Source of the DNA: Shinella zoogloeoides
GTDB lineage: Bacteria; Pseudomonadota; Alphaproteobacteria; Rhizobiales; Rhizobiaceae
Direction: 5' to 3'
Length of the DNA stretch: 64,000 nucleotides
Assembly (NCBI RefSeq): GCF_030733845.1
Contig: NZ_CP132312.1
Location: 193,501-257,500 of the forward strand
Part shown: positions 1 to 64,000 of the stretch, one piece after another
Layout: each line of letters starts with the position of its first letter
Position numbering within the stretch: the first letter of the stretch is position 1
Program-made: the position numbers and the translations under genes
Notes under the pieces: generated by a model
The model's database searches: none
The model's input: only the letters and a program-made list of their open reading frames with translations
What the model was told of the DNA's origin: nothing

Positions 1-60
1 CGGACTGTCCGATCCTCGAACAGCTCGCGGCCGGAAAGACGGCAGAAAGGTGTTGCTAGC

Positions 61-465
61 TCAGGCTTCCAGCCAGTTCTCGATCTTGAGCGCGGGATAG
101 GCGGCGAAGTCCCTGACATTGTTGGTGACGAGCACCGCATCGGCGGCGATCGCCTGCGCGGCGATGAGCTTGTCGAGATGGTCGGTCTTGCGCTCGCGCG
201 TCGCCATGCGCACCGGCCCGTAGGCAAGGCCCGCTTCCATGTCGAACGGCAGGACCGGGATCAACTCGACCAGGTCCCGGAGGTTTTCCCGCTCCCGCGC
301 CGTATCCCTTGCGACGGCGACCCCGTATTGCAGTTCTGCATAGGTGATGGCGGACATCACGACGTCGCCGACCGCGCAGGCCGCAAACCTGCGGGCGACC
401 TGTTCCGGCTGGTTCTTCATGAGGTAGATGCACATGTTCGTGTCGAGCATGTAGCGGGGCATCAC
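61..465 (-). CDS. vapC: VapC-type PIN-domain toxin ribonuclease
   Basis: Toxin of a type II toxin-antitoxin pair; PIN-domain enzymes of this class are metal-dependent RNases, and the closest characterised plasmid VapC proteins cut initiator tRNA. The 134-residue protein has the PIN layout: an early LDTN motif with Asp8, an ELQYG motif with Glu44, and a DKLIAAQA helix with Asp98 as metal ligands, followed by a TNN-x-RDF stretch. The TNN sequence, where many PIN proteins have TND, is usual in the Shigella/Salmonella-type VapC. The start overlaps the end of the upstream antitoxin gene by 4 bases, which suggests translational coupling. The protein looks intact. The RNA target is inferred from family only. 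Confidence 0.9.
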   Translation of the reverse strand: MMPRYMLDTNMCIYLMKNQPEQVARRFAACAVGDVVMSAITYAELQYGVAVARDTARERENLRDLVELIPVLPFDMEAGLAYGPVRMATRERKTDHLDKLIAAQAIAADAVLVTNNVRDFAAYPALKIENWLEA

Positions 466-698
466 AGCGTGTCCCGCTCCGCCTGTTCCTGCTCGCCCCG
501 GCCTTCCGCCATGAAATCGGGCGCGAAGCGGGCGAAACGATCGAGCACCCCGGCGAGCGAGCGCCGCGCGGGGCGGATGCGCAGTTCCTCTCCGACGCGT
601 TCGATTTCCACCTCGATATCGGTGCGCTCATAGGCGAGGTCCGAGGGGATGCGGACGGCCTGCGAGTTTCCGTTCCTGAAGACACGCGTTCTATGCAT
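462..698 (-). CDS. vapB: VapB-type antitoxin, AbrB/MazE fold
   Basis: Antitoxin partner of the adjacent VapC; it should bind DNA through its N-terminal swapped-hairpin domain and neutralise the toxin with its C-terminal tail. The N-terminus carries the AbrB/SpoVT-type signature RVFRNGNSQAVRIP, followed by a short acidic and arginine-rich tail. Two in-frame ATG codons exist at 704 and 698. The one at 698 is preferred because an AAGGAG sequence lies 7 bases upstream of it, while it nearly touches the other. It overlaps vapC by 4 bases. Expression is probably autoregulated through the palindrome at 744-761. Confidence 0.88.
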   Translation of the reverse strand: MHRTRVFRNGNSQAVRIPSDLAYERTDIEVEIERVGEELRIRPARRSLAGVLDRFARFAPDFMAEGRGEQEQAERDTL

Positions 699-743
699 GG
701 CCATGCTCCTTCGACGGGACTATAGCACCGATGGGACAGGGCG

Positions 744-761
744 TACACACATATGTATGTA
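744..761. promoter_or_regulatory. Candidate VapBC autoregulatory operator and promoter
   Basis: An 18-bp near-perfect palindrome with the perfect core ACATATGT (749-756) lies just upstream of vapB. On the minus strand a TATAGT -10-like hexamer sits at 719-724, so the palindrome would overlap the -35 position (about 742-747). That geometry is what is expected for TA-operon autorepression by the VapBC complex. Assignment is by position and symmetry only. Confidence 0.45.
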
Positions 762-766
762 TGGGG

Positions 767-1159
767 TCAGGCCGCTGCCGAAAGATGTTCGTGCACGGCG
801 AGCCAGCGGCCGGCGGGGTCTCGCGCGAAGACGATGGTCTCGCGCTCGTTGTTCGTCACCGTCTCGCCGCCGACGGAGAGATCCGTCTCCACGGAATGGG
901 TGAAGATCGCGACGTCGCCGACGAGCCGGATCCTTCGCTCGGTCGAGCGGCAGGCGAGCACGCGGAAGCCGTCGCGCTTCTCCCATAGTGCCCATTCCGC
1001 CTCGTAGGCGGCGCGCCCGTCGAGGGGGCGGTCGAGATTGTAGAAGAGAAAGGTCGCCTCCGGCGCGAAGGCGGCGAAATAGGCGTCGCGGTCGTGCCGG
1101 GCAAAGGCATCGACCAGCGCATCGGCGGCAGAATGGATGGCGGACTGCGTATCGGTCAT
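767..1159 (-). CDS. NTF2/SnoaL-like domain protein (DUF4440 type)
   Basis: Small 130-residue protein of the cone-shaped NTF2-like fold. Recognisable elements are the N-terminal helix with ADALVDAFARHDRDAYFAAFAPEA, the WALWEKRDGF region and the C-terminal strand pattern ending with WLAVHEHLSA. Members include ketosteroid-isomerase-like enzymes and proteins of unknown role, so no substrate can be named. The start at 1159 (MTDTQ) was chosen because the longer in-frame extension would run into the end of the TetR gene; this leaves a 13-base gap. It is probably co-transcribed with that regulator. Confidence 0.75.
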   Translation of the reverse strand: MTDTQSAIHSAADALVDAFARHDRDAYFAAFAPEATFLFYNLDRPLDGRAAYEAEWALWEKRDGFRVLACRSTERRIRLVGDVAIFTHSVETDLSVGGETVTNNERETIVFARDPAGRWLAVHEHLSAAA

Positions 1160-1172
1160 GCTTGCTTCCGGC

Positions 1173-1799
1173 TCAGACGATCTTGACGGTGCTGATGAGT
1201 GTCGCGATGGGCTCATGCTGGGCGTTGACGCGGACCTTCAACTCCTCGAGCGACATGGCGTCGACCTTGCAGAACTCGATGAACATCATGTTGAGATTGT
1301 TGAAGAAGACCTCACCCATGGCTTTCGCGTCGATGCCGGCATGGACCACGCCGCGCGCCTGCAACGTCTCGACGAGACGGACGACCTGGGCGGAAAGCTG
1401 GCCGTCAAGCTCCGTATAACGCCGGGAAAGCGGGGTTTCCGGCTGCTGGATGGAGATGGCCATGGCGGTGCGCCACATCTCCTTGGAAAGATAGACGAGC
1501 GAATGGTCGTAATACTGGTCGATCAGGGTGCGCAGCGCCTCGGCGACGTTGAGCGGCGGGTTGGAAACGATACGTGCACCGCCCTCCAGCACTTCCGTCA
1601 CTTCCATCGCGACGGTGGCGACGAGAATATCGCCTTTGTTCTGGTAATAGTTGTAGAGTGTGCCGACGGAGACTTCGGCCATCTCGGCGATGTCCTCGAT
1701 TCGGGCGCTGTCATAGCCCTGTTCGCGGAACAGCGTGGTGGCGGCTTCGAGGATGCGGCGGGTCTTGTCCGCCTTCTGTTTCGCCCGCAAACCCGCCAT
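1173..1799 (-). CDS. TetR/AcrR-family transcriptional regulator
   Basis: Typical 208-residue TetR repressor. The N-terminal helix-turn-helix spans about residues 14-60 and includes the ILEAATTLFREQGYD helix and the recognition segment VSVGTLYNYYQNKGDIL; the rest is an all-helical ligand and dimerisation domain. It is divergent from the polyamine-type ABC operon starting at 1927, with a 127-bp shared regulatory region holding a palindrome (1847-1858). The simplest reading is that it represses that operon and itself. The inducer is unknown; a substrate or intermediate of the ABC/aldehyde pathway is the obvious guess. Confidence 0.88.
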   Translation of the reverse strand: MAGLRAKQKADKTRRILEAATTLFREQGYDSARIEDIAEMAEVSVGTLYNYYQNKGDILVATVAMEVTEVLEGGARIVSNPPLNVAEALRTLIDQYYDHSLVYLSKEMWRTAMAISIQQPETPLSRRYTELDGQLSAQVVRLVETLQARGVVHAGIDAKAMGEVFFNNLNMMFIEFCKVDAMSLEELKVRVNAQHEPIATLISTVKIV

Positions 1800-1833
1800 A
1801 GAATCCTCCGGTTGAATCTCCTCGAAAATGATA

Positions 1834-1862
1834 TTGACTTAAAAAATGAACTCGTTCAATCT
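1834..1862. promoter_or_regulatory. Divergent promoter with candidate TetR operator
   Basis: The 127-bp gap between the TetR gene and the ABC operon contains TGAAC-TC-GTTCA (1847-1858), a 5+5 inverted repeat with a 2-base centre. A plus-strand TTGACT -35-like hexamer (1834-1839) lies just before it, so a repressor bound to the palindrome would block the rightward promoter. On the minus strand a TATCAT -10-like hexamer occurs at 1828-1833. The -10 for the rightward promoter is weak. Confidence 0.5.
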
Positions 1863-1926
1863 TTTTCTCAAGGCGCCGTGATGAGTGCCGTTCGCAAGGC
1901 CCGAAAAGCCTTCACCAGAGGGAACT

Positions 1927-3006
1927 ATGATGAAGAAAACCGTTTCCGGCGGCCTCCCCGGCCGCAAGCTTCTCGCCACCGCCGCCGTCCTCGCGTTTTC
2001 GCCCGCCAGCGTTATGGCGCAGGATGAGCTGAACGCGCTCGTCTGGTGCGATCACACCGACCCGGCCCTCGTCGAGCCCTTCGAGAAGGCCAACAACGTC
2101 AAGGTCAATCTCAAGGAATATGAAGGCACGGGCGCCGCGATCTCGATCATCGAGCAGTCCCGCCCGGGCGATTGGGACGTGCTGGTGATCGACGCGGTGG
2201 ATGTGCCGCGCGCCATCGACATGGATATCCTCGGCGAAATGCCGGCCGACAAGCTGCCGCTGGGCGATCTCTTCCCGGAAGTGCGCATGGAGGAGACGAC
2301 GACGCGGGACGGCAAGGTCTACGCCGTCACGGAGAAATTCGGCTACAACACGATTTCCTACGACAAGACCAAGGTCGACCCGGCCGACATGGAAGACCTC
2401 TCGGTCATGTGGTCGGACAAGTACAAGGGCCGCATCGCGCTCTATGACTATTACCTGCCGATGGTCGGCCTCACCGGCGTCGGCATCGGCAAGAAGACCG
2501 CCGACCTCAAGCAGGACGACCTGCCGGCGATCAAGGAAAAGCTCTTCGAGATGAAGAAGGTCTCGCGCCAGGTGAGCGACGTCGTCGCCTCGCAGACGGC
2601 GCTGGCGACCGGCGAGGTCGACATCGTTGTGGGCGGCGGCGAATGGCTGACGGCCGGGCTTTCCGCCGAAAAGCCGAACCTCGACTGGACGATCCCCAAG
2701 CAGGGTGCGTTGCGCTGGGCGCAGTCCATCGGCGTCTTCAAGGACAGCGAGAAGCAGGACCTCGCGCTGAAATTCGTGCAGTACATCGTCAGTCCCGAGG
2801 GCCAGGCGCGGCTTGCCACCTCCTCCTGCTACTGGGCGATGCCGTCCAACGCCAAGGCGGGCGAGCACCTTACAGACCCGCAGAAGACGGCGCTGCGCTG
2901 GGACAGGCAGCCGGAATACCTGAAGAACTCGCAGCTCTACCCGGTGGCCGATGCCGACATGGACGCGGCGATGCAGGATGTGTGGACGGAGATGCTGCAG
3001 CAGTAA
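1927..3006 (+). CDS. ABC transporter periplasmic substrate-binding protein, PotD/spermidine-putrescine type
   Basis: Periplasmic receptor of the ABC importer encoded by the next three genes. A lysine-rich signal peptide ends around VMA-Q at residue 31. The mature protein begins with the type II binding-protein fold (ELNALVWCDHTDPALVEPFEK) and has the PotD-like features GYNTISYDK and QSIGVFKDSEKQDLALKFVQYIVSPEGQ. The length (359 residues) suits the family. Start at 1927 follows an AGAGGGA ribosome-binding site. The substrate is not fixed by sequence; polyamines or related small cations are typical. The next gene begins after an unusual 200-bp repeat-filled gap. Confidence 0.85.
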   Translation: MMKKTVSGGLPGRKLLATAAVLAFSPASVMAQDELNALVWCDHTDPALVEPFEKANNVKVNLKEYEGTGAAISIIEQSRPGDWDVLVIDAVDVPRAIDMDILGEMPADKLPLGDLFPEVRMEETTTRDGKVYAVTEKFGYNTISYDKTKVDPADMEDLSVMWSDKYKGRIALYDYYLPMVGLTGVGIGKKTADLKQDDLPAIKEKLFEMKKVSRQVSDVVASQTALATGEVDIVVGGGEWLTAGLSAEKPNLDWTIPKQGALRWAQSIGVFKDSEKQDLALKFVQYIVSPEGQARLATSSCYWAMPSNAKAGEHLTDPQKTALRWDRQPEYLKNSQLYPVADADMDAAMQDVWTEMLQQ

Positions 3007-3015
3007 TGCTGGCTT

Positions 3016-3180
3016 GGGGAAGTCCCCTCCCCAACCCCTCCCCACAAGGGGGAGGGGCTTAGTCCGCCGCCCCGTTTGGTGTTCAACTTCGGGCAATGTG
3101 CAAGCCTCCTGCTTTCTCCCCCCTTGTGGGGGAGATGCCGGCAGGCAGAGGGGGTGCCGAAGGGTAACGCCCCATTCTTC
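3016..3180. repeat. Rhizobial-type intergenic palindromic repeat with two GC-rich hairpins
   Basis: The 199-bp gap between the binding-protein and permease genes has two strong hairpins. One has CCCCTCCCC at 3035-3043 pairing with GGGGAGGGG at 3049-3057. The other has CTCCCCC at 3116-3122 pairing with GGGGGAG at 3128-3134 around a TTGT centre, followed by GATGCCGGCAGGCAGAGGGG. The inverse-related CCCC-TTGTGGGGGAG motifs resemble dispersed intergenic repeats common in Rhizobium and Sinorhizobium genomes. Its place inside an operon suggests it may attenuate or process the transcript so that the periplasmic protein is made in excess. Confidence 0.65.
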
Positions 3181-3205
3181 CGAAGGAAGCCGGAGACCCT
3201 ACCCC

Positions 3206-4069
3206 ATGACCGTCACTGCCCTCGAACGCGCGGAGCGCCGCAAGGCCTGGGCCTTCGCCCTGCCGGCATTGCTCTGGACGGGGTTCTTCTTTCTCGTGCC
3301 GTTCGCCTACATGGTCGCGATCAGCTTCTGGACGCGGCAGGGGCGCGAGATCGTCGCGACCTGGACGCTCGACAACTACATCGCCTTCTTCGGCAAGGCG
3401 CATTTTTTCAAGGGGCTCGTCGTCTCGCTGGAGATCACGGCGGTGGTTACCGTCATCTCCGTGCTGCTCGCCTATCCGCTTGCCTGGATCATCGCCGAGC
3501 GCGTGCCGAAGAAATGGCAGCGTTTCGCGCTGATCATGGCGATCCTGCCGTTCTGGACCTCCTATGTGGTGCGCTCCTATTCCTGGTTGCTGGTGCTGTC
3601 CAAGGGCGGCGTCGTCAACCAGACGCTGCTGTGGCTCGGCGTGATCGCGGAACCGCTGGAACTGTCGGCCAACCGCACGGGCACGATCATCGGCTTCGTG
3701 CACTTCTTCGTCATGCTGCTGACTCTGACGATCTACGCCAACCTCATCCAGCTTTCGCCGAACTATCGCCGCGCCGCGGCCGACCTCGGGGCCAATGCCT
3801 TCCAGACCTTCCGGCATGTCGTGCTGCCGCTGACGCTGCCCGGCATCATGGTCGGCGCGTTCCTCACCTTCGTATTGTGCATCGGCGACTACATCACGCC
3901 GCAGATCCTCGGCGGCAACAATGAACTCGTCCTGCCGCAGGTCATCATGTTGCAGCTCGGGCGGCGGGCGGATTTCCCGATGGCAGCGGCGCTCTCCCTG
4001 GTGCTGATGGTCGTCGTCACGCTCGCCTATGTCGCCTGCGCGCGCTGGCTGAAGATGGAGAGGACCTGA
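3206..4069 (+). CDS. ABC transporter permease, PotB type
   Basis: First inner-membrane subunit of the importer. It has about six hydrophobic segments, starting with FALPALLWTGFFFLVPFAYM, and carries the cytoplasmic EAA-like loop around YRRAAADLGANAFQTFRHVVLPLTLPGI, which docks onto the ATPase. Length (287 residues) matches PotB-family subunits. The ATG at 3206 is chosen because an upstream in-frame extension would translate the repeat region. It is 3 bases from the second permease gene, so the two are translated together. Confidence 0.85.
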   Translation: MTVTALERAERRKAWAFALPALLWTGFFFLVPFAYMVAISFWTRQGREIVATWTLDNYIAFFGKAHFFKGLVVSLEITAVVTVISVLLAYPLAWIIAERVPKKWQRFALIMAILPFWTSYVVRSYSWLLVLSKGGVVNQTLLWLGVIAEPLELSANRTGTIIGFVHFFVMLLTLTIYANLIQLSPNYRRAAADLGANAFQTFRHVVLPLTLPGIMVGAFLTFVLCIGDYITPQILGGNNELVLPQVIMLQLGRRADFPMAAALSLVLMVVVTLAYVACARWLKMERT

Positions 4070-4072
4070 GCC

Positions 4073-4861
4073 ATGCGTCACCTCGCCACCGCGCTGGCCG
4101 CGCTCTATGCCGGCCTCATCTATCTCTTCATCTTCCTGCCGGTCGTCGTGCTGGTGCTGTTCTCCTTCCAGGACGGCACGTTGCCGGTGCCGCCGCTGAA
4201 CGGCCTGACGCTGCGCTGGTACGAGGCGATCTTTTCCGACGGCAAGCTGATGGCGGCGCTCGGCAATTCGCTGATCGTCGCGTTGCTCTCCTCGGCCGTC
4301 GCCTGCCTGCTCGGCTTTCTCGCGGCCTATGCCTTCGCCCGCTACACGCTGCCGGCCTCCGGCCTGCTGCGCGGGCTCATCGTCGCGCCGATGACGGTCA
4401 GCACGCTGATCATCGGCCTTGGCCTCCTCTCCATGCTGAACGTCACCGGCATGCGGCTTTCGCTGGTCACGGTCGGCATCGGCCATGTGGTGATCAACCT
4501 GCCGCTCTGCTTTGCCATCATCTATGCCTCGATGGGCGGGCATCAGGTGAACATCGAGCGGGCGGCGCGCGATCTCGGGGCGAAGGACTGGCAGGTCATG
4601 CTGCTCGTCACCGCGCCGATGCTGCTGCCGTCGATCCTGGCGGCCTTCTTCCTGTCGGTCACGTTCAGCTGGGACGAGTTCATCGTCGCCTTCCTGCTGT
4701 CGCGCTTCGACGTGACGCTGCCGGTCGAAATCTGGAGCATGCTGCGCTCCGGCCTCGACCCCAGGACCAATGCCATCGGCAGCGTCGTCTTCCTCGTCTC
4801 GGTCGCGTTCCTCGTCGTCCTCGAACTCGCCGTCTTCCGCAAAACCGGGAAATCCTCATGA
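4073..4861 (+). CDS. ABC transporter permease, PotC type
   Basis: Second membrane subunit, 262 residues, with about six transmembrane segments (the first is AALYAGLIYLFIFLPVVVLV). The EAA loop is visible at NIERAARDLGAKDWQVMLLVTAPMLLP, the ATPase contact. It pairs with the PotB-type subunit to form the heterodimeric channel. The stop overlaps the ATPase start by 4 bases (ATGA), a mark of translational coupling. Confidence 0.85.
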   Translation: MRHLATALAALYAGLIYLFIFLPVVVLVLFSFQDGTLPVPPLNGLTLRWYEAIFSDGKLMAALGNSLIVALLSSAVACLLGFLAAYAFARYTLPASGLLRGLIVAPMTVSTLIIGLGLLSMLNVTGMRLSLVTVGIGHVVINLPLCFAIIYASMGGHQVNIERAARDLGAKDWQVMLLVTAPMLLPSILAAFFLSVTFSWDEFIVAFLLSRFDVTLPVEIWSMLRSGLDPRTNAIGSVVFLVSVAFLVVLELAVFRKTGKSS

Positions 4862-5949
4862 CCGCCGATGTTTCCATCCGCAATGCCACTAAGGCTTTCG
4901 GCGCGTTCCGCGCGCTCGACGACGTCTCGCTCGATATCGCGGCGGGCGAGTTCATCGTGCTGCTCGGCCCATCGGGCTGCGGCAAGACCACCCTGCTCTC
5001 CATCCTCGGCGGCTTCATCGAGCCGACTTCCGGCACGATCGCCATCAACGGGCGCGACATGACGCACGTCTCCCCGGCAAAACGCCCGACGACGACCATG
5101 TTCCAGGATTATGCGCTCTTCCCGCATATGTGCCTGCGCGATAATGTCGGTTTCGGCCTTCGCATGCGCGGCATGGGCAAGGCCGAGCGATACGAGAAGG
5201 CGTCTTCCTATCTCGATCTCGTCGGCCTGAAAGCCTCTTCGGCCAAGAAGCCGCACGAACTTTCCGGCGGCCAGCGCCAGCGTGTGGCGCTCGCCCGCGC
5301 GCTGGCCGTCGATCCCGACGTGCTGCTGCTCGACGAGCCGCTCGGCGCGCTCGACCTGAAACTGCGCCGGCAGATGCAGGACGAGCTGAAGGCCATCCAG
5401 AAGCGCGTCGGTACGACCTTCGTGCACGTCACCCACGACCAGGAAGAGGCGATGGCGATCGCCGACCGCATTGTCGTGATGAACAAGGGCCGCATCGAGG
5501 ATGTCGGCACGCCGGCCTCAATCTACATGCGGCCGCGCTCGCTGTTTTCCGCCGGCTTCATGGGCGAGGCAAATTTCCTGCCCGCCAGGGTGCGCGGCAC
5601 GGCGGGCAGCGAGGCGGAGGTGGAAACGGCGCTCGGCCGTGTCGCCCTGCCCACCGCCGCCTTCGTTTCGGGGGTGCCGGCGGCAGGCAGCGACGTCACG
5701 CTCTGCGTGCGCCCGGAGCATGTCCGCTCCGCGGCGGCGGATGTGCCGACCGTCTCGCTAGGCCGCGGGCGCATCACCGGTAGCGCCTTCTTCGGCACGC
5801 ATCACCGCTGCCATGTGGTGGCGGGCGACACGATGCTGACTGCGCATCTTCCCCAGACCGACAATCCCGAAGCGGGCGCCGAGCTTGACCTTCGGCTGAA
5901 GGCGGATAGCATCGTCGTGCTTCAGGACGGAGCGGGAGTGGTAGGGTAA
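4858..5949 (+). CDS. ABC transporter ATP-binding protein, PotA type
   Basis: ATPase subunit driving the importer. Walker A GPSGCGKTT is at residues 37-45, the ABC signature LSGGQ at 135-139, Walker B VLLLDEP at 155-161 and the switch histidine at residue 193. A C-terminal TOBE-like extension from about residue 240 is typical of polyamine, iron and sugar importers of this class, where it can sense substrate or regulators. All catalytic motifs are intact. Only one base separates its stop from the following hydrolase start. Confidence 0.9.
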   Translation: MTADVSIRNATKAFGAFRALDDVSLDIAAGEFIVLLGPSGCGKTTLLSILGGFIEPTSGTIAINGRDMTHVSPAKRPTTTMFQDYALFPHMCLRDNVGFGLRMRGMGKAERYEKASSYLDLVGLKASSAKKPHELSGGQRQRVALARALAVDPDVLLLDEPLGALDLKLRRQMQDELKAIQKRVGTTFVHVTHDQEEAMAIADRIVVMNKGRIEDVGTPASIYMRPRSLFSAGFMGEANFLPARVRGTAGSEAEVETALGRVALPTAAFVSGVPAAGSDVTLCVRPEHVRSAAADVPTVSLGRGRITGSAFFGTHHRCHVVAGDTMLTAHLPQTDNPEAGAELDLRLKADSIVVLQDGAGVVG

Positions 5950-5950
5950 A

Positions 5951-6679
5951 ATGCAGCGCATCCGCCCGGAGGATTGGTATAGCGTGCGGCGCCTCGGCGA
6001 CGAAGTGACCGCCATTTCCGAGCCCCATATCCAGGAATTCTACCGCTGCAACATCTGGCATGTGCGCGGGCGCGACAGCGACATGCTGGTCGATAGCGGC
6101 ATGGGCGTCGTCTCGCTCACGCAGTGGGTGCCGCTCGTCACCGAACGCGACCTGATCGCGGTGGCGAGCCACACCCATTTCGACCATATCGGCTGCCATC
6201 ACGAATTCGAGTGCCGCGCGGTGCATGCGGCAGAGGCCGACCTGCTCGCCCATCCGACGCGGGAGAACACGCTCGCCGATCCTTATGTCACCGACGAGAT
6301 CTTCGACGCGCTGCCGCCGGAGCCCTATTGCTCGAAATGTTATGCCGTGAGGAAAGCACCCGCGACGCGCATCCTCGAGGACGGCGACGTGATCGACCTC
6401 GGCGACCGGCAATTCGAGGTCATCCACACGCCGGGCCACTCCCCAGGGGGTATTGCACTCTACGAGCGGGCGACCGAAATTCTCTTCTCGGGCGACATCG
6501 TCTACGATGGCCCGCTGATCGAGGACACCTACCATTCCGACTTGGGGGATTACATCGCCTCGATGGAACGGCTCCTGACCCTGCCCGTGCGGCTGGTGCA
6601 TGGCGGCCATTTCCCAAGTTTCGGCGGGGAACGCTACCGCCGGCTCATCAAGGGCTGGCTCGACGAAAAACAGAAGTGA
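5951..6679 (+). CDS. Metallo-beta-lactamase-fold hydrolase
   Basis: A 242-residue hydrolase with the complete dinuclear metal site: HTHFDH at residues 74-79, His163 in TPGHSPGG, Asp182 in FSGDIVYDG and His220 in VHGGHFPSF. The family covers glyoxalase II, lactonases and thioesterase-like hydrolases. No signal peptide is present, so it acts in the cytoplasm. It starts 2 bases after the ATPase gene and lies 12 bases before an aldehyde dehydrogenase, so it probably acts on the transported compound or on a product of it. The exact ester, lactone or thioester substrate cannot be read from sequence. Confidence 0.8.
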   Translation: MQRIRPEDWYSVRRLGDEVTAISEPHIQEFYRCNIWHVRGRDSDMLVDSGMGVVSLTQWVPLVTERDLIAVASHTHFDHIGCHHEFECRAVHAAEADLLAHPTRENTLADPYVTDEIFDALPPEPYCSKCYAVRKAPATRILEDGDVIDLGDRQFEVIHTPGHSPGGIALYERATEILFSGDIVYDGPLIEDTYHSDLGDYIASMERLLTLPVRLVHGGHFPSFGGERYRRLIKGWLDEKQK

Positions 6680-6691
6680 CGGGAGAAAAGC

Positions 6692-8125
6692 ATGCTCGAC
6701 AAGCGCAAATTCTACATCGACGGCCAGTGGGTTGATCCGCTGAAGCCCAACGACCTCGCGGTCCTCAATCCGGCCACGGAAAAGCAGATCGCGGTCATCA
6801 CCATGGGCACCGCCGCCGATATCGACCGCGCCGTCGCCGCCGCCAGACAAGCCTTTACGACCTATAGCCAGACCAGCGTGGAGGAGCGCCTGGCGCTGCT
6901 CGAAAAGCTGCTCGAAATCTACAAGCGCCGCTATGACGAGATGGCCCGCACCATCACGCAGGAACTCGGCGCGCCGATTACAATGAGCACCGAGCAGCAG
7001 GCCGATGTCGGCGTGGGTCACCTCCAAGGCTTCATCGACGCGCTGAAGCGCCTCAAGGGCCGCGAAGTCCTGCCGAACGGCGACGTGGTGCGCCGCGAGC
7101 CCATCGGCGTGTGCGGCCTCATCACGCCGTGGAACTGGCCGATCAACCAGATCGCGCTGAAGGTCGTGCCGGCGCTGGCGACGGGCTCGACCTGCGTGCT
7201 CAAGCCGTCCGAATTCACGCCGCTCAATGCCATGCTCTATGCGGAGATGGTGCATGAGGCTGGCTTCCCGGCAGGCACGTTCAACCTCGTCAACGGCGAC
7301 GGCATCGAGTGCGGCGCCGCGCTCTCCAAGCATAAGGACGTCGACATGATGTCCTTCACCGGCTCGACGCGCGCCGGCATCGCCGTCAGCAAGGATGCGG
7401 CCGATACGGTCAAGCGCGTGACGCTGGAACTCGGCGGCAAGTCGCCGAACATCGTCTTCGCCGATGCGGACCTCGAGGATCGCGTCGCCGGCAGCGTGCG
7501 CGAATGCTTCAACAATTCCGGCCAGTCCTGCGACGCGCCGACCCGCATGCTGGTCGAGCGCTCGGTCTACGACAAGGTGGTCGAGATCGCCGAACGCACC
7601 GGTAAGGAGGCCAAGGTCGGCAATCCGGAGGAGGAGGGCGAACATATCGGCCCGCTCGTCTCGCATGTCCAGTTCGGCCGCGTGCAGGCGCTGATCGAAG
7701 CGGGCGTTGCCGAAGGCGCGCGCCTTCTCGTCGGCGGCCCCGGCAAGCCGGAGGGCTACGAGACCGGCTATTTCGTCAAGCCGACGATCTTCGCCGACGT
7801 CAACAACGAGATGCGCATCGCCCGCGAGGAAGTGTTCGGTCCGGTGCTTTCGATCATCCCCTTCGACACGGAGGAGGAAGCGATCGCGATCGCCAACGAC
7901 ACGGCCTACGGCCTTGCCGCCTACCTGCAGACCGGCAATCCGGACCGCGCCGAGCGCGTCGCCGCGCGCCTTCGCGCCGGCATGGTGCACATCAACGGCG
8001 GGCCGCACCGCTACGGCAGCCCCTTCGGCGGCTACAAGCAGTCCGGCAACGGCCGCGAAGGCGGCCTGTTCGGCCTTGAGGATTTCCTCGAGGTGAAGAC
8101 CGTGCACCGGCCGGACGCGGCCTGA
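6692..8125 (+). CDS. NAD(P)-dependent aldehyde dehydrogenase
   Basis: Full-length (477 residues) ALDH-superfamily enzyme oxidising an aldehyde to the acid. Catalytic Cys280 lies in NNSGQSCDAP, the general base Glu246 in LELGGKSPN, and the cofactor region includes FTGSTRAG and the WNWP motif. A GGGAG ribosome-binding site precedes the start. It is the last gene of the ABC-hydrolase operon and is followed by a strong terminator. Given the polyamine-type transporter, an aminoaldehyde is a reasonable but unproven substrate. Confidence 0.87.
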   Translation: MLDKRKFYIDGQWVDPLKPNDLAVLNPATEKQIAVITMGTAADIDRAVAAARQAFTTYSQTSVEERLALLEKLLEIYKRRYDEMARTITQELGAPITMSTEQQADVGVGHLQGFIDALKRLKGREVLPNGDVVRREPIGVCGLITPWNWPINQIALKVVPALATGSTCVLKPSEFTPLNAMLYAEMVHEAGFPAGTFNLVNGDGIECGAALSKHKDVDMMSFTGSTRAGIAVSKDAADTVKRVTLELGGKSPNIVFADADLEDRVAGSVRECFNNSGQSCDAPTRMLVERSVYDKVVEIAERTGKEAKVGNPEEEGEHIGPLVSHVQFGRVQALIEAGVAEGARLLVGGPGKPEGYETGYFVKPTIFADVNNEMRIAREEVFGPVLSIIPFDTEEEAIAIANDTAYGLAAYLQTGNPDRAERVAARLRAGMVHINGGPHRYGSPFGGYKQSGNGREGGLFGLEDFLEVKTVHRPDAA

Positions 8126-8145
8126 CACCCGATTGTCGAATGGGG

Positions 8146-8173
8146 AGGCGGCGCCGGAAAAGCGCCGCCTTTT
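8146..8173 (+). terminator. Rho-independent terminator after the aldehyde dehydrogenase
   Basis: Perfect 9-bp stem AGGCGGCGC (8146-8154) and GCGCCGCCT (8162-8170) with a 7-base loop, followed directly by a short T run. It closes the operon that starts at 1927. Confidence 0.85.
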
Positions 8174-8279
8174 GCTTGTGCACCAAAGTTTCCCGCTAAT
8201 TTAGCAGCGCCCGTCTGGTCCAAGGCGACGCGGTCTGATAGCCCGCCTGCATCCATCCTTCCTCTCCCGGACTGCCGCC

Positions 8280-9158
8280 GTGTCGCCGATTGCCGCCTCC
8301 CGTCATACCCGCCTTGCCCTGATCGCCCTTCTTGTCGGAGGTGCTGCCATTGGCGGGTCGCCGATTTTCGTGCGCCTTTCGGAAGTGGGGCCGATGGCGA
8401 CGGCCTTCTGGCGCGTGTCGCTCGCCCTGCTGCCGTTCTTCCTGATGTCGCGCTTGGCGAAGCAGGGAGACGAAACGCCCCGCGGGCTGCGCGACCATCT
8501 CTTCCTGCTGCTGCCGGGCGTCTTCCTCGCCATCGACCTTGCCGCCTGGCACCTGTCGCTGCACATGACCTCCGTCGCCAATGCGACGCTGCTCGCCAAT
8601 CTCGCCCCCGTCTTCGTGACGCTCGGTTCCTGGCTGGTTTTCCGCACGCGCATCACGCCTGTCTTCCTGGCCGGGCTTGCGCTGGCGCTTGTCGGCGTCG
8701 TCGTGCTGAAGGGCGGGCCGGCAGCCATCGGCGGCGGACAATTGGCGGGCGACGCGACGGCCATCGTTGCGGCGCTCTTCTACGCCTGCTACATGCTCTC
8801 GCTCGGCCATGTGCGCTCGCGTTTCTCGACGCTACGCATCATGGTCTGGACGACTTTTTCGGCGGCCGTCTGCATGCTGCCTCTCGCCTTCTTCTTCGAG
8901 GGAGACATGGTGCCCGTCACCCTGTTCGGCTGGGCGATGGTGCTGGGCCTCGCCTTCATCAGCCATGTCGGCGGGCAAGGCCTCGTGACCTATGCGCTCG
9001 CCTATCTGCCGACGGCCTTCTCGTCGCTGACGCTGCTGCTCCAGCCGGTCGTCGCCGCCATCCTCGCCTGGATCCTGCTTGCCGAGCCGGTCGGCGTTCT
9101 GCAGGCGGTCGGCGGCCTGATCGTGCTTCTCGGGATTCTCGTCGCCCGCCGGGGTTGA
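8280..9158 (+). CDS. EamA/DMT-superfamily transporter (first of two)
   Basis: Inner-membrane protein of 292 residues with ten hydrophobic segments in two EamA repeats, the layout of drug/metabolite-type exporters. The first repeat opens with LALIALLVGGAAIGGSPIFV and the second covers about residues 150-290 with the typical PVVAAILAWILLAEP motif. The start is a GTG; no strong ribosome-binding site is seen. A paralogue follows 120 bp downstream. Family members export amino acids and metabolites, but the cargo cannot be assigned. Confidence 0.82.
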   Translation: MSPIAASRHTRLALIALLVGGAAIGGSPIFVRLSEVGPMATAFWRVSLALLPFFLMSRLAKQGDETPRGLRDHLFLLLPGVFLAIDLAAWHLSLHMTSVANATLLANLAPVFVTLGSWLVFRTRITPVFLAGLALALVGVVVLKGGPAAIGGGQLAGDATAIVAALFYACYMLSLGHVRSRFSTLRIMVWTTFSAAVCMLPLAFFFEGDMVPVTLFGWAMVLGLAFISHVGGQGLVTYALAYLPTAFSSLTLLLQPVVAAILAWILLAEPVGVLQAVGGLIVLLGILVARRG

Positions 9159-9278
9159 GCGCGTGCCGGGCCGGACGGCGAGGCATGCGCGCGCTTCATG
9201 CAGCTATCAAAATTGCTGACTGGATCGCCGGGAAGGAATGTGTCACAGCCCTGCCATCCCGAGACCCGAGTTTCCATC

Positions 9279-10178
9279 ATGGCCGACACCACCGTTTCCT
9301 CGCCCGCTTCCGGCTCCGCGCGCCTCGGCGTGCTGCTGATGCTGCTCGGCATGGTGATGTTCTCGCTGAACGACGTTCTCGGCAAATGGCTGGTCGCCAC
9401 CTATTCCGTCGGCCAGCTCATGCTGATCCGCAGCATTGCCGCGCTCGTCGTGCTGGCGCCGTTCTTCTGGCGCGTGGGCTGGCGCCGGCTGGTCGAGGTC
9501 GACCGCCCGAAGCTGCATCTGCTGCGCTCCGCCCTCTTCGCCTTCGAGGCGTCCGGCTTCTATTTCGCCGTCGCCTACATGCCGCTCGCCGATGCCATGA
9601 CCTACTGGCTCGCCGCGCCGATCTACGTCGCCGCCCTCTCCCCGCTCATGCTCGGCGAGAAGGTCGGCTGGCGGCGCTGGACGGCCATCATCGTCGGTTT
9701 CGTCGGCGTCGTCATCGCGCTGGAACCTTCGAAGGACACCTTCACGCTCCCGGCCCTCGTCGCGCTTGCCGGCAGCCTTGCCTTCGGTCTTGCCATGGTG
9801 CTCGGCCGCTCGCTGCGCGCCGCGCCCGATACGACGCTGGTCTTCTGGCAGATCGCCGGCGCCGCCGTCTTTTCGGCCATCTGGTGCCTTGCCGATCCCG
9901 CCGGCTGGGCGCCGGTGAGCGGTGTCGATTTCGGTCTCCTCAGCCTGCTCGGCATCGTGGCGATGAGCGCGCACATGCTGGTCAACCGCTCGCTGAAGCT
10001 GGCGGATGCATCGACCGTCGTGCCGCTGCAATATACGCTGCTGCTCTGGGCGGTGGTCTTCGGCTGGATCTTCTTCGGCGATGCGCCCCGACCGGCCATG
10101 CTCGCCGGCGCCGGCTTCATCGTTGCCTCCGGCCTCTTCATCTTCTTCCGCGAGCAGCAGTTGAAGCGCCGCGGCTGA
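9279..10178 (+). CDS. EamA/DMT-superfamily transporter (second of two)
   Basis: A second ten-segment EamA exporter (299 residues) with duplicated halves. Typical motifs are FSLNDVLGKWLVATYSVG in the first repeat and the WAVVFGWIFFGDAPRP motif near the end. The start at 9279 (MADTT) is preferred over an upstream ATG because the extension has no membrane or signal features. It is convergent with the MerR/XRE/cupin regulator gene only 6 bases away. Confidence 0.82.
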   Translation: MADTTVSSPASGSARLGVLLMLLGMVMFSLNDVLGKWLVATYSVGQLMLIRSIAALVVLAPFFWRVGWRRLVEVDRPKLHLLRSALFAFEASGFYFAVAYMPLADAMTYWLAAPIYVAALSPLMLGEKVGWRRWTAIIVGFVGVVIALEPSKDTFTLPALVALAGSLAFGLAMVLGRSLRAAPDTTLVFWQIAGAAVFSAIWCLADPAGWAPVSGVDFGLLSLLGIVAMSAHMLVNRSLKLADASTVVPLQYTLLLWAVVFGWIFFGDAPRPAMLAGAGFIVASGLFIFFREQQLKRRG

Positions 10179-10184
10179 CGAAGA

Positions 10185-11000
10185 TCAGAAGGTGGGCGGG
10201 GTGTTGATCCAGATGAGGACCGTCTCGCCGTCATGGCGGTTGCGCCAGGCATGGCGGCGGCAGCTTTCGAAATAGAGGCTGTCGCCGGCGCCGAGGTCGT
10301 GGAACTCATGGCCGTCGAGCACCATCTCGATGCGACCGGAAAGCACATGCACGAATTCCTCGCCCTCGTGCTTGTAGGCGCCGTCGCTGGAGGCGCCCGG
10401 CGCCAGCACGAAACGGTGGCAATCCATCATGTTGCGCCCGTCGGCCAGCACCTGCACGGTGACGCCCGGCGAGGTCTCCGGCCAGAGCTTCCACTCCCCG
10501 GCCCTGACGACGGAACGGTTGTCGTTTTCCTCCTCGCCGGAAAGCTTCGAGACGGTCGTCTCGTAATAGGCGGCAAGATCGTGCAGCACGCGGAAGGTCA
10601 CGCCCTGCGAGGTGCGCTCGAAGGTGGAGAGCACGGAAGTGGCGATGCCGATGTCGCCGGCGACCTGCTCCAGCGTCTTGCCGACGGCATGGCGCAGGCT
10701 GCGCAGCTTGCGGCCGACGCCTTGCGGCGCATCGCCGTCCGATGCACCCGTGTCGGCGGCGGGCTCCTCCGCATCCAGCGCCTCGCGGATGGCGGCCGGG
10801 TTCAGCCCGCGCTCCGTGCGGTACCAGGCGATACGCTTCAGTCGGGCGACATCCTCGGCGCTGTACTGGCGGTGCCCGGTCTCCGAGCGCCCCGGCACGA
10901 CGAGCCCCTGCGCCTCCCAAAGCCTGAGCGTGGAGGCGGATACTCCGGCGAGCCGCGCGGCTTCCGCCACCTTGTAGTGCACCGGCTCCTCGGACCCCAT
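10185..11000 (-). CDS. Three-domain regulator: MerR-type HTH, XRE-type HTH and cupin
   Basis: A 271-residue transcription factor. Residues about 7-75 form a MerR winged helix (YKVAEAARLAGVSASTLRLW, then GHRQYSAEDVARL). Residues about 93-155 form a second, lambda-repressor-type helix-turn-helix (LRSLRHAVGKTLEQVAGDIG, then VLSTFERT). Residues about 190-265 are a cupin barrel (HEGEEFVHVLSGRIEMVLDG). XRE-cupin proteins usually sense small metabolites through the cupin; the extra MerR domain gives two DNA-reading heads. It may control the neighbouring EamA exporter genes, but this is inferred only from position. Confidence 0.85.
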   Translation of the reverse strand: MGSEEPVHYKVAEAARLAGVSASTLRLWEAQGLVVPGRSETGHRQYSAEDVARLKRIAWYRTERGLNPAAIREALDAEEPAADTGASDGDAPQGVGRKLRSLRHAVGKTLEQVAGDIGIATSVLSTFERTSQGVTFRVLHDLAAYYETTVSKLSGEEENDNRSVVRAGEWKLWPETSPGVTVQVLADGRNMMDCHRFVLAPGASSDGAYKHEGEEFVHVLSGRIEMVLDGHEFHDLGAGDSLYFESCRRHAWRNRHDGETVLIWINTPPTF

Positions 11001-11239
11001 TCCGCCAATCCCTGATTCTGCCTTGTCGTCTATACTACGTCTTTATAGGAAAATGGCGCGGTCATCGAACAGTCTGCGGAAATCACCCACCGCCGGCATT
11101 TTCGGCGCAGGCGGAGCCGCCTTTTTCCGCCGATGGGCCGGTGGGTTGACTTGATGGGTCATTTACGTTGATATCAATTTATCGATGAGCCGAACCCGAC
11201 GCGAGGTCGGGGGAAGGCGATATAAGGGAGGAGACAAGC
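11001..11239. other. Intergenic region with divergent promoter elements
   Basis: No credible gene is seen. On the regulator side is an inverted repeat CTATA-N9-TATAG (11030-11048), the right length for an operator. On the VOC side is a perfect TTGATATCAA palindrome (11168-11177) and a strong GGGAGGAG ribosome-binding site just before 11240. Which protein reads these sites is unknown. Confidence 0.4.
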
Positions 11240-11671
11240 ATGAAAATCGTGACCAGCCTGAGTTTCCAGGGACAGTGCCGCGAGGCTTTCGAATTCTACG
11301 CGAAAATTCTCGGCGGCAAGATCACCGCGGCCTTTCCCTATGGCGAAGCACCGCCGGACATGCCGATCAGCGACCCGAAATACAGGGACTGGCTGATGCA
11401 TTGCTGGCTGGAAGTCGGCGACCAGGCGCTGATGGGGGCCGATATGGATGCCGCCTGGGCGCCGAACATCGACAAGCCCAAGAACGGCTTCGACGTCACG
11501 CTGCACACCAACGACAAGGCCGAGGCGCAGCGCTGGTTCGATGCGCTGTCCGACGGCGGCCGGCAGGTCATGCCGTTCAGCGAAACCTTCTGGTCGCCCG
11601 GCTTCGGATCACTCGTCGACAAGTTCGGCGTGCCGTGGATGGTCAACACCATTCCCGCGACCGAAGGGTGA
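11240..11671 (+). CDS. VOC-family protein, PhnB/3-demethylubiquinone-methyltransferase-like
   Basis: A 143-residue protein of the vicinal-oxygen-chelate fold. The opening TSLSFQGQCREAFEFYAKIL followed by GGKI is typical of the PhnB-like group, and the ending FGVPWMVN is also diagnostic. Such proteins bind metals or small ligands and include isomerases, glyoxalases and resistance proteins; many have no known activity. It stands alone behind a strong ribosome-binding site. Confidence 0.82.
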   Translation: MKIVTSLSFQGQCREAFEFYAKILGGKITAAFPYGEAPPDMPISDPKYRDWLMHCWLEVGDQALMGADMDAAWAPNIDKPKNGFDVTLHTNDKAEAQRWFDALSDGGRQVMPFSETFWSPGFGSLVDKFGVPWMVNTIPATEG

Positions 11672-11842
11672 CACGGCTGGAAAGCGGTGCCTTGCGGCCC
11701 AAGCCGCAGGGGCATCGTCTCCATGTCCACGAAATGTCGCCGTGCCGGGAACGGCAGCGAATTTGCCGCTGCCGTTTCGTTCCCGCGCAAATGTTGTAGA
11801 CTCGAAGCGTATCTTGCCCGGCATTGCTTCGAGGAGATGTGC

Positions 11843-12085
11843 GTGAAACCGAAAATAAGATTGCCGGCGCTTGCCGCCGGCGCAGCCCTGCTCGCCGGCA
11901 GCGGTTGCGTGCATGAGGACGCCGTTGCTGCGGGAAAACCGGTTTTCGATCCGGGAAAATATCCCCGCGAGCATTTCCAGTGGTGCATGAAGACCCATTT
12001 CACCAGCTATCGGGCGCTCGACAACACATACCGCACGGCCGAAGGCGGGCGCGTGCAGTGCATCTCTCCCTTCCTCAAGAAATGA
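11843..12085 (+). CDS. BA14K-like secreted or lipid-anchored small protein
   Basis: An 80-residue exported protein. It has a basic start, a hydrophobic stretch LPALAAGAALLAGSGC and then a C-terminal domain with HFQWCMKTHFTSYRALDNTY and a final QCISPF. The WC...SY...C.SPF pattern matches the BA14K domain, found in small alphaproteobacterial proteins including a Brucella immunogen. The Cys after LAGSG could be lipid-modified, though Gly at -3 makes it a weak lipobox. The GTG at 11843 is favoured because GAGGAG is 6 bases upstream; an ATG at 11837 would touch that site. Confidence 0.65.
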   Translation: MKPKIRLPALAAGAALLAGSGCVHEDAVAAGKPVFDPGKYPREHFQWCMKTHFTSYRALDNTYRTAEGGRVQCISPFLKK

Positions 12086-12100
12086 CAGGGCCAAAACGCA

Positions 12101-12126
12101 AAAGCCCGGGCGCTGGCCCGGGCTTT
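12101..12126. terminator. Bidirectional terminator between BA14K-like and omptin genes
   Basis: Perfect 10-bp stem AAAGCCCGGG (12101-12110) and CCCGGGCTTT (12117-12126) with a 6-base loop. The A-rich left side and T-rich right side let it act in both directions for two convergent genes. Confidence 0.85.
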
Positions 12127-12148
12127 CGATTCAAACATGATGATCGGC

Positions 12149-13108
12149 TTAGAAGGCGACCTTAAGGCCAGCCGAGAGCGTGACGGACTGGAAGTCCATG
12201 CCGGCGCCGTCTTCGAACGGGCCGCCGACCTGAATGCCGGTCGGGATGTCGTACATCTTGGTTTCGCCCTTCTTGCGGAAGAACCGCTCGAAGTCGACGC
12301 CCAGCGTGATCTGGGTGCTTTCGGTGATCTGGTAGGCGGCTTCCGCGCCCAGGCTCACAAACGGAATGGCGCCGTACTTCTCTTCGAAGCGAAGGTCGCG
12401 CATCCAGTGATGGTCGGTGTCGGTCGCGCCGATCGTCACGCCGGCGCGGGCAAGGCCGGTGAACGTCCATGCGCCGTGGACCGTCTTGGCTTCGCCGCCG
12501 ATGAAGACGCCCGGGTAACGCTGCTCGAAGGTGATGCCCTTCTCGCCGGCAGGGAAATTGCCGACCGTGTCACGGAAGCCGCCGACGCTGTAGGTGAACG
12601 AGCCGCCATAGGCCGTCCACTTGACGTCGGTGTACTTGAAGCCGCCGTGCAGGTTGAACGTGGTGGTCTCGTTCAGGTCGAAGTTCTTGCCGAGAGCGAT
12701 ATCGAGGTTGATATAGCGGTCGAGTTCGGTGTCGGGATGGATGGACTGGTGCGTCCAGTTGTCGAAGGCGTAGTCGCCAGCCAGCCAGTCATAGTCTTCC
12801 ATGTGGCTGTTGCCGCTGAAGCCGAATTCCACGTTGCCCGAGACGGTCCAGTCGTTGCCGAACTCGCCCTTGGCGCCGAGGTTGATGACGGGGGCATCGG
12901 TTTCCCAGATCAGATGGCTGATACGGTTACCGGCGCCGTCGTAGACGAGCTCGTTGCCCTTGAGCCAGGTATAGCCGACGCCGCCGACGAAAACGAAGTC
13001 CGGCGATGCGACAACGTCTGCAGACTGGTCCGCAGAGAAGGCGAGCGAAGCCGTCGAAGCCAATACTGCTGCCGAGATTGCCAATGTCTTTGCGGAAAGT
13101 CTGATCAC
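12149..13108 (-). CDS. Omptin-family outer-membrane aspartyl protease
   Basis: A 319-residue beta-barrel protease of the OmpT/Pla family. The signal peptide ends near LAFS-A (residue 25). Both catalytic pairs are visible: Asp105 and Asp107 in MEDYDW (equivalent to OmpT Asp83/Asp85) and Asp232 with His234 in TDTDHHW (OmpT Asp210/His212); Asp230 matches the OmpT Asp208 position that favours basic residues. Other hallmarks are HPDTELDRY, GGSFTYS, GFRDTVGNFPAGE and a terminal Phe for outer-membrane insertion. The GTG at 13108 is preferred, with GAGGGG 7 bases upstream. OmpT-type enzymes need LPS and cut between basic residues in peptides and surface proteins. Confidence 0.9.
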   Translation of the reverse strand: MIRLSAKTLAISAAVLASTASLAFSADQSADVVASPDFVFVGGVGYTWLKGNELVYDGAGNRISHLIWETDAPVINLGAKGEFGNDWTVSGNVEFGFSGNSHMEDYDWLAGDYAFDNWTHQSIHPDTELDRYINLDIALGKNFDLNETTTFNLHGGFKYTDVKWTAYGGSFTYSVGGFRDTVGNFPAGEKGITFEQRYPGVFIGGEAKTVHGAWTFTGLARAGVTIGATDTDHHWMRDLRFEEKYGAIPFVSLGAEAAYQITESTQITLGVDFERFFRKKGETKMYDIPTGIQVGGPFEDGAGMDFQSVTLSAGLKVAF

Positions 13109-13129
13109 TGCGATACCCCTCGATTGCAA

Positions 13130-13424
13130 TGCTGCTGCACGTAAGAATTGATTAGCAGCGACACCCCATAAAGTCTGTTGTAAAATCGCAACGCTCTCTC
13201 CTTGGTGACGCGTCCATTAGAAATCAATTGATTTCTAATGGCGATAGCCAAAATAAATCAATTGGTTGAATTGCCAATTCGAAGACATTTCTGCCGTGGA
13301 AATTTTGCGGAATTTTCCGTTTTCAAGCATTGGGTCGCTAACATTTGGTTGTGCCCTCGAAGAAGGATGTCCTGTTTCCGGACGAATCATGTGAATGCGC
13401 GAACTGCCGGCGCCAAACGTGCAC
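13130..13424. promoter_or_regulatory. AT-rich control region with a 28-bp perfect palindrome
   Basis: This AT-rich stretch upstream of the omptin gene holds no gene. It contains a perfect 28-bp palindrome at 13214-13241, each arm reading CCATTAGAAATCAA inward. The decamer AAATCAATTG in its centre (13221-13230) recurs exactly at 13255-13264, 34 bp away, and related CAATT motifs follow. The palindrome lies about 105 bp before the omptin start codon. It has no T run and does not follow a gene, so it looks like a protein-binding site rather than a terminator. Confidence 0.6.
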
Positions 13425-13452
13425 TTGACATATACCGACCGTACGGTATGTT
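13425..13452 (+). promoter_or_regulatory. TetR promoter with overlapping operator, likely leaderless transcript
   Basis: A consensus -35 TTGACA (13425-13430) is 16 bp from a -10-like TATGTT (13447-13452). The spacer carries ATACCG-N6-CGGTAT (13432-13449) with an inner perfect palindrome ACCGTACGGT (13438-13447), a typical TetR operator. The start codon ATG at 13459 is only 6 bases after the -10, so transcription would begin at or near the start codon. Confidence 0.7.
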
Positions 13453-13458
13453 GCTCAT

Positions 13459-14139
13459 ATGTCGAGACCAACCAAACATTCGCCCGAACGGGGCAGCGCG
13501 CGGATCCGCCTCCTGGAGGCGGCGCGGGACATCGTTCGTGAAAAGGGCTTCGCCGCAACCAGCGTCGACGACCTGTGCAAGGCCGCCGATGTCACCAAGG
13601 GGGCGTTCTTCCACCACTTCGGAAGCAAGGATGCTCTCGGCGTGGCGGCGGCGGAGTTCTGGGCGGAGACGACCTCCGCCTTCTTCGCCGGGGCGCCTTA
13701 CCACGCGCCCGACGACCCCCTGGAGCGGGTGCTCGCCTATGTGGCGTTCCGCAAGGCGATCATCGCGGGCGACCTGAAGGATTTCACCTGCCTCGTCGGA
13801 ACGATGGCGCAGGAGGTTTATGACAGCGCGCCCGATATTCGCGACGCGTGCGGGCGCAGCATCTTCGGCCACACGGCGACGCTGGAGGAAGACATCGAGC
13901 TGGCGCGGCGGGAGCGCGGCATAACGGCCGGCTGGACGGCCGAGAGCCTCGCCCGCCACACGCAGGCCGTGCTCCAGGGGGGCTTCATCCTGGCGAAGGC
14001 CGGCAACGATCCGGCCCTTGCGCGGGAAAGCCTCGATCATCTGGAGCGATACATCAGGCACTTGTTCAATGTCATGGAGGATGACGGCAATGAGCAGAAC
14101 GACCCACATAGGATGCGCGTGCGGCAAGACGCGCCTTGA
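13459..14139 (+). CDS. TetR/AcrR-family transcriptional regulator
   Basis: A 226-residue TetR regulator with the helix-turn-helix at about residues 18-62 (LLEAARDIVREKGFAATSVD, then VTKGAFFHHFGSKDAL). The C-terminal TetR domain includes DFTCLVGTMAQEVYDSAPDIR. It is the first gene of a three-gene unit with a GFA-like protein and a DUF6958-like protein, and both overlap their upstream neighbour. Autoregulation is suggested by the operator lying inside its own promoter. Confidence 0.88.
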   Translation: MSRPTKHSPERGSARIRLLEAARDIVREKGFAATSVDDLCKAADVTKGAFFHHFGSKDALGVAAAEFWAETTSAFFAGAPYHAPDDPLERVLAYVAFRKAIIAGDLKDFTCLVGTMAQEVYDSAPDIRDACGRSIFGHTATLEEDIELARRERGITAGWTAESLARHTQAVLQGGFILAKAGNDPALARESLDHLERYIRHLFNVMEDDGNEQNDPHRMRVRQDAP

Positions 14140-14626
14140 GGTGCGGGGCAACCCGATCCTCGTTTCCGAATGCCTGTGCGACAGTTGCCGTGCCGCGGCC
14201 GGCAGGCTCGCGACGCTTCCGGGCGCAGCGAACATGCTGACGACCTATCATGCGACGCCCAGCGCGGAATATCGCAAGGACCGGATCGGCGTCCTTTCCG
14301 GTGCAGAGAACCTGAAGGAATTCCGCCTGTCCCCTTCGTCCGGTTCCCGACGCGTCGTAGCCACCTGCTGCAACACGCCGGTCTTCCTGGAGATGAAGGG
14401 CGGCCACTGGCTGAGCCTCTACCTCCACCTCTGGCCGGAAGAGGCGCGGCCGAAGGCCGAGCTGCGGACGATGACGGGCGACCTTGCCGACAGGTCCGGC
14501 CTGCCGGCCGACATTCCCAACCTGAAGACCCATACGGTGGCCTTCTACGCAAAACTCCTGGCGGCCTGGATCGCCATGGGATTCCGTAATCCGAAAATCG
14601 CTGTCGCTGGGAAGATCGATGTCTGA
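14090..14626 (+). CDS. GFA-like / DUF6151-type cysteine-rich protein
   Basis: A 178-residue protein with a GFA-like zinc-binding cysteine pattern: CACG near residues 9-12, then ECLCDSC near residue 30, and CCNTP in the middle. The fold is that of glutathione-dependent formaldehyde-activating enzyme homologues, most of which lack a proven reaction. The start at 14090 has GGAGG 9 bases upstream and overlaps the TetR gene by 50 bases. The last codons overlap the next gene by 8 bases. Confidence 0.75.
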   Translation: MSRTTHIGCACGKTRLEVRGNPILVSECLCDSCRAAAGRLATLPGAANMLTTYHATPSAEYRKDRIGVLSGAENLKEFRLSPSSGSRRVVATCCNTPVFLEMKGGHWLSLYLHLWPEEARPKAELRTMTGDLADRSGLPADIPNLKTHTVAFYAKLLAAWIAMGFRNPKIAVAGKIDV

Positions 14627-14912
14627 GAAGATCGAAATCGAAAACGTCAACATCCCGGGCCGGAGCGAACGGGTCGATCGCACCAAATACATGGCGATGC
14701 GCGAGGCGCTCCTCGCCGCGCTGCCGGATCAGGAGCCGGGCATGACGGTCGCGGAGGCGCAGGCCGCTCTGCTGCCCTTCCTTTCCGAGACGGCCTTTCC
14801 CGAGCGGCAGAAGGCCGGCTGGTGGATGAAGGCCGTGCAGCTCGACCTCGAGGCAAAGCGCATTATCAAGCGCGCGCCGCGAAAGCCGGTGCATCTCTAC
14901 CGGCTCGTCTGA
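14619..14912 (+). CDS. DUF6958-like small protein of unknown function
   Basis: A 97-residue cytoplasmic protein. The opening EKIEIENVNIPGR and the middle KAGWWMKAVQLDLEAK are strongly reminiscent of the uncharacterised DUF6958 family. The helical, basic C-terminal part with a Trp pair could be a small winged-helix-like domain, but this is a guess. It overlaps the GFA-like gene by 8 bases, so it belongs to the TetR-GFA unit. No function is assigned. Confidence 0.65.
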   Translation: MSEKIEIENVNIPGRSERVDRTKYMAMREALLAALPDQEPGMTVAEAQAALLPFLSETAFPERQKAGWWMKAVQLDLEAKRIIKRAPRKPVHLYRLV

Positions 14913-14932
14913 CGCTTCTCAGCTTCCGTGCG

Positions 14933-15292
14933 TCATTTCCGGCTGTCGGAACGAAGCCGCGCCGCGCCCGAATGCAGCAGGATGCCGGCGAACAGGCCGG
15001 TAACGCCACCCGCGGCCTTCACGGCGGCGTCCATCAGTTGAGGATGGCGCATGGGGGAGAGGAACTGCAGAAGTTCGACCCCGCCCGCGGCCAGCACGAC
15101 AAGGGCGGCCACGGTCCAGCGATGGCGCGGATAGGCGAAGACGAACAGCGCCGACAGGACGGCATAGGCCGCGGCACGGTCGAAATTGGTCGACACCAAA
15201 TCCCTCGGCCGCAGGCCGATGGGAGAGACCGTAACGAAGATGATGGCGGCAAGGGCAAGCCACGCGCCAATGCGGAAAAGACGGATCGTCAT
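14933..15292 (-). CDS. VanZ-like small membrane protein
   Basis: A 119-residue inner-membrane protein with four hydrophobic segments. The first is WLALAAIIFVTVSPIGLRP and the third ends with GGVELLQFLSPMRHP, the conserved E-x-x-Q stretch of VanZ-like proteins; a D-A-x-K segment follows (LMDAAVKAAGGVTG). VanZ relatives include teicoplanin-resistance proteins, but most stand-alone copies have no known role. It sits between the TetR-DUF unit and the polysaccharide locus. Confidence 0.72.
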   Translation of the reverse strand: MTIRLFRIGAWLALAAIIFVTVSPIGLRPRDLVSTNFDRAAAYAVLSALFVFAYPRHRWTVAALVVLAAGGVELLQFLSPMRHPQLMDAAVKAAGGVTGLFAGILLHSGAARLRSDSRK

Positions 15293-15339
15293 CGTCCCTC
15301 CTAACTAGGCAAGGCGCGATCTTGTTACAATAAGCAAGA

Positions 15340-15360
15340 CGGCCGCCCGCGGGGCGGCCG
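15340..15360 (-). terminator. GC-rich hairpin downstream of manC
   Basis: Perfect 9-bp stem CGGCCGCCC (15340-15348) and GGGCGGCCG (15352-15360) with a 3-base loop, 26 bases after the stop of the minus-strand guanylyltransferase gene. The T content on the exit side is modest, so termination strength is uncertain. Confidence 0.55.
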
Positions 15361-15386
15361 CATCACAATGTCGTTAGCCGACAGCC

Positions 15387-16814
15387 TTATCCGCGGCCGA
15401 ACTCGTCCTCGATGCGGATGATGTCGTCCTCGCCGAGATAGGAGCCGGTCTGCACCTCGATGAGTTCGAGCATGATCTTGCCGGGATTGGCGAGCCGGTG
15501 CAGTTCGCCCTGGGGGATGTAGACGGATTCGTTTTCGCGCAGCGGGATCGTCTTGTCGCCGATCGTCACCTCCGCGGTGCCGCGCACCACGATCCAGTGC
15601 TCGGAACGGTGATGGTGCTTTTGCAGCGACAGCCGCTTGCCGGGCGTCACGAACAGCCGCTTCACCTGGAAACGCTCGCCGTTGAGGACGGAGGTATAGC
15701 CGCCCCACGGGCGGTAGGAGGTCGGGTGCGTCTCGGTCAGCTTGGCCGTCTTCGGCAGCTTGGCGAGGTGCTTGACCAGCTTTCCGACATTCTGGCTGTC
15801 TTCGAGGCGGCCGACATAGACCGCATCCTCGCTGGCGATGACCGCGACATTGTCGAGGCCCTGCACGGCGACGTGGATGTCGTGCGAGATGACCAGCGAA
15901 TTGCGCGTATCGACCATCGTCGTGCTGCCGTCGGCGACATTGCCGGCCTCATCCTGCTTGCCCGTCTTCCAGACCGAATCCCAGCTTCCGAGATCGGACC
16001 AGGAGATCGGCGAGGGCACGACGGCGGCGATCGGCGTCTTCTCGAAGATGGCATAGTCGACGGATATATCCGGCGCGCGGGCGAAGGCCCCCTCGTCCAG
16101 GCGCTCGAAATCGAGGTCGTGATGGGCCTTCGTCACCGCCTCGCCGGCGGCTTCCAGCACGTCGGGGGCATATTGCTGGAGTTCGCGCAGGAAAAGCCCG
16201 ACGGGCAGCATGAACATGCCGGAATTCCAGAGGTAGCCGCCTGCCTCCAGCATGGTTTGCGCCCGGTCGCGATCCGGCTTCTCCACGAAGCGGCGCACGG
16301 CATGGGCGCCATTGCCGAGGTCTTCGCCGGTCTCGATATAGCCGTAGCCCGTCGCCGGCTCGCTGGGCGTGATGCCGAAGGTGACGAGACGACCGGCGCG
16401 GGCGGCGGTCGCCGCCTTGGCGATGCAGTCGAAATAGACGGCGTCGGCATCGATTTCATGATCCGAGGCCAGCACCTGCATGATCGCGTCCTCGCCATGG
16501 AGGCGTGCGATGACGGTGGCGGCGGCGGCGAGCGCCGGCGCGGTGTTGCGCGCGACCGGTTCGAGCAGGATCGATGCAAGCGGCACGCCGGCCGCGCGCG
16601 CCTGCTCGGCCACGAGGAAGCGGAAGTCGCTGTTGGTGACGATGACGGGCGCTTCGTAAAGAGTGCCATCGGCAATTCGGGTCAGCGTTTTCTGGAAGAG
16701 CGTCGTCTCGCCGAGGAAGCTGAGGAACTGTTTCGGCGCCGAAGCCCGCGAGAGCGGCCAAAGGCGCGTGCCCTTACCGCCGGCCATGATGACGGGTACG
16801 ATCTTGCTGCTCAT
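15387..16814 (-). CDS. manC: Mannose-1-phosphate guanylyltransferase / mannose-6-phosphate isomerase
   Basis: Makes GDP-mannose, the donor for mannose and derived sugars in surface polysaccharides. The N-terminal nucleotidyltransferase has GGKGTRLWPLSR at about residues 11-22, a VEKP motif and the ASDHEID sugar-nucleotide motif. The C-terminal cupin domain from about residue 345 has PWGGYTSV and the HHHRSEHW metal site of type II phosphomannose isomerases. Length (475 residues) is typical of the bifunctional AlgA/ManC form. The start at 16814 has AGGA 8 bases upstream. It opens the polysaccharide locus but is transcribed away from it. Confidence 0.9.
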   Translation of the reverse strand: MSSKIVPVIMAGGKGTRLWPLSRASAPKQFLSFLGETTLFQKTLTRIADGTLYEAPVIVTNSDFRFLVAEQARAAGVPLASILLEPVARNTAPALAAAATVIARLHGEDAIMQVLASDHEIDADAVYFDCIAKAATAARAGRLVTFGITPSEPATGYGYIETGEDLGNGAHAVRRFVEKPDRDRAQTMLEAGGYLWNSGMFMLPVGLFLRELQQYAPDVLEAAGEAVTKAHHDLDFERLDEGAFARAPDISVDYAIFEKTPIAAVVPSPISWSDLGSWDSVWKTGKQDEAGNVADGSTTMVDTRNSLVISHDIHVAVQGLDNVAVIASEDAVYVGRLEDSQNVGKLVKHLAKLPKTAKLTETHPTSYRPWGGYTSVLNGERFQVKRLFVTPGKRLSLQKHHHRSEHWIVVRGTAEVTIGDKTIPLRENESVYIPQGELHRLANPGKIMLELIEVQTGSYLGEDDIIRIEDEFGRG

Positions 16815-16975
16815 CCATTCCATCCTGATGTTGAAATCCGCCTTCATGGCGGATGATGTTCCCTGCAATCTCTCTCACTGTCCCGTAAAGAGACAATAAA
16901 TATTTCCCGGGCGTTGGGGACAACCGGAAATTATCAAGTATGGAAAGAGAAAGAAGGGTGTTTATCCGCGTCTAC

Positions 16976-17467
16976 TTAAAATGTCTTGTTCTGGCGAAAG
17001 GCGTTTTTCAGCCGGTAGAGAGCCGCGATGGGTGACGGGAAAGGCCGGCGGATGAAGGCCGCCTTCCTGACATAGTCGTCGATGTGCCACGTCGCCCAGG
17101 TTCGCGCGGCGAAATAGCCCATGTCGCCCGTCCGCAGCGTGTAGGAAGAGCCGTCCTCGGCGGTGATGTGCACCTCTCCTTCGAGGATGACGACGGTTTC
17201 GTCCCAGTGGAAATACCAGCGGAACGTGCCGGCGGTGCAGTCCCACTGGGCGGAAAACGAGGAATCGTCCGCGCTACGGACATGATCGGCGGCGCGTGCT
17301 ACCGGCGAGCCGTCGATGATCCAGCTCGGCTCGATCGGCGCATCGCGCATCTTGAGATCGTGCGCGCGTTTGAACACCGTGGTGACACGCTGCTGTGCGA
17401 AAGGCGTATCGGACGAACGGCGTGCGGCGGCGGCGACCGCACCGGCGATCAGTAGTTTCAGAACCAA
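16976..17467 (-). CDS. Cupin-domain protein
   Basis: A 163-residue protein with a single cupin barrel. The core RWYFHWDETVVILEGEVHIT holds the first cupin motif (H..E....G) and YTLRTGDMGYFAARTWATWH the second. The N-terminal segment LLIAGAVAAAARRSS is hydrophobic and could anchor the protein or be a signal sequence. Similar (S)-ureidoglycine-aminohydrolase-like cupins occur near polysaccharide genes, where their job is unknown. It is separated by 161 bp from manC. Confidence 0.7.
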   Translation of the reverse strand: MVLKLLIAGAVAAAARRSSDTPFAQQRVTTVFKRAHDLKMRDAPIEPSWIIDGSPVARAADHVRSADDSSFSAQWDCTAGTFRWYFHWDETVVILEGEVHITAEDGSSYTLRTGDMGYFAARTWATWHIDDYVRKAAFIRRPFPSPIAALYRLKNAFRQNKTF

Positions 17468-17749
17468 GTCTATGCTCCCTCTAGCCCGAACTTTGATCGC
17501 ACCATAGGAAACAAGAATTAGAACCGGGTTGAGAAAGCCGTTAAAACCTTAACGATCGGGCGATTCCGCCTATCCTGGGTAGCATTTCGAGCGTGCGTGT
17601 GCGCCACTTCGGGACGGTGCGGCATGGGCGGGCGAATGGCTTGCCCGATCGCGACTTAAGCAAAGATTCACGGCACTGTGGTTTGGTCGTTCCTTGATGG
17701 GCCGACGCCGTGGCGTGGCGGGCCGCGCCCGGCCCGCAAAGAGAGCGAA
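17468..17749. other. Intergenic region upstream of the polysaccharide polymerase gene
   Basis: No gene is supported. The region carries a short palindrome CGTTAA-AACC-TTAACG (17539-17554), and a GAGAGCGAAA sequence provides the ribosome-binding site for the gene at 17750. The promoters of the divergent cupin and polymerase genes should lie here, but no clear consensus hexamers were found. Confidence 0.35.
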
Positions 17750-19180
17750 ATGGATCTGATACCGGTCATTCTGTTCTGGGTACTCCTGCTCATCGGAATG
17801 GTAAGCCGGGGGCCCTTCATCTTTTACCTGCTGTTCGGCTCCATGTCGTTCGGTTCGCTCGCCGTCATCCCGCCGGAAATCACGCAAGGGCTGAGCTTCA
17901 CCCCTCCCCCGATCGTCGCGCTCGCCATCATCTTCATCTATGCGGGCGGTGCCAACGGCCTGTCGCGCATGCTCGACATCGCCTTGCGGCCGTCGCAATG
18001 CCTGCTGCTGTTCCTGTTCTGGATCGTCGCCGTCTGGGTCACCCTGTTCATGCCGCGTATCTTCGCGGGAATGGTGACGATCATCCCGATGCGCCTTGAG
18101 GAATTCACCACCGGCATTCCGCTCTATCCCACGCAGCAGAACATCTCGCAGCTCATGTATCTGACGATCTCGATCGTCACGGTGTTCGCCTGCGCGCTCG
18201 CTTTGCGCTCGGCCGCGGCGCGCCAGCATGTGCTCGGTGCTCTCTGCGTCGGCGGTGCGGTGATCGTGGCGACGGGCATGGTCGATCTCGTCGGCCTCGG
18301 CCCCTATCTCGATATGTTCCGGACCGCCCAATATTCCTATCTGACCGATGTCGACATCGCGGATGTCAAACGCATCGTCGGCTTGATGCCGGAGGCCTCG
18401 ACCTACGGGTCCCTCGCGGTATCGTTCCTCTCGGCAATCTACTTCTTCCGGCGCGCGATCGTCAGCCCGTGGCTGCGGCTCTACGGTGCGCCCTGTCTCA
18501 TTGTCCTGCTCACGGTCTTCGCGCTGCTTTCCACTTCGTCGGCAGCCTATGCGGGGCTCGGCGTCTTCGGCTGCGTCGCCGCGGCCGAATGGTTCTGGCG
18601 GCTTTTGACGGCCCGGAAGGGAAGCCCGGCGCGCGAGGGGCTTGTCGCGGAATTCTGGGCGATCGTCCTCGGCCTTGCCGCGATCTATGTCCTGGCGCTC
18701 GCCTGGCCGGCGCTCTTCAACCCGTTCATCAAGCTGGTCGACACCATCATTTTCCAGAAGACATCGTCCGACTCCTTCGAAGAGCGCAGCATGTGGACGG
18801 CGGTATCGCTGAAGGCGCTGTTCGATACGTGGGGGCTGGGGGTCGGCATGGGGGCGACGCGCGCGTCGAACGGCATCGTGGCCGTCTTCAGCAATAGCGG
18901 CGTCGTCGGCGGGTTCCTCTACTATGGCTTCATGCTGCAGACCTTCCTTCGCCGGGCGCAGCCGGGCGACCTGACGGGCGCGGCCATCCTCAACGCGGTC
19001 CGCTTCTACATGCCGCCTGTGCTCATCATGGCGACGCTCGTGGGCACGTCGGCCGATTTCGGCATCATGAACGCCTGTATCTATGCGCTGGCCGCTGCCG
19101 CGGCCTGGCCGGCGCCGGCGCGCGTGCCTGCTTCCGCCGAGCGCCCGGCATTTGCCGGTTACCCGGAAAGGGCCCGCTGA
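17750..19180 (+). CDS. Multi-span membrane protein, O-antigen polymerase (Wzy)-like
   Basis: A 476-residue protein with about eleven to twelve hydrophobic segments, starting with VILFWVLLLIGMVSRGPFIF. A long loop around residues 330-370 contains DSFEERSMWT and GLGVGMGATRASNG, resembling the periplasmic loop of Wzy/WaaL-type proteins. With a Wzx-type flippase starting one base later, a role as polymerase of a repeat-unit polysaccharide is likely. Sequence conservation in this family is low, so this rests on topology and neighbours. The start at 17750 follows GAGAG. Confidence 0.68.
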   Translation: MDLIPVILFWVLLLIGMVSRGPFIFYLLFGSMSFGSLAVIPPEITQGLSFTPPPIVALAIIFIYAGGANGLSRMLDIALRPSQCLLLFLFWIVAVWVTLFMPRIFAGMVTIIPMRLEEFTTGIPLYPTQQNISQLMYLTISIVTVFACALALRSAAARQHVLGALCVGGAVIVATGMVDLVGLGPYLDMFRTAQYSYLTDVDIADVKRIVGLMPEASTYGSLAVSFLSAIYFFRRAIVSPWLRLYGAPCLIVLLTVFALLSTSSAAYAGLGVFGCVAAAEWFWRLLTARKGSPAREGLVAEFWAIVLGLAAIYVLALAWPALFNPFIKLVDTIIFQKTSSDSFEERSMWTAVSLKALFDTWGLGVGMGATRASNGIVAVFSNSGVVGGFLYYGFMLQTFLRRAQPGDLTGAAILNAVRFYMPPVLIMATLVGTSADFGIMNACIYALAAAAAWPAPARVPASAERPAFAGYPERAR

Positions 19181-20655
19181 TGTCTGCCGCCGAAGGCGCT
19201 TCCCTCTCGACACGCACGATCCGTGCCGGCATGTGGACCGTCGGCGCACGGCTGTCGTCGCGCCTGATCGATTTCGCCGTTCTGCTCGTTCTGGCCCGCC
19301 TGCTCGGTCCCGCCGATTTCGGCCTGGTGGCGACGGCGATGACGGTGATCTATATCGTCGAGGCCGTTCTGGAACTGCCGCTGACATTCGTGCTGGTCCG
19401 CCTGCCGGAGGTGACGGACCGCATGTACAGCACCGCCTTCACGCTGGGGCTGATCCGCGGTCTTCTCGTCGCCGGCCTGATGGCGGGCCTGTCCTTCCCG
19501 CTCGCCTCCCTCTACGGCGATCCGCGGCTGATGCCGCTGATCTGCGCGCTGGCGCTGGCGCCTGCCGCACGCGGCATGATCAGCCCGCGCATGGTGATCT
19601 TCGAGAAGGCATTGGACTTCCGCCGCAAGGGGATGCTCGAACTTCTCGGCAAGGCCGTGGCCGGTGTCATCGCCATCTCGATCGCTGTCGGCACGGGCAA
19701 CTACTGGGCGGTGGCCGCCGGAACTGTCTCCACCCCCGTCGTGATGATGATTGTCTCCTACATCATGGCGCCGATGCGCCTGCGCCTGTCGCTGGCCGAC
19801 TGGCCGCTTTTCTCAAGTATGACGGGCTGGAATTTCCTGTCGCAGATCGTCTCGGCGCTGAACTGGCAGGTCGATCGCCTCATCCTGCCGCTCTATGTCG
19901 ATATCACGTCCTTTGGCCGCTTCACGACGGCCAACGATATTGCCGGCCTGCCCTTCCAGGCGATCGTGCAGCCGACGGCGGTCCCGTTGTTCTCGGCGCT
20001 GGTCAATGCGCGGGAAAAGGGCAACCTCACCGGCGCCTACCTGAAGGCCTGCGCCGGCATCGTCACGCTGATGGCGCCGGTGATGGGCTTCATGGCGCTG
20101 ATGGCCGGCCCGGTGATCCACATCCTGCTCGGGCCCGACTGGAGCAGCGGCGCGCCCATCCTCGCCGGCGTGGCGCTGACGAGCCTCGTCATCCTGCCCA
20201 CCGTCCCCATGTCCGCCCTGGTGCTGGTGCTGGACCGTCCCCGCCTCGTCGCCCTCCGCTCCTTCGTGGAGCTGGCGGTGCGCGTTCCCCTCACCGTCGT
20301 CGGCATCATCCTCGCCGGCATCACCGGCGCCATCTGGGCAAAGGCCGGCGCCGGCCTCGCTCTGCTGCTGATGACGCTTTTCTCGGTGCGGTCGGTCGCG
20401 GGCATTTCGTTCCGCGACCAGCTGCGCAGCAGCCTGTCGCCGATGGTCGCGCTGGTTCCCGCCGCCGCCTTCCTCTACGGCGTGCCGGACCTCACGCAAT
20501 ACGGCCCCTACCTCTATCCCGCCATCGCGGTGGTCGGCATGGTCTTCGGCGCGATCTATGTCGCGGGCCTCTACGGGCTCTGGTGGGTGAGCGGCCGGCC
20601 CGCAGGCCTGGAAGCCTATGTCGCAGAAAAGGCGGTAACCTATTTCCGGCGGTGA
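19180..20655 (+). CDS. Polysaccharide flippase, Wzx/PST type
   Basis: A 491-residue inner-membrane transporter that should flip lipid-linked repeat units to the periplasm. It has the MOP-superfamily layout of about 12 to 14 segments, with the family N-terminus WTVGARLSSRLIDFAVLLVL and LLGPADFGLVATAMTV, and the helix-7 region GWNFLSQIVSALNWQVDRLI. The start codon overlaps the stop of the polymerase-like gene by one base (TGATG), so the pair is translated together. Confidence 0.85.
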   Translation: MSAAEGASLSTRTIRAGMWTVGARLSSRLIDFAVLLVLARLLGPADFGLVATAMTVIYIVEAVLELPLTFVLVRLPEVTDRMYSTAFTLGLIRGLLVAGLMAGLSFPLASLYGDPRLMPLICALALAPAARGMISPRMVIFEKALDFRRKGMLELLGKAVAGVIAISIAVGTGNYWAVAAGTVSTPVVMMIVSYIMAPMRLRLSLADWPLFSSMTGWNFLSQIVSALNWQVDRLILPLYVDITSFGRFTTANDIAGLPFQAIVQPTAVPLFSALVNAREKGNLTGAYLKACAGIVTLMAPVMGFMALMAGPVIHILLGPDWSSGAPILAGVALTSLVILPTVPMSALVLVLDRPRLVALRSFVELAVRVPLTVVGIILAGITGAIWAKAGAGLALLLMTLFSVRSVAGISFRDQLRSSLSPMVALVPAAAFLYGVPDLTQYGPYLYPAIAVVGMVFGAIYVAGLYGLWWVSGRPAGLEAYVAEKAVTYFRR

Positions 20656-20676
20656 CGGAACGCGGGCGTCAGCGGC

Positions 20677-21582
20677 CTACATGTCGAGGATGTTGCGGGG
20701 ATCGAGACGGCCCGACAGGAAATCCCTGATGGCAAGCAGGTTGCCCTTCAGCCGGCCGCGCCGGTCGACCCAGGGTTCCGGCTTCAGGCTCCAGAAGAGA
20801 TTGGACGCAATGTTCCTGAAGGTGCCGTCCCATACCTGATACCAAGGCATGTTGCCCTTGCGCTGGATGTATATCCGGTTGGCGACCTGGGAGTAGCCGA
20901 GCCGCTTTCCCGGACTGCGCCCCGCCTTCTTCGTGCCGAGATGCACGCCGCGCAACTGGTCCGCCCTGACGATCCTGCCATAGGGCGCGAGCTGCCGCGA
21001 AAAGTCGACATCCTCAAGCCAGGCGTAGAAAGGCAGGTTCTCGTCGAAGCGAAGATCGTGCGCCCGAACCGGCGCCAGGCGGATGGCCATGTTGCAGCCA
21101 TAGCCGTTGAAGGTGGGATGCAGCAAAGCGGGGCGGCGAAGCACGTCCGCCTCCAGCAGCCGGCGTCCTTCCTCGAATTCCAGTCCGGGACCGCGCGCGC
21201 CGTCCGCGATCACATGGCCGGTGGCGACCATGATATCGGGCTTGCTTGCGAACAGCGCCTCGACCTCGGCCAGGAAATTGGCGGCCGGCAGGAAATCGTC
21301 GTCGAAGAAGACGACGATATCGGCCCTGGAGGCGGCGATGATCACGTTGCGCTGGTGCGGCAGGCCGACCGGGCCGGGCAGGACCTCGATGGCGCCGTGA
21401 TAGGCCGACAGGCCCTCGACGTCGACATCCTCCGGGCGCGAGGGGCAGACGAGGAACTCGTCCGGCTTGCGTGTCTGGTTGTTGAGGAAGGTGATCGTCT
21501 GCGTCAGGATATCCCGCCGTCCTGCCGTGGCGATGGCGACGGCGATGGTCAGGCCGTCCTTGCCCATGTTCATGTCCTGCAT
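20677..21582 (-). CDS. Family 2 glycosyltransferase
   Basis: GT-A fold glycosyltransferase (about 301 residues). The nucleotide-sugar site appears as VAIATAGRRDILTQTI near the start and the metal-binding FFDDDF triad at about residues 96-101. Acceptor-side residues include WLEDVDFSRQL, the ED motif expected of inverting enzymes. ATG codons at 21582, 21573 and 21567 are all possible; AGGA spacing slightly favours the later ones. It probably adds one sugar of the repeat unit. The sugar cannot be named. Confidence 0.8.
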   Translation of the reverse strand: MQDMNMGKDGLTIAVAIATAGRRDILTQTITFLNNQTRKPDEFLVCPSRPEDVDVEGLSAYHGAIEVLPGPVGLPHQRNVIIAASRADIVVFFDDDFLPAANFLAEVEALFASKPDIMVATGHVIADGARGPGLEFEEGRRLLEADVLRRPALLHPTFNGYGCNMAIRLAPVRAHDLRFDENLPFYAWLEDVDFSRQLAPYGRIVRADQLRGVHLGTKKAGRSPGKRLGYSQVANRIYIQRKGNMPWYQVWDGTFRNIASNLFWSLKPEPWVDRRGRLKGNLLAIRDFLSGRLDPRNILDM

Positions 21583-21622
21583 CCTGTCCACTCTAAGCCT
21601 TCCACGTTCCGCCAAAACGCCT

Positions 21623-22594
21623 CTAGACGAAACGGCCGCCGCTTTCGGCGTTCCACCGTTCGATGGCGGAGGCGAGCCTGCCCCGGTTCGCCCTGCCCGT
21701 CGCCTCCAGCCAGCCGGGCATCACGTCGGTCGAGCGCACGAGCTTCATCACCCGGTCGGGGTGGATGCCGAGCCCCATGACGGAGAAGGGCCGCAGCATG
21801 GTCGCGGCGAGCGTTACCACGCCGCGCGGCACGAGGAACGTCCTTGCGCCGCGCATGGGGCCGTCGCGGAAGGCCTCGACGATCTGCTCGAGCGTGTAGC
21901 GATCGGGGTAGCAGCCGTTGAAGAGGACGAAGCGTTCCTCCCGCCGTGCTGCGAAGTCCAGCGCGTCCAGCAGGTCCTCTACGTAGAAGCACGCCTTGAT
22001 CGTGTCCTTGCGGCCCGGATAGATGAAAAAGCCCTTTTTCAGCAGTTTCGCCATGCGCGTGAAGTTGCCGCCTTCGCCGGCCCCGAAGATGACGGCCGGG
22101 CGGCATATGACGAGGCGGCGGCGCTCGTCTTCTTCCATCCAGGCACGCTGGATGCGCTCGGCCATGAATTTCGACCAGCCATAGGGGCTCTCGGGCGCCG
22201 GCGGCGTGTCCTCGCGCTTCGTCTCCTCGCCGGGGCCGTAGACCGAGATCGAGCTGGTGAAGGTGATCTCGTTTATATCGAGCCGCCGCGCCAGCGCCGT
22301 CACCGACGTCGCGCCGAGGATGTTCGTCTCGTAGTATTCGTGGGCGGGATGGCCGGGCGTCGTGTGGACGGCGGCGAGATTGTAGATGCGGTCGATCCGC
22401 ATGCCGGGATCGAAGGCCGAGAGATCGCGCACGTCCGCCTGCAGGTAGACGACGCCATCGAGCCTTTCGCGCGGCGGGCGGATGTCGACGGAGACGACGC
22501 GGTGTCCTTCTCCCACGAGCCGGCGCACCAGATGCGTTCCGATGAAGCCGGACCCGCCGAAGACGAGATCGTGCCTTGCCGTTTTCTCTACCAT
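21623..22594 (-). CDS. NAD-dependent sugar epimerase/dehydratase
   Basis: Extended short-chain dehydrogenase (323 residues) acting on a nucleotide sugar or lipid-linked sugar. The Rossmann motif GGSGFIGTHL is at about residues 12-21 and the catalytic Tyr and Lys are in SPYGWSKFMAE. The start at 22594 has a good AGGAGG 9 bases upstream. It is immediately upstream of, and likely co-transcribed with, the family 2 glycosyltransferase. Confidence 0.83.
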   Translation of the reverse strand: MVEKTARHDLVFGGSGFIGTHLVRRLVGEGHRVVSVDIRPPRERLDGVVYLQADVRDLSAFDPGMRIDRIYNLAAVHTTPGHPAHEYYETNILGATSVTALARRLDINEITFTSSISVYGPGEETKREDTPPAPESPYGWSKFMAERIQRAWMEEDERRRLVICRPAVIFGAGEGGNFTRMAKLLKKGFFIYPGRKDTIKACFYVEDLLDALDFAARREERFVLFNGCYPDRYTLEQIVEAFRDGPMRGARTFLVPRGVVTLAATMLRPFSVMGLGIHPDRVMKLVRSTDVMPGWLEATGRANRGRLASAIERWNAESGGRFV

Positions 22595-22800
22595 CGTGAT
22601 GTGCCTCCTGGAACAATATGGGCGCGGAACTTCAAGGCGCACGTTGAGATTTTAATAAGCGCAACTTCTGGACAATTGCTTAAGCCGTGACCTGTGCGTG
22701 CAACGGAAGTCGCAGGACAATTCAAGTTTCTTAATGAAATTCGGCTTTGGTAGTGCCTGATTGGAATTCGCCGGGTCGGGGATCCGGGAAAGGTTCGATA
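22595..22800. promoter_or_regulatory. Divergent intergenic region with a repeated octamer
   Basis: Lies between the divergent epimerase and double-hydrolase genes and holds no gene. It is AT-richer than its flanks and carries the octamer GGACAATT twice in the same orientation (22670-22677 and 22715-22722), 45 bp apart. These could be binding sites of a regulator of the polysaccharide genes. Confidence 0.35.
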
Positions 22801-24612
22801 ATGCACGGTACATCCGCCCGGAAGGACCCTTCGCCGCTGGTGACGGCTGTCGCCACCGAAGGCGGCGGCAGATATGCGGCCGCCGATTTTCCTGTGACCT
22901 TCGCCGGGACAATGGGTCTCTACCGTCCCTCGGATGCCGCGCAGCCCAGCGACACGGCGGTGCTCTTCGTCAGCTCGTGGGGTTTCGAGGAACTGTGCGC
23001 GCGCAAATTCTGGCGCTTGCTGGCCGCGGATCTGGGGCGGGAGGGCATTGCGAGCCTGCGCTTCGATTATCCGGGCACCGGCGATGCGCTGGATCTCGAG
23101 GACTATTCCGCCGGTCTCGATATCTGGCATCGGAGCATCCTGTCCGCGGCGGAGGTTCTGCGCGGCCTGTCGGGCGCAAGGCGCCTGTTGCTGATCGGGC
23201 ACGGCATCGGCGCCGCGCTCGCCTGGCGTGCGGCCGAAATGCTCGGGGACGTCGCCGGCATCGCCATGGCCGCGCCGGCGACATCCGGCCGGCGCTGGGT
23301 GCGCGAATTCATGGCCCTGAGCCGCATCGCCGATCACGGCGCGATCAAGCACGCCACGCCGCCCAGCGGGCCGGCCATGGGCGAGCAGGTGATCCCCGAC
23401 GCCGTGCTTGCCGGAATCCGCACCCTCGACATCTCCAAGCCTGAGACGGCCGCGGCTCCGGATATACTCGTCCTGACCCAGGAAGGCCGGGCGAACGATG
23501 CTGCTTTCGTCGAGCATCTCGCCTCGCTCGGCGTGCGGACGCATAGTGCGCCCTTCGAGGACTACGACCTCTTCGCTCGGGATGTCCTGCTGTCGATCCC
23601 GCCGCGGGCGGCGATCGGAGAACTGGTGTCCTGGGCTGCCAGCCTGAAGGGCGCGGACCGGACGTCCGCCCGCCCTGCCCTGCCGGAATGCCAGCCGCTC
23701 ACAGGCGACGGCTTCACGGAGACGCCGGTGCGCTTCGGGGAAGGAGACCGTCTCTACGGGATACTTTGCGAGCCGCAGGGGCCGCGCCGCGGTGCGACCG
23801 TCATGATGCTGTCCACCGGTTACGACCGCATGTCCGGCTGGGGCCGCATCACCACGCGGATCTGCCGCGATCTGGCGCGCGCCGGAATCCCGGCGTTCCG
23901 CTTCGATTTCGCCAATGTCGCGGACAGCCCGCCCCATCCCGATGCGCCCGCTCAGGTCATGTATCACGACAGCCTTGTCGACGATGTCGGTGAGGCGCTG
24001 GCCTTCCTGGAGGCTCGCCGGCTTTCCCCGGTCGTGCTGAGCGGCCGGTGTAGTGGCGGCTATACCGCCTTCAGGAGCGGAATCCGCTTTCAGCCGGTCA
24101 AGGCCGTTGTGCCCGTCAATCCCTTCGATTTTTCCCTGGCGCCGGATACGGATGTCGATGCGCTGATCAACGCGTCGCTTCAGCCGCTCGCCAGCTATGG
24201 CGAGAAGATGCGCAGCGGCGGGTTCTGGAAGCGGGTGCTGCGCGGCGAGGTCAATGTGACGCGCGGCGTGCGCAACCTCTCCCGGATGCTCTTCGCCAAG
24301 GCCGTCGCCAAGGCGCTGCCCGTCCTCGTGCGCTTCCCCTTTCTGCTGCCCAGCCTGAAGCGGGTGACGCGCGACTTCGAGGCGATGGCCGCGAATGGGA
24401 CGCGGGTGTCGTTGATCTACAGCGAGGGCGATATCGGCGTGCCGAACCTCGAAACCCGCTTCGGCAAGGGCGGCTACCTGATGCGCCGCTACGCCAATGC
24501 GAATCTCGTGTTCCTCGCCGAGGCCGACCACAACCTGACGACGGCCCCGGCGAGGGAATATTGGCAGGCGGAGCTGCAAAAGACGGCATCCCACTTCACG
24601 CACTCCCCTTGA
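22801..24612 (+). CDS. Tandem double alpha/beta-hydrolase-fold protein with altered nucleophiles
   Basis: A 603-residue cytoplasmic protein with two alpha/beta-hydrolase halves. The first (about 30-230) has LRFDYPGTGDA and the elbow GHGIG, where the nucleophilic Ser is Gly. The second (about 300-585) has FRFDFANVADS, the elbow GRCSGG with Cys in the nucleophile place, and an AEADHN region supplying the likely catalytic His. The pair resembles the hydrolase 1/hydrolase 2 proteins found beside exosortase-linked polysaccharide genes, here on one chain. The first half is probably non-catalytic; the second may be a Cys thiol acyltransferase or esterase. The start follows AAAGG. Confidence 0.75.
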   Translation: MHGTSARKDPSPLVTAVATEGGGRYAAADFPVTFAGTMGLYRPSDAAQPSDTAVLFVSSWGFEELCARKFWRLLAADLGREGIASLRFDYPGTGDALDLEDYSAGLDIWHRSILSAAEVLRGLSGARRLLLIGHGIGAALAWRAAEMLGDVAGIAMAAPATSGRRWVREFMALSRIADHGAIKHATPPSGPAMGEQVIPDAVLAGIRTLDISKPETAAAPDILVLTQEGRANDAAFVEHLASLGVRTHSAPFEDYDLFARDVLLSIPPRAAIGELVSWAASLKGADRTSARPALPECQPLTGDGFTETPVRFGEGDRLYGILCEPQGPRRGATVMMLSTGYDRMSGWGRITTRICRDLARAGIPAFRFDFANVADSPPHPDAPAQVMYHDSLVDDVGEALAFLEARRLSPVVLSGRCSGGYTAFRSGIRFQPVKAVVPVNPFDFSLAPDTDVDALINASLQPLASYGEKMRSGGFWKRVLRGEVNVTRGVRNLSRMLFAKAVAKALPVLVRFPFLLPSLKRVTRDFEAMAANGTRVSLIYSEGDIGVPNLETRFGKGGYLMRRYANANLVFLAEADHNLTTAPAREYWQAELQKTASHFTHSP

Positions 24613-24618
24613 AGGCCC

Positions 24619-25779
24619 TCATTCGGCTGCGACTTTGATCTCTGGATGGTTTTCGGCTGTTTTGACGCCGAGGATATCCGCGAGTTTTCGTGCTGCCTTG
24701 TCCCATGTGAAGGTTTCGGCGCGGGCGCGGCCGGCCTTTTTCATGCGGGCGGCGAGGGCTGGGTCGTCGGTGAGCGCGCGGATCTGGCGGGTCCAGGCGG
24801 CGGGGTCGTGCGGGTCGGCGGTGAGCGCGGCGTCGCCGCATACTTCCGGCAGCGCGCCGCAGGGCGCGACGATGGCCGGGCAGCCGAGCATCATGGCTTC
24901 CAGCGGCGGCAGGCCGAAGCCCTCGGTGGTGGAGGGACAGGCGAAGGCGGCGGCGTGGCTCATCAGCCCGGCCAGCGCATCGTCGTCGATGCGGCCGGTG
25001 AAGCGCACGTTTGCCGGCACGCTTGCGCCGAGGCGCTCGAAGTCCTCGCGCGTCGCGGAACCGAACAGCACCAAAGTCAGGTCGGCAAGGCGCGGTTCGG
25101 CGAAGGCTTCAAGCAGGATGGGGATGTTCTTGTGCGCCTGGGTGTTGGCGAGCGCCAGCACGTAGCGGCCCTTCGTCAGGCCGTGCGCGGCGGGCGCGCC
25201 ATGGTCGGGCCGGCAGGCGAGGATGTGGTCGCAGCCGTTGTGGATGACGGTGATCTTGTCGGCCGGGGCGATGCCGTGGCGAACGAGCTGTTCCCTGGAA
25301 TAGTGCGAGACCGCGAGGATGCGCCGGTTGGTGCGCCCGATCAGCGGCTGGAGGAAGCGGTACCAGAGGCGGAAGCCGCGCGAATAGGATTGTGGCGTCA
25401 GGTGCACCTGGGCATCGTGGATCATGGTGACGGCATCGGGATGCAGCACCGGGCCGAGATTGCACAGGCTGAGGAGCACGCCCTTGCGGGCGGCAAAGGG
25501 CAGGCTGACCTGTTCCCACAGGATGTCGCGCGCCAGGCCGGACAGGAAGCGGACGCGCCGGAGCGCGGTGGCGGCGAGCGGCAGCGTGCGGGCGGCCTGG
25601 GCGGGGGCGAGCACCACGGTTTCGGGAAGGTCCGGGGCCGGGCCGGGCGGCAGGCTGCCGTCCTTGCCGCGGCCTGCGGCCATGAGGCGGTCCATCGCCA
25701 GGATGAGCTCCTCGGCGACGCGGTGCACGCCGGTGGGCGCGGCGGTCAGGAATTTGCCATTGAACAGGATCGGCTTCAT
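24619..25779 (-). CDS. GT4-type glycosyltransferase (first of two)
   Basis: Retaining GT-B glycosyltransferase, 386 residues. The opening FNGKFLTAAPTGVHRVAEEL is the acceptor-side glycine-rich loop of this class, and the donor-site motif TTEGFGLPPLEAMMLGCP carries the expected E-x7-E pair. It is 13 bp upstream of nothing else on its strand and follows a second GT4 gene whose stop is at 25793, so the two are one transcript. The sugar transferred is not known. Confidence 0.85.
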   Translation of the reverse strand: MKPILFNGKFLTAAPTGVHRVAEELILAMDRLMAAGRGKDGSLPPGPAPDLPETVVLAPAQAARTLPLAATALRRVRFLSGLARDILWEQVSLPFAARKGVLLSLCNLGPVLHPDAVTMIHDAQVHLTPQSYSRGFRLWYRFLQPLIGRTNRRILAVSHYSREQLVRHGIAPADKITVIHNGCDHILACRPDHGAPAAHGLTKGRYVLALANTQAHKNIPILLEAFAEPRLADLTLVLFGSATREDFERLGASVPANVRFTGRIDDDALAGLMSHAAAFACPSTTEGFGLPPLEAMMLGCPAIVAPCGALPEVCGDAALTADPHDPAAWTRQIRALTDDPALAARMKKAGRARAETFTWDKAARKLADILGVKTAENHPEIKVAAE

Positions 25780-25792
25780 GCCGGTTTGCCTT

Positions 25793-26917
25793 TCATGCGG
25801 TGAGGCGAATGGCGTCTGCCGTGCCCGCCGTCATGGCGAGCCCGGGAAGATTGCCGAGGAAGCGGCGCAGCTCGCGCTCGAAGCGGCGCGGCTCGAACTT
25901 GAGGGCATGGGCGCGCAGGTCCGCCGGGACGAAGGAGCTCGCCTCCCTCTCGAAGCGGGCGAGCGCGGCCATCAGCGCCTCGACGCTCTGCTCGTGGAAG
26001 AACAGGCCCGTGCGGCCCTCCACCACGGTCTCCAGCGCCCCGCCGCGGCCGAAGGCGATGACCGGCCGTCCGCTCGCCATCACCTCGAGCGGCACGATGC
26101 CGAAGTCCTCGACGCCGGGATAGAGCAGCGCCTTGCAGGCGGAGAAGTGGCGTTCCATCTCCTCGTTCGACACCGCGCCGAGGAAGCGCACGGTCGGGCC
26201 GGCCGACTGCTTCAGCTTCGCCGAGGCGCCATCGCCGATGACGACGAGCGGCAGGTTCATGCGCGTGCAGGCGGCCACCGCCAGCTCGATCTTCTTGTAG
26301 GGGGTGATCTGGCCGGCGCAGAGATAGTAGTCCTTCGGCCCCTCCGATATCTTGAAGCGGGAGACCTCGACGGGCGGGTGGATGACGCTGGCCTCGCGCC
26401 GGTAGAACTTCTCGATGCGCCGCGCGACATAGCCGGAATTGGCGATGAAGTGGTCGACGCGGTGCGCCGTGGTGACGTCCCACTGGCGCAGCCTTGGCGC
26501 CGTCAGGGCCAGGATGGCGCGGGCGAAGAAGCCGGCCTCGGCCATGTACTGGGGATAGAGGTCCCAGATGTAGCGCATGGGCGAGTGGCAGTAGCAGACA
26601 TGCACGGCGTCGGGCCTTGTGATGACGCCCTTGGCGGGGCCGGCCTCGCTGGAGATGACGAGGTCGTAGGCGGTCAGGTCCAGCGCTTCGAGCGCATGGG
26701 GCATGAGCGGCAGCATCTTCTGGTAATGCCTTCGCCCGCCGATCTTCTGGAGGAAGGAGGTGGTCAGCCTGTGGCGGCGCAGCTTGGGGGACAGCTTGTC
26801 GGGATCGGCGACGAGGGTGAAGATGTCGGCATCGGGGAAGATGTCGCAGAAGGTCTCGAGCACCTTCTCGCCCCCGCGCATCCCGACCAGCCAATAATGT
26901 ACCAGGGCGACCTTCAC
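25793..26917 (-). CDS. GT4-type glycosyltransferase (second of two)
   Basis: A 374-residue GT-B glycosyltransferase. The N-terminus VALVHYWLVGMRGGEKVLE is the classic glycine-rich start of family GT4, and the donor motif GVEDFGIVPLEVMASGRP is intact. The GTG at 26917 is preferred since GGGGAG is 7 bases upstream; an ATG at 26938 would add seven residues. It is divergent from the GNAT-led operon across an AT-rich region of about 420 bp. Confidence 0.85.
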   Translation of the reverse strand: MKVALVHYWLVGMRGGEKVLETFCDIFPDADIFTLVADPDKLSPKLRRHRLTTSFLQKIGGRRHYQKMLPLMPHALEALDLTAYDLVISSEAGPAKGVITRPDAVHVCYCHSPMRYIWDLYPQYMAEAGFFARAILALTAPRLRQWDVTTAHRVDHFIANSGYVARRIEKFYRREASVIHPPVEVSRFKISEGPKDYYLCAGQITPYKKIELAVAACTRMNLPLVVIGDGASAKLKQSAGPTVRFLGAVSNEEMERHFSACKALLYPGVEDFGIVPLEVMASGRPVIAFGRGGALETVVEGRTGLFFHEQSVEALMAALARFEREASSFVPADLRAHALKFEPRRFERELRRFLGNLPGLAMTAGTADAIRLTA

Positions 26918-27341
26918 CGCAACACTCCCCAAACCCATGCAACCCGTCTGCCGGGATAGAGCAACAGTGTCGAGAAACCGTGAAGCACTTCGTTCGACTG
27001 TGATTAAAATTAGAGGCAACACGTATTTCCTGATCGAAACCGGGAAAAAACCAGGTCGGAAACGTAAACGGGGTAAATAGTTTGATAATCCGAAGCGTAG
27101 TTGCATGGATAAAGCGATACATCCCCGTATTTCCCCGTATTCGACGGCAGATGAAAGAATATTCCGAAGCGGGAGGCGCGAAAAAACAAACCTGCATCGC
27201 TGTGCCTTGGACGGTCGAAGTGTACTGCGCGCCGGCGGACCTGCGATCTTTGACCTTTTCTTCACGGTCGTCTCGTAATGAGAGGCAGGGCGCTCGTCGG
27301 GCGTCGGGAACCGGAATGGAACAGGTTCTGAGTGGATTGTG
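26918..27341. promoter_or_regulatory. Long AT-rich divergent control region with tandem 10-bp repeat
   Basis: No gene is credible here; a short open frame at 27082 starts with TTG and has no family features. The region is clearly AT-richer than its flanks between about 26990 and 27190. It contains two abutting copies of TCCCCGTATT (27122-27131 and 27132-27141), one helical turn apart, and a related inverted ACGGGGTAAA at 27071-27080. These look like cooperative binding sites for a regulator of the divergent polysaccharide operons. Confidence 0.5.
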
Positions 27342-28451
27342 ATGTCGAGCGTACGTTCATTTGAAGCCGGAGATGTCGAGGCCGTCGCGGACCTCTTCCA
27401 GCGGTTGCTGCGCAAGACCGGTGCGCCGGCCGGCAGCGACCTCAAGGCCTATCTGCGCACCCTTTTCCTTGAAGGGGCGACGGGCGACACACCCCTGCGT
27501 TCCCGCGTCCATGTGCGCGCCGACGGCACGGTCTCCGGCTTTCTCGGCATCCTGCCCGTGCCCATGGAATTCGAAGGGCGCCGCCTGCTCGCGGCAAATT
27601 GCGGAACATTCGCCTGCGACGACCGCGAGAGCGACCCGTTCGCTGGCGCACGCCTGCTGCGCGACGCCCTTTCCGGCCCGCAGGATCTCTCCTTCAGCGA
27701 AACGTCCAACGACATCTCCACCGACATGTGGCGGAGCATGAGGGCAACCGTTCTCGGTCCCTACAGCCTCGAATGGCTGCGTATCCTGAGGCCCGCCGCC
27801 TTCGCGCTGGAAGCCGCCGCGAACCGGGTTTCGGCGGCAAGGCTGGCAAGGCCCCTTGCGAGGGCGGCCGACGCCGTTCTCTGCCGCCGCGGGGAAAAAC
27901 AGAGCTGGTCGCACTATGCGCCGCTCGCCGGCAAGGCCGACGCCTTCATCGACGCGCCGGCGTCGGACGGCGATTTCATCGAGGCTTGCCAGCAGCTTGT
28001 CGCCAAATTCCCCCTTCGCCCGCATTGGGAACGACCGGTGTTGGAAACCATGCTCCGGCACGCCGCGCGCAAGGCGCAGCACGGCGAGCGGGTCCAGCAC
28101 GTCGTAAGGGCTCGCTCCGGCAAGGCGATCGGCCTGTATCTCTACTACGGCGATCCCGGCGGCATCGGCCGCACCGTCCAGATCATGGCCGAGCCCGGCC
28201 AGGAATCCATCGTCATCGACTGTCTCCTGCGCAACGCCCATGACCGCGGCCTCGTCGCGATGCGCGGCCGCACGCAGCCCGCGCTTCTGCAGGCGATGAT
28301 CGGCAAGAAGTGCGCCTTCCTGCACGCCTCCTCCACCGTCGTGCATTCGCGCGATCCCGATCTCCTCCAAGCGATGACCACTGGCCGCGCCTTCCTCAAC
28401 GGCCTTGCCGGCGAGGGCTGGACCCGCCTCATCGGCGACCGTTTCGAGTAG
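27342..28451 (+). CDS. GNAT-fold acyltransferase-like protein
   Basis: A 369-residue protein with signs of a GNAT N-acyltransferase fold: an N-terminal RSFEAGDVEAVADLFQRLL helix, the HVRADGTVSGFLGILPVPME strands, and a second half with GKAIGLYLYYGDPGG. Similar proteins lead polysaccharide operons containing amidotransferase and acyl carrier protein genes. It could transfer an acyl or aminoacyl group from the carrier protein encoded two genes later. Cofactor-binding residues are not well conserved, so the call is tentative. It is 5 bases from the next gene. Confidence 0.6.
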   Translation: MSSVRSFEAGDVEAVADLFQRLLRKTGAPAGSDLKAYLRTLFLEGATGDTPLRSRVHVRADGTVSGFLGILPVPMEFEGRRLLAANCGTFACDDRESDPFAGARLLRDALSGPQDLSFSETSNDISTDMWRSMRATVLGPYSLEWLRILRPAAFALEAAANRVSAARLARPLARAADAVLCRRGEKQSWSHYAPLAGKADAFIDAPASDGDFIEACQQLVAKFPLRPHWERPVLETMLRHAARKAQHGERVQHVVRARSGKAIGLYLYYGDPGGIGRTVQIMAEPGQESIVIDCLLRNAHDRGLVAMRGRTQPALLQAMIGKKCAFLHASSTVVHSRDPDLLQAMTTGRAFLNGLAGEGWTRLIGDRFE

Positions 28452-28456
28452 CCGGC

Positions 28457-30412
28457 ATGTGCGGGATAGCGGGATATCACGGACAGAACATCGCGCCGGA
28501 AAAGGCCGCCACTTATCTCGGCCGCATGGTCGCCGCGCTGCGGCATCGCGGGCCGGACGCGGAGGGTGTGCTGGTGCGCGGCGATACGGGCCTTGCCCAT
28601 ACGCGCCTTTCCATCGTCGGCCTTGCCGACGGCGCCCAGCCGATGACGCGCGAAGAGGCGGGGCTTGCCGTCTCCTTCAACGGCGAGATCTTCAACTATG
28701 TGGAGCTGCGCGACGACCTGAAAGCGCGCGGGCAACGTTTCAGGACCGGCTCGGATACCGAGGTGCTGCTCGCCGCCTATGCGGAAAAAGGTCTCGACTG
28801 CCTGGAAGATTTCAACGGCGACTTCGCCTTCGCGCTGCACGATAACCAGACCCGCACGCTCGTGCTCGCCCGCGACCGCATGGGCGTGCGCCCGCTCTTC
28901 TATACCGAGCACGACGGCGCGCTTTTCTTCGCCTCCGAGATCAGGGCGCTGCTCGCCCTGCCCGGCATGGCGGTCGAGATCGATCCGGTAGCGCTCGACC
29001 AGGTCTTCACGCTCTGGTGCCCGATCCCGCCGCGCACCGCCTTCCGCGGCATCCACGAGCTTCCGCCCGGCCATGTGATGACCGTTCGCGATGGCAATCG
29101 CACGATCCGGCCGTGGTGGCAGCTTTCCTATCCCGACCGGAACGACATGGCGCCGTCCGCCGGCAACGGGGAGCAGGCGGAGGAATTGCGCGCGCTTCTC
29201 GCCGAGGCGACCCGCATTCGCCTGCGCGCCGACGTGCCGGTCGGGTCCTATCTTTCGGGCGGCCTCGACTCCTCGTTCATCGCCGCCCTTGCCGCGCGCA
29301 CGGTGACGCGGGGTTTGCGGACCTTCTCGCTGACCTTCCGCAGCGAGGAACATGACGAAAGCGGCTGGCAGCGCCAGATGGCCGCGACGCTCGACGCCGA
29401 GGCGGACAGCGTGGAATGCCCGGCCGAAACGATCGTCGACCGCATGCCCGCCGTCATGCAGCAGATCGGCTGCCCGATCCTGCGCACGGCGCCCGTGCCG
29501 CTTCACCTGCTTTCGCAGCGGGCGCGCGAGCGCGGCATGAAGGTGGTGCTGACCGGCGAAGGCGCGGACGAGATTTTCGCCGGCTACGACCTCTTCCGCG
29601 AGGCGCGGGTCCGCCGCTTCTGCGCCCGGCAGCCGGACTCCCTGCGGCGTCCAAAACTCTTCCAGCGGCTCTATCCCTACCTGCCGGGCCTCAAGCAGCA
29701 GTCGCCGGAATATCTGGCGCGTTTCTTCTCCTTCGGCGCCGAGGCGCTCGACGACCCGCTTTATTCGCACCGCCCACGTTTCCGTTCCACGGCGGCGGCA
29801 AAACTGTTCTTCTCGGCGGATCTCAAGGAGACGCTCGGCGACTACGATGCCGCAGCCGACCTTGCGGCGCGGCTGCCGGCCGATTTTTCCCGCTGGCATC
29901 CGCTCCACCAGGCGCAATATCTGGAAACGGCCTTCCTGCTGCCGGGCTATATCCTTTCCAGCCAGGGCGACCGGGTGATGATGGCCAATGCGGTGGAAGG
30001 GCGGTTCCCCTTCCTCGACTACCGCGTCGTCGCCTTCGCCGCGACCCTTTCGCCGGATGCCAAGCTGCTTGGGCTCAAGGAAAAGCACATTCTCAAGGAA
30101 GCCGCGCGCGGCATCGTGCCGTCAGCGATCATCGACCGTGCCAAGCAACCCTACCGGGCGCCGGATGCCGAGGCTTTTGCCGGCTCGGCAAGGCCCGCCT
30201 ATCTCGACGCCGCGCTGGCGCCGGAGCGGCTGGTGGAAAGCGGGCTGTTCAACGTCCAGGCGGTCGGCAAGCTGAAGGAAAAAGTCCTCAAGGGACAGGC
30301 GACCGGCTTCCGCGACAATGCGGCCTTCATCGGCATCCTGTCGACGGAACTGCTGCGCGGCGGCGACGCCGTACAATCATCACAACCCATATCGAGCATC
30401 GGGGCAAGCTGA
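28457..30412 (+). CDS. Asparagine-synthetase-type glutamine amidotransferase
   Basis: A 651-residue AsnB-family enzyme. The N-terminal class II glutaminase starts with the catalytic Cys2 (MCGIAGY) and has RLSIVGL and NGEIFNY; the C-terminal synthetase has the pyrophosphatase loop YLSGGLDSS near residue 270 and GEGADEIFAGY. It activates a carboxyl group as an adenylate and forms an amide with ammonia from Gln. The gene sits between a GNAT protein and an acyl carrier protein (the latter starts immediately after its stop), so it may amidate a sugar-acid or a carrier-bound acyl group instead of making free asparagine. Confidence 0.88.
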   Translation: MCGIAGYHGQNIAPEKAATYLGRMVAALRHRGPDAEGVLVRGDTGLAHTRLSIVGLADGAQPMTREEAGLAVSFNGEIFNYVELRDDLKARGQRFRTGSDTEVLLAAYAEKGLDCLEDFNGDFAFALHDNQTRTLVLARDRMGVRPLFYTEHDGALFFASEIRALLALPGMAVEIDPVALDQVFTLWCPIPPRTAFRGIHELPPGHVMTVRDGNRTIRPWWQLSYPDRNDMAPSAGNGEQAEELRALLAEATRIRLRADVPVGSYLSGGLDSSFIAALAARTVTRGLRTFSLTFRSEEHDESGWQRQMAATLDAEADSVECPAETIVDRMPAVMQQIGCPILRTAPVPLHLLSQRARERGMKVVLTGEGADEIFAGYDLFREARVRRFCARQPDSLRRPKLFQRLYPYLPGLKQQSPEYLARFFSFGAEALDDPLYSHRPRFRSTAAAKLFFSADLKETLGDYDAAADLAARLPADFSRWHPLHQAQYLETAFLLPGYILSSQGDRVMMANAVEGRFPFLDYRVVAFAATLSPDAKLLGLKEKHILKEAARGIVPSAIIDRAKQPYRAPDAEAFAGSARPAYLDAALAPERLVESGLFNVQAVGKLKEKVLKGQATGFRDNAAFIGILSTELLRGGDAVQSSQPISSIGAS

Positions 30413-30667
30413 ATGACCGACGAAACCAAGACCACCATACGCGCCTTCATCGTGGAGAACTTCCTGTTCGGCGACGACAGCCAGCCGCTTCCGGCCGACC
30501 TGTCGCTCATCGACAACGACCTGATCGATTCCACCGGCATCCTCGAGCTTGTCGGCTTCCTGGAAGAGCGCTTCGCCATCTCGGTGGCCGATGCCGATAT
30601 CGTGCCGACCAATCTCGACACGATCGAGCGGATCGCCGGCTTCATCGAGCGCAAGCAGGCAGCCTGA
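30413..30667 (+). CDS. Acyl/peptidyl carrier protein
   Basis: An 84-residue carrier protein with the phosphopantetheine Ser40 in LIDSTGILELVGFLEERF, the canonical DS motif. Negative charge dominates, as usual for carriers. It starts right after the asparagine-synthetase-type gene and is followed after 14 bases by an AMP ligase that would charge it. It is not a fatty-acid ACP by context; it should hold an acyl or aminoacyl intermediate for transfer. Confidence 0.9.
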   Translation: MTDETKTTIRAFIVENFLFGDDSQPLPADLSLIDNDLIDSTGILELVGFLEERFAISVADADIVPTNLDTIERIAGFIERKQAA

Positions 30668-30681
30668 CGGCGGAAGCGGCC

Positions 30682-32202
30682 ATGCGGATCGAGCACTATC
30701 TTCGGGAAAGCGCGGAGCGGGACGGGGCTAAGACGGCCATCGTCGCGGGCGACGTGCGGCTGAGCTACGACCGCCTCCTCGACCTCGCCGCCCGCATGGC
30801 GACGACGCTGCAGCGCCATGGCGTTGCCCGCGGCGACCGCGTGCTCATCCTGCTCGACAACGGCTGGCAGGCGGCGGTCACGGTCTTCGCGACCTGGATG
30901 GCCGGGGCGGTCATCTGCTCGGTCAACCCGTCGAGCAAGGGGCCTCGCCTTTCGCAGATCGCGCGCGATTGCACGCCGGCGATCATCGCCACGGAAAACC
31001 GACTTGAGGGGCTGGTCGAGGCGACCGCCGGGCTTTCGGCCATCCCGCGCCTCGTGACGGGCGACGGCCGGAGCTTTCAGGCGGGGCTCGAAGCCGAGCC
31101 CTTCGCGGCCGACATCCTGCCGGATACCGACCTTGCCGCGCTGATCTATACATCCGGCTCGACGGGCGAGCCGAAGGGCGTGATGCTCGCGCACGAGAAC
31201 ATGGATGCGGCGGCGCGGTCGATTGCCTCCTACCTCGAAAACACTGCCGCCGACACGATCCTCGTCGTCCTGCCCATGTCCTTCGGCTACGGGCTCAACC
31301 AGCTCGTGACCGCGATGCTGACGGGCGCGACGCTCGTCATCGAAAAATCCTTCGCCTTCCCCCAGGCGATCTTCGAGAAGATCCGCGACGAGCGCGTTAC
31401 CGGCTTTCCGCTGGTGCCGGCGATGGCCGCGATGATGATGCAGGCGCGAGACCTCGATCCGTCGCTCTTTGTGAGCCTGCGCTACATGACGAGCGCCGCC
31501 GCGCCCCTGCCGCTGGCGCATCTCGACCGGATGCGCGCCTTCCTGCCCCATGTCCGCCTCTATGTGATGTACGGCCAGACCGAATGCACCCGCGCCACCT
31601 TCCTGCCGCCGGAGGAGATCGACGCGCGGCGCGGATCCGTCGGCATCGCCATACCGGGGGCCCGCGCCGCGGTGGTGGACGACGCCGGTCTGCCGGTTCC
31701 GCCGGGCACGGTCGGCGAACTGGTGATCAGCGGGCCGAATGTCATGCGAGGCTATTGGCGCAAGGAGGCCGCGACCTGCAAGGCGCTGCGGCCGGACCCG
31801 GACACCGGAGCCATCCGCCTTCACACAGGCGACCTTTTCACCGCGGATGCGGACGGCTACCTCACCTTCGTCGCCCGCACGGACGACATCATCAAGCCGC
31901 GCGGCGAGAAGGTCGCGCCGAAGGCGGTGGAGGACGTGCTGCACCGCATGCCGGGTATCGCCGAAGCGCTCGTCGTCGGCGTTCCCCATGACGTGCTCGG
32001 CGAGGCCGTCAAGGCGATCGTCGTCGCTTCCGATCCCGCCCTGACCGAACGGGACGTGATGCGTTTCTGCGCGCGCAACCTCGAGGATCACATGGTCCCG
32101 AAGGTCGTCGAATTCCGGGCTTTTCTGCCCAAGACCGAATCCGGCAAGGCAAGCCGCAGGCTCGCCGCCCAAACCGCCACCCTGACAGGATCGAACGCAT
32201 GA
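30682..32202 (+). CDS. AMP-forming acyl or amino acid ligase
   Basis: A 506-residue adenylate-forming enzyme of the ANL superfamily. The phosphate-binding loop YTSGSTGEPKG is at about residues 156-166, the aromatic-and-E motif YGQTECTR near 297, and the C-terminal hinge and lysine region LPKTESGKASRR near 485. It should activate a carboxylic acid and load the carrier protein encoded just upstream. The pattern matches ligases that are found with exosortase-linked polysaccharide genes, but there is no exosortase here. The start overlaps nothing; the stop overlaps the next gene by 4 bases. Confidence 0.85.
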   Translation: MRIEHYLRESAERDGAKTAIVAGDVRLSYDRLLDLAARMATTLQRHGVARGDRVLILLDNGWQAAVTVFATWMAGAVICSVNPSSKGPRLSQIARDCTPAIIATENRLEGLVEATAGLSAIPRLVTGDGRSFQAGLEAEPFAADILPDTDLAALIYTSGSTGEPKGVMLAHENMDAAARSIASYLENTAADTILVVLPMSFGYGLNQLVTAMLTGATLVIEKSFAFPQAIFEKIRDERVTGFPLVPAMAAMMMQARDLDPSLFVSLRYMTSAAAPLPLAHLDRMRAFLPHVRLYVMYGQTECTRATFLPPEEIDARRGSVGIAIPGARAAVVDDAGLPVPPGTVGELVISGPNVMRGYWRKEAATCKALRPDPDTGAIRLHTGDLFTADADGYLTFVARTDDIIKPRGEKVAPKAVEDVLHRMPGIAEALVVGVPHDVLGEAVKAIVVASDPALTERDVMRFCARNLEDHMVPKVVEFRAFLPKTESGKASRRLAAQTATLTGSNA

Positions 32203-33179
32203 TCGCACCGACGTCCCATACGCCCTCCTTCGCGCCGCTCATGCTCGATCCCGCCGCGGAGGTGGAGCGCATCACCGCCTGGATGCGCGAGAAGCTGCGC
32301 ACCGACCTGCGCAAGCGCGGGCTCGTACTCGGCCTTTCCGGGGGCATCGATTCGAGCCTTTCGGCTGCGCTTGCGGTGCGCGCGCTCGGTGCGAAGAACG
32401 TCTTTGCCCTCTATATGCCGGAGAACGATTCCGACCCGGAGAGCCTGCGCCTCGGGCGCAGCGTGGCGGAGACCTTCGGCATCGACAGCGTGGTCGAGGA
32501 TATCGGGCCGTCGCTCGCGGCCATGGGCTGCTACGAGCGCCGCGACGCCTTCATCCGCGAGGCCGTGCCGGAATATGAAGCCGGCTGGGCCTCCAAGATC
32601 GTCTTCGACAACCCGATGACGACTGGCGGTTACAACATCTCCTCGCTCGTCGTGCGCTCGCCCGACGGCGAAATGCGCAAGGTTCGCCTGTCGGCAAATG
32701 CCTATCTCGGCATTGTCGCGGCGACGAACATGAAGCAGCGCACGCGCAAGCAGCTCGAATATTACCATGCCGACCGCCTGAACTTCGCAGTGCTCGGCAC
32801 GCCGAACCGGCTGGAATACGACCAGGGCTTCTTCGTCAAGAACGGCGACGGCGCGGCCGATATCAAGCCGATCGCCCATCTCTACAAGTCGCAGGTCTAC
32901 CAGCTCGCCGCCTATCTCGGCGTGCCCTCGGAAATCCTCGCCCGCCCGCCGACCACGGACACCTATTCGCTGCCGCAGACGCAGGAGGAGTTCTACTTCG
33001 CCCTGCCCTACGACAAGATGGACATCTGCCTTTACGGTCTGGAAAACGCCGTGCCGGCGCAAAAGATCGCCGAGGCGACGGGGCTCAAGGCGAGCGACGT
33101 GGAGCTGGTCTGGGCGGATATCGCCGCCAAGCGCAAGGTCGCGCGCTACCTGCATTGCCAGCCGCTCACGATGGGCTGA
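32199..33179 (+). CDS. NAD-synthase-family N-type ATP pyrophosphatase
   Basis: A 326-residue enzyme of the NadE fold with the PP-loop LSGGIDSS at about residues 45-52. NadE-like features such as GTPNRLEYDQGFF and the IKPIAHLYKSQVYQLAAYLG segment are present; there is no glutaminase domain. As the last gene of a GNAT, amidotransferase, carrier and ligase operon, with a 4-base overlap with the ligase, it is unlikely to be the housekeeping NAD synthetase. It may form an amide on the carried acyl group or sugar acid. That role is inference. Confidence 0.75.
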   Translation: MIAPTSHTPSFAPLMLDPAAEVERITAWMREKLRTDLRKRGLVLGLSGGIDSSLSAALAVRALGAKNVFALYMPENDSDPESLRLGRSVAETFGIDSVVEDIGPSLAAMGCYERRDAFIREAVPEYEAGWASKIVFDNPMTTGGYNISSLVVRSPDGEMRKVRLSANAYLGIVAATNMKQRTRKQLEYYHADRLNFAVLGTPNRLEYDQGFFVKNGDGAADIKPIAHLYKSQVYQLAAYLGVPSEILARPPTTDTYSLPQTQEEFYFALPYDKMDICLYGLENAVPAQKIAEATGLKASDVELVWADIAAKRKVARYLHCQPLTMG

Positions 33180-33185
33180 CACGGA

Positions 33186-33217
33186 AAGGCCGAGGCCGCT
33201 TTCGCAGCCCCGGCCTT
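33186..33217. terminator. Bidirectional terminator between two convergent operons
   Basis: An 11-bp stem with one mismatch, AAGGCCGAGGC (33186-33196) and GCCCCGGCCTT (33207-33217). It lies 6 bases after the plus-strand polysaccharide operon and 18 bases after the minus-strand arginine-type operon. Confidence 0.75.
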
Positions 33218-33235
33218 GTTTCCTGACGGGCTCGC

Positions 33236-33574
33236 TCAGACGAGCGCCGTCACCTGGATTTCCACCAGCAGTTCCGGCGCGGCGAGGCGGGCCTCCACCG
33301 TGGCGCGGACCGGCAGGTTGTCCTTGTCGACCCATTGGTCCCAGACTTCGTTCATCTGGTTGAAATGGGCGATGTCGCGCAGCCAGATGGCGGCGCTGAT
33401 GAGCTTGGCCTTGGAGGTGCCGGCTTCCGCGAGCAGGCCGTCGATCTGCGCGAGGATGTCGCGGGTCTGGGCGACCGTGTCGGCGCCTTCGCCGGTGACA
33501 CCGGCCGTGGTGACCACACCGTTGACGACGACGGCGCCGCAGAAACGCTTGCCGGGCTTGATGCGCTTGATCAT
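33236..33574 (-). CDS. RidA-family enamine/imine deaminase
   Basis: A 112-residue RidA/YjgF protein. RidA enzymes hydrolyse reactive enamines and imines released by PLP enzymes and amino-acid oxidases. The segment KRFCGAVVVNGVVTTAGVTG and the arginine in PVRATVEARLA (the site residue that binds the carboxylate) are present. The start at 33574 has GGGAGA 6 bases upstream. As the last gene of the operon with a D-amino-acid dehydrogenase, it would hydrolyse the imino acid product to the 2-keto acid. Confidence 0.87.
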   Translation of the reverse strand: MIKRIKPGKRFCGAVVVNGVVTTAGVTGEGADTVAQTRDILAQIDGLLAEAGTSKAKLISAAIWLRDIAHFNQMNEVWDQWVDKDNLPVRATVEARLAAPELLVEIQVTALV

Positions 33575-33593
33575 GAAAAGTCTCCCTGTTTGA

Positions 33594-35381
33594 TCAAAGA
33601 ATGGTTTTGCCGAAAGCCGACAGGATGAAGTTGGCGCATTCCGCGCCGATCGGCGATGGCAGCGCGGCATCAATGCCTGAAACGCTCAGCGAGCGCAACT
33701 TGCCGCTGAGCGCCGCCATCTCCATCGCCGAATGGGTCTCGCGCACGGTGATACCGCCGATGCCGCCGCTCCAGCCGGACATGTCGGTGGCAGTCGGCGA
33801 ATAGCAGAGGTGAAAACCGCGCGTGCCGGCAGAGGCGATGGCGATTGCGTCGCGCATCGCCTGGCGCAGGCCGACGGCGTCGATCTCCGCCATGGTGAAG
33901 GTGCGGATGCGCGAAGCTTTCAGCGTCGCCGCCTCTTCGGGCGCTGCATTGCGCAGGCCGACGAGCACGATGTTCTCAGGCGCGATATGCGGCGGCAGGC
34001 GGGCCAGCATGCGGCGCAGCACGGCATTTTCCGGTGGCGGCGCGTCGTCATCTCCATCCGGCATCATGGCGGCGTCGGAATCGATCCAGACCAGGCCGAG
34101 CGCATCGTGCCGGCGGCCGGCCGCTTCGACGAAGGGCAGGATATCGCGCCGGCGGGCGCAGATGGAAAGCCTTCGCGCATCGCCATCAGTATCCCGCTCG
34201 AAACCGAGATGTTCGATGCGCTCGACAATGTTCTGCACGACCACGAGCGCGCCGCCGATGGCGTCCGTCTCGATTTCATAGGTCTTGCGCGCGCCCGCTT
34301 TCTGCACATCCCGCATGGGAACCTTCTCCACATATTCAGACGTCATCACCGTCAGCAGCGCGCCGTAGTTCATTCGGAAGCTGACATTCTCGCCCACCTG
34401 CAAGGGCGGATCGGCCTCGGTGAGATCGAGCACGAGATGATCGCTGGATGCGCCGAGCACACGCACGCCCGGGCGCGCCGGGATGAGCCCTTCGGCGATC
34501 ACGTCCTCGCGGCCGATATTGGCGATGCCGCGCAGCCGGTCTCCTTCGTCGAGGAAGACCGGCGCGTTGCCGAAGGCGTCGAGGCCGGACTTGCCGATCG
34601 GCATCGACGGCTTGACCTTCACTTCCAGCAGTTCGCCGGTGAGCTCGAAGGCATCGCGGTCGAGCGCCTCCCACGGCTCGGTGAGGAAGGTGTCGCGCCC
34701 GCCCTGCAGGATCGCCTCGCCGATGCGCAGGTTGTTGATGCCGACAGGCATTCCGCCGGCCAGAAGCAGGGGAAGCGAGGAGGAGTTGCCGCCGGAGACC
34801 CAATCGAGCGGGCGGCCGGTGATGCTCTCCACCTTGTAGGCGTGGGCGACGAGCTGCGTCAGGTTCTCCTGCGTCGGGATGATGGCGCCGAAGCAGGTGA
34901 GGTTGGTGCCGACGCCGGCTATGCGCACGCCGGGCAGGTCCATCACCGCCTCGACGGTGGGGATGAGGTCGCTCGGCCAGATTCCCTCGCGCAGGTCCCC
35001 GAGGTCGATCATCAGGATGACGTCGTGCACACGGCCGAGCCGTTCGGCGACGCGGGAAATCTCGCGCATCAACTGCAACTCGGATTGCAGGCTGATATCG
35101 ACGGTGCGCACCAGTTCCTCCACCCGCGTCAGCGGCGGCGAGCGGAGCAGCATGACCGGGCAGTCGATGCCGGCATCGCGCAGGCGGCGGATGTTCTCGA
35201 AGCGGGATTCGGCGATGCCCGCCACGCCGCCGCGCAGCATGGCGCGCGCGACCTGCGGCATGCCGCAGGTGCCCTTGGTAACGCCGAACGGCGTGATGCC
35301 CGCGCCGCGGCAGAGATCAACGACCGCGCGGGCATTGCGTTCGATGCAGGCAAGATCGATCGAGATTTGCGGATCGGACAT
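33594..35381 (-). CDS. Alanine/ornithine-racemase-type PLP enzyme fused to a degenerate arginase-like domain
   Basis: A 595-residue two-domain protein. Residues 1-350 form a PLP barrel racemase of the Orr/YhfX type: the PLP Lys36 is in FGVTKGTCG, and SGGNSSSL and FGNAPVF follow. Residues about 365-595 line up with the ureohydrolase fold, e.g. LGLVWIDSDAAMM where arginases have DAH-x-D, GFHLCYSPTATDM where they have S-x-D-x-D-x-x-DP, and GGITVRETHSAMEMAA. All manganese ligands are replaced, so the second domain should be catalytically dead and may bind arginine or another guanidino ligand. Start at 35381 follows AAGGGA. It is 42 bases after the dehydrogenase gene, with a hairpin between. Confidence 0.82.
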   Translation of the reverse strand: MSDPQISIDLACIERNARAVVDLCRGAGITPFGVTKGTCGMPQVARAMLRGGVAGIAESRFENIRRLRDAGIDCPVMLLRSPPLTRVEELVRTVDISLQSELQLMREISRVAERLGRVHDVILMIDLGDLREGIWPSDLIPTVEAVMDLPGVRIAGVGTNLTCFGAIIPTQENLTQLVAHAYKVESITGRPLDWVSGGNSSSLPLLLAGGMPVGINNLRIGEAILQGGRDTFLTEPWEALDRDAFELTGELLEVKVKPSMPIGKSGLDAFGNAPVFLDEGDRLRGIANIGREDVIAEGLIPARPGVRVLGASSDHLVLDLTEADPPLQVGENVSFRMNYGALLTVMTSEYVEKVPMRDVQKAGARKTYEIETDAIGGALVVVQNIVERIEHLGFERDTDGDARRLSICARRRDILPFVEAAGRRHDALGLVWIDSDAAMMPDGDDDAPPPENAVLRRMLARLPPHIAPENIVLVGLRNAAPEEAATLKASRIRTFTMAEIDAVGLRQAMRDAIAIASAGTRGFHLCYSPTATDMSGWSGGIGGITVRETHSAMEMAALSGKLRSLSVSGIDAALPSPIGAECANFILSAFGKTIL

Positions 35382-35399
35382 TGAGATCCCTTGTTTGGT

Positions 35400-35424
35400 G
35401 CATTCCCACTTTTCGTGGAAATGC
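35400..35424 (-). other. Intercistronic hairpin before the racemase fusion gene
   Basis: A 10-bp stem with one mismatch, GCATTCCCAC (35400-35409) and GTGGAAATGC (35415-35424), loop TTTTC. It lies right after the dehydrogenase stop and 18 bases before the racemase start. In this position it may protect the upstream mRNA from 3' decay or control relative expression. Confidence 0.6.
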
Positions 35425-36672
35425 TTAGTTCCTGTAGAGCAGGCCTGCGGTATCGATCTCCGGCTTGCGGCCGGAGACGAGGTCGGCGATGAGCTTTCCC
35501 GAGCCACAGGCCATCGTCCAGCCAACATGGCCGTGGCCGGTATCGAGGAAGAGGTTTTCGTAGCGCGCGCGCCCATGCACCGGCACCGATCCGGGCATCA
35601 TCGGCCGCAGACCCGACCAGAGCACGGCCTTGGTCTCGTCGATGGCGCCGGGGAAGAGATCGTGCGCCGTCTTGAACATGGTGGCGAAATCGGACGGCTT
35701 GAAGGAACGGTCGTAGCCCGCGAACTCCGCCGTCGAGGCAAGGCGCAGGCGGTTGCCGAGGCGCGAATAGGCGATCAGCCGGTCTTCGTCGACGCCGCCC
35801 ATGGTCGGTCCATTGTCCGCGTCTATGGGAAGCGTCGCAGTGTATCCCTTGACGGGATAGACCGGCACGTCGATGCCGATCTTGCGGGCGAGCAGGGAAC
35901 TCTCCGGCCCGAGCGACAGCACGACGGCGTCGCAGGCGACCTGCCCCCTGTCCGTCAGCACGGCCTTGACCCGCCCGCCCTCTACGTCGAGACCGGTGAC
36001 GGTTGTGCCGAAGCGGAAATCGACGCCGTGGCGGGTGCGGGCCTGTTCGGCGAGGCTGCGGGTGAAGAGCGAGCTGTCCCCCGTCTGGTCCATCGGCGAA
36101 TAGACGCCGCCGGCAAGCTGGTGCTTGACCGCGGCAAGGCCCGGCTCCAGCGCTACCAGCCGTTCGCGATCGACCACTTCGATCTGAAGGCCCCGGTCGG
36201 CGATGTAGCGCATGTGTTTCGCGCCGGCATCCATGCTCTGCTGCGAACGGTAGAAATAGAGGATGCCCTTGCGCCGGTCGTCGTAGGAAATGCCGGTTTC
36301 CTCCTGCAGCGCGTTGATGCACTGGCGAGCATAGAAGGCGAGGCGCAGCTTGACGTCCGTATTGGCGTTGGCGCGGGCCTGCGTGCACTGCATGAGGAAG
36401 CGCAGGCACCAGGAAAGGAATTGCGGATCGAGCGAAAAGCGCACCTTGATGCCGAGGTCTGAGCGGAAGAGCGACTTCATGAAGGTGGCGAGCGCGCCGG
36501 GTGAAGCCCAGGCGGTGGAATCGCCCGGCGAGACGAGGCCGGCATTGCTCTGGCTGGTGCCGCGCGCCACGTCCTCGTGGCGCTCCAGCACGGTCACGTC
36601 ATGGCCGTCCTTCGACAGATACCAGGCCGCCGCCGTGCCGACGACACCGGCGCCCAGAACGACTACTTTCAT
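35425..36672 (-). CDS. FAD-dependent D-amino-acid dehydrogenase (DadA type)
   Basis: A 415-residue flavoprotein oxidising a D-amino acid to the imino acid, passing electrons to the respiratory chain. The FAD-binding motif VVVLGAGVVGTAAAWYL opens the protein and the C-terminal GHGHVGWTMACGSGK closes it, the latter binding the flavin and the substrate carboxylate. The DadA signature SNAGLVSPGD is present. DauA of Pseudomonas aeruginosa, a related enzyme, acts on D-arginine. Its neighbours (racemase, RidA, ketoarginine-type decarboxylase) suggest D-arginine here. The gap to the upstream hydrolase gene is 18 bases. Confidence 0.85.
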   Translation of the reverse strand: MKVVVLGAGVVGTAAAWYLSKDGHDVTVLERHEDVARGTSQSNAGLVSPGDSTAWASPGALATFMKSLFRSDLGIKVRFSLDPQFLSWCLRFLMQCTQARANANTDVKLRLAFYARQCINALQEETGISYDDRRKGILYFYRSQQSMDAGAKHMRYIADRGLQIEVVDRERLVALEPGLAAVKHQLAGGVYSPMDQTGDSSLFTRSLAEQARTRHGVDFRFGTTVTGLDVEGGRVKAVLTDRGQVACDAVVLSLGPESSLLARKIGIDVPVYPVKGYTATLPIDADNGPTMGGVDEDRLIAYSRLGNRLRLASTAEFAGYDRSFKPSDFATMFKTAHDLFPGAIDETKAVLWSGLRPMMPGSVPVHGRARYENLFLDTGHGHVGWTMACGSGKLIADLVSGRKPEIDTAGLLYRN

Positions 36673-36690
36673 TGCAGATCTCCCTGACCC

Positions 36691-37707
36691 CTAGCTGCTC
36701 ACCGCGCCCTGCTTGAAGGTCGGCGCGAAGCCGCCGGAATCCCCATCGTTGAAGCGGATGATGCGCACCTCCTCCTCGAAGGCGGTGCAGGATTGCCGCC
36801 ACACCGATCCCGGCCAGACCAGTTCCACCGAGGCGTCGAGCGGGTGGTAGGCGGCGGTGTAGAGCGTGCCGTAGCCGCGTCCGTACGAGGTCTGGTAGAC
36901 CGGCGGGCGCAGGAAGCTGGCAAGCACGGCTTGCGTATCGGCCGTGCCGGCAAGCGTTTTCTCCAGCGACGCCTCGCGCTCCATCGACCGGGTGGTCTCG
37001 GCATGGCGCGCCCATTCGACGCCGTGCTGGTGGTTGGTGCTGACGCGCCGCTCCACCACTTCGGCCGGGCGGTCCGGGTTGACATAGACCGTCGCGTGGC
37101 TGCCGTCCCGGTCGATGATGGCGATCGAATAGGACATGTGAACGGGAATGCGCTGGAGCATTGCGACGGCCTCGGCCGTGTTGCTCGCGAATTCCAGCAC
37201 GTAGCGCAGCACGACGGGAATGCCGAAGCCCTGCCCTGCCGCCGTACGCCCGCCGAAGGAGAGCGAGACGGCAAGCCCATCCTCGTTGATGCCGTCGAGC
37301 ACGCCCCACAGGCAATCGACCACCGCCACCACCCGCTTGTTGTAGCGCGAGGCGAGCCAGGTGCCTTCGAGAAGGCGGGGGCTATAGTCGTAGTTGCGGA
37401 TGAGTGCCGGCTCCGCCCCCGTCAGGATCGCCTGCGAGCAGCCGCCGACATAGAAGGGGGGGCACCACATGGAGAGGAACCGCGCCTCGAGGTCCCCGCC
37501 GCCGGCCGCCGCGACGATGGCCTCATAGGTCGGCAGCAGTTCCGGCATGTGGGTGCGCAGCGCCTTCAGGCTCATGAAATAGGTGGGGCGCGAACGGACC
37601 CCGTCACGCACGAACCAGCGGCTATAGGCGTGCCAATGACGATCGAACACCCGGCGCCATTTCGGGCCGGGCAGGTCTTCGTCGATGGCTTCGAACTGGA
37701 GGTCCAT
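36691..37707 (-). CDS. C45-type Ntn hydrolase, acyl-CoA:6-APA-acyltransferase-like
   Basis: A 338-residue protein of the Ntn-hydrolase fold. The candidate nucleophile is the Cys of VGGCSQAIL, which would be exposed by self-cleavage before it, and RNYDYSPRLL and DGINEDGLAVSL are hallmark strands of the C45/AAT group. Members hydrolyse or form amide bonds (penicillin acyltransferase, carcinine hydrolase). It comes 6 bases after an ATP-grasp ligase, so the two may form and release an amide conjugate of an amino acid. The substrate is not known. Confidence 0.75.
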   Translation of the reverse strand: MDLQFEAIDEDLPGPKWRRVFDRHWHAYSRWFVRDGVRSRPTYFMSLKALRTHMPELLPTYEAIVAAAGGGDLEARFLSMWCPPFYVGGCSQAILTGAEPALIRNYDYSPRLLEGTWLASRYNKRVVAVVDCLWGVLDGINEDGLAVSLSFGGRTAAGQGFGIPVVLRYVLEFASNTAEAVAMLQRIPVHMSYSIAIIDRDGSHATVYVNPDRPAEVVERRVSTNHQHGVEWARHAETTRSMEREASLEKTLAGTADTQAVLASFLRPPVYQTSYGRGYGTLYTAAYHPLDASVELVWPGSVWRQSCTAFEEEVRIIRFNDGDSGGFAPTFKQGAVSS

Positions 37708-37713
37708 GGCGCC

Positions 37714-39252
37714 CTACAGAATCTTGAAGGAGCCGGCTTCCGGCGCGTCGTCGCGCTGGATCTCCGTCAGCGGCTTGCTGGCATAGAGGCGCTTGATGCC
37801 CTTGATCCAGTTGCTGGCGCGCTCGTTCAGCTCGAATTCGTCGTCCATCACCCGCCCGCGCGTGATCAGGATGCCGAGGTCTGCTCCTTCGTAGCGGTAG
37901 TCGCCCGGGCCGGTGATGCGCAGGAAGAAGGCCTCCTCGTCGCTCTCGATCGCCTGGCGGTGATAGTCGAAGCGATCGTAGGACACGCTGCCATCGGGCG
38001 CCATGCGGTAGATGCCGCTTGCGGGCGCATGGGTGACGATGTCGACGAGGTCCTCCGTCGACTTGATGACCACCTGCGACCAGGAATCGATGAACTCTTT
38101 TCGCGCCCAGCGGTCGTTCAGCTCCTCCACGTCGATCTTGTAGTCGATGCCGGAAAATTCCATGAGGTGGAACAGGAAGAGCGGCGCATCGGCATAGGCG
38201 AAGGCGGCGTGGTTCGTCATGGAGCTGGCGCCGCAGATGCGCGGGTTGAGTTCGCCGAGATAGACCTCGTTGTCCTCGACGTCGATCAGGAAATCGAGGT
38301 CGAAATAACCGCGATATCCCTCCTCGCGCAACTGGTTGCCGAAGCGGTATGCCATGTCGCGCGCCTTGGCGCGGATCTTTTCGGAGAAGGCGCCGGGGAA
38401 GATTTCGTTGCCGCACCAGCCGCCCTTGTAGGGCGTCAGCGCGGGCTGGCCGACGACCTCCGTCAGGAGCGGGCCGACCAGCGTGCCGGACCCGGTCGTG
38501 CAGGCCTCCATCGTCGCGCCGCGGCACTTGATGCGCTTCATGATCTTCACTTCGTCTTCTGCGGAAATCTCCGCGGCGTGACGGTTATAGTCCTCCTCGC
38601 TGGCGATGAAGAAGGTCGTGTGGCCGCTGTCGCCGAAGGCGGTCTGCACCACGAGGTCCGCACCGATGCCCGCTTTTTTGGCTGAGGACAGCAGCTCCTC
38701 ATAGGTGCGGGCCGGCGCCAGTGTGTTCGGCACGGAGGGCACGCCCGCCTTGTTGCCGATGCGCACGGTTTCCATCTTGTTGTCGCAGCGCTGGCGCAGC
38801 TTCGCCTTGGGGAACCAGACCTCGATGCCGAGTTCCTTGCAGATCTCCTCGGTCGTCTCGTCGAACATCAGGAAGGTCGCGACCGCCCGGCCGCCGCGCC
38901 TAGTGATGTAGTCGATCACTTCCTTGTGCTGCAGCAGGTAGTTGTTGATGTCCTCGATGCTCTCGAATTCGGCATGGGGGATTTCGGAGGGGACGAAGAC
39001 GTTGGGGTGGCGGCCGTCGAAGCAGTCGATATAGCTGACGAACTTGAAATTCCGCACCCATTCGTCGATGCCGATCAGGTTGAAGTTCGTTGCGGAGATG
39101 AAATAGATCGGGCGCTCGTTGCGATGCATGACGACGCGAAGGTCGGCGACGTTGCGAATGGTTTCCATGATGTACCCCTCATGTGACTTCGAGTGCTTCT
39201 TGCGCTTGTCGCGCTTCTTTTCCTTCTTCTTCTCTTTCTTCTTTTTCGACAT
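37714..39252 (-). CDS. ATP-grasp ligase (biotin-carboxylase-like)
   Basis: A 512-residue ATP-grasp enzyme from the start at 39252, or 484 residues from the ATG at 39168. The grasp core includes DLVVQTAFGDSGHTTFFI, then EACTTGSGTLVGPLLTEVVG and GYFDLDFLIDVEDNEVYLGELNPRICG spread over the middle, with the metal-binding E and N residues. The N-terminus from 39252 is very lysine-rich (KKKKEKKKEKKRDKRKK). GAGGGG is 6 bases before the 39168 ATG, which argues for that shorter start. It lies between aldehyde dehydrogenase and Ntn-hydrolase genes and should ligate a carboxylate to an amine. Confidence 0.75.
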   Translation of the reverse strand: MSKKKKEKKKEKKRDKRKKHSKSHEGYIMETIRNVADLRVVMHRNERPIYFISATNFNLIGIDEWVRNFKFVSYIDCFDGRHPNVFVPSEIPHAEFESIEDINNYLLQHKEVIDYITRRGGRAVATFLMFDETTEEICKELGIEVWFPKAKLRQRCDNKMETVRIGNKAGVPSVPNTLAPARTYEELLSSAKKAGIGADLVVQTAFGDSGHTTFFIASEEDYNRHAAEISAEDEVKIMKRIKCRGATMEACTTGSGTLVGPLLTEVVGQPALTPYKGGWCGNEIFPGAFSEKIRAKARDMAYRFGNQLREEGYRGYFDLDFLIDVEDNEVYLGELNPRICGASSMTNHAAFAYADAPLFLFHLMEFSGIDYKIDVEELNDRWARKEFIDSWSQVVIKSTEDLVDIVTHAPASGIYRMAPDGSVSYDRFDYHRQAIESDEEAFFLRITGPGDYRYEGADLGILITRGRVMDDEFELNERASNWIKGIKRLYASKPLTEIQRDDAPEAGSFKIL

Positions 39253-39273
39253 GCCCCCCGGTCCGTCGGTTGG

Positions 39274-40716
39274 TCAGCGTTTCAGGCGCGATGTGACGTG
39301 TTTGACTTCCAGATAGGACGACATGCCCCACGGCCCGAGCTCGCGGCCGATGCCGCTCGCCTTGAAGCCGCCCCACGACGTCTCGACGAAAATGGCCTGA
39401 GGGCTGTTGATCCAGATATGGCCGGCCTCGATGGCATCCGCCACGCGGTTCGCCTGTTCCTCGTCGCCGCTGACGACCGTGGCGACGAGGCCGAAGTCGC
39501 AGTCGTTGGCGAGCGCGATGGCCTCCTCCTCCGTCTCGAAGGTGCGGATGCACAGGACCGGACCGAAAATCTCCTCGCGCCAGAGGGCGCTGGTCGCCGG
39601 CACGTCGCCGAAAATCGTCGGCTCGACGAACCAGCCGTCGAGGCCGGCCGGCTTGCCGCCGCCGGCCAGCAGCGACAGGCCCTCGGCCTTGCCGCGTTCG
39701 ATATAGGCGAGCACCTTGTCATGCTGCGCCTTCATGGTGATCGGGCCGATCTCTGTGCCCTCGTCCAGGGGATCGCCGGGCTTCAAGGCTCGGCTTCTGG
39801 CGATTATGGCCTCGATCAGTTTTGGCGCAATGGGTTTTTCTACCAGAAGGCGAGAAGTGGCCGAACACATCTGGCCGGCGTTGAAGAAGATGCCGCCGAG
39901 CACGCATTCCACGGCCTCGTCAAAATCCGCATTTGCGAAGACGACGATGGGCGATTTGCCGCCGAGTTCCAGGCTCACCGATTTGACGCCCGGCGCACCC
40001 GCCGCCATGACGCGCGCGCCGACGGCGTTCGAGCCGGTGAAAGAAACCTTGGCCACGTCCGGATGGGTCGTCATCGGCGCGCCGACACGCTCGCCGGTGC
40101 CGGTGACGATGTTGAGCACGCCGGGCGGCAGGCCGATCTCGTCGGCGATAGCGCCGAGTTCCAGCTCCACGACGGGGGTGATCTCGGAGGGTTTCAGCAC
40201 GACGGTACAGCCGGCGGCAAGGGCCGGGGCAACTCTCCACGAGGTCGTCACCAGCGGGAAGTTCCAGGGCACGATAAGGCTCGCGACGCCCGCGGGTTCC
40301 TGGCGCAGCCGGGCGTGAAAACCATTATCGGGAAGCGCCACATCGGCATCCTGTCGCTCCTGAAGGACGACGGCCTGTTCGGCATAGTAGGCGAAGGACG
40401 CGGCCGCATCGGCCATGTCGATGCGCGCCTCGGCGATCGGCTTGCCGTTGTTGCGCGAGGAGAGGCGAGCCAGCTCTTCTGCGCGGTCCCGCAGCCTTTG
40501 CGCGATCGCGCCCAGATAGCGGGCGCGCTCGCGCCCGCCCGCATCGCGCCAGCCCGGGAAGGCCGCCTTGGCGGCGGCCACGGCCTTGGCGACGTCTCCC
40601 GGGCCGCCGGCCGAGACCTCATGGTAGACAGTGCCGCGATAGGGATCGAAGACCGGGATGCGGCCGGGCTCTACAGGGTCCTGCCAGCGACCGTCAATGT
40701 AGAGCTGGTGCCGCAT
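39274..40716 (-). CDS. NAD(P)-dependent aldehyde dehydrogenase
   Basis: A full 480-residue ALDH with catalytic Cys284 in NAGQMCSATSR, base Glu250 in LELGGKSPI and the VSFTGSN cofactor motif. It is nearest in layout to betaine/aminoaldehyde dehydrogenases. Downstream of a ketoarginine-type decarboxylase (7 bases away) and near a guanidinobutyrase, the likely reaction is 4-guanidinobutyraldehyde to 4-guanidinobutyrate. That substrate is inferred from the operon; other aminoaldehydes remain possible. Confidence 0.87.
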   Translation of the reverse strand: MRHQLYIDGRWQDPVEPGRIPVFDPYRGTVYHEVSAGGPGDVAKAVAAAKAAFPGWRDAGGRERARYLGAIAQRLRDRAEELARLSSRNNGKPIAEARIDMADAAASFAYYAEQAVVLQERQDADVALPDNGFHARLRQEPAGVASLIVPWNFPLVTTSWRVAPALAAGCTVVLKPSEITPVVELELGAIADEIGLPPGVLNIVTGTGERVGAPMTTHPDVAKVSFTGSNAVGARVMAAGAPGVKSVSLELGGKSPIVVFANADFDEAVECVLGGIFFNAGQMCSATSRLLVEKPIAPKLIEAIIARSRALKPGDPLDEGTEIGPITMKAQHDKVLAYIERGKAEGLSLLAGGGKPAGLDGWFVEPTIFGDVPATSALWREEIFGPVLCIRTFETEEEAIALANDCDFGLVATVVSGDEEQANRVADAIEAGHIWINSPQAIFVETSWGGFKASGIGRELGPWGMSSYLEVKHVTSRLKR

Positions 40717-40723
40717 CTTCGCC

Positions 40724-42346
40724 TCACGCCGTCAGCGCATCGGCAAGCGGGGAGCCTGCCTGGATTTCGATCACGGTGGGCACCTTGCGGGTGGCGGAGG
40801 CCTTGAGTTCGCCTTCGAGTTCCGCAAGGGAGGCCGGGCGCGAGGCTTCGCAGCCGAGCGCCTTTGCGAGGCCGACGAAATCGGGCGTGAAGATATCGAC
40901 GCCGATCTGCGGGATGTCGCGCTCGGCCATGAAGGCCTTGATCTCGCCGTAGCTGGTGTTGTTCCAGATGACGACGGCCGTGGCGATGCCCGCTTCCACG
41001 GCGCTCGCCAGTTCCTGCACGGAGAATTGCAGGCCGCCGTCGCCGATGAGGCAGACGGAGGGACGGTCCGGCGCGCCGAGCTTGGCGCCGAAGGCGGCCG
41101 GCAGGCCGTAGCCGAGCGTGCCGTAGCCGGTGGAGGAGTTGAAGAAGGAACGCACCTGCGGCGCCTGGTAGAACTGATTGACCGCGTAGACCGGTTCGGT
41201 CTGGTCGCCGGCAACCGTCGCATCGGGCAGCGCGCGGGTGACGATCTCCATCAGCCTGCCATGGGTGCGGCAGGCGGGCCACAGGCCGGCGGCCACCTTT
41301 TCACGGACTGCCTTCGCCCGCGCCGCTCCGTCGCCTGTCTTGCGGGTTTCGCCAAGAGCGGCGTCGAGGCTGGCGGCGGCGAGTTTTGCGTCGGCGGCGA
41401 TCGGCACGTCGCAGCGAAGGCCGGTGACGATCTGCGCCGGGTCGATGTCGATGCGGATGAGCGGGCCGCCGAAGGTCAGCGGCTTCGGCTCGGGATACAT
41501 CTCCGTCTCGCCGAACTCCGTGCCGATGGCGAGGATCGCGTCGCTTGCCGCAAGCTCGTCGAGCAGCGGCTGCATGCTGAGATTGCCGGTCATGGTCAGC
41601 GCATGGCCGGGTTTCAGGATGCCGCGGCCGTTGATCGTCATGAAGACGGGGGCGTCGAGCTTTTCGGCGATGGCCGTGATTTCCGCCGCCGCATCGGCGG
41701 CACCGCCACCGGCGACGATCATCGGACGCTTGGCGGCCTTGAGGATCGATGTTGCTTTCTCGATGGCCGAAGGATCTGCGGCGGCGCGGCCCGGCAGCGG
41801 CCAGGCGTCCGCGGAGAGGTGCTCCGCTTCGGCGACGATCACGTCGAGCGGGATTTCGATATGGACGGGGCGCGGGCGCCCGGAATTGAACACGGTGAAG
41901 GCGCGCGCCATCACCTCGGGAAGCTGAGCGGGATCGAGCAGCGTGTGGCTGAAGGCGGCAACACCGGCCACGAGATTGCGCTGGGAGGGCAGTTCATGCA
42001 GCCGCCCCTGCCCCATGGCGAGCTCTGCGCGCGAATTCACCGCCGAGATGACCAGCATCGGCACCGAATCCGCATAGGCCTGGCCCATAGCGGTGGCGAT
42101 GTTGGTCATGCCCGGGCCGGTGACGATGAAGCAGACACCCGGCTTGCCCGTCACGCGCGCATAGCCGTCGGCCATGAAGCCCGCGCCCTGTTCGTGGCGC
42201 GGCGTGACGTGGCGGATCTTCGTGGCCGGCAGGCCGCGATAGAGTTCGACCGTGTGGACGCCCGGGATGCCGAAGATCAGTTCGACGCCGTAGGATTCCA
42301 GGAGACGGACGAGGTATTCGCCGGTGGTGAGACGGGTGTCTGCCAT
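40724..42346 (-). CDS. Thiamine-diphosphate-dependent decarboxylase, 2-ketoarginine decarboxylase (AruI) type
   Basis: A 540-residue ThDP enzyme with three domains. The N-terminal pyrimidine-binding part has GIPGVHTVELYRGL and the catalytic Glu in TPRHEQGAGFMADGYARVTG; the C-terminal part has the GDGGLQFSVQELASAVEAGI to WNNTSYGEIK cofactor motif. It could be read as acetolactate-synthase-like, but there is no regulatory subunit. With the neighbouring racemase, dehydrogenase, ALDH and guanidinobutyrase the best match is a 5-guanidino-2-oxopentanoate decarboxylase like Pseudomonas AruI. The start at 42346 has GAGG 10 bases upstream. Confidence 0.75.
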   Translation of the reverse strand: MADTRLTTGEYLVRLLESYGVELIFGIPGVHTVELYRGLPATKIRHVTPRHEQGAGFMADGYARVTGKPGVCFIVTGPGMTNIATAMGQAYADSVPMLVISAVNSRAELAMGQGRLHELPSQRNLVAGVAAFSHTLLDPAQLPEVMARAFTVFNSGRPRPVHIEIPLDVIVAEAEHLSADAWPLPGRAAADPSAIEKATSILKAAKRPMIVAGGGAADAAAEITAIAEKLDAPVFMTINGRGILKPGHALTMTGNLSMQPLLDELAASDAILAIGTEFGETEMYPEPKPLTFGGPLIRIDIDPAQIVTGLRCDVPIAADAKLAAASLDAALGETRKTGDGAARAKAVREKVAAGLWPACRTHGRLMEIVTRALPDATVAGDQTEPVYAVNQFYQAPQVRSFFNSSTGYGTLGYGLPAAFGAKLGAPDRPSVCLIGDGGLQFSVQELASAVEAGIATAVVIWNNTSYGEIKAFMAERDIPQIGVDIFTPDFVGLAKALGCEASRPASLAELEGELKASATRKVPTVIEIQAGSPLADALTA

Positions 42347-42350
42347 GATG

Positions 42351-43304
42351 TTATCGCCTCTGCACGCCCGGAAGGACGCAAAGCATTTCAAAGAGAAGGT
42401 TGGCCGCCGTGATCGCCGTGTTGCCCGAGGGATCGTAAGGCGGGGAGACCTCGACGAGGTCGCAGCCGACGAGGTTGAGGCCCCAGCAGCCGCGGATGAT
42501 CTCCAGCGCCTGGATCGTGTTGAGGCCGGCGATCTCGGGCGTGCCGGTGCCGGGCGCGATCGACGGATCGAGGCTGTCGATGTCGAAGGAGAGATAGACC
42601 GGGCGGTCGCCCATCTGCGCGCGGACTTCCTCCATCAGCGGCGTCAGCGACTTGTGCCAGCACTCTTCCACCTGCACCACGCGGAAACCCTGCTCGCGCG
42701 ACCAGTCGAAATCGTCGGCGGCATAGCCCGTGCCGCGCACGCCGATCTGGATGCAGCGCTTGGTGTCGAGCACGCCGGCCTCGACCGCGCGGCGGAACGG
42801 TGTGCCGTGGGCGATCGGCTCACCGAACATGTGCTCGTTGATATCGGCATGGGCATCGACATGGATAAGGCCGACGGGGCCGTGTTTTTCCGCCATCGCC
42901 CGCAGGATCGGATAGGAGAGCGTGTGGTCGCCGCCGAGCGTCAGCGGGATGCAGTCGTTCTTGATGATGTCGCGATAGGCATCGGTGATGATGTCGATGC
43001 ATTTCGGCAGGTTGAACGTGTCGATCGCGACGTCGCCGATATCGGCGACCTGCAGGCTTTCGAAGGGGGCGGCGCGGGTCGCCATGTTGTAGGGGCGGAT
43101 CATGCAGCTCTCGGTGCGGATCTGCCGCGGCCCGAAGCGCGTGCCCGGCCGGTTCGACGTGCCGATATCCATGGGAATGCCGACGAAGCAGGCGTCGAGC
43201 CCTTCCGAGGTCGGCTGCGTCGGCAGGCGCATCATGGTGGCGGGGCCGCCAAAGCGCGGCATTTCGTTGCCGCCCAGCGGCTGGTTGAAGGTCTTTGTCG
43301 TCAT
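42351..43304 (-). CDS. Ureohydrolase of the agmatinase/guanidinobutyrase type
   Basis: A 317-residue arginase-superfamily enzyme hydrolysing a guanidino group to urea and an amine. All manganese ligands are present: LGGDHTLS, VDAHADI and LSFDIDSLDPS, and the GTPEIAGL loop follows. The N-terminus NQPLGGNEMPRFGG is typical of the guanidinobutyrase/guanidinopropionase subgroup. By operon it should convert 4-guanidinobutyrate to GABA and urea. Start at 43304 has GGAGGAAAACAG before it. The thiamine-diphosphate gene begins 4 bases after its stop. Confidence 0.85.
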   Translation of the reverse strand: MTTKTFNQPLGGNEMPRFGGPATMMRLPTQPTSEGLDACFVGIPMDIGTSNRPGTRFGPRQIRTESCMIRPYNMATRAAPFESLQVADIGDVAIDTFNLPKCIDIITDAYRDIIKNDCIPLTLGGDHTLSYPILRAMAEKHGPVGLIHVDAHADINEHMFGEPIAHGTPFRRAVEAGVLDTKRCIQIGVRGTGYAADDFDWSREQGFRVVQVEECWHKSLTPLMEEVRAQMGDRPVYLSFDIDSLDPSIAPGTGTPEIAGLNTIQALEIIRGCWGLNLVGCDLVEVSPPYDPSGNTAITAANLLFEMLCVLPGVQRR

Positions 43305-43400
43305 CTGTTTTCCTCCGGCGGGGCGGTGTTTCACGTCTTTTGCCCCGACCTGACTGCACTCTACGAGACTTGCCCGAACGGCTGGAATACCCCTTTTCGA

Positions 43401-44273
43401 TTATTCTTCGGCCCGGGGCAGGATAAGGCAGGGCACGGGCGCGTTGTGCACGATCTTGCGGGCGTTCGAACCGAGGAAGACGCGCAGGATCGGCCCGAGC
43501 TTGCTGGAGCCGAGCACGAGCAGTTCTCCCTCCTCCCAGGAGAGCGACTCGAAGGCGGCCTTCCAGGTCGGCCCGTCCGCGATTTCGGCGGACAGGCCCT
43601 TCTGATCCGCCAGCAGGGCCGTCTGGGCATCCCGCGCCTGTTCGCGCAGCACGTTGGAAACGAACTGCTCCGCGTCGTAGCCCGCGCCCGTCGGGTACAT
43701 CTGCTTGTCGCGCACCACGAAGGTCACGAGACGGAGCGGAACCGTGTATTCCCGGGCCAGTGCGGCGCTGCGCGCGACGATGCCGGGTGCCGAAGACGAG
43801 CCGGAATAGGCGGCGCTGAGCCGTCGTACAAGGGTCCCGGGCCCGGCCGAATAGCCGTGCGGCGCCACGGCGATCGGCAGATGCGCCGAGCGCAGCAATT
43901 CCGTCGTCACGCCGCCCTCGCCGAAATAGCCGAGCGGCGCTTCGCGTGCCGAGCCGAGCACGAGGCAGTCGGCCCCGATATCCGAGGCGGCCCTGATCAG
44001 GCCCTCGCGGGCCGAAGGGGCGGAAACGGCCATGAACTCGGCGGTGACGTCGGCGGGCAGCGCCGCTTTCGCCTCTGCCTGAACCGTTACCGTGTGGCGG
44101 GCGAGGAAGCTGCCATATTCGCCGTCGACGCGCGCCGGCGAGGGATGCCCCCAGGTGTCGGGCGTCACGGTGCAGGCGAAAAGCGAGGCCTTGCAGGACC
44201 GGGCGAGCATCGCGCCCAGCGCCAATGCCTCCTGTCCGCCCTGGTCGGCGGAAAGTCCGACGAGGATCTTCAT
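43401..44273 (-). CDS. Universal stress protein with two Usp domains
   Basis: A 290-residue protein with tandem UspA domains. The second domain has the ATP-binding pattern VLGSSKLGPILRVFLGSNA; the first has VLGSAREAPLGYFGEGG, a looser version. Its 5' end overlaps the permease gene by 4 bases, so it is made together with the transporter. Usp domains beside amino acid permeases may bind nucleotide and tune transport or metabolism; the actual role is unknown. Confidence 0.83.
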   Translation of the reverse strand: MKILVGLSADQGGQEALALGAMLARSCKASLFACTVTPDTWGHPSPARVDGEYGSFLARHTVTVQAEAKAALPADVTAEFMAVSAPSAREGLIRAASDIGADCLVLGSAREAPLGYFGEGGVTTELLRSAHLPIAVAPHGYSAGPGTLVRRLSAAYSGSSSAPGIVARSAALAREYTVPLRLVTFVVRDKQMYPTGAGYDAEQFVSNVLREQARDAQTALLADQKGLSAEIADGPTWKAAFESLSWEEGELLVLGSSKLGPILRVFLGSNARKIVHNAPVPCLILPRAEE

Positions 44274-45763
44274 TCCGCTGCCTCGCCGAGGGCATCCGGC
44301 TTTTCAAGCCGCGAATTGCGGGCGGAATAACCGAAATAGACGAGCGCCGCGATCGCGACCCAGACGCCGGTGATGGCGTAGACCATCCAGCTCAGCTTGA
44401 AGATCAGGTAAAGGCAGGCCGTGATGGAGAGGATCGGCAGGACGGGGCCGAAGGGCACCCGGTAGCCGCGCGGCATGTCCGGCTGCGTATACCGCAGGAT
44501 CAGGACGCCGGCCGAAACCACGGTGAAAGCGGTGAGTGTGCCCATGCTGGTCAGGTCCCACAAGAGGCCCGAGGGCACGAAGGCGGCGATCAGCGAGACG
44601 AAGATCGCGACGATGATCGTGCAGGCGACCGGCGTCATGCTGCGCGGATCGACCTTGTGGAAGATCGAGGGCAGAAGGCCGTCGCGCGAGACCGCGAAGA
44701 GGATGCGCGACTGGCCGTAGAGCACGATCAGCGTCACGGAGAAGATCGAGATCACCGCGCCGGCGGCAAGCAGGTTTGCCGGCCAGGCGGCGCCCGTGAG
44801 GTTCTGCAGGATGGTGGCAAGGCCGGCTTCCTGGCCCTCGAAGGCGCCGGCCGGCTGCACGCCGAGCGCCGCGAGGGCGACAAGCACATAGAAGCCGGTA
44901 ACGATGACGAGCGCCGAGATGATGGCGATCGGCAGGTTGCGCCGCGGGTTGACCACTTCCTCGCCCGCCGTGGAAACGGCATCGAGGCCGACGAAGGTGA
45001 AGAAGATGGAGGCCGCGGCCGCCTGTACCCCGCCGAAGCCGCTTTCATTGAAGAAGGGCGTGAAGTTGGCGCTGTTGAAGGCGCTTCCGGCGATCACGAT
45101 GAAGAGCGCGAGCACGGCGAGCTTGACCAGCACCATGATGGCGTTGGCGCGGGCCGATTCCTTCGCGCCGCGCAGCAGCAGGACGCAGCAGAGCATGACG
45201 AGGATGACGGCCGGCAGGTTGATGATGCCGGAGCCTTCCTGGAAGAAGGCCATGGCGAAGGGATGATCGCCATCGACGATGGTGATCGGCCCCTTGATCA
45301 TCCAGCCAGGCAGCACGATGCCGGTGATGTTGAAAAGCAGCTTCTCGACATATTCGGCCCAGCCCACCGCAACGGCGGCGGCGGAGATGCCGTATTCCAG
45401 CACCAGGCAGGCGGCGACGAAGAAGGCGATGCCCTCGCCGAGCGTCGCATAGGCATAGGAATAGGAGGAGCCCGAGACCGGGATCATCGAACTCATTTCC
45501 GCATAGCAGAGCGCCGAAAGGCCGGCCGCGACCGCCGCGATGACGAAGGAGATGACCACTGCGGGCCCGGCAACCGGCACCTGCTCGCTCAGCACGAAGA
45601 AGATACCCGTGCCGATCGTCGCGCCGACGCCGAACATGATCAACTGGAACAGCGTGATCGAGCGCCCGAGATGGCCGTGTCCGTCACCCGCGCCCGACGT
45701 GTCGGCCACGAGCCGGTCGACCGGCTTCTTGCGCGTGATCTGCTCAAGGATAGATGATGCCAT
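44270..45763 (-). CDS. APC-superfamily cationic amino acid-type permease
   Basis: A 497-residue inner-membrane transporter with about 12 to 14 segments. The first helix has the APC glycine motif GVGATIGTGIFFVL, and TFVGLDAVSTAGEEVVNPRRNLP is the characteristic loop of the CAT/YfnA group. It should import a cationic or neutral amino acid; arginine fits the operon. The start at 45763 was preferred because a GGAGGGGAG box precedes it; a longer open frame upstream has no features. It leads the ten-gene minus-strand operon. Confidence 0.85.
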   Translation of the reverse strand: MASSILEQITRKKPVDRLVADTSGAGDGHGHLGRSITLFQLIMFGVGATIGTGIFFVLSEQVPVAGPAVVISFVIAAVAAGLSALCYAEMSSMIPVSGSSYSYAYATLGEGIAFFVAACLVLEYGISAAAVAVGWAEYVEKLLFNITGIVLPGWMIKGPITIVDGDHPFAMAFFQEGSGIINLPAVILVMLCCVLLLRGAKESARANAIMVLVKLAVLALFIVIAGSAFNSANFTPFFNESGFGGVQAAAASIFFTFVGLDAVSTAGEEVVNPRRNLPIAIISALVIVTGFYVLVALAALGVQPAGAFEGQEAGLATILQNLTGAAWPANLLAAGAVISIFSVTLIVLYGQSRILFAVSRDGLLPSIFHKVDPRSMTPVACTIIVAIFVSLIAAFVPSGLLWDLTSMGTLTAFTVVSAGVLILRYTQPDMPRGYRVPFGPVLPILSITACLYLIFKLSWMVYAITGVWVAIAALVYFGYSARNSRLEKPDALGEAAE

Positions 45764-46037
45764 CGTTCTCCCCTCCGATGTCCTCCAACATGGCAAACTG
45801 TAGCGCCGGGCGCGGCAAAGGTGCTGCCGTATTTCTGTCGTCTTCCGGCACTTGCTGCTGCGTGCCATGCCCTTTGCGACAGTTTTTATCGCCGGTGCCC
45901 GGGGTCTTGCGGGGGAGCCGCAATGTGGTCCGGAGGCCAGCTTGACAGGGTCGGAACAAACGTATCCTTATGGTTCGAGGCTTCGGGCCACGCTCATCGG
46001 GAGGCCGCATGGCCCGGTCCATGCAGGGGGCGAGTGA
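45764..46037. promoter_or_regulatory. Divergent promoter region between permease operon and Lrp gene
   Basis: A 274-bp region without a gene. On the plus strand TTGACA (45942-45947) is followed 15 bp later by TATCCT (45963-45968), a possible promoter for the Lrp gene. The minus-strand promoter of the permease operon must lie here too. Lrp-family regulators normally bind upstream of the genes they control, so this is the expected operator region; no single palindrome stands out. Confidence 0.45.
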
Positions 46038-46580
46038 ATGAAGGATGAAGACGGGTCGATCCGGCTCGATCAGATCGACTTGCGCATTCTGGCATGTCTT
46101 CAGGCCAATGCGCGCGTGACGAACCAGGAACTGGCCGATGCCGTGGGCCTCTCGCCGAGCCCCTGCCTTCAGCGCGTCAAGCGCCTCGAAAAGGCCGGCG
46201 TTATCAACAGCTACCATGCCAGCATCGATCTCGCGAAGGTCTGCCGCCATGTGGACGTCATCGCCGCGGTGACGCTCAACAGCCATGGTCTGGAGGATTT
46301 CGAGATCTTCGAGAAGATGGTCGAGGAGATGCGCTACGTGGTGGAATGCACCAAGGTCAGCGGTCCGATCGACTATCTCGTGCGCTTCGTCTGCCCTGAT
46401 ATCGGCTCCTACCAGATGCTGTCGGATGAGCTGCTGCGGCTCGGTCCCAAGATCGGCAACCTCTCCAGCTATATCGTGCTCAAATCGAGCAAGCGCTACC
46501 GCGGCGTCGCCTTCGACGATCTGGTCTCCCCCTCGCCCCGGGGCGTGCCGGCGCGGCCCGCGCCACGCGCGGGCAAATAG
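46038..46580 (+). CDS. Lrp/AsnC-family transcriptional regulator
   Basis: A 180-residue regulator. The N-terminal helix-turn-helix is at about residues 8-60 (LDQIDLRILACLQANARVTN, then LADAVGLSPSPCLQRVKRLE), followed by the RAM amino-acid-binding domain. GGGGGCGAG lies upstream of the ATG. Divergent to the ten-gene amino acid operon, it probably activates it in response to an amino acid such as arginine. A poorly conserved basic tail of about 20 residues extends beyond the RAM domain. Confidence 0.88.
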   Translation: MKDEDGSIRLDQIDLRILACLQANARVTNQELADAVGLSPSPCLQRVKRLEKAGVINSYHASIDLAKVCRHVDVIAAVTLNSHGLEDFEIFEKMVEEMRYVVECTKVSGPIDYLVRFVCPDIGSYQMLSDELLRLGPKIGNLSSYIVLKSSKRYRGVAFDDLVSPSPRGVPARPAPRAGK

Positions 46581-46598
46581 TTTCATCGAGATCTGGAA

Positions 46599-47513
46599 AT
46601 GATGTCAGGCTCCCTTTCCGACGCAAGCGTCCTGCCGACCTCCACCGGCCGCCGGGAAAATACCCGCTTCCTGATCGCAGGCGTCCAGATGCCCGTACCG
46701 ATCTCCGGCCGCAACATCCCGGCGATGACGATCGAGATCGAAAAGACCATGGCGCTCTATCCGGGCACGGACATGATCGTCTTTTCCGAGCTTGCCATGC
46801 ACGGTCCGCTGCATGCCTGCGCGGCGGAGAACCCGGCGGCGGACGAAGCCGTTTTCCAGGCGCTCGCCGCGAAGCACCGGGTGTGGATCATTCCCGGCAG
46901 CTACTTCGTGCACCGCGACGGCAGGACGTACAACCACTCCATCGTCATCAACCCGGACGGCGAGGTCGTCGGGCGCTATGACAAGATGTTCCCCTTCATG
47001 CCCTTCGAGGCGGGCGTGACGGGCGGGACCGACTTCCTGATCTTCGACGTGCCGGATGTGGGCCGTTTCGGCCTTTCCATCTGCTACGACATCTGGTTCC
47101 CCGAGACGACGCGCACGCTGACGTCGGCGGGCGTGGAGGTGCTCATCCATCCCGTGCTGACCGGTACGACGGACCGCAAGGCGGAGCTTGCCATCGTGCA
47201 GGCGACGGCGGCGATGTTCTCCTGCTATGTCGTCGACGTGAACGGGCTCGATGCCGGCGGCGTCGGCCGCTCGCTCGTGGCCGATCCGACCGGCAATGTC
47301 GTGCACCAGTGCGGCCAGGTGACGGAAATCTTCCCGATCAACATCGATCTCGGCCTGGTGCGCCAGGTGCGCGCGGAAGGGGCCAACGGCCTCGGCCAGG
47401 TGCTGAAATCCTACCGCGACCGCACCGTTACCTTCTCCACCTACGAGAATGGCGGCGCGTCGGCCTATCTCGACAGCCTCGGGCCGCTTGTGCCGATGCC
47501 GAAACGGCGTTGA
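46599..47513 (+). CDS. Nitrilase-superfamily amidohydrolase
   Basis: A 304-residue carbon-nitrogen hydrolase with the E-K-C triad: Glu in FSELAMHG, Lys in YDKMFPFMP and Cys in SICYDIWFPE. Members split amides, nitriles or N-carbamoyl groups. It is 18 bases after the Lrp gene and belongs to the same plus-strand unit, so it may act on an amide linked to the arginine or GABA route, e.g. a guanidinobutyramide or carbamoylputrescine-like compound. ATG codons at 46599 and 46602 are equally possible. Confidence 0.83.
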   Translation: MMSGSLSDASVLPTSTGRRENTRFLIAGVQMPVPISGRNIPAMTIEIEKTMALYPGTDMIVFSELAMHGPLHACAAENPAADEAVFQALAAKHRVWIIPGSYFVHRDGRTYNHSIVINPDGEVVGRYDKMFPFMPFEAGVTGGTDFLIFDVPDVGRFGLSICYDIWFPETTRTLTSAGVEVLIHPVLTGTTDRKAELAIVQATAAMFSCYVVDVNGLDAGGVGRSLVADPTGNVVHQCGQVTEIFPINIDLGLVRQVRAEGANGLGQVLKSYRDRTVTFSTYENGGASAYLDSLGPLVPMPKRR

Positions 47514-48449
47514 TCACGTCCAGGTGTAGCGGACGATGTGGAAGAAGACGGGCGCGGCGAAGACGAGGCTGTCGGCCCGGTCCAGCATGCCGCCATGGCC
47601 CTCGATCATATGGCCCCAGTCCTTCACCCCGCGGTCGCGCTTGATGGCGGAGGCGACGAGGCCGCCGAAAAAGCCCATGATGCAGGCAAGGCCCGCAAGG
47701 ACACCCGCCTCGACCGGCGAGAAGGGCGTCAGCCAGTAGAGCCCGGCGCCGAGCAGGGACGCGCTCGCAATGCCGCCGACCAGTCCCTCCCAGGTCTTCG
47801 AGGGCGAGATGTTCGGCGCGACCTTGTGCCGGCCGAACAGCTTTCCGAAGATGTATTGCAGCACGTCGCTGCCCTGCACGGTCGCGATCAGGAAGGCGAT
47901 GAGCAGCAGGCCGCGTCCCTCGTTGCCCGGAATGGGCAGCGTCACCAGCGCCGGCACATGGCTGATGCAGTAGACGGACAGCATGATGCCCCATTGCTGC
48001 TCGCTGACCCGTTCGAGGAAACGGGAGGTGTCGCCGCGGATCGCCGTCAGCGCCGGCATGGCGAGGAAGCAGTAGACCGGGATGAAGATCGCGTAGAGCC
48101 CGTACCAGTCGATCCAGATCAGGTAATATTGCACCGGTATGACGATGAGGAACATGCCGATGAGCGTCCAGCGGTCGGCATGGCGGGTATTGGTAAGCGT
48201 CACATATTCGCGCAGCGCCGCGAAGGAGACGAAGGCGAAGAGCAGGATCACGCCGCCTGTGCCGAACAGGAAGGCGAGGCTGATGCCCGCCACCATGATC
48301 CACCAGGCCTTGATGCGCGCATTGAGGTTTTCGAGCGTGGAGGGCAGCGGCTTGGCGCTACGGTAGGACAATACCCCTGCAACGACGCTCGCCGTGACGA
48401 GCACGGCGACAAGGCCGAGGGCGAGGCGTGTGGTGTCGTCGCTGATCAA
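47514..48449 (-). CDS. CdsA-like phosphatidate cytidylyltransferase
   Basis: A 311-residue integral membrane protein of the CdsA family, making CDP-diacylglycerol or a related CDP-lipid. The C-terminal signature is seen in PNISPSKTWEGLVGGIASA and the conserved KDWGHMIEGHGGMLDRADSL stretch; about eight hydrophobic segments are present. The likely start is a TTG at 48449 that overlaps the stop of the acyltransferase gene (TTGA), with AAGGA 9 bases upstream. It corresponds in function to YnbB of the E. coli ynb set. Its stop abuts the nitrilase stop. Confidence 0.83.
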   Translation of the reverse strand: MISDDTTRLALGLVAVLVTASVVAGVLSYRSAKPLPSTLENLNARIKAWWIMVAGISLAFLFGTGGVILLFAFVSFAALREYVTLTNTRHADRWTLIGMFLIVIPVQYYLIWIDWYGLYAIFIPVYCFLAMPALTAIRGDTSRFLERVSEQQWGIMLSVYCISHVPALVTLPIPGNEGRGLLLIAFLIATVQGSDVLQYIFGKLFGRHKVAPNISPSKTWEGLVGGIASASLLGAGLYWLTPFSPVEAGVLAGLACIMGFFGGLVASAIKRDRGVKDWGHMIEGHGGMLDRADSLVFAAPVFFHIVRYTWT

Positions 48450-49099
48450 CGGGTTCCATCCTTCCTGGGCGCAAGCGCCAGCAGCGCCTGCCTTGCACGA
48501 TCGAGAAACACTTTGCGGTCCTCCCCTTCCTCCAGCGCGACCGGTGCGCCGAACACGACGCGGCAGAGCAGCGGCACCGGCAGCACCGCGCCCTTGGGCA
48601 GCACGCGGGACATGTTCTCGATCCAGCAGGGTACGAGCTCGACATTCGGACGCGCGGCGGCGAGATTGTAGAGGCCGGAGCGGAAGCGCAGCAGCGGCTC
48701 CTCCGTCATGTTGCGCGTGCCTTCGGGGAAAAAGATCAGGGACTGGCCCGCATCGAGCGCGGCGAGCATGACCTGCATCGGATCGGCTGTGCGCTCCACC
48801 CAGTTGCGCTCGACGAGGACCGTCCGCAGCATCCTGCCGGAAATGAAGCGGCGGACGGGGTCGGCGTTCCAGTAGTCGGCGCCGGCCACGGCGGCGGTGC
48901 GGCTGCGCTCGGCGGGATGCAGGCAGGTCGAGACCAGGATGAAGTCGCCATGGCTGGCATGGTTGGCGAAATAGATCCGCTGCCGGCCGTTCGGCGCGGC
49001 GCCGGCCCAGATCGGCCTGACGCCGGTGACGGCGCGCGAAAGGCCGGCGAGCAGCGCGCCGGACACGGTTTGCAGGAGGGAAGCGCCGTTGCTCAACAC
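48446..49099 (-). CDS. 1-acyl-glycerol-3-phosphate acyltransferase (PlsC-like)
   Basis: A 217-residue acyltransferase with the NHxxxxD motif in FANHASHGDFILVS and the glycerophosphate-site motif FFPEGTR. It should add a second acyl chain to a lysophospholipid. The start is either GTG at 49099 or TTG at 49096; both overlap the stop of the small membrane-protein gene. A GGAG box 9 bases before the GTG favours it. It sits between the small membrane gene and the CdsA-like gene in one tightly packed operon. Confidence 0.78.
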   Translation of the reverse strand: MLSNGASLLQTVSGALLAGLSRAVTGVRPIWAGAAPNGRQRIYFANHASHGDFILVSTCLHPAERSRTAAVAGADYWNADPVRRFISGRMLRTVLVERNWVERTADPMQVMLAALDAGQSLIFFPEGTRNMTEEPLLRFRSGLYNLAAARPNVELVPCWIENMSRVLPKGAVLPVPLLCRVVFGAPVALEEGEDRKVFLDRARQALLALAPRKDGTR

Positions 49100-49533
49100 A
49101 GGCCCGCTCCATCCACCGTGTCGAGCAGCAGCACGGCGTAGAGCAGCCCGCCCACGATCAGCGCGATCCGCTGTTTCCAGATGAGCCGGCGGCATCCCGC
49201 AAGGCGAGCGTCGAGCGGCGCGGGCGCGCCGCCGCGGCTGCGAAGCCCCATGCGGGCGAGCACGTCGTCGATGGCAGCAAGTCCGGTGGTTTCTTCCTCG
49301 TGGGATGCGGCGAGCCGGAACAGCGCGGCATCGAACAGGAGATGCACCGACAGCGCGAGCGGCAGCAGGCAGAAGAAGAGAAGCAGCCACCAGGCGAGCG
49401 GCCCGGTAAAGCCGTGCGCACCCGCCGTCGGCGGGGCCACGGCGAGAATGAGGAGTGCCATCGCTCCGCCGGCAAGGGCGTTACGGCGGAGGCGCCGGGC
49501 GGCATCGGTCGCGCGGGTCTTCCACTCGGTCAT
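49093..49533 (-). CDS. Small membrane protein of unknown function
   Basis: A 146-residue protein with four hydrophobic segments: AMALLILAVAPPTAG, AWWLLLFFCLLPLALSVHLL, a short cytoplasmic domain with DVLARMGL, and IALIVGGLLYAVLLLDTV. No family is recognised. The stop overlaps the acyltransferase start and its own start overlaps the PAP2-phosphatase gene by 4 bases (ATGA), so it is a built-in member of the lipid operon. Confidence 0.7.
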   Translation of the reverse strand: MTEWKTRATDAARRLRRNALAGGAMALLILAVAPPTAGAHGFTGPLAWWLLLFFCLLPLALSVHLLFDAALFRLAASHEEETTGLAAIDDVLARMGLRSRGGAPAPLDARLAGCRRLIWKQRIALIVGGLLYAVLLLDTVDGAGLC

Positions 49534-50864
49534 CGCGCCGCCTCTTCGATGCGGGCATAGGCCTCGAAAGGAAGATGGACGGGCCTTCCCGCCACCTTGA
49601 TCTGGGCGACGGCCGCTGCGGCATTCCCGGCATGCCCCGCCCGGACAAGGGCGCAGGCCGCGACGACGGCGCTGCGCTGGAAACCGAGCGCGCAGCAGAT
49701 CAGGACCGGGCCGTGGCGGCGCGCCTCCTCGACCACCAGGGCCGCATCGCGGATGCGGGCGGCGGGAACGGGAATGAGGTCGAGCGAGGGGAAGGCGCGC
49801 CAGGCAAGGCCCGCCACGGCAAGGCCGGGCAATTCCGCCGCCATGTCGATCACGGCGACATAGGTCGAAAGCTCATGGCGCCTCGGGACGCGGCCGAGGA
49901 AGATGCCGTCCGCGATCTCGGTCGCCGCCGGAAGCCGCCGGGTCCACCAGCGGACATTGAGCCGTGCGCCGGCCCGGTAGGGCATGAGCAGCCAGCGGCT
50001 TGCGAGGGTAATCCGGCCATCCGCCTGCTTCTGGAACACCGCCGTCCCGGCGCCGGCATAGCCGAGCGCGACGATGGCGAGGGCAAGGGCCGGCCAGAGG
50101 AGCAGCAGGCCGGCGCCGGAATCGCGCGTCGCCAGCACGGTCAGCACGAGAAGCGCCGCCGCGCCCGCGGCATAGCAAGTTGCCAGTCGCCAGGCCTTCG
50201 GATCGTCCGTCAGTCGAAAGCCGGCGAGTGGCGAGGGTTTTCGCGGCGGAAACAGCCAGAGGGCGAAGAGGCCGAGCAGCGCGCCGGTGGGAATATCGAT
50301 GATGTGGTGCTGCCGCGTCGTCAGCACGGAAAGGCCGATCAAGAGACTCCAGACGTGCCAGAGCGCGAGCCCCGCCCCGCGCAGCCGGCCGCGCCAGTGA
50401 TCCCAGATGATGACGAGCAGTGCGATATGCAGCGACGGCGCCTGGTTGAACGGCTTGTCGAAGCCGCCGAGGACATCGAACATGAAGCCCGGCAGGCCGT
50501 CCGTTTCCGGCCGCACGAAAATCGCCTGCAAGGGAAAGGCGATGAAGCAGGCGACGGCGACGATCTGCGCTGTGAGGTAGCGCCGCGCCAGCCGGCCGAC
50601 CTCCTCCGGTGTCTCGTTGACGAAGAGCGACAGCGCGTAGAAGGCGTTGATCGACCAGTAGGGAACGATCGTCCAGGCGATGAAGGGGATATACCGTTCC
50701 CAGCCGAAGGCGAGGTTCGGCACGTCGGCGCGCAGCGAGGCCAGCCAGTTCGCCGTGCCGTAGGTGAGGTAGAAGAACGGCGCGAGGACGGCGAGCCAGA
50801 GCGCCGCCGCGCGGAAGACGGCGCGACGGTCGACGGCCGGAACGGATGCAACCCCCTCCCCCAT
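49530..50864 (-). CDS. PAP2-type membrane phosphatase fused to a dual-specificity protein phosphatase (YnbD-like)
   Basis: A 444-residue two-domain protein. The first part (about 15-270) has six to eight membrane segments with the PAP2 histidines visible in APSLHIALL and TTRQHHIIDIPTG. After more membrane segments, a cytoplasmic domain (about 320-444) has the Cys-x5-Arg phosphatase loop in ICCALGFQRSA. The same arrangement is known from E. coli YnbD. The first domain may dephosphorylate or transfer a phosphorylated headgroup; the second a phospho-protein or phosphoinositide-like head. The gap to the next gene is 7 bases. Confidence 0.82.
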   Translation of the reverse strand: MGEGVASVPAVDRRAVFRAAALWLAVLAPFFYLTYGTANWLASLRADVPNLAFGWERYIPFIAWTIVPYWSINAFYALSLFVNETPEEVGRLARRYLTAQIVAVACFIAFPLQAIFVRPETDGLPGFMFDVLGGFDKPFNQAPSLHIALLVIIWDHWRGRLRGAGLALWHVWSLLIGLSVLTTRQHHIIDIPTGALLGLFALWLFPPRKPSPLAGFRLTDDPKAWRLATCYAAGAAALLVLTVLATRDSGAGLLLLWPALALAIVALGYAGAGTAVFQKQADGRITLASRWLLMPYRAGARLNVRWWTRRLPAATEIADGIFLGRVPRRHELSTYVAVIDMAAELPGLAVAGLAWRAFPSLDLIPVPAARIRDAALVVEEARRHGPVLICCALGFQRSAVVAACALVRAGHAGNAAAAVAQIKVAGRPVHLPFEAYARIEEAAR

Positions 50865-50871
50865 GCGGTCC

Positions 50872-52608
50872 TCAGATGCGCTCCGCCAGAGACACGGTGA
50901 AAATCCCCCATTTGTCGATGCGCTGCTCGATCTTGCGGAAGCCGGCGGCGGCGACGAGCTGGTCCATTTCCTGCTGGGTGCGCCGGCGCATGATCCAGGC
51001 CTCGCCGCCGCGATGCGATGTCAGCGCCCGCGCGATCATCTCAAGCTGCGGGTGCCAGGGCTGGCCGGTGTAGATCAGCAGCGATCCGGGTTCCAGCGCC
51101 CGCGACAGGCCGGCCAGCGAGGCTTCGATCTGGCCATTGTCGGGGAAGAGTTCGTAGAGGCCGGAGACGATGGCGAGGGTCGGCTTCGGATCGACGGCGG
51201 CGAGCCCTTCGGTGTCGAACGCGTCCGCCCGGTGGAAGGATGCGACCTCCCGCAGGCCGCGTTCGTCGATCAGCGCGCTGCCCTTCTCCACGTTGATTGG
51301 CGAATAGTCCTGCAGGCGGATGCTTTCGGGCTTTGCCGGCGAGCCGATCACCGCGTCCAGCACATAGCGTCCGTGCCCGGCGGCGATGTCGAGCACGCGG
51401 AGCGGCTTGTCTTCCGCCTTGAGGCGCGCGAGCGCCTTGCCGATCAGCTCTTCCAGATGGATTTTCCGCTGGCGGATGCCGCGCCAGCCGATGGCATCGA
51501 GGAATTGCCGGTCGATCAGCCGTCCGCCCGGTCCGAGGCCGCGCGGCTCGTCTTCGTAGACGTAGTCCAGCGTCGAGCCGGAATCGAAGCCGGTGCGGAT
51601 GCCTGTCTTGATGCCGTTGGAAAACAACCCGCCGAGGCGTATGGAGGCCCGCGTCATTGCCCAGTAGAGCCCGCGCGGCGAGAAGAGCGACAGCGGGGTC
51701 GCCAGACGATCGGCCTCGTCGCGGGTATAGCCGGAAAGATGCGCCCGCCGCACATCCGCCACGACCGGCGGCTCCGCGAAACGGGCCGTGATGAAGGCGC
51801 GGACCTTGTCCAGCGCCTTGGCGCGGTCCCGCTCGCCGAGCGTGTCGTGATAGAAGCCGGGCAGGATATGCCGCTCCTTGATCGTGCTGCCGAGATTTTC
51901 GAAGAAACGGTGCTGCGGCTCGTGGCGCACGACGAAATCGCTTCCGGAGATGAGAAGCTGCGTCGGCACGGTGATGGCGCGCGCGTCGGCGACCACCCGG
52001 TCGGCCGCCTCGTAGAGTTCCAGAAGGATATTGGAGGCGATGGGACGGGTTATCAGCGGATCGGCTTCGAAGGAGGCGATGCGCTCCGGATCGTGCGTCA
52101 GGAAGCGCGCCTTGACGTAGGAATTGACGAAGAACGTGCCCTTCAGCTTCTGCCAGAGCGCGATGCCTTGCCTTGCGAAGGGCACGTAGAGCTTGACGTC
52201 GAAGGCGGGCGAGGCGAGCACCAGCGCGCGGATGTCAGGCGCATAGTCGTGCACCCAGGTGGCGGCCAGCACGGCGCCGACGCTCTGCGCGACGACGGCG
52301 ATCTGGTCCATGGCGAACCCGCCCGTCTCCCTTATATGGCGCACGAAGCTGTCGAGATCGCGCACCGAATGGGCGAAGGACGGCGAATGGCCGCGCTCGC
52401 CGGGCGAGCGGCCGTGCCCGCGCGCATCCCAGGCGTAGATCGAAAAATCGTCGAGGCCGAGTTCCTCGGCGATATGGGCCACCCGGCCGCTATGCTCATG
52501 GCCGCGGTGCAGGAGCACGATCGCGCCCTTCGCCGTGCCGGAGCGGGCGGGCCAGAAGCGGTAGAAAAGCTCCACGCCGTCATGGCTCGCAAACGCCGAT
52601 TCCATCAT
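50872..52608 (-). CDS. Fused alpha/beta hydrolase and SAM-dependent methyltransferase (YnbC-like)
   Basis: A 578-residue bifunctional protein. Residues 1-285 are a monoglyceride-lipase-like hydrolase with HRGHEHSGR, DARGHGRSPG and nucleophile Ser in VAQSVGAVL. Residues about 330-578 form a class I methyltransferase with the SAM loop LDIAAGHGRYVLDA. This composition equals E. coli YnbC. It probably hydrolyses and methylates lipid intermediates of the pathway. It starts the minus-strand lipid operon, divergent from the CDP-alcohol transferase gene. ATGs at 52608 and 52605 are both possible. Confidence 0.83.
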   Translation of the reverse strand: MMESAFASHDGVELFYRFWPARSGTAKGAIVLLHRGHEHSGRVAHIAEELGLDDFSIYAWDARGHGRSPGERGHSPSFAHSVRDLDSFVRHIRETGGFAMDQIAVVAQSVGAVLAATWVHDYAPDIRALVLASPAFDVKLYVPFARQGIALWQKLKGTFFVNSYVKARFLTHDPERIASFEADPLITRPIASNILLELYEAADRVVADARAITVPTQLLISGSDFVVRHEPQHRFFENLGSTIKERHILPGFYHDTLGERDRAKALDKVRAFITARFAEPPVVADVRRAHLSGYTRDEADRLATPLSLFSPRGLYWAMTRASIRLGGLFSNGIKTGIRTGFDSGSTLDYVYEDEPRGLGPGGRLIDRQFLDAIGWRGIRQRKIHLEELIGKALARLKAEDKPLRVLDIAAGHGRYVLDAVIGSPAKPESIRLQDYSPINVEKGSALIDERGLREVASFHRADAFDTEGLAAVDPKPTLAIVSGLYELFPDNGQIEASLAGLSRALEPGSLLIYTGQPWHPQLEMIARALTSHRGGEAWIMRRRTQQEMDQLVAAAGFRKIEQRIDKWGIFTVSLAERI

Positions 52609-52728
52609 GCTGTCTCACCCCTCATGCAGATCTCACTTCCCCTATACGGATGAGCAGCGATGTTTGCAGTTGATTTCATGGCGTTGGGTCTTCATTTGTT
52701 GAACGCAATCCAGCGGATTCGAGCGTTC

Positions 52729-53325
52729 ATGTCGATCTATAAACTGAAATCATCCTTTCAGAGCCTGCTTCGTCCACTGGTAGGGCGTCTGGCCGGCATG
52801 GGGCTCACGGCCAATCAGGTGACGCTGGTGGCGGCCGTCGTTTCCGTCGGGATCGGCGCGCTTCTCCTCGCCCGGCCCGAGCCGGCGCTCTTCGCGCTCG
52901 TCCCGGTCTGGATGTTCCTGCGCATGGCCTTCAACGCCGTCGACGGCATGCTGGCCCGCGAGCATGGCCAGAAAAGCGCGCTCGGCGGCTATCTCAACGA
53001 GATCGCGGATGTCGTTTCGGATGCCGCACTCTATGTGCCTTTCGCGCTGATCGCGCCCTTTTCCCTGCCCTGGCTGGCGGCGATCATCTTCCTCGCGACG
53101 CTGACGGAGTTCGCAGGCGTGCTCGGCGTCGCCCATGGCAATGGCCGGAACTACGAGGGGCCGATGGGCAAGAGCGACCGGGCGCTGCTCTTCGGCGCGC
53201 TGGGCGCGCTGGTGGCGGGCTTCGGCACGCTGCCGGAATGGACGTGGCACATCCAGCCGATGGCCTGCGTGCTGCTCGCCTGGACGGTCGTCAACCGCGT
53301 CCGGGCCGGCCTTGCCGAAACCTGA
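52729..53325 (+). CDS. CDP-alcohol phosphatidyltransferase-family protein (YnbA-like)
   Basis: A 198-residue membrane enzyme of the CDP-alcohol phosphotransferase family, with about six segments. The active-site motif reads NAVDG-ML-AR-x8-GGYLNEIAD: the second and fourth Asp are present, but the first and third positions are Asn instead of Asp. It would transfer a phosphatidyl or related group from a CDP-lipid to an alcohol head. The start at 52729 gives a family-typical length; earlier in-frame ATGs exist at 52660 and 52678. It is divergent from the hydrolase-methyltransferase gene and completes a ynbABCD-like set. Confidence 0.8.
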   Translation: MSIYKLKSSFQSLLRPLVGRLAGMGLTANQVTLVAAVVSVGIGALLLARPEPALFALVPVWMFLRMAFNAVDGMLAREHGQKSALGGYLNEIADVVSDAALYVPFALIAPFSLPWLAAIIFLATLTEFAGVLGVAHGNGRNYEGPMGKSDRALLFGALGALVAGFGTLPEWTWHIQPMACVLLAWTVVNRVRAGLAET

Positions 53326-54642
53326 CTAGCGTTTGTCGCCAAACCGGCGCGGCGTCGGTCGGCCGGTCACCTGCTCCCAGTGCTCGTCGGCGCGCCGCTC
53401 GAAGGTCGCGGCATCGCGCGCGTCGCTCTGGTAGAAGGCGCCGCGGGCAACGTCCGGGGCATAGACCTGATCGCTCCAGCCGCGCCCGTCGTCGTGCGGG
53501 AAGGCGTAGCCGACATGGCCGAGCGCCGCCGCGCCCTTGTAATGCGCATCGCGCAGATGCATCGGCACGGAGGACGGCGCTTCGTTCGCCACATGGGCAA
53601 GCGCCAGCGATATGCCGCGGCAGGCGGCGTTTGATTTCGGCGCGCGGGCGACGTGCAGAGCGGCATGGGCGAGCACGATCTGCGCTTCCGGATAACCGAT
53701 CTTCTCCACCGCATGCAGCGCCGCGACGGCGGTCTGGAGGGCGGTGTTGTCGGCGAGACCGACGTCCTCAGAGGCGTGGATCATGATGCGGCGGGCGATG
53801 TAGCGCGGGTCCTCGCCGCCGTGGATGAGCCGGGCAAGCCAGTAGAGCGTCGCGTCGGGATCGGAACCGCGCATCGATTTCACGAAAGCCGAGACGACGT
53901 CGTAATGCGCATCGCCCGAGCGGTCGTGATTGACGGGCGCGGCGGCATAGGCTTCCTCGACCATCGCTTCCGTGACGATCACGGGCTCGCCTGCCGCGTG
54001 GCCGACCGCAAGGCTTTCCAGCACCGTCAGCGCGCGGCGGGCATCGCCGCCCGAGCGGCCGGCGATCCGGCGCAGCATGGCCGGTTCCAGCCGAACCTCG
54101 ATGCCCCGGTCGGCGAGATGACGGAGGCCGCGCCGGACCACTTCCTCCATCTCCTCGATGGCCAACGGCTCCAGCTTGAGGATGGTCGAGCGCGAGATGA
54201 GCGCGGGCGTCAGCGTGTGGTAGGGATTGCCGGTGGTCGCGCCGATGAAGTCGGCAACGCCTTCCTCGCAGAGCGCCAGAAGGTGATCCTGCTGGGTGGC
54301 GCTGAAGCGATGCACCTCGTCGGCGAAGAGCAATGTCGGGCGCATGCGCGCCTCGTCCGCGATCTTGCGGATATCGGCGACGTTGTTGTGCGCGGCGTGC
54401 AGCGGACGGAAATTCTTGCCGAGCATGTTGCCGATGGCGCGGGCGATCGACGTTTTGCCGAGGCCCGGCGGGCCATAGAGGATGATGCTGCCGAGCCGCC
54501 CGGCCGCGATGCGTCGTCGCAACATCGTACCGGGGCCGATGACCTTTTCCTGCCCGATCACGTCGTCCAGCGTCGCCGGGCGCAGTTCAGCGGCAAGGGG
54601 CATCGAGCCGGTGCGCGGCGCGGCGTCGAAAAGATCGGTCAT
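53326..54642 (-). CDS. RarA/MgsA-type AAA+ ATPase
   Basis: A 438-residue replication-associated recombination ATPase that acts at stalled forks. Walker A GPPGLGKTS is near residue 60, Walker B FADEVHRF near 108, and sensor and C-terminal tetramerisation motifs are visible (SGGDARRALT, then MIHASEDVGLADN). All ATPase motifs are intact. It is convergent with the YnbA-like gene, with no space between the stops. Whether it is the only copy in the genome is not visible here. Confidence 0.9.
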   Translation of the reverse strand: MTDLFDAAPRTGSMPLAAELRPATLDDVIGQEKVIGPGTMLRRRIAAGRLGSIILYGPPGLGKTSIARAIGNMLGKNFRPLHAAHNNVADIRKIADEARMRPTLLFADEVHRFSATQQDHLLALCEEGVADFIGATTGNPYHTLTPALISRSTILKLEPLAIEEMEEVVRRGLRHLADRGIEVRLEPAMLRRIAGRSGGDARRALTVLESLAVGHAAGEPVIVTEAMVEEAYAAAPVNHDRSGDAHYDVVSAFVKSMRGSDPDATLYWLARLIHGGEDPRYIARRIMIHASEDVGLADNTALQTAVAALHAVEKIGYPEAQIVLAHAALHVARAPKSNAACRGISLALAHVANEAPSSVPMHLRDAHYKGAAALGHVGYAFPHDDGRGWSDQVYAPDVARGAFYQSDARDAATFERRADEHWEQVTGRPTPRRFGDKR

Positions 54643-54770
54643 GGCTGCCCCCGTCGAAAGATTGTCCGTTCCGGCCGGGCTTCGCGAAAAAGGACCCGCT
54701 CGCCCGGCCGGATGACGTTCGTCTATCGGCCGGAGCAGGCAGGGTCAAAGGCATTTGTGGATGATTGCGG

Positions 54771-55541
54771 TCAATGCAGCCCGAAGAGGTTCAGCAGTTC
54801 CTCCCGGTGGCGCACGAATTCCGGCGCGCTGCGGTCACGCGGGCGCGGCAGGTCGATCTCGATCAGCCGCGGCGCCGCGTTCTTCTCGCGCGGCAGGATG
54901 AGGATGCGGTCGGCTAGATAGATCGCCTCCTCCAGATCGTGGGTGACGAGGATGGTGGTCACGTCCTCGTCGCGCCAGATGCGGGTCAGCTCCTGCTGCA
55001 TGCTGATCTTCGTCATGGCGTCGAGTGCGCCGAGCGGCTCGTCGAGCAGCAGGATTTCCGGCTGGACGGCAAGGGCTCGGGCAATGCCGACACGCTGCGC
55101 CATGCCGCCGGAAAGCTGGCGCGGATAGGCGTTCTCGAAGGACTGAAGCCCGACGAGCTGCACATAGCGGCGGGCCCGGCTTTTCGCCTCCTCGCGGCCG
55201 ACGCCGCTCGTGTCGAGCCCGAAGGCGACGTTTTCCAGCACCGTCAGCCAGGGCAGGAGGCGCGGCTCCTGGAAGATGACGGCGCGCTCCGCCCCGACGC
55301 CCCTGACGGCCTTGCCGTCGATCAGCACCTCGCCGCCATCGGCATGGTCGAGCCCGGCGAGGATGCGCAGCAGCGTCGTTTTGCCCGAGCCGCTGGCGCC
55401 GACGATGGCAAGGCTCTCGCCGGAGCGGATATTCAGGTTGACGTCACTGAGGACCGGCAGTGGCTTGCCGTTGAGGGTGAAGGATTTCGAGAGGTGACGG
55501 ATCGTCACCTCTCCGCGAACGGTTTGGGAGGTAAGGCTCAT
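54771..55541 (-). CDS. ABC transporter ATP-binding protein, SsuB/TauB type
   Basis: A 256-residue ATPase with Walker A GASGSGKTT, signature LSGGMAQ and Walker B ILLLDEPLGALD, all intact. The SsuB/TauB class drives import of sulfonates, taurine, nitrate or pyrimidine precursors. It is the last gene of the operon led by the flavin reductase and monooxygenase genes, 9 bases after the binding-protein gene. Confidence 0.87.
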   Translation of the reverse strand: MSLTSQTVRGEVTIRHLSKSFTLNGKPLPVLSDVNLNIRSGESLAIVGASGSGKTTLLRILAGLDHADGGEVLIDGKAVRGVGAERAVIFQEPRLLPWLTVLENVAFGLDTSGVGREEAKSRARRYVQLVGLQSFENAYPRQLSGGMAQRVGIARALAVQPEILLLDEPLGALDAMTKISMQQELTRIWRDEDVTTILVTHDLEEAIYLADRILILPREKNAAPRLIEIDLPRPRDRSAPEFVRHREELLNLFGLH

Positions 55542-55550
55542 GGTCGTTCC

Positions 55551-56525
55551 TCAGTTCGTCGCCGCGTCGGGCGAATAGAGCACGTCCTTGGCAGCGAGCT
55601 GGCCTTCCTTCAGTTTGCCCTCGCGCACCAGCACGTCGATCCAGAACTGCACGTCGCGCTCGGCGGGCAGGCCCCCGGCGCGCACGCCGTAGCCGCGGAA
55701 ATACTGGGCGATATCAGGATTCTCGCCGCGTGCCTTCAGCGTCTTGGCAAGGATGTCCCGGGTTTCCTGCGGATGTTCACGGGCATAGTCGAGCGCGCGG
55801 GCGGACTGCTCGACGAAGATCTTCGCCGCCTCCGGATGCGCCTTCACGAAGTCGCGTCGCAGCACCACGAAGCCGCCGGCGATTTCTCCGAGGACTTCCG
55901 TATCGCCGAAGACGGCGCGCAGACCGCCATTCTTGCGCGCCACGCCCTCGAAGGTCGTCTGCCAGTAGCCGAAGGCGGAGATATCGACCTGGCCGGAACG
56001 CAGGACCTGCTCGAGCTGCGGCCCCGGCACGACGATCTGGTTGGCGGCGTCCGTCGGCAGGCCGACCGAGTGCAGCGCCTCGCGGATCGTGTAGTCGAGA
56101 TGGGCGCCGAGCGTGTTGACGGCGATGCTCTTGCCGGCGATGTCCTTGATCGACTTGATGGGGCTGTCTTCCAGGACGTAGAAGATCGACTCCACTTCCT
56201 TGTTGATGCCGTTCGAGGGATAGGCCGCGACGAAGTCGTTGCCACTGACGATGGAATTGAGAACGGCGGAGGTGGCGGCGCTGCCGATCTCCACGTCGCC
56301 GGAGGCGAGCGCGATCAGCGAAGCCGGGCCGCCGCCGGCATAGCCGACATTTTCGAGCGTGATGCCGGTTCCGTCGAAATAGCCGAGTTCTGCGGCCAGC
56401 TCATGGGCGGCGAGGCCGCCCTGGCTGGCCAGGAAGCGGAGCTTGACGTCTTCTGCCGAGGCATTGGCGGCAAGGCCTATGAAGAGGGCTGCGGAGAGGA
56501 GGAGCTTGCGGGAATGGAAGGTCAT
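55551..56525 (-). CDS. ABC transporter periplasmic binding protein, SsuA/sulfonate type
   Basis: A 324-residue receptor with a signal peptide (KLLLSAALFIGLAANASA, cut near residue 24). The mature part follows the SsuA/NMT1 pattern: FLASQGGLAAHELAAELGYF, then GNDFVAAYPSNGIN and SIAVNTLGAHLDYTIREAL. Substrates of this family are alkanesulfonates, nitrate or similar small anions. Gene order with a two-component flavin monooxygenase supports a sulfonate or sulfur-containing ligand. Confidence 0.84.
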   Translation of the reverse strand: MTFHSRKLLLSAALFIGLAANASAEDVKLRFLASQGGLAAHELAAELGYFDGTGITLENVGYAGGGPASLIALASGDVEIGSAATSAVLNSIVSGNDFVAAYPSNGINKEVESIFYVLEDSPIKSIKDIAGKSIAVNTLGAHLDYTIREALHSVGLPTDAANQIVVPGPQLEQVLRSGQVDISAFGYWQTTFEGVARKNGGLRAVFGDTEVLGEIAGGFVVLRRDFVKAHPEAAKIFVEQSARALDYAREHPQETRDILAKTLKARGENPDIAQYFRGYGVRAGGLPAERDVQFWIDVLVREGKLKEGQLAAKDVLYSPDAATN

Positions 56526-56558
56526 GTCGGGTGTCCTTTGGAAAAATGAGGAGGAGGT

Positions 56559-57404
56559 TCAGGCGCCGGGCTGCGACCAGCGGCATAGCTTGCGCTGGAG
56601 AAGGACGAGCACGGCATTGGCGGCAAGGCCGAGAAGTGCCAGCAGCAGGATCGCGGCGAACATCAGCGGGATCTGGAAATTGTACTGGGCGTTCATCACT
56701 TGGAAGCCGATGCCCTTGTTGGCACCGATCATTTCGGCGGCGATGAGCAGCAGCAGGGCCGTGGTGGCCGAGAGGCGCAGGCCCACGAAGATCGCCGGGA
56801 CCGAGGCCGGCAGCACGACGCGGCGGAAGATCGTCAGGCGGCTCGCCCCATAGGTCCGCGCCATCTCGATGAGCTTCCTGTCCACTTCCTTCACACCGCC
56901 GATGGTGGAGAGCAGGATCGGAAAGAGCGTCGCCCAGAAGATGACGAAGACCTTCGACGTTTCGCCAAGCCCGAGCAGCAGTATGAAGACGGGATAGAGA
57001 GCGAGCGCCGATGTCTGGCGGAAGAACTGGAGCAGCGGATCGAGCGCCTGTTCGACGATGCGCGCCTGCCCCATGACGAGGCCGAGCGGAATGCCGATGG
57101 CAACCGCAGCGGCGAAGGCAATGCCGGAGCGCTGGAGGCTGATGGCGATGTCATCGACGAGCGCGCCGCTCGAAAGACTGTCCCAGAGGGCCGAGGCGAT
57201 CACGTCGAGCGGCGGGAAGACGGACGGGTTGACCCAGCCCTGCGTACTCGAAATCTGCCATAGGGCGAGGAAGGCGATCACCAAGCCGTAGCGGGCGATG
57301 AACGGGGAGACGGCCGCGTTCACCTTTGCCGTAAGCGCGGGCGGTGGGCGCTTTGCGAGGCGGAAGTCCGCGCCGAGGGTGGAGTTGACGTTTTCGTAGG
57401 ACAT
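56559..57404 (-). CDS. ABC transporter permease, SsuC/TauC type
   Basis: A 281-residue membrane subunit with about six segments, starting with FIARYGLVIAFLALWQI. The EAA-like loop is visible in MARTYGASRLTIFRRVVLPASVP. It joins the ATPase and binding protein downstream to make an importer. It is 9 bases after the monooxygenase gene. Confidence 0.85.
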   Translation of the reverse strand: MSYENVNSTLGADFRLAKRPPPALTAKVNAAVSPFIARYGLVIAFLALWQISSTQGWVNPSVFPPLDVIASALWDSLSSGALVDDIAISLQRSGIAFAAAVAIGIPLGLVMGQARIVEQALDPLLQFFRQTSALALYPVFILLLGLGETSKVFVIFWATLFPILLSTIGGVKEVDRKLIEMARTYGASRLTIFRRVVLPASVPAIFVGLRLSATTALLLLIAAEMIGANKGIGFQVMNAQYNFQIPLMFAAILLLALLGLAANAVLVLLQRKLCRWSQPGA

Positions 57405-57413
57405 GGTCGTCTC

Positions 57414-58766
57414 CTATTCCGCCGCCTGGACGGCCGTGCGGGCGCCGGCCCAGCGATTGACGGGAAACGGCAGGCCGAGGTTTTCGCGCAGGGTCGTGCC
57501 CTCGTATTGCGTGCGGAACAGGCCGCGGCGCTGCAGTTCGGGGATCACCAGATCGACGAAATCGTCGAGCGCGGTCGGCAGCCAGGGCGGCAGGATGTTG
57601 AAGCCGTCGGCGGCCTCGTTCTCGAACCATTCCTGCAGCGTATCGACGATCGTTTCGGGCGTGCCGACAATGGTGAAGTGGCCGCGCGCGGTGGCAACCC
57701 ATTGATAGAGCTGACGGATCGAGAAATTGTTCTCGTCCGCGATCTGGCGGATGAGCGCCTGGCGGCTCTTCATGCCCTCGGTCGGCGGGGCGGGCGGCAG
57801 GGGGCCGTCGACGTCGTAGCCACGCAGGTCCAGCGTGCCGCCGGTGAGGCCGTTGAGCAGGCCGACGCCATCTTCCTCGAGGATCAGCGATGTCAGGCGC
57901 TCGTATTTCTCCTGTGCTTCCTCCAGCGTGCGGCCGACGAAGGGTGCGAAACCGGGCATGACGAGGATGTGGTCCGGGCTGCGTCCGAGGCCGCGGGCGC
58001 GTGCCTTGATGTCGCGGTAGAATTCCTGCGCCGTCTCGATGTGCTGGTGCGCCGTGAAGATTACTTCGGCGGTCGCGGCGGCCAGTCCGCGGCCGTCCTC
58101 GGACTGGCCGGCCTGCACGATGACCGGATGCCCCTGCGGCGACCTGGGAACGTTCAGCGGCCCGCGCACCTGGAAATGCTCGCCGCGATGCTCGCTCTCA
58201 TGCAGCTTCTGCGGATCGTAGAAGACGCCGGTCTTCTTCTCACGGATGAAGGCGTCGTCTTCAAAGCTGTCCCAGAGCTTCCTGACCACCTCGACATGCT
58301 CGGCGGCGCGGCGATAGCGCGCGGCATGAGGAAGCTGGGTGTCGCGGTTGAAGTTCTGCGCGGTCGGATCGCCCGTCGTCGTCACAACGTTCCAGCCGGC
58401 CCGCCCGCCCGAGAGGAGATCCAGCGAGGCGAATTTGCGTGCGGTGTTGTAGGGCTCCTCATAGGTCGTGGAGGCCGTGGCGATGAAGCCGAGATTTTTG
58501 GTGAAGGGGGCGAGCGCGGAGAAGAGCGTCACAGGTTCGAAGCCCGCCACGCGGGCATTGCCGCCTTCCCTTGCGCCGCCGAAGCCGACGGCGAGGTTGT
58601 CGGCCAGGAAATAGGCGTCGAAGAGGCCGCGTTCGGCCGTCTGGGCGAGCTGCTTGTGGAATTCGAGGCTGGTTGCGCCGTCCACCGGCTGGTCGGGGTG
58701 CCGCCATGAGGCGATATGCTGCCCGCCACCGGGAAGGAATGCGCCGAGCCTGATCTTGCGTGTCAT
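57414..58766 (-). CDS. FMN-dependent monooxygenase, NtaA/SnaA/DszA type
   Basis: A 450-residue luciferase-like (LLM) flavin monooxygenase. The N-terminus RLGAFLPGGGQHIASWRHPD and GRAGWNVVTT are hallmarks of the NtaA/DszA subgroup, which oxidises nitrilotriacetate, EDTA, dibenzothiophene sulfone or sulfonates using FMNH2 from a partner reductase. The reductase is encoded just upstream. The adjacent SsuABC-type importer suggests that this enzyme releases sulfite or a carbon chain from the imported compound. The substrate cannot be fixed. Confidence 0.85.
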   Translation of the reverse strand: MTRKIRLGAFLPGGGQHIASWRHPDQPVDGATSLEFHKQLAQTAERGLFDAYFLADNLAVGFGGAREGGNARVAGFEPVTLFSALAPFTKNLGFIATASTTYEEPYNTARKFASLDLLSGGRAGWNVVTTTGDPTAQNFNRDTQLPHAARYRRAAEHVEVVRKLWDSFEDDAFIREKKTGVFYDPQKLHESEHRGEHFQVRGPLNVPRSPQGHPVIVQAGQSEDGRGLAAATAEVIFTAHQHIETAQEFYRDIKARARGLGRSPDHILVMPGFAPFVGRTLEEAQEKYERLTSLILEEDGVGLLNGLTGGTLDLRGYDVDGPLPPAPPTEGMKSRQALIRQIADENNFSIRQLYQWVATARGHFTIVGTPETIVDTLQEWFENEAADGFNILPPWLPTALDDFVDLVIPELQRRGLFRTQYEGTTLRENLGLPFPVNRWAGARTAVQAAE

Positions 58767-58792
58767 CTCATGTCCTTTCGTTTTCCTGAAAG

Positions 58793-58811
58793 GCGGCCGG
58801 CATGCGGCCGC
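58793..58811 (-). other. Intercistronic hairpin between reductase and monooxygenase genes
   Basis: Perfect 7-bp stem GCGGCCG (58793-58799) and CGGCCGC (58805-58811) in the 115-bp gap. A further GC-rich self-complementary stretch CCCGCCGGCGGCGGG lies at about 58833-58847. They may uncouple the levels of the two flavin proteins. No other feature is seen in the gap. Confidence 0.45.
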
Positions 58812-58881
58812 AAGTCTTCGGTCCCGCCGGCGGCGGGTTCATGCATTGCAAATTGGATGATTGGCCGGTGCCGCTTAGCCC

Positions 58882-59424
58882 TTAGCGGGCAAGGGCATGA
58901 TAGCGGCCGTCCTGATAGAGCAGCGAGTGGCCGGCGCCGATGCGGATCGCCAGAACCTTGCCGATGACGATGACATGGCTGTGCCGCTCGATCGCCTCTT
59001 CGACCGCACAATCGATCGCCGCGACCGCATCGACCAGCAGCGGTGCGCCGCTGACGGCAGTGGTCCATTCCGCGCCGCGGTAGCGGTCGGGGCCGCGCAG
59101 GCCGCCGCGGCCGGCGAACTGGTTGGCGAGCGCTTCATGGTCCGCACCGGCGATGTTGATGCCGAAATGGCCGAAGCGCTCGACGACGGGCCATGTGGAG
59201 GAGGTGCGGTTGAGGGAGATGAGCATGCGTGCCGGCTCGACCGAGAGCGCCGTCGCCGAGGTGACGGTGGCGCCCGTCCGGGCCTCCCCTTCCCCCGCCG
59301 TGATGATGCTGACCCCGCCGCCAAGCGTGCGCAGTGCCGCCTTCAGGCTGTCGGCATCGGCCGGGTGATCGAGCAGTGCCTTGCTTGCGATGCTGAAATG
59401 CGTGTTTTCGACATGGGCGTTCAT
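58882..59424 (-). CDS. Flavin reductase (FMN-dependent monooxygenase partner)
   Basis: A 180-residue flavin:NAD(P)H oxidoreductase of the HpaC/NtaB type. Motifs are LRTLGGGVSIITAGEG near the start, GATVTSATALSVEPARMLISL in the middle and the GLRGPDRYRG to CAVEEAIERHSHVIVIGKV region. It provides reduced flavin to the LLM monooxygenase encoded 115 bp downstream. It is the first gene of the sulfur-type operon, and its upstream region is AT-rich. Confidence 0.87.
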   Translation of the reverse strand: MNAHVENTHFSIASKALLDHPADADSLKAALRTLGGGVSIITAGEGEARTGATVTSATALSVEPARMLISLNRTSSTWPVVERFGHFGINIAGADHEALANQFAGRGGLRGPDRYRGAEWTTAVSGAPLLVDAVAAIDCAVEEAIERHSHVIVIGKVLAIRIGAGHSLLYQDGRYHALAR

Positions 59425-59605
59425 CGTTCCCGCTCCGCTGGTGACCCCTGATGTTCATAGGGATAGCAAACGAAAACGGGTGGCAGCAGGCACGGATTTC
59501 TTAAATCTACTATTTTTATAGAAAATATGCTCATTGGCTGGTCGGCCTCTGGCATCTCTTCCAGAAAGCCGGAAAGGACGCCGCGAAGACCGCGGCGCCG
59601 CTCGC
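59425..59605 (-). promoter_or_regulatory. AT-rich promoter region of the flavin reductase operon
   Basis: This 181-bp gap separates the flavin reductase start from the RidA stop. It holds an AT-rich block at about 59500-59530 with the palindrome CTAT-N4-ATAG (59510-59521), in a place where a CysB-like activator could bind. No gene is present. Exact -10/-35 hexamers could not be set. Confidence 0.4.
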
Positions 59606-59998
59606 TCAGGCAGGCTTGCGCCGCGCCGCCATGGCCGTCACCTCGACCTTCATGCCGGGATCGGCAAGCGCGCTGACGCCGACGGCGCAACGGACCGGAT
59701 AGGGCTTCTTGAAATAGGCGCAATAGACCTTGTTGAAGGCCGGGCGGTCGGCCATGTCGGTGAGGTAAATCGTCAGGTGCAGCACGTCGGCAAGGGTGCT
59801 GCCGGCCTTTTCCAGCGAAGCCTTGAGGCTCTCCAGTGTCGCAATGCTCTGCGTCCTGATATCGCCGGTCTCCAGCGATCCATCCGCCCGCAGCGGAATA
59901 TGCGTGGTCATCAGCAGGTTGCCGAGGCCGGCGACGTCGGAGGAGATTTCGCTCTCGTCGGTATCCTCGATGAAGAAGGGCGTGTCGTGGTCAGCCAT
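59606..59998 (-). CDS. RidA-family enamine/imine deaminase (second copy)
   Basis: A 130-residue RidA-like protein with VAGLGNLLMTTHIPLRADGS, ADVLHLTIYLTDMADRPAFNKVY and YPVRCAVGVSALADPG, whose Arg binds the substrate carboxylate. The start at 59998 (MADHD) is the most likely of two ATGs. It follows a D-threonine-aldolase/D-serine-dehydratase-type gene, the kind of PLP enzyme that releases enamines. The two may form one transcript with an intercistronic hairpin. Confidence 0.85.
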   Translation of the reverse strand: MADHDTPFFIEDTDESEISSDVAGLGNLLMTTHIPLRADGSLETGDIRTQSIATLESLKASLEKAGSTLADVLHLTIYLTDMADRPAFNKVYCAYFKKPYPVRCAVGVSALADPGMKVEVTAMAARRKPA

Positions 59999-60022
59999 CG
60001 ATGTCTTTCCTGTCATTGGTGC

Positions 60023-60042
60023 GGCCGGCGAAACCGCCGGCC
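60023..60042. other. Strong hairpin between the D-amino-acid lyase and RidA genes
   Basis: Perfect 8-bp stem GGCCGGCG (60023-60030) and CGCCGGCC (60035-60042) with loop AAAC. The T-rich TTCTCTTT follows on the plus side, so it would terminate plus-strand transcripts best; in the minus direction of the genes it is an intercistronic hairpin. Confidence 0.55.
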
Positions 60043-60064
60043 TTCTCTTTCGCGTTGGGAAGCC

Positions 60065-61153
60065 TCACCAGACCGTGCCGCGCGCCGCGACGTCTTCCAC
60101 GCGCGTGACGATCCCGTCGCGATGGAAGACCATGCGGTCGAACAGGTTGCTGACGACGCAGGTATGGTTGGGCACGATCTTCACGAGGCCGCCGACCGGC
60201 GGGAACGTATCCCGGCAGGCCGCGATGTCGACTACCGCATGCTCCTCCGACAGCGAAACGATGCGCGCGCCCTCGAAGCCCTCGATCTCGCCGAAGTCGC
60301 TGAAGCCGAGCAGATCGGAAGTCAGCGCCTTCGAGCCGGCGTCGAGGACGGCGCGGCCCTCCGCGGGGCGCGAGACGACCGTGGCGAGGACATGCATGGC
60401 AAGGTCGTCCCGGCTGCATTCGCCGGCGCGCACCATGCTGCGGTCGTTGTAGACATAGGTGCCGGCGCGATGCTCCGTCGCGGAGGGCACGAGATGGGCC
60501 TTGTAGAGGTCCGGCGAGCCGCCGCTGGAGCGGACCGGGCAATCAATGCCCCTGGCGGCAAGAAGCGCCATCGTCCCGGTGATGAAGGCTTCGACCGCCT
60601 CCGCGCCGCCCGGTGCCGGATAGGTGAGGATGCCGCCGAAATTCAAGGCGGGCGCGGCCGCGATGCGTTCGGCGAGCTGCGCGGCGGCTTCCGGCGTCTG
60701 CACGCCGCACCGCTTGCCGCCCGTATCGCATTCGACGAGCACTGTCAGTGGACGCGCCGCGTCGAAGGCGCCGGCCAGCCCGTCGACCGTCACGGCGCTG
60801 TCGGCGACGACGCTGAGATGCGGCACGCGCTCATGCAGTGCCCGCAGCCGGGCGAGCTTCGCCGCGCCGAGAATGTTGTAGGTGATCAGGATGTCCGTGA
60901 AGCCGGCATCGGCGAAGACGGTTGCCTCGCTTATCTTCTGGCAGTTGATGCCGACCGCGCCGGCCTCTTGCTGCGCCTTCGCGACGGCGACGATCTTGTG
61001 CGTCTTGATGTGCGGGCGGAAAGCCTTGCCGTGCTGGTCGATATAGGCCTGGGCGCGGGCGATATTGGCGGCGAGCCGGTCTTCGTCGATGACGGGCATG
61101 GGGGTTGCGACCTGATCGAGCGGCGTGCCGGCTTCGGGCCAGGGAGACTGCAT
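60065..61153 (-). CDS. D-threonine-aldolase/D-serine-dehydratase-type PLP enzyme
   Basis: A 362-residue fold-type III PLP enzyme. The PLP Lys is in RPHIKTHKIVAVAKAQ near residue 50, and the C-terminal metal-binding His/Cys are likely in IVPNHTCVV, which marks the D-TA/DSD family. It should split or dehydrate a beta-hydroxy D-amino acid. RidA follows it, as expected if an enamine product is released. Start at 61153. The substrate is not assigned. Confidence 0.84.
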   Translation of the reverse strand: MQSPWPEAGTPLDQVATPMPVIDEDRLAANIARAQAYIDQHGKAFRPHIKTHKIVAVAKAQQEAGAVGINCQKISEATVFADAGFTDILITYNILGAAKLARLRALHERVPHLSVVADSAVTVDGLAGAFDAARPLTVLVECDTGGKRCGVQTPEAAAQLAERIAAAPALNFGGILTYPAPGGAEAVEAFITGTMALLAARGIDCPVRSSGGSPDLYKAHLVPSATEHRAGTYVYNDRSMVRAGECSRDDLAMHVLATVVSRPAEGRAVLDAGSKALTSDLLGFSDFGEIEGFEGARIVSLSEEHAVVDIAACRDTFPPVGGLVKIVPNHTCVVSNLFDRMVFHRDGIVTRVEDVAARGTVW

Positions 61154-61278
61154 GGGGAACCTTCGATTGCTTCGGCGCCGGCCGAATCCGGTAGCGCCCG
61201 TTGATGACGCCCGCCACTATGGTACGAATGGCGGCAAGAAGAAATCGGAAACCGAGCGCCGTTCAGGCAGGGCACACC

Positions 61279-61908
61279 ATGCCGCTTCAAAATCGCGTCA
61301 CCCCCTTCGGCGAGATCGTCGCCATCGATCAGCGCGGCCTTTTCACCGGCAATCGCGGTATCATCCATGATCCGGCAACGCGGACGCTCCTTGCCAAACG
61401 CTGGGCGAGCAAGGCCTGGCTGATCTGTGCCTGCGACTTCAAGGGGCGGCGCCGCACCGTGATGGGCGGCCGGAGCTGGACGGAGCTGTTCTTCCTCGAT
61501 GAGGCCGTGGCGCTAGCGGCCGGCCACCGCCCCTGCTTCTTCTGCCGCCGGGAAGCGGCAGAAGGGTTTCGCGCGTGCTGGGCGTCGGCAAGAGGGGAAG
61601 CGCTTCCCGCTGCCGGTGCGATCGACGCCGTTCTGCACGGCGAACGCCTGATGCACCGGACAAAGCGGCTGCATCCATTCACTGGCCCGCCGGCCGCCCT
61701 TCCCGGCGGCGCGGTGGTTGCCGTCGGGAAGGAGGTGTTCACGCTTCGCGCGGGGCTGGCGTATCGCTGGACCATTGCGGGTTATGCTGCGCCACAACAT
61801 CTCGACCATGCCGACGGGCTTCTCACCCCGCCCTCGACGGTGCTGGCGCTGCGTGCGGGATATCGGCCGGTATTTCATCCCTCGGCCGAATCAATAGACG
61901 GTGGATAG
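61279..61908 (+). CDS. Conserved protein of unknown function with a Cys pair
   Basis: A 209-residue cytoplasmic protein without an assigned family. It has a zinc-like HRPCFFCRREAAEGFR motif (His83, Cys86, Cys89) and a C-terminal region with LDHADGLLTPPSTVLALRAGY. A metal-bound DNA/RNA-binding or nuclease-like protein is possible but not shown. The ATG at 61279 has AGGG upstream at a good distance. It stands alone, ending in a terminator just before the repABC region. Confidence 0.7.
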   Translation: MPLQNRVTPFGEIVAIDQRGLFTGNRGIIHDPATRTLLAKRWASKAWLICACDFKGRRRTVMGGRSWTELFFLDEAVALAAGHRPCFFCRREAAEGFRACWASARGEALPAAGAIDAVLHGERLMHRTKRLHPFTGPPAALPGGAVVAVGKEVFTLRAGLAYRWTIAGYAAPQHLDHADGLLTPPSTVLALRAGYRPVFHPSAESIDGG

Positions 61909-61970
61909 AGCTCCCCGAGGCCTGTTTGCGGCCGCCATTCTGCGCTAGAACGGAAAAAGAGTTGAGTTCG

Positions 61971-61992
61971 ACCGTCCGTCTCGGACGGTTTT
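61971..61992 (+). terminator. Rho-independent terminator before repA region
   Basis: Perfect 8-bp stem ACCGTCCG (61971-61978) and CGGACGGT (61982-61989) with loop TCT and T run. It ends the upstream gene and insulates the replication operon. Confidence 0.8.
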
Positions 61993-62194
61993 GTGGTATA
62001 TTATAAGGACCGCCGCAGGCGATTGTGACGGCCTGTGCCTGAAAATGGCAACGATCAAGCGGATAGAGGCCAGCGTAGGGCGCCTCACCGCTACATTTCG
62101 TTAACCATTAATTCCTTGCTCTAACATCAGAATCGGTTCTAAATGCGATTTAATCCTTCATATAGGCTTGAAATCGCATCTTGAGATTCTGGAC
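61993..62194 (+). promoter_or_regulatory. repABC upstream control region with 9-bp inverted repeat
   Basis: No gene is visible. The perfect inverted repeat ATGCGATTT (62144-62152) and AAATCGCAT (62171-62179), 18 bp apart, lies directly before repA. RepA of repABC plasmids represses its own promoter through such sites, so this is a good operator candidate. A GTTAAC-containing AT-rich block is at 62101. A canonical 16-bp parS of the GTT-N10-AAC type was not found here. Confidence 0.55.
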
Positions 62195-63403
62195 ATGAAT
62201 ATGGCCGCAACGTTCGGGCAGGCAATTTCCGAGGTCGATCAACTGATCATCGGACAGGCGCACGAACTGTCAGATAAGCTGAAGCAGCACCGGCTGGAAA
62301 TGTTCCCGCCCGTCGCGCAAAAGAACCTGCGCCAGTTCCAGCTGAGCGAGGCCGCGCATTTTCTCGGCGTCACCAGCGGCTACCTGCGCAATCTCTCGCT
62401 CGAATCCAAGGGGCCGCTGCCGCAGGTCACGCCGTCCGGCCGCCGCTCCTACACCGCCGAGCAATTGCAGGAGATGCGTGAATATCTGGAGCAGAACAGC
62501 CGCGGTCAGCGCTATGTGCCGCGCCGGCGCGGGGCCGAGCACCTTCAGGTCATCGCCGTCGTGAACTTCAAGGGCGGTTCCGGCAAGACGACGACGACCG
62601 CGCATCTTGCCCAGCATCTCGCTCTGACCGGCCATCGTGTCCTCGCCGTCGATCTCGACCCGCAGGCAAGCCTTTCGGCGATCCACGGGTTCCAGCCGGA
62701 ATTCGACGTCAACGAGAACGAGACCCTTTACGGCGCCATCCGCTACGACGACCAGCGCCGGCCGCTGAAGGAGATCATCCGCAAGACGAATTTCCCCGGT
62801 CTCGACATTGTGCCGGGCAACCTCGAACTCATGGAATTCGAGCACGACACGCCGCGCGTCCTGGCACAGGGCAACAGCGGCGATTACGGCCGCATCTTCT
62901 TCGCCCGTCTCGACGAGGCGCTCTCCTCCGTCGCCGACGACTACGACGTGGTGGTGATCGACTGCCCGCCGCAGCTCGGCTTCCTGACGATGAGCGCGAT
63001 TTGCGGCGCGACGGCGGTGCTGATCACCGTGCATCCGCAGATGCTCGACGTCATGTCGATGTGCCAGTTCCTGCAGATGCTGGGCGAGGTGCTGAACACG
63101 CTGAAGAGCGCGGGCGGCAACATGAACCTCGACTGGCTGCGCTATCTCGTGACCCGCTACGATCCCGCGGACGGACCGCAGACGCAGATGGTCGCCTTCA
63201 TGCGTTCGCTGTTCAAGCAGCATGTGCTGACCAGCCCGATGGTGCGAAGCGTCGCCATCGCGGATGCGGCGCTGACCAACCAGACGCTCTACGAGGTGGA
63301 CCGCAGCCAATTCACGCGGGCGACCTACGACCGTGCGCTGGAATCCATGGAGGCGGTCAACGTGGAAATCGTCGATCTCATTCACAAGGCATGGGGGCGT
63401 TGA
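62195..63403 (+). CDS. repA: RepA, ParA-type partition ATPase of a repABC replicon
   Basis: A 402-residue Walker-type ParA ATPase. The N-terminal helix-turn-helix domain (QFQLSEAAHFLGVTSGYLRN) mediates autorepression. The deviant Walker A motif KGGSGKTTTT is near residue 127, and DLDPQAS and VIDCPPQLG are the other ATPase motifs. It segregates the replicon with RepB. ATGs at 62195 and 62201 are both possible, the second having better spacing from GGA; a TTG at 62168 would lie inside the inverted repeat. The repB gene begins 3 bases after its stop. Confidence 0.93.
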   Translation: MNMAATFGQAISEVDQLIIGQAHELSDKLKQHRLEMFPPVAQKNLRQFQLSEAAHFLGVTSGYLRNLSLESKGPLPQVTPSGRRSYTAEQLQEMREYLEQNSRGQRYVPRRRGAEHLQVIAVVNFKGGSGKTTTTAHLAQHLALTGHRVLAVDLDPQASLSAIHGFQPEFDVNENETLYGAIRYDDQRRPLKEIIRKTNFPGLDIVPGNLELMEFEHDTPRVLAQGNSGDYGRIFFARLDEALSSVADDYDVVVIDCPPQLGFLTMSAICGATAVLITVHPQMLDVMSMCQFLQMLGEVLNTLKSAGGNMNLDWLRYLVTRYDPADGPQTQMVAFMRSLFKQHVLTSPMVRSVAIADAALTNQTLYEVDRSQFTRATYDRALESMEAVNVEIVDLIHKAWGR

Positions 63404-63405
63404 TC

Positions 63406-64000
63406 ATGGCGCGCAAGAACGTTCTTTCCAACCTGATAGCACCGGCGTCGGAAAAGTTGACGCCGGTAAACCCGGTTCAGGACGAGCCGCGCCAGCACGT
63501 TACCTACAAGGGCATCGGCGCTCTCGGCGCGGTGACCCGCAGCATCGACGCGTTGGCCGCCAAGGCGGACGCGGCCAAGGAGATCGAGGCGAAGCTGACG
63601 GCCGGCGAGGTCGTCATCGAGCTCGAACCCGACCAGATCGAGGAATCCTTCATTTCCGATCGCCTCGTGCATTCCGACCAGCAGTTCCAGGAGCTCGTCG
63701 AGGCGATGCGCGTGCGTGGGCAGGATTCGCCGATCCTCGTGCGCCCGCACCCCACGAAGGACGGCACCTACCAGATCGCCTTCGGCCACCGTCGCGCGAA
63801 GGCCGCCCGCCTGCTTGGCCGGCCGGTCCGCGCCGTCGTCAAGGCTCTGTCCGACCGCGACCATGTCATCGCCCAGGGGCAGGAGAACAGCGCGCGCGCG
63901 GATCTCTCCTTCCTCGAGCGGGCGACCTTTGCCGGGGAACTGGAGACGCGCGGCTTCGATCGCGAGACGATCATGGCGGCGCTCAGCGCCGACAAGACGA
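63406..64000 (+). CDS. repB: RepB, ParB-type centromere-binding protein (truncated by window end)
   Basis: First 198 residues of RepB; the gene continues past the window. The N-terminal part holds a basic region and the ParB core with VRPHPTKDGTYQIAFGHRR and QGQENSARADLSFLERATFA, the arm and helix segments used for CTP binding and DNA contact. RepB would bind parS sites and activate RepA. The ATG at 63406 follows GGGGGCGTTGATC. repC and the antisense RNA between repB and repC are outside the window. Confidence 0.92.
   Translation, partial: MARKNVLSNLIAPASEKLTPVNPVQDEPRQHVTYKGIGALGAVTRSIDALAAKADAAKEIEAKLTAGEVVIELEPDQIEESFISDRLVHSDQQFQELVEAMRVRGQDSPILVRPHPTKDGTYQIAFGHRRAKAARLLGRPVRAVVKALSDRDHVIAQGQENSARADLSFLERATFAGELETRGFDRETIMAALSADKT

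Follow-up and report, generated by a model that had tools for sequence, protein, structure and literature searches.

Within a 64,000-nucleotide stretch of Shinella zoogloeoides DNA (NZ_CP132312.1, positions 193,501 to 257,500; hereafter the window), a single gene joins a pyridoxal phosphate (PLP)-dependent amino acid racemase to a C-terminal region that recalls the arginases. What does an arginase-like domain contribute to a racemase once its own catalytic residues have gone? A sequence-only reading of the locus had proposed that the region is a pseudo-ureohydrolase that binds a guanidino ligand and controls the racemase, and had drawn attention to an active ureohydrolase in the same operon.

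Domain composition of the fused protein

The open reading frame comprises 595 codons, with an ATG at 35381 and a stop codon at 33594-33596 on the minus strand; the mechanical ORF begins upstream, at 35576 (Table 1). Residues 8-224 match the Pfam family Ala_racemase_N (1e-26), and residues 4-354 match the NCBIfam profile racem_Orr (NF040742) at 393.3 bits, under its cut-off of 480, so the protein does not qualify as an ornithine racemase by that profile. The PLP racemase core with Lys36 that had been read from the sequence is borne out by the Ala_racemase_N match and by conservation, Lys36 being aligned in 237 of 238 proteins among the matches listed, with a gap in the other. The closest named relatives of the fusion are from Shinella (91% identity), and the database names among the matches listed are alanine racemase, ornithine racemase and predicted amino acid racemase.

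The Pfam Arginase family (PF00491, cut-off 22 bits) matches residues 415-564 of the full protein (7.6e-12, 45.7 bits) and also the pseudo-arginase piece alone (1.4e-12, 48.1 bits), placing the region within the family. The arginase equivalog rocF (TIGR01229) scores 44.7 bits with the full protein and 47.5 bits with the piece, under its cut-off of 227.6, and neither qualifies as an arginase on this profile. A full-length AlphaFold model has a mean pLDDT of 91.8. A Foldseek search with this model matched only racemases and related PLP enzymes, and the domain was therefore folded separately. In the predicted structures the whole C-terminal domain adopts an arginase fold, and the nearest solved structures are bacterial arginases. 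The earlier assignment of a ureohydrolase fold thus stands, since structure prediction returned an arginase fold rather than an unrelated one and the profile search found the ureohydrolase family; with the catalytic residues gone (see below), the term pseudo-ureohydrolase also holds, the domain type being refined to arginase. Profile matches and models together support the view that the C-terminal half is an arginase-fold domain devoid of catalytic residues, fused to a racemase.

Table 1. Position of the fused gene, selected codons and neighbouring genes in the window
Feature	Position	Strand	Evidence
Fused Orr-type racemase and pseudo-arginase gene, 595 aa	33594..35381	-	ORF, Pfam, NCBIfam, AlphaFold model
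Racemase domain, residues 1-357	34311..35381	-	Ala_racemase_N 8-224; racem_Orr over 4-354
PLP Lys36 codon of racemase domain	35274-35276	-	
Pseudo-arginase domain and linker, residues 358-595	33597..34310	-	
R411, at GGDH His	34149..34151	-	R 116, H 103, others 19 of 238 among matches listed
D434, sole surviving metal-ligand equivalent of the query	34080..34082	-	D in 229/238 among matches listed
D501, external-site/interface Asp, 1cev D199 by alignment	33879..33881	-	237/237 among matches listed; 4/4 divergent
S528-P529-T530, at D-x-D metal ligands	33792..33800	-	D 0% / 4% of 237 among matches listed
R547-E548, interface pair, 1cev R249-E250 by alignment	33738..33743	-	237/237 among matches listed; 4/4 divergent
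E554, external-site Glu, 1cev E256 by alignment	33720..33722	-	237/237 among matches listed; 4/4 divergent
G569, at guanidinium-binding Glu of VEVNP	33675..33677	-	E 0% of 237 among matches listed
Rid-family protein, 112 aa	33236..33574	-	By eye; translation, synteny
FAD D-amino-acid dehydrogenase, DadA-like	35425..36672	-	NF001933 473.5 bits, cut-off 383
C45/AAT-family hydrolase or acyltransferase	36691..37707	-	NF040521 172.7 bits, cut-off 85
ATP-grasp-like, NCBIfam 'biotin carboxylase' PRK06524	37714..39168	-	766.5 bits, cut-off 684
Aldehyde dehydrogenase	39274..40716	-	Pfam Aldedh 1.5e-162
AruI-like 5-guanidino-2-oxopentanoate decarboxylase	40724..42346	-	NF005712 737 bits, cut-off 500
Guanidinobutyrase-type ureohydrolase; GGDH, DAHAD, SFDIDSLDP intact	42351..43334	-	3nio 511 bits
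Amino-acid permease	44270..45868	-	By eye; translation, synteny
Lrp-type regulator, divergent to operon	46038-46580	+	By eye
Carbon-nitrogen hydrolase, divergent to operon	46599-47513	+	By eye; relative at Thiofilum/Thiothrix loci

The former catalytic centre and the intersubunit site

Conservation was assessed in an alignment of the query with 237 listed proteins of 560-660 aa, P0133 (476 aa) being left out; the 238 were drawn from the best 120 of 3770 and the best 120 of 3877 matches and are therefore nearer relatives. For the comparison with arginases a protein represented by a short domain piece was left out, which gave 237 fusions, and 25 true arginases served as reference. These were picked by the motifs GGDHS or GGDHA (loci) or GGDH (proteins), DAHxD and SxDxDxxDP, with a length above 290 for proteins, a filter that discarded 8 of 19 loci and 5 of 19 proteins, so that loss at the motif columns partly reflects the choice of reference; the columns of E277, H141 and N139 played no part in it. 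Human arginase numbering is assumed here, both for D183, N139, H141, T246, E277 and R308 and for D204, R255, E256 and E262, which we take to correspond to D501, R547-E548 and E554.

The altered motifs CARRR (408-412), WIDSDAA (432-438) and CYSPTATD (526-533) are present as originally described, as are the flanking segments LGLVWID and GGITVRE. The loss of manganese ligands reported with them extends to five of the six; the exception is D434, at the first Asp of DAHxD. No protein has all six: the query keeps one, and the maximum in any of the 238 among the matches listed is three. The sets found among these 238 are D434 only (107), H411 with D434 (100), none (9) and others (22). Across the 237 fusions among the matches listed, the GGDH His is retained in 43%, the DAHxD His in 4% and its second Asp in 1%, and the first two Asp of SxDxDxxDP in 0% and 4%; D434 is retained in 96%, and in 4 of 4 divergent fusions. 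The substrate residues have gone as well, the equivalents of E277, H141, N139, T246 and D183 being found in 0, 0, 1, 7 and 19% of the same 237 listed fusions, which as a group lack the E277, H141 and N139 set. The loop before GG is shorter, two arginase-invariant columns being gapped in 237 and 225 of 237 fusions among the matches listed. The Glu of GG[IL]TVRETH was considered as the guanidinium-binding E277 and rejected, as E277 sits in VEVNP and has been lost. We do not expect hydrolase activity from the domain. Because the substrate-binding residues have gone along with the metal ligands, binding of the guanidino ligand of the sequence-only reading finds no support as far as the old pocket is concerned.

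Four charged positions at the subunit interface and external site of arginases have been kept. D501, R547, E548 and E554 are invariant in all 237 fusions among the matches listed and in all four divergent fusions tested (L097-L100), as they are in the 25 true arginases; in the larger alignment of 238 among the matches listed, D501, E548 and E554 each occur in 237 and R547 in 238. Since the interface class was named after the survivors were known, the pattern is descriptive and cannot count as a blind test. R477 and E483 are conserved in at least 99% of the 237 among the matches listed and are replaced by Q in two and four divergent fusions, respectively. Y527 (234/238) and T532 (228/238) are conserved in the fusions among the matches listed and foreign to arginases. 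The position of Arg308 in mammalian arginase is occupied by I594 in 183 of 184 aligned fusions.

The domain shares its fold with the arginase of Bacillus caldovelox (1cev), in which D199 and E256, presumably bordering the arginine site, align with D501 and E554 and Arg308 is likewise absent; unlike the pseudo-arginase domain, the B. caldovelox arginase is an active manganese enzyme. In mammalian arginase I, according to the accessible part of PMC7925462, Arg308 forms salt bridges with Glu262 and, in rat, with Asp204 of the neighbouring subunit, and the R308A variant is monomeric but regains the trimer and cooperativity with guanidinium. The same text describes B. caldovelox arginase as having no Arg308 homologue, L-arginine occupying that interface region (3CEV). 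An allosteric site enabling activation of this enzyme by arginine is reported in the title of Garcia 2015, and the title of a further study gives Glu256 and Asp204 roles in human arginase assembly. As no arginine stands at the Arg308 place in the fusions, D501 and E554 would be open to free arginine and form a candidate site. By this alignment, a guanidino ligand at the external intersubunit arginine site is possible.

Origin of the fusion and its genomic surroundings

In a tree of racemase halves, 40 main-clade and 4 divergent fusions group together with a support of 0.999, apart from 11 stand-alone relatives, and a single fusion event is therefore inferred within the sample. The pseudo-arginase part has diverged more quickly, its mean identity being 0.44 as against 0.72 for the racemase. 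Five comparisons gave dN/dS values of 0.124, 0.185, 0.183, 0.183 and 0.174 for the domain and 0.08-0.11 for the racemase, and by this measure the pseudo-arginase domain is under purifying selection. Chance similarity and a recent pseudogene were ruled out by the single clade in the sample and the dN/dS of 0.12-0.19. Nor is the domain a decayed copy of the operon ureohydrolase, because it is of arginase type, its nearest true relatives being arginases such as P0274, and is only 17% identical to that neighbour.

With the domain alone as query, 18 of 297 family genomes match. Of these, 11 are main-clade fusions, that of the genome studied here among them, recognised by the length of their open frames (609-1001 aa, with 667 aa for the fusion studied here); the others are one partial match at a contig edge, four divergent fusions and two remnants. 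In the wider phylum 14 of 398 genomes match, four with fusions and ten with the racemase part only. A search for stand-alone pseudo-arginases gave 54 matches, the close ones of which resemble gene fragments or pieces with a misplaced start, often from short contigs. Two genomes of the same genus (L096 and L101) hold only a remnant of the pseudo-arginase gene end, 77-85% identical over short stretches; the Rid gene next to it is 94-95% identical, a picture that a deletion of the operon would leave. The divergent racemase/pseudo-arginase fusions (L097-L100, L103 and L104) show 38-39% identity.

In the window, the fusion belongs to a minus-strand run of genes encoding a permease, a Usp protein, a guanidinobutyrase-type ureohydrolase, an AruI-like decarboxylase and an aldehyde dehydrogenase, followed by an ATP-grasp-like protein, a C45 protein, a D-amino-acid dehydrogenase, the fusion itself and a Rid protein (permease, Usp and Rid assigned by eye). 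A ketoarginine decarboxylase and a guanidinobutyrase are thus both encoded beside the fusion. From its neighbouring genes, the racemase most likely produces D-arginine for the dehydrogenase; where the database names say alanine or ornithine racemase, the genes around it speak for arginine. An active ureohydrolase does lie in the operon, as noted earlier, but the best solved match of this enzyme is the Pseudomonas guanidinobutyrase 3nio (511 bits; next 302.6), which fits a later pathway step and not a paralogous partner. A true arginase, scoring over the RocF cut-off, is present in the genome as well, and the candidate racemase route is therefore not its only arginine route.

Nine genes of the run or divergent to it (carbon-nitrogen hydrolase, ATP-grasp, C45, permease, ureohydrolase, decarboxylase, aldehyde dehydrogenase, dehydrogenase and Rid) recur in changed order at the fusion loci of Thiofilum (L058) and Thiothrix (L066), and five recur at that of a Burkholderiaceae MAG (L054). 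Decarboxylase/guanidinobutyrase pathway genes surround fusions in L003, L008, L009, L054, L058 and L066. Across 67 racemase-matching loci, which include the own L001 and the stand-alone L064 and some of which are cut by contig ends, a dehydrogenase is found at 63, a decarboxylase at 12 and an aldehyde dehydrogenase at 12; at the Mesorhizobium loci among those listed, only the dehydrogenase is nearby. In nine fusion-bearing genomes searched whole, the decarboxylase finds a best match of 94% identity in G605 and of 47-51% elsewhere (eight genomes), and the guanidinobutyrase one of 96% in G605, 86% in G331 and 46-48% in the remaining seven; in most of these genomes neither gene has a close counterpart. 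G605, of the same genus, has two AruI-like decarboxylase copies (C2:222082 and C3:255009), each 94% identical.

None of ten stand-alone relatives (L131-L140) has a dehydrogenase, decarboxylase, aldehyde dehydrogenase, ureohydrolase or Rid match within 12-20 kb. The upstream neighbour of these stand-alone Orr-type racemases is DUF1611 in seven of eight tested and a permease in one, marking a separate system. Two divergent fusion loci with flanks gave no decarboxylase or D-amino-acid dehydrogenase match, which weakens a strict link between the domain and ketoarginine. At the divergent loci L103 and L104 a MATE transporter adjoins both fusions, and an agmatinase-like gene lies beside L103.

Possible roles of the pseudo-arginase domain

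Known relatives of arginases with altered metal sites include the Fusobacterium nucleatum ornithine decarboxylase/arginase Oda, which we take to be a PLP enzyme, and an arginase-like protein of Trypanosoma brucei, presumably stand-alone where the present domain is fused. The available text of PMC12826042 describes the C-terminal arginase domain of Oda as non-functional, metal-coordinating Asp residues being lost, and the decarboxylase part as supporting growth without it. The Shinella protein is likewise a PLP enzyme with a C-terminal arginase domain missing metal-binding Asp residues, but its N-terminal half matches Ala_racemase_N and racem_Orr and not a decarboxylase, it lies in an arginine-breakdown operon, and five of six ligands are changed against two in Oda (PMC12826042). 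MetCb, of the metformin hydrolase MetCaCb, is a metal-free arginase-family pseudoenzyme required for activity of the complex, and, as far as the excerpt of PMC11271267 goes, five of its six ligands are changed, as here; MetCb is a separate subunit beside an active paralogue to which it is 34% identical, whereas the present domain is fused to an unrelated enzyme. The T. brucei protein, going by the title of Hai et al. 2015, similarly has no binuclear manganese cluster. No racemase fused to a dead arginase domain was found in the literature searched, mostly outside subscription journals; going by these partial sources, a dead arginase domain is already known from Oda and a metal-free arginase-family partner from MetCb.

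Having lost its catalytic centre but kept the interface and external-site residues, the domain probably serves assembly or sensing and not catalysis. We tentatively propose, with somewhat less than even confidence, that the domain is a non-catalytic assembly module, possibly with an arginine switch, in an arginine racemase that feeds a breakdown route. This route would run from L-Arg through D-Arg, 2-ketoarginine, 4-guanidinobutyraldehyde and 4-guanidinobutyrate to GABA and urea. A captured arginase would have lost catalysis and persisted by mediating assembly, perhaps into a trimer or larger complex; the acidic external site of D501 and E554 would take up free arginine, as in B. caldovelox arginase, and arginine binding would favour the assembled, active racemase. 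The recurrence of neighbours in L054, L058 and L066, and the lack of the dehydrogenase, decarboxylase, aldehyde dehydrogenase, ureohydrolase and Rid genes near the ten stand-alone relatives, are consistent with this proposal. Counting against it are the scarcity of close decarboxylase and guanidinobutyrase copies in the other fusion-bearing genomes searched, the Mesorhizobium loci listed with only the dehydrogenase nearby, the two divergent loci beside a MATE transporter and the true arginase of the same genome. Arginine as the substrate sits less well with the racemase profile, whose name says ornithine and whose score is below cut-off. The four survivors are moreover invariant in true arginases, and their retention may serve ligand-free packing only; in B. 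caldovelox arginase, the E278A change breaks the hexamer and leaves kinetics nearly unchanged (PMC11271267, excerpt). We consider unlikely the stronger version, in which the catalytic centre was dismantled, the ancestral external arginine site was kept and bound arginine switches the assembly and activity of the fused arginine racemase. If true, it would offer a natural example of an enzyme's regulatory site outliving its active site, and would make the external arginine site of arginases testable free of catalysis.

Ranking close behind the assembly module with an arginine switch is a pure scaffold, a possibility we take seriously, in which the domain would oligomerise or stabilise the racemase with no ligand, for example as arginase-like trimers joined via racemase dimers. 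The surviving charges are interface residues, as a scaffold would have them, and dead arginase domains need not be regulatory, because the decarboxylase part of Oda alone supports growth (PMC12826042, in the text available); less expected of a scaffold is that the acidic D501/E554 pair is kept with I594 at the Arg308 place, open to arginine. It is improbable that the domain senses a ligand in a remodelled old active site with R411 and D434 replacing the metal: D434 is widely kept and 219 of the 238 proteins among the matches listed have R or H at position 411, but the substrate-residue equivalents are largely lost from the listed fusions and the pre-GG loop is shorter. More improbable still is new catalysis, or docking of the dehydrogenase or Rid protein that would channel D-arginine or iminoarginine. 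Proximity of the D-amino-acid dehydrogenase at 63 of 67 loci and the fusion-specific Y527 and T532 would fit it, but no new catalytic motif was recognised and two divergent loci lack that dehydrogenase. The least probable role is that of partner subunit for the active ureohydrolase, in the manner of MetCb with MetCa. The guanidinobutyrase in the same operon and the MetCaCb precedent (PMC11271267, excerpt) suggest it; against it stand the 17% identity to an operon ureohydrolase whose own motifs are intact and the absence of that enzyme from the surroundings of the Mesorhizobium loci among those listed.

The 2-ketoarginine, 4-guanidinobutyrate and guanidinobutyrase steps of the proposed route are shared with the arginine oxidase/dehydrogenase route and described also for Pseudomonas D-arginine dehydrogenase, where Rid2/Rid3 proteins deaminate the iminoarginine formed by DauA (available parts of PMC2242806 and PMC5619798). 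Entry here appears to be by racemase and D-amino-acid dehydrogenase, unlike the arginine oxidase/dehydrogenase route. The locus thus offers a candidate arginine racemase and, for some rhizobia and a small number of records from gamma- and betaproteobacteria, a candidate arginine route that starts with a racemase. Relatives of the ATP-grasp-like and C45 genes, which lie inside the operon, occur in the Thiofilum and Thiothrix neighbourhoods but not at the Burkholderiaceae locus. 'Biotin carboxylase' seems a poor name for the ATP-grasp-like protein; an amide formed by it or by the C45 protein and cleaved by the other could constitute a hidden step.
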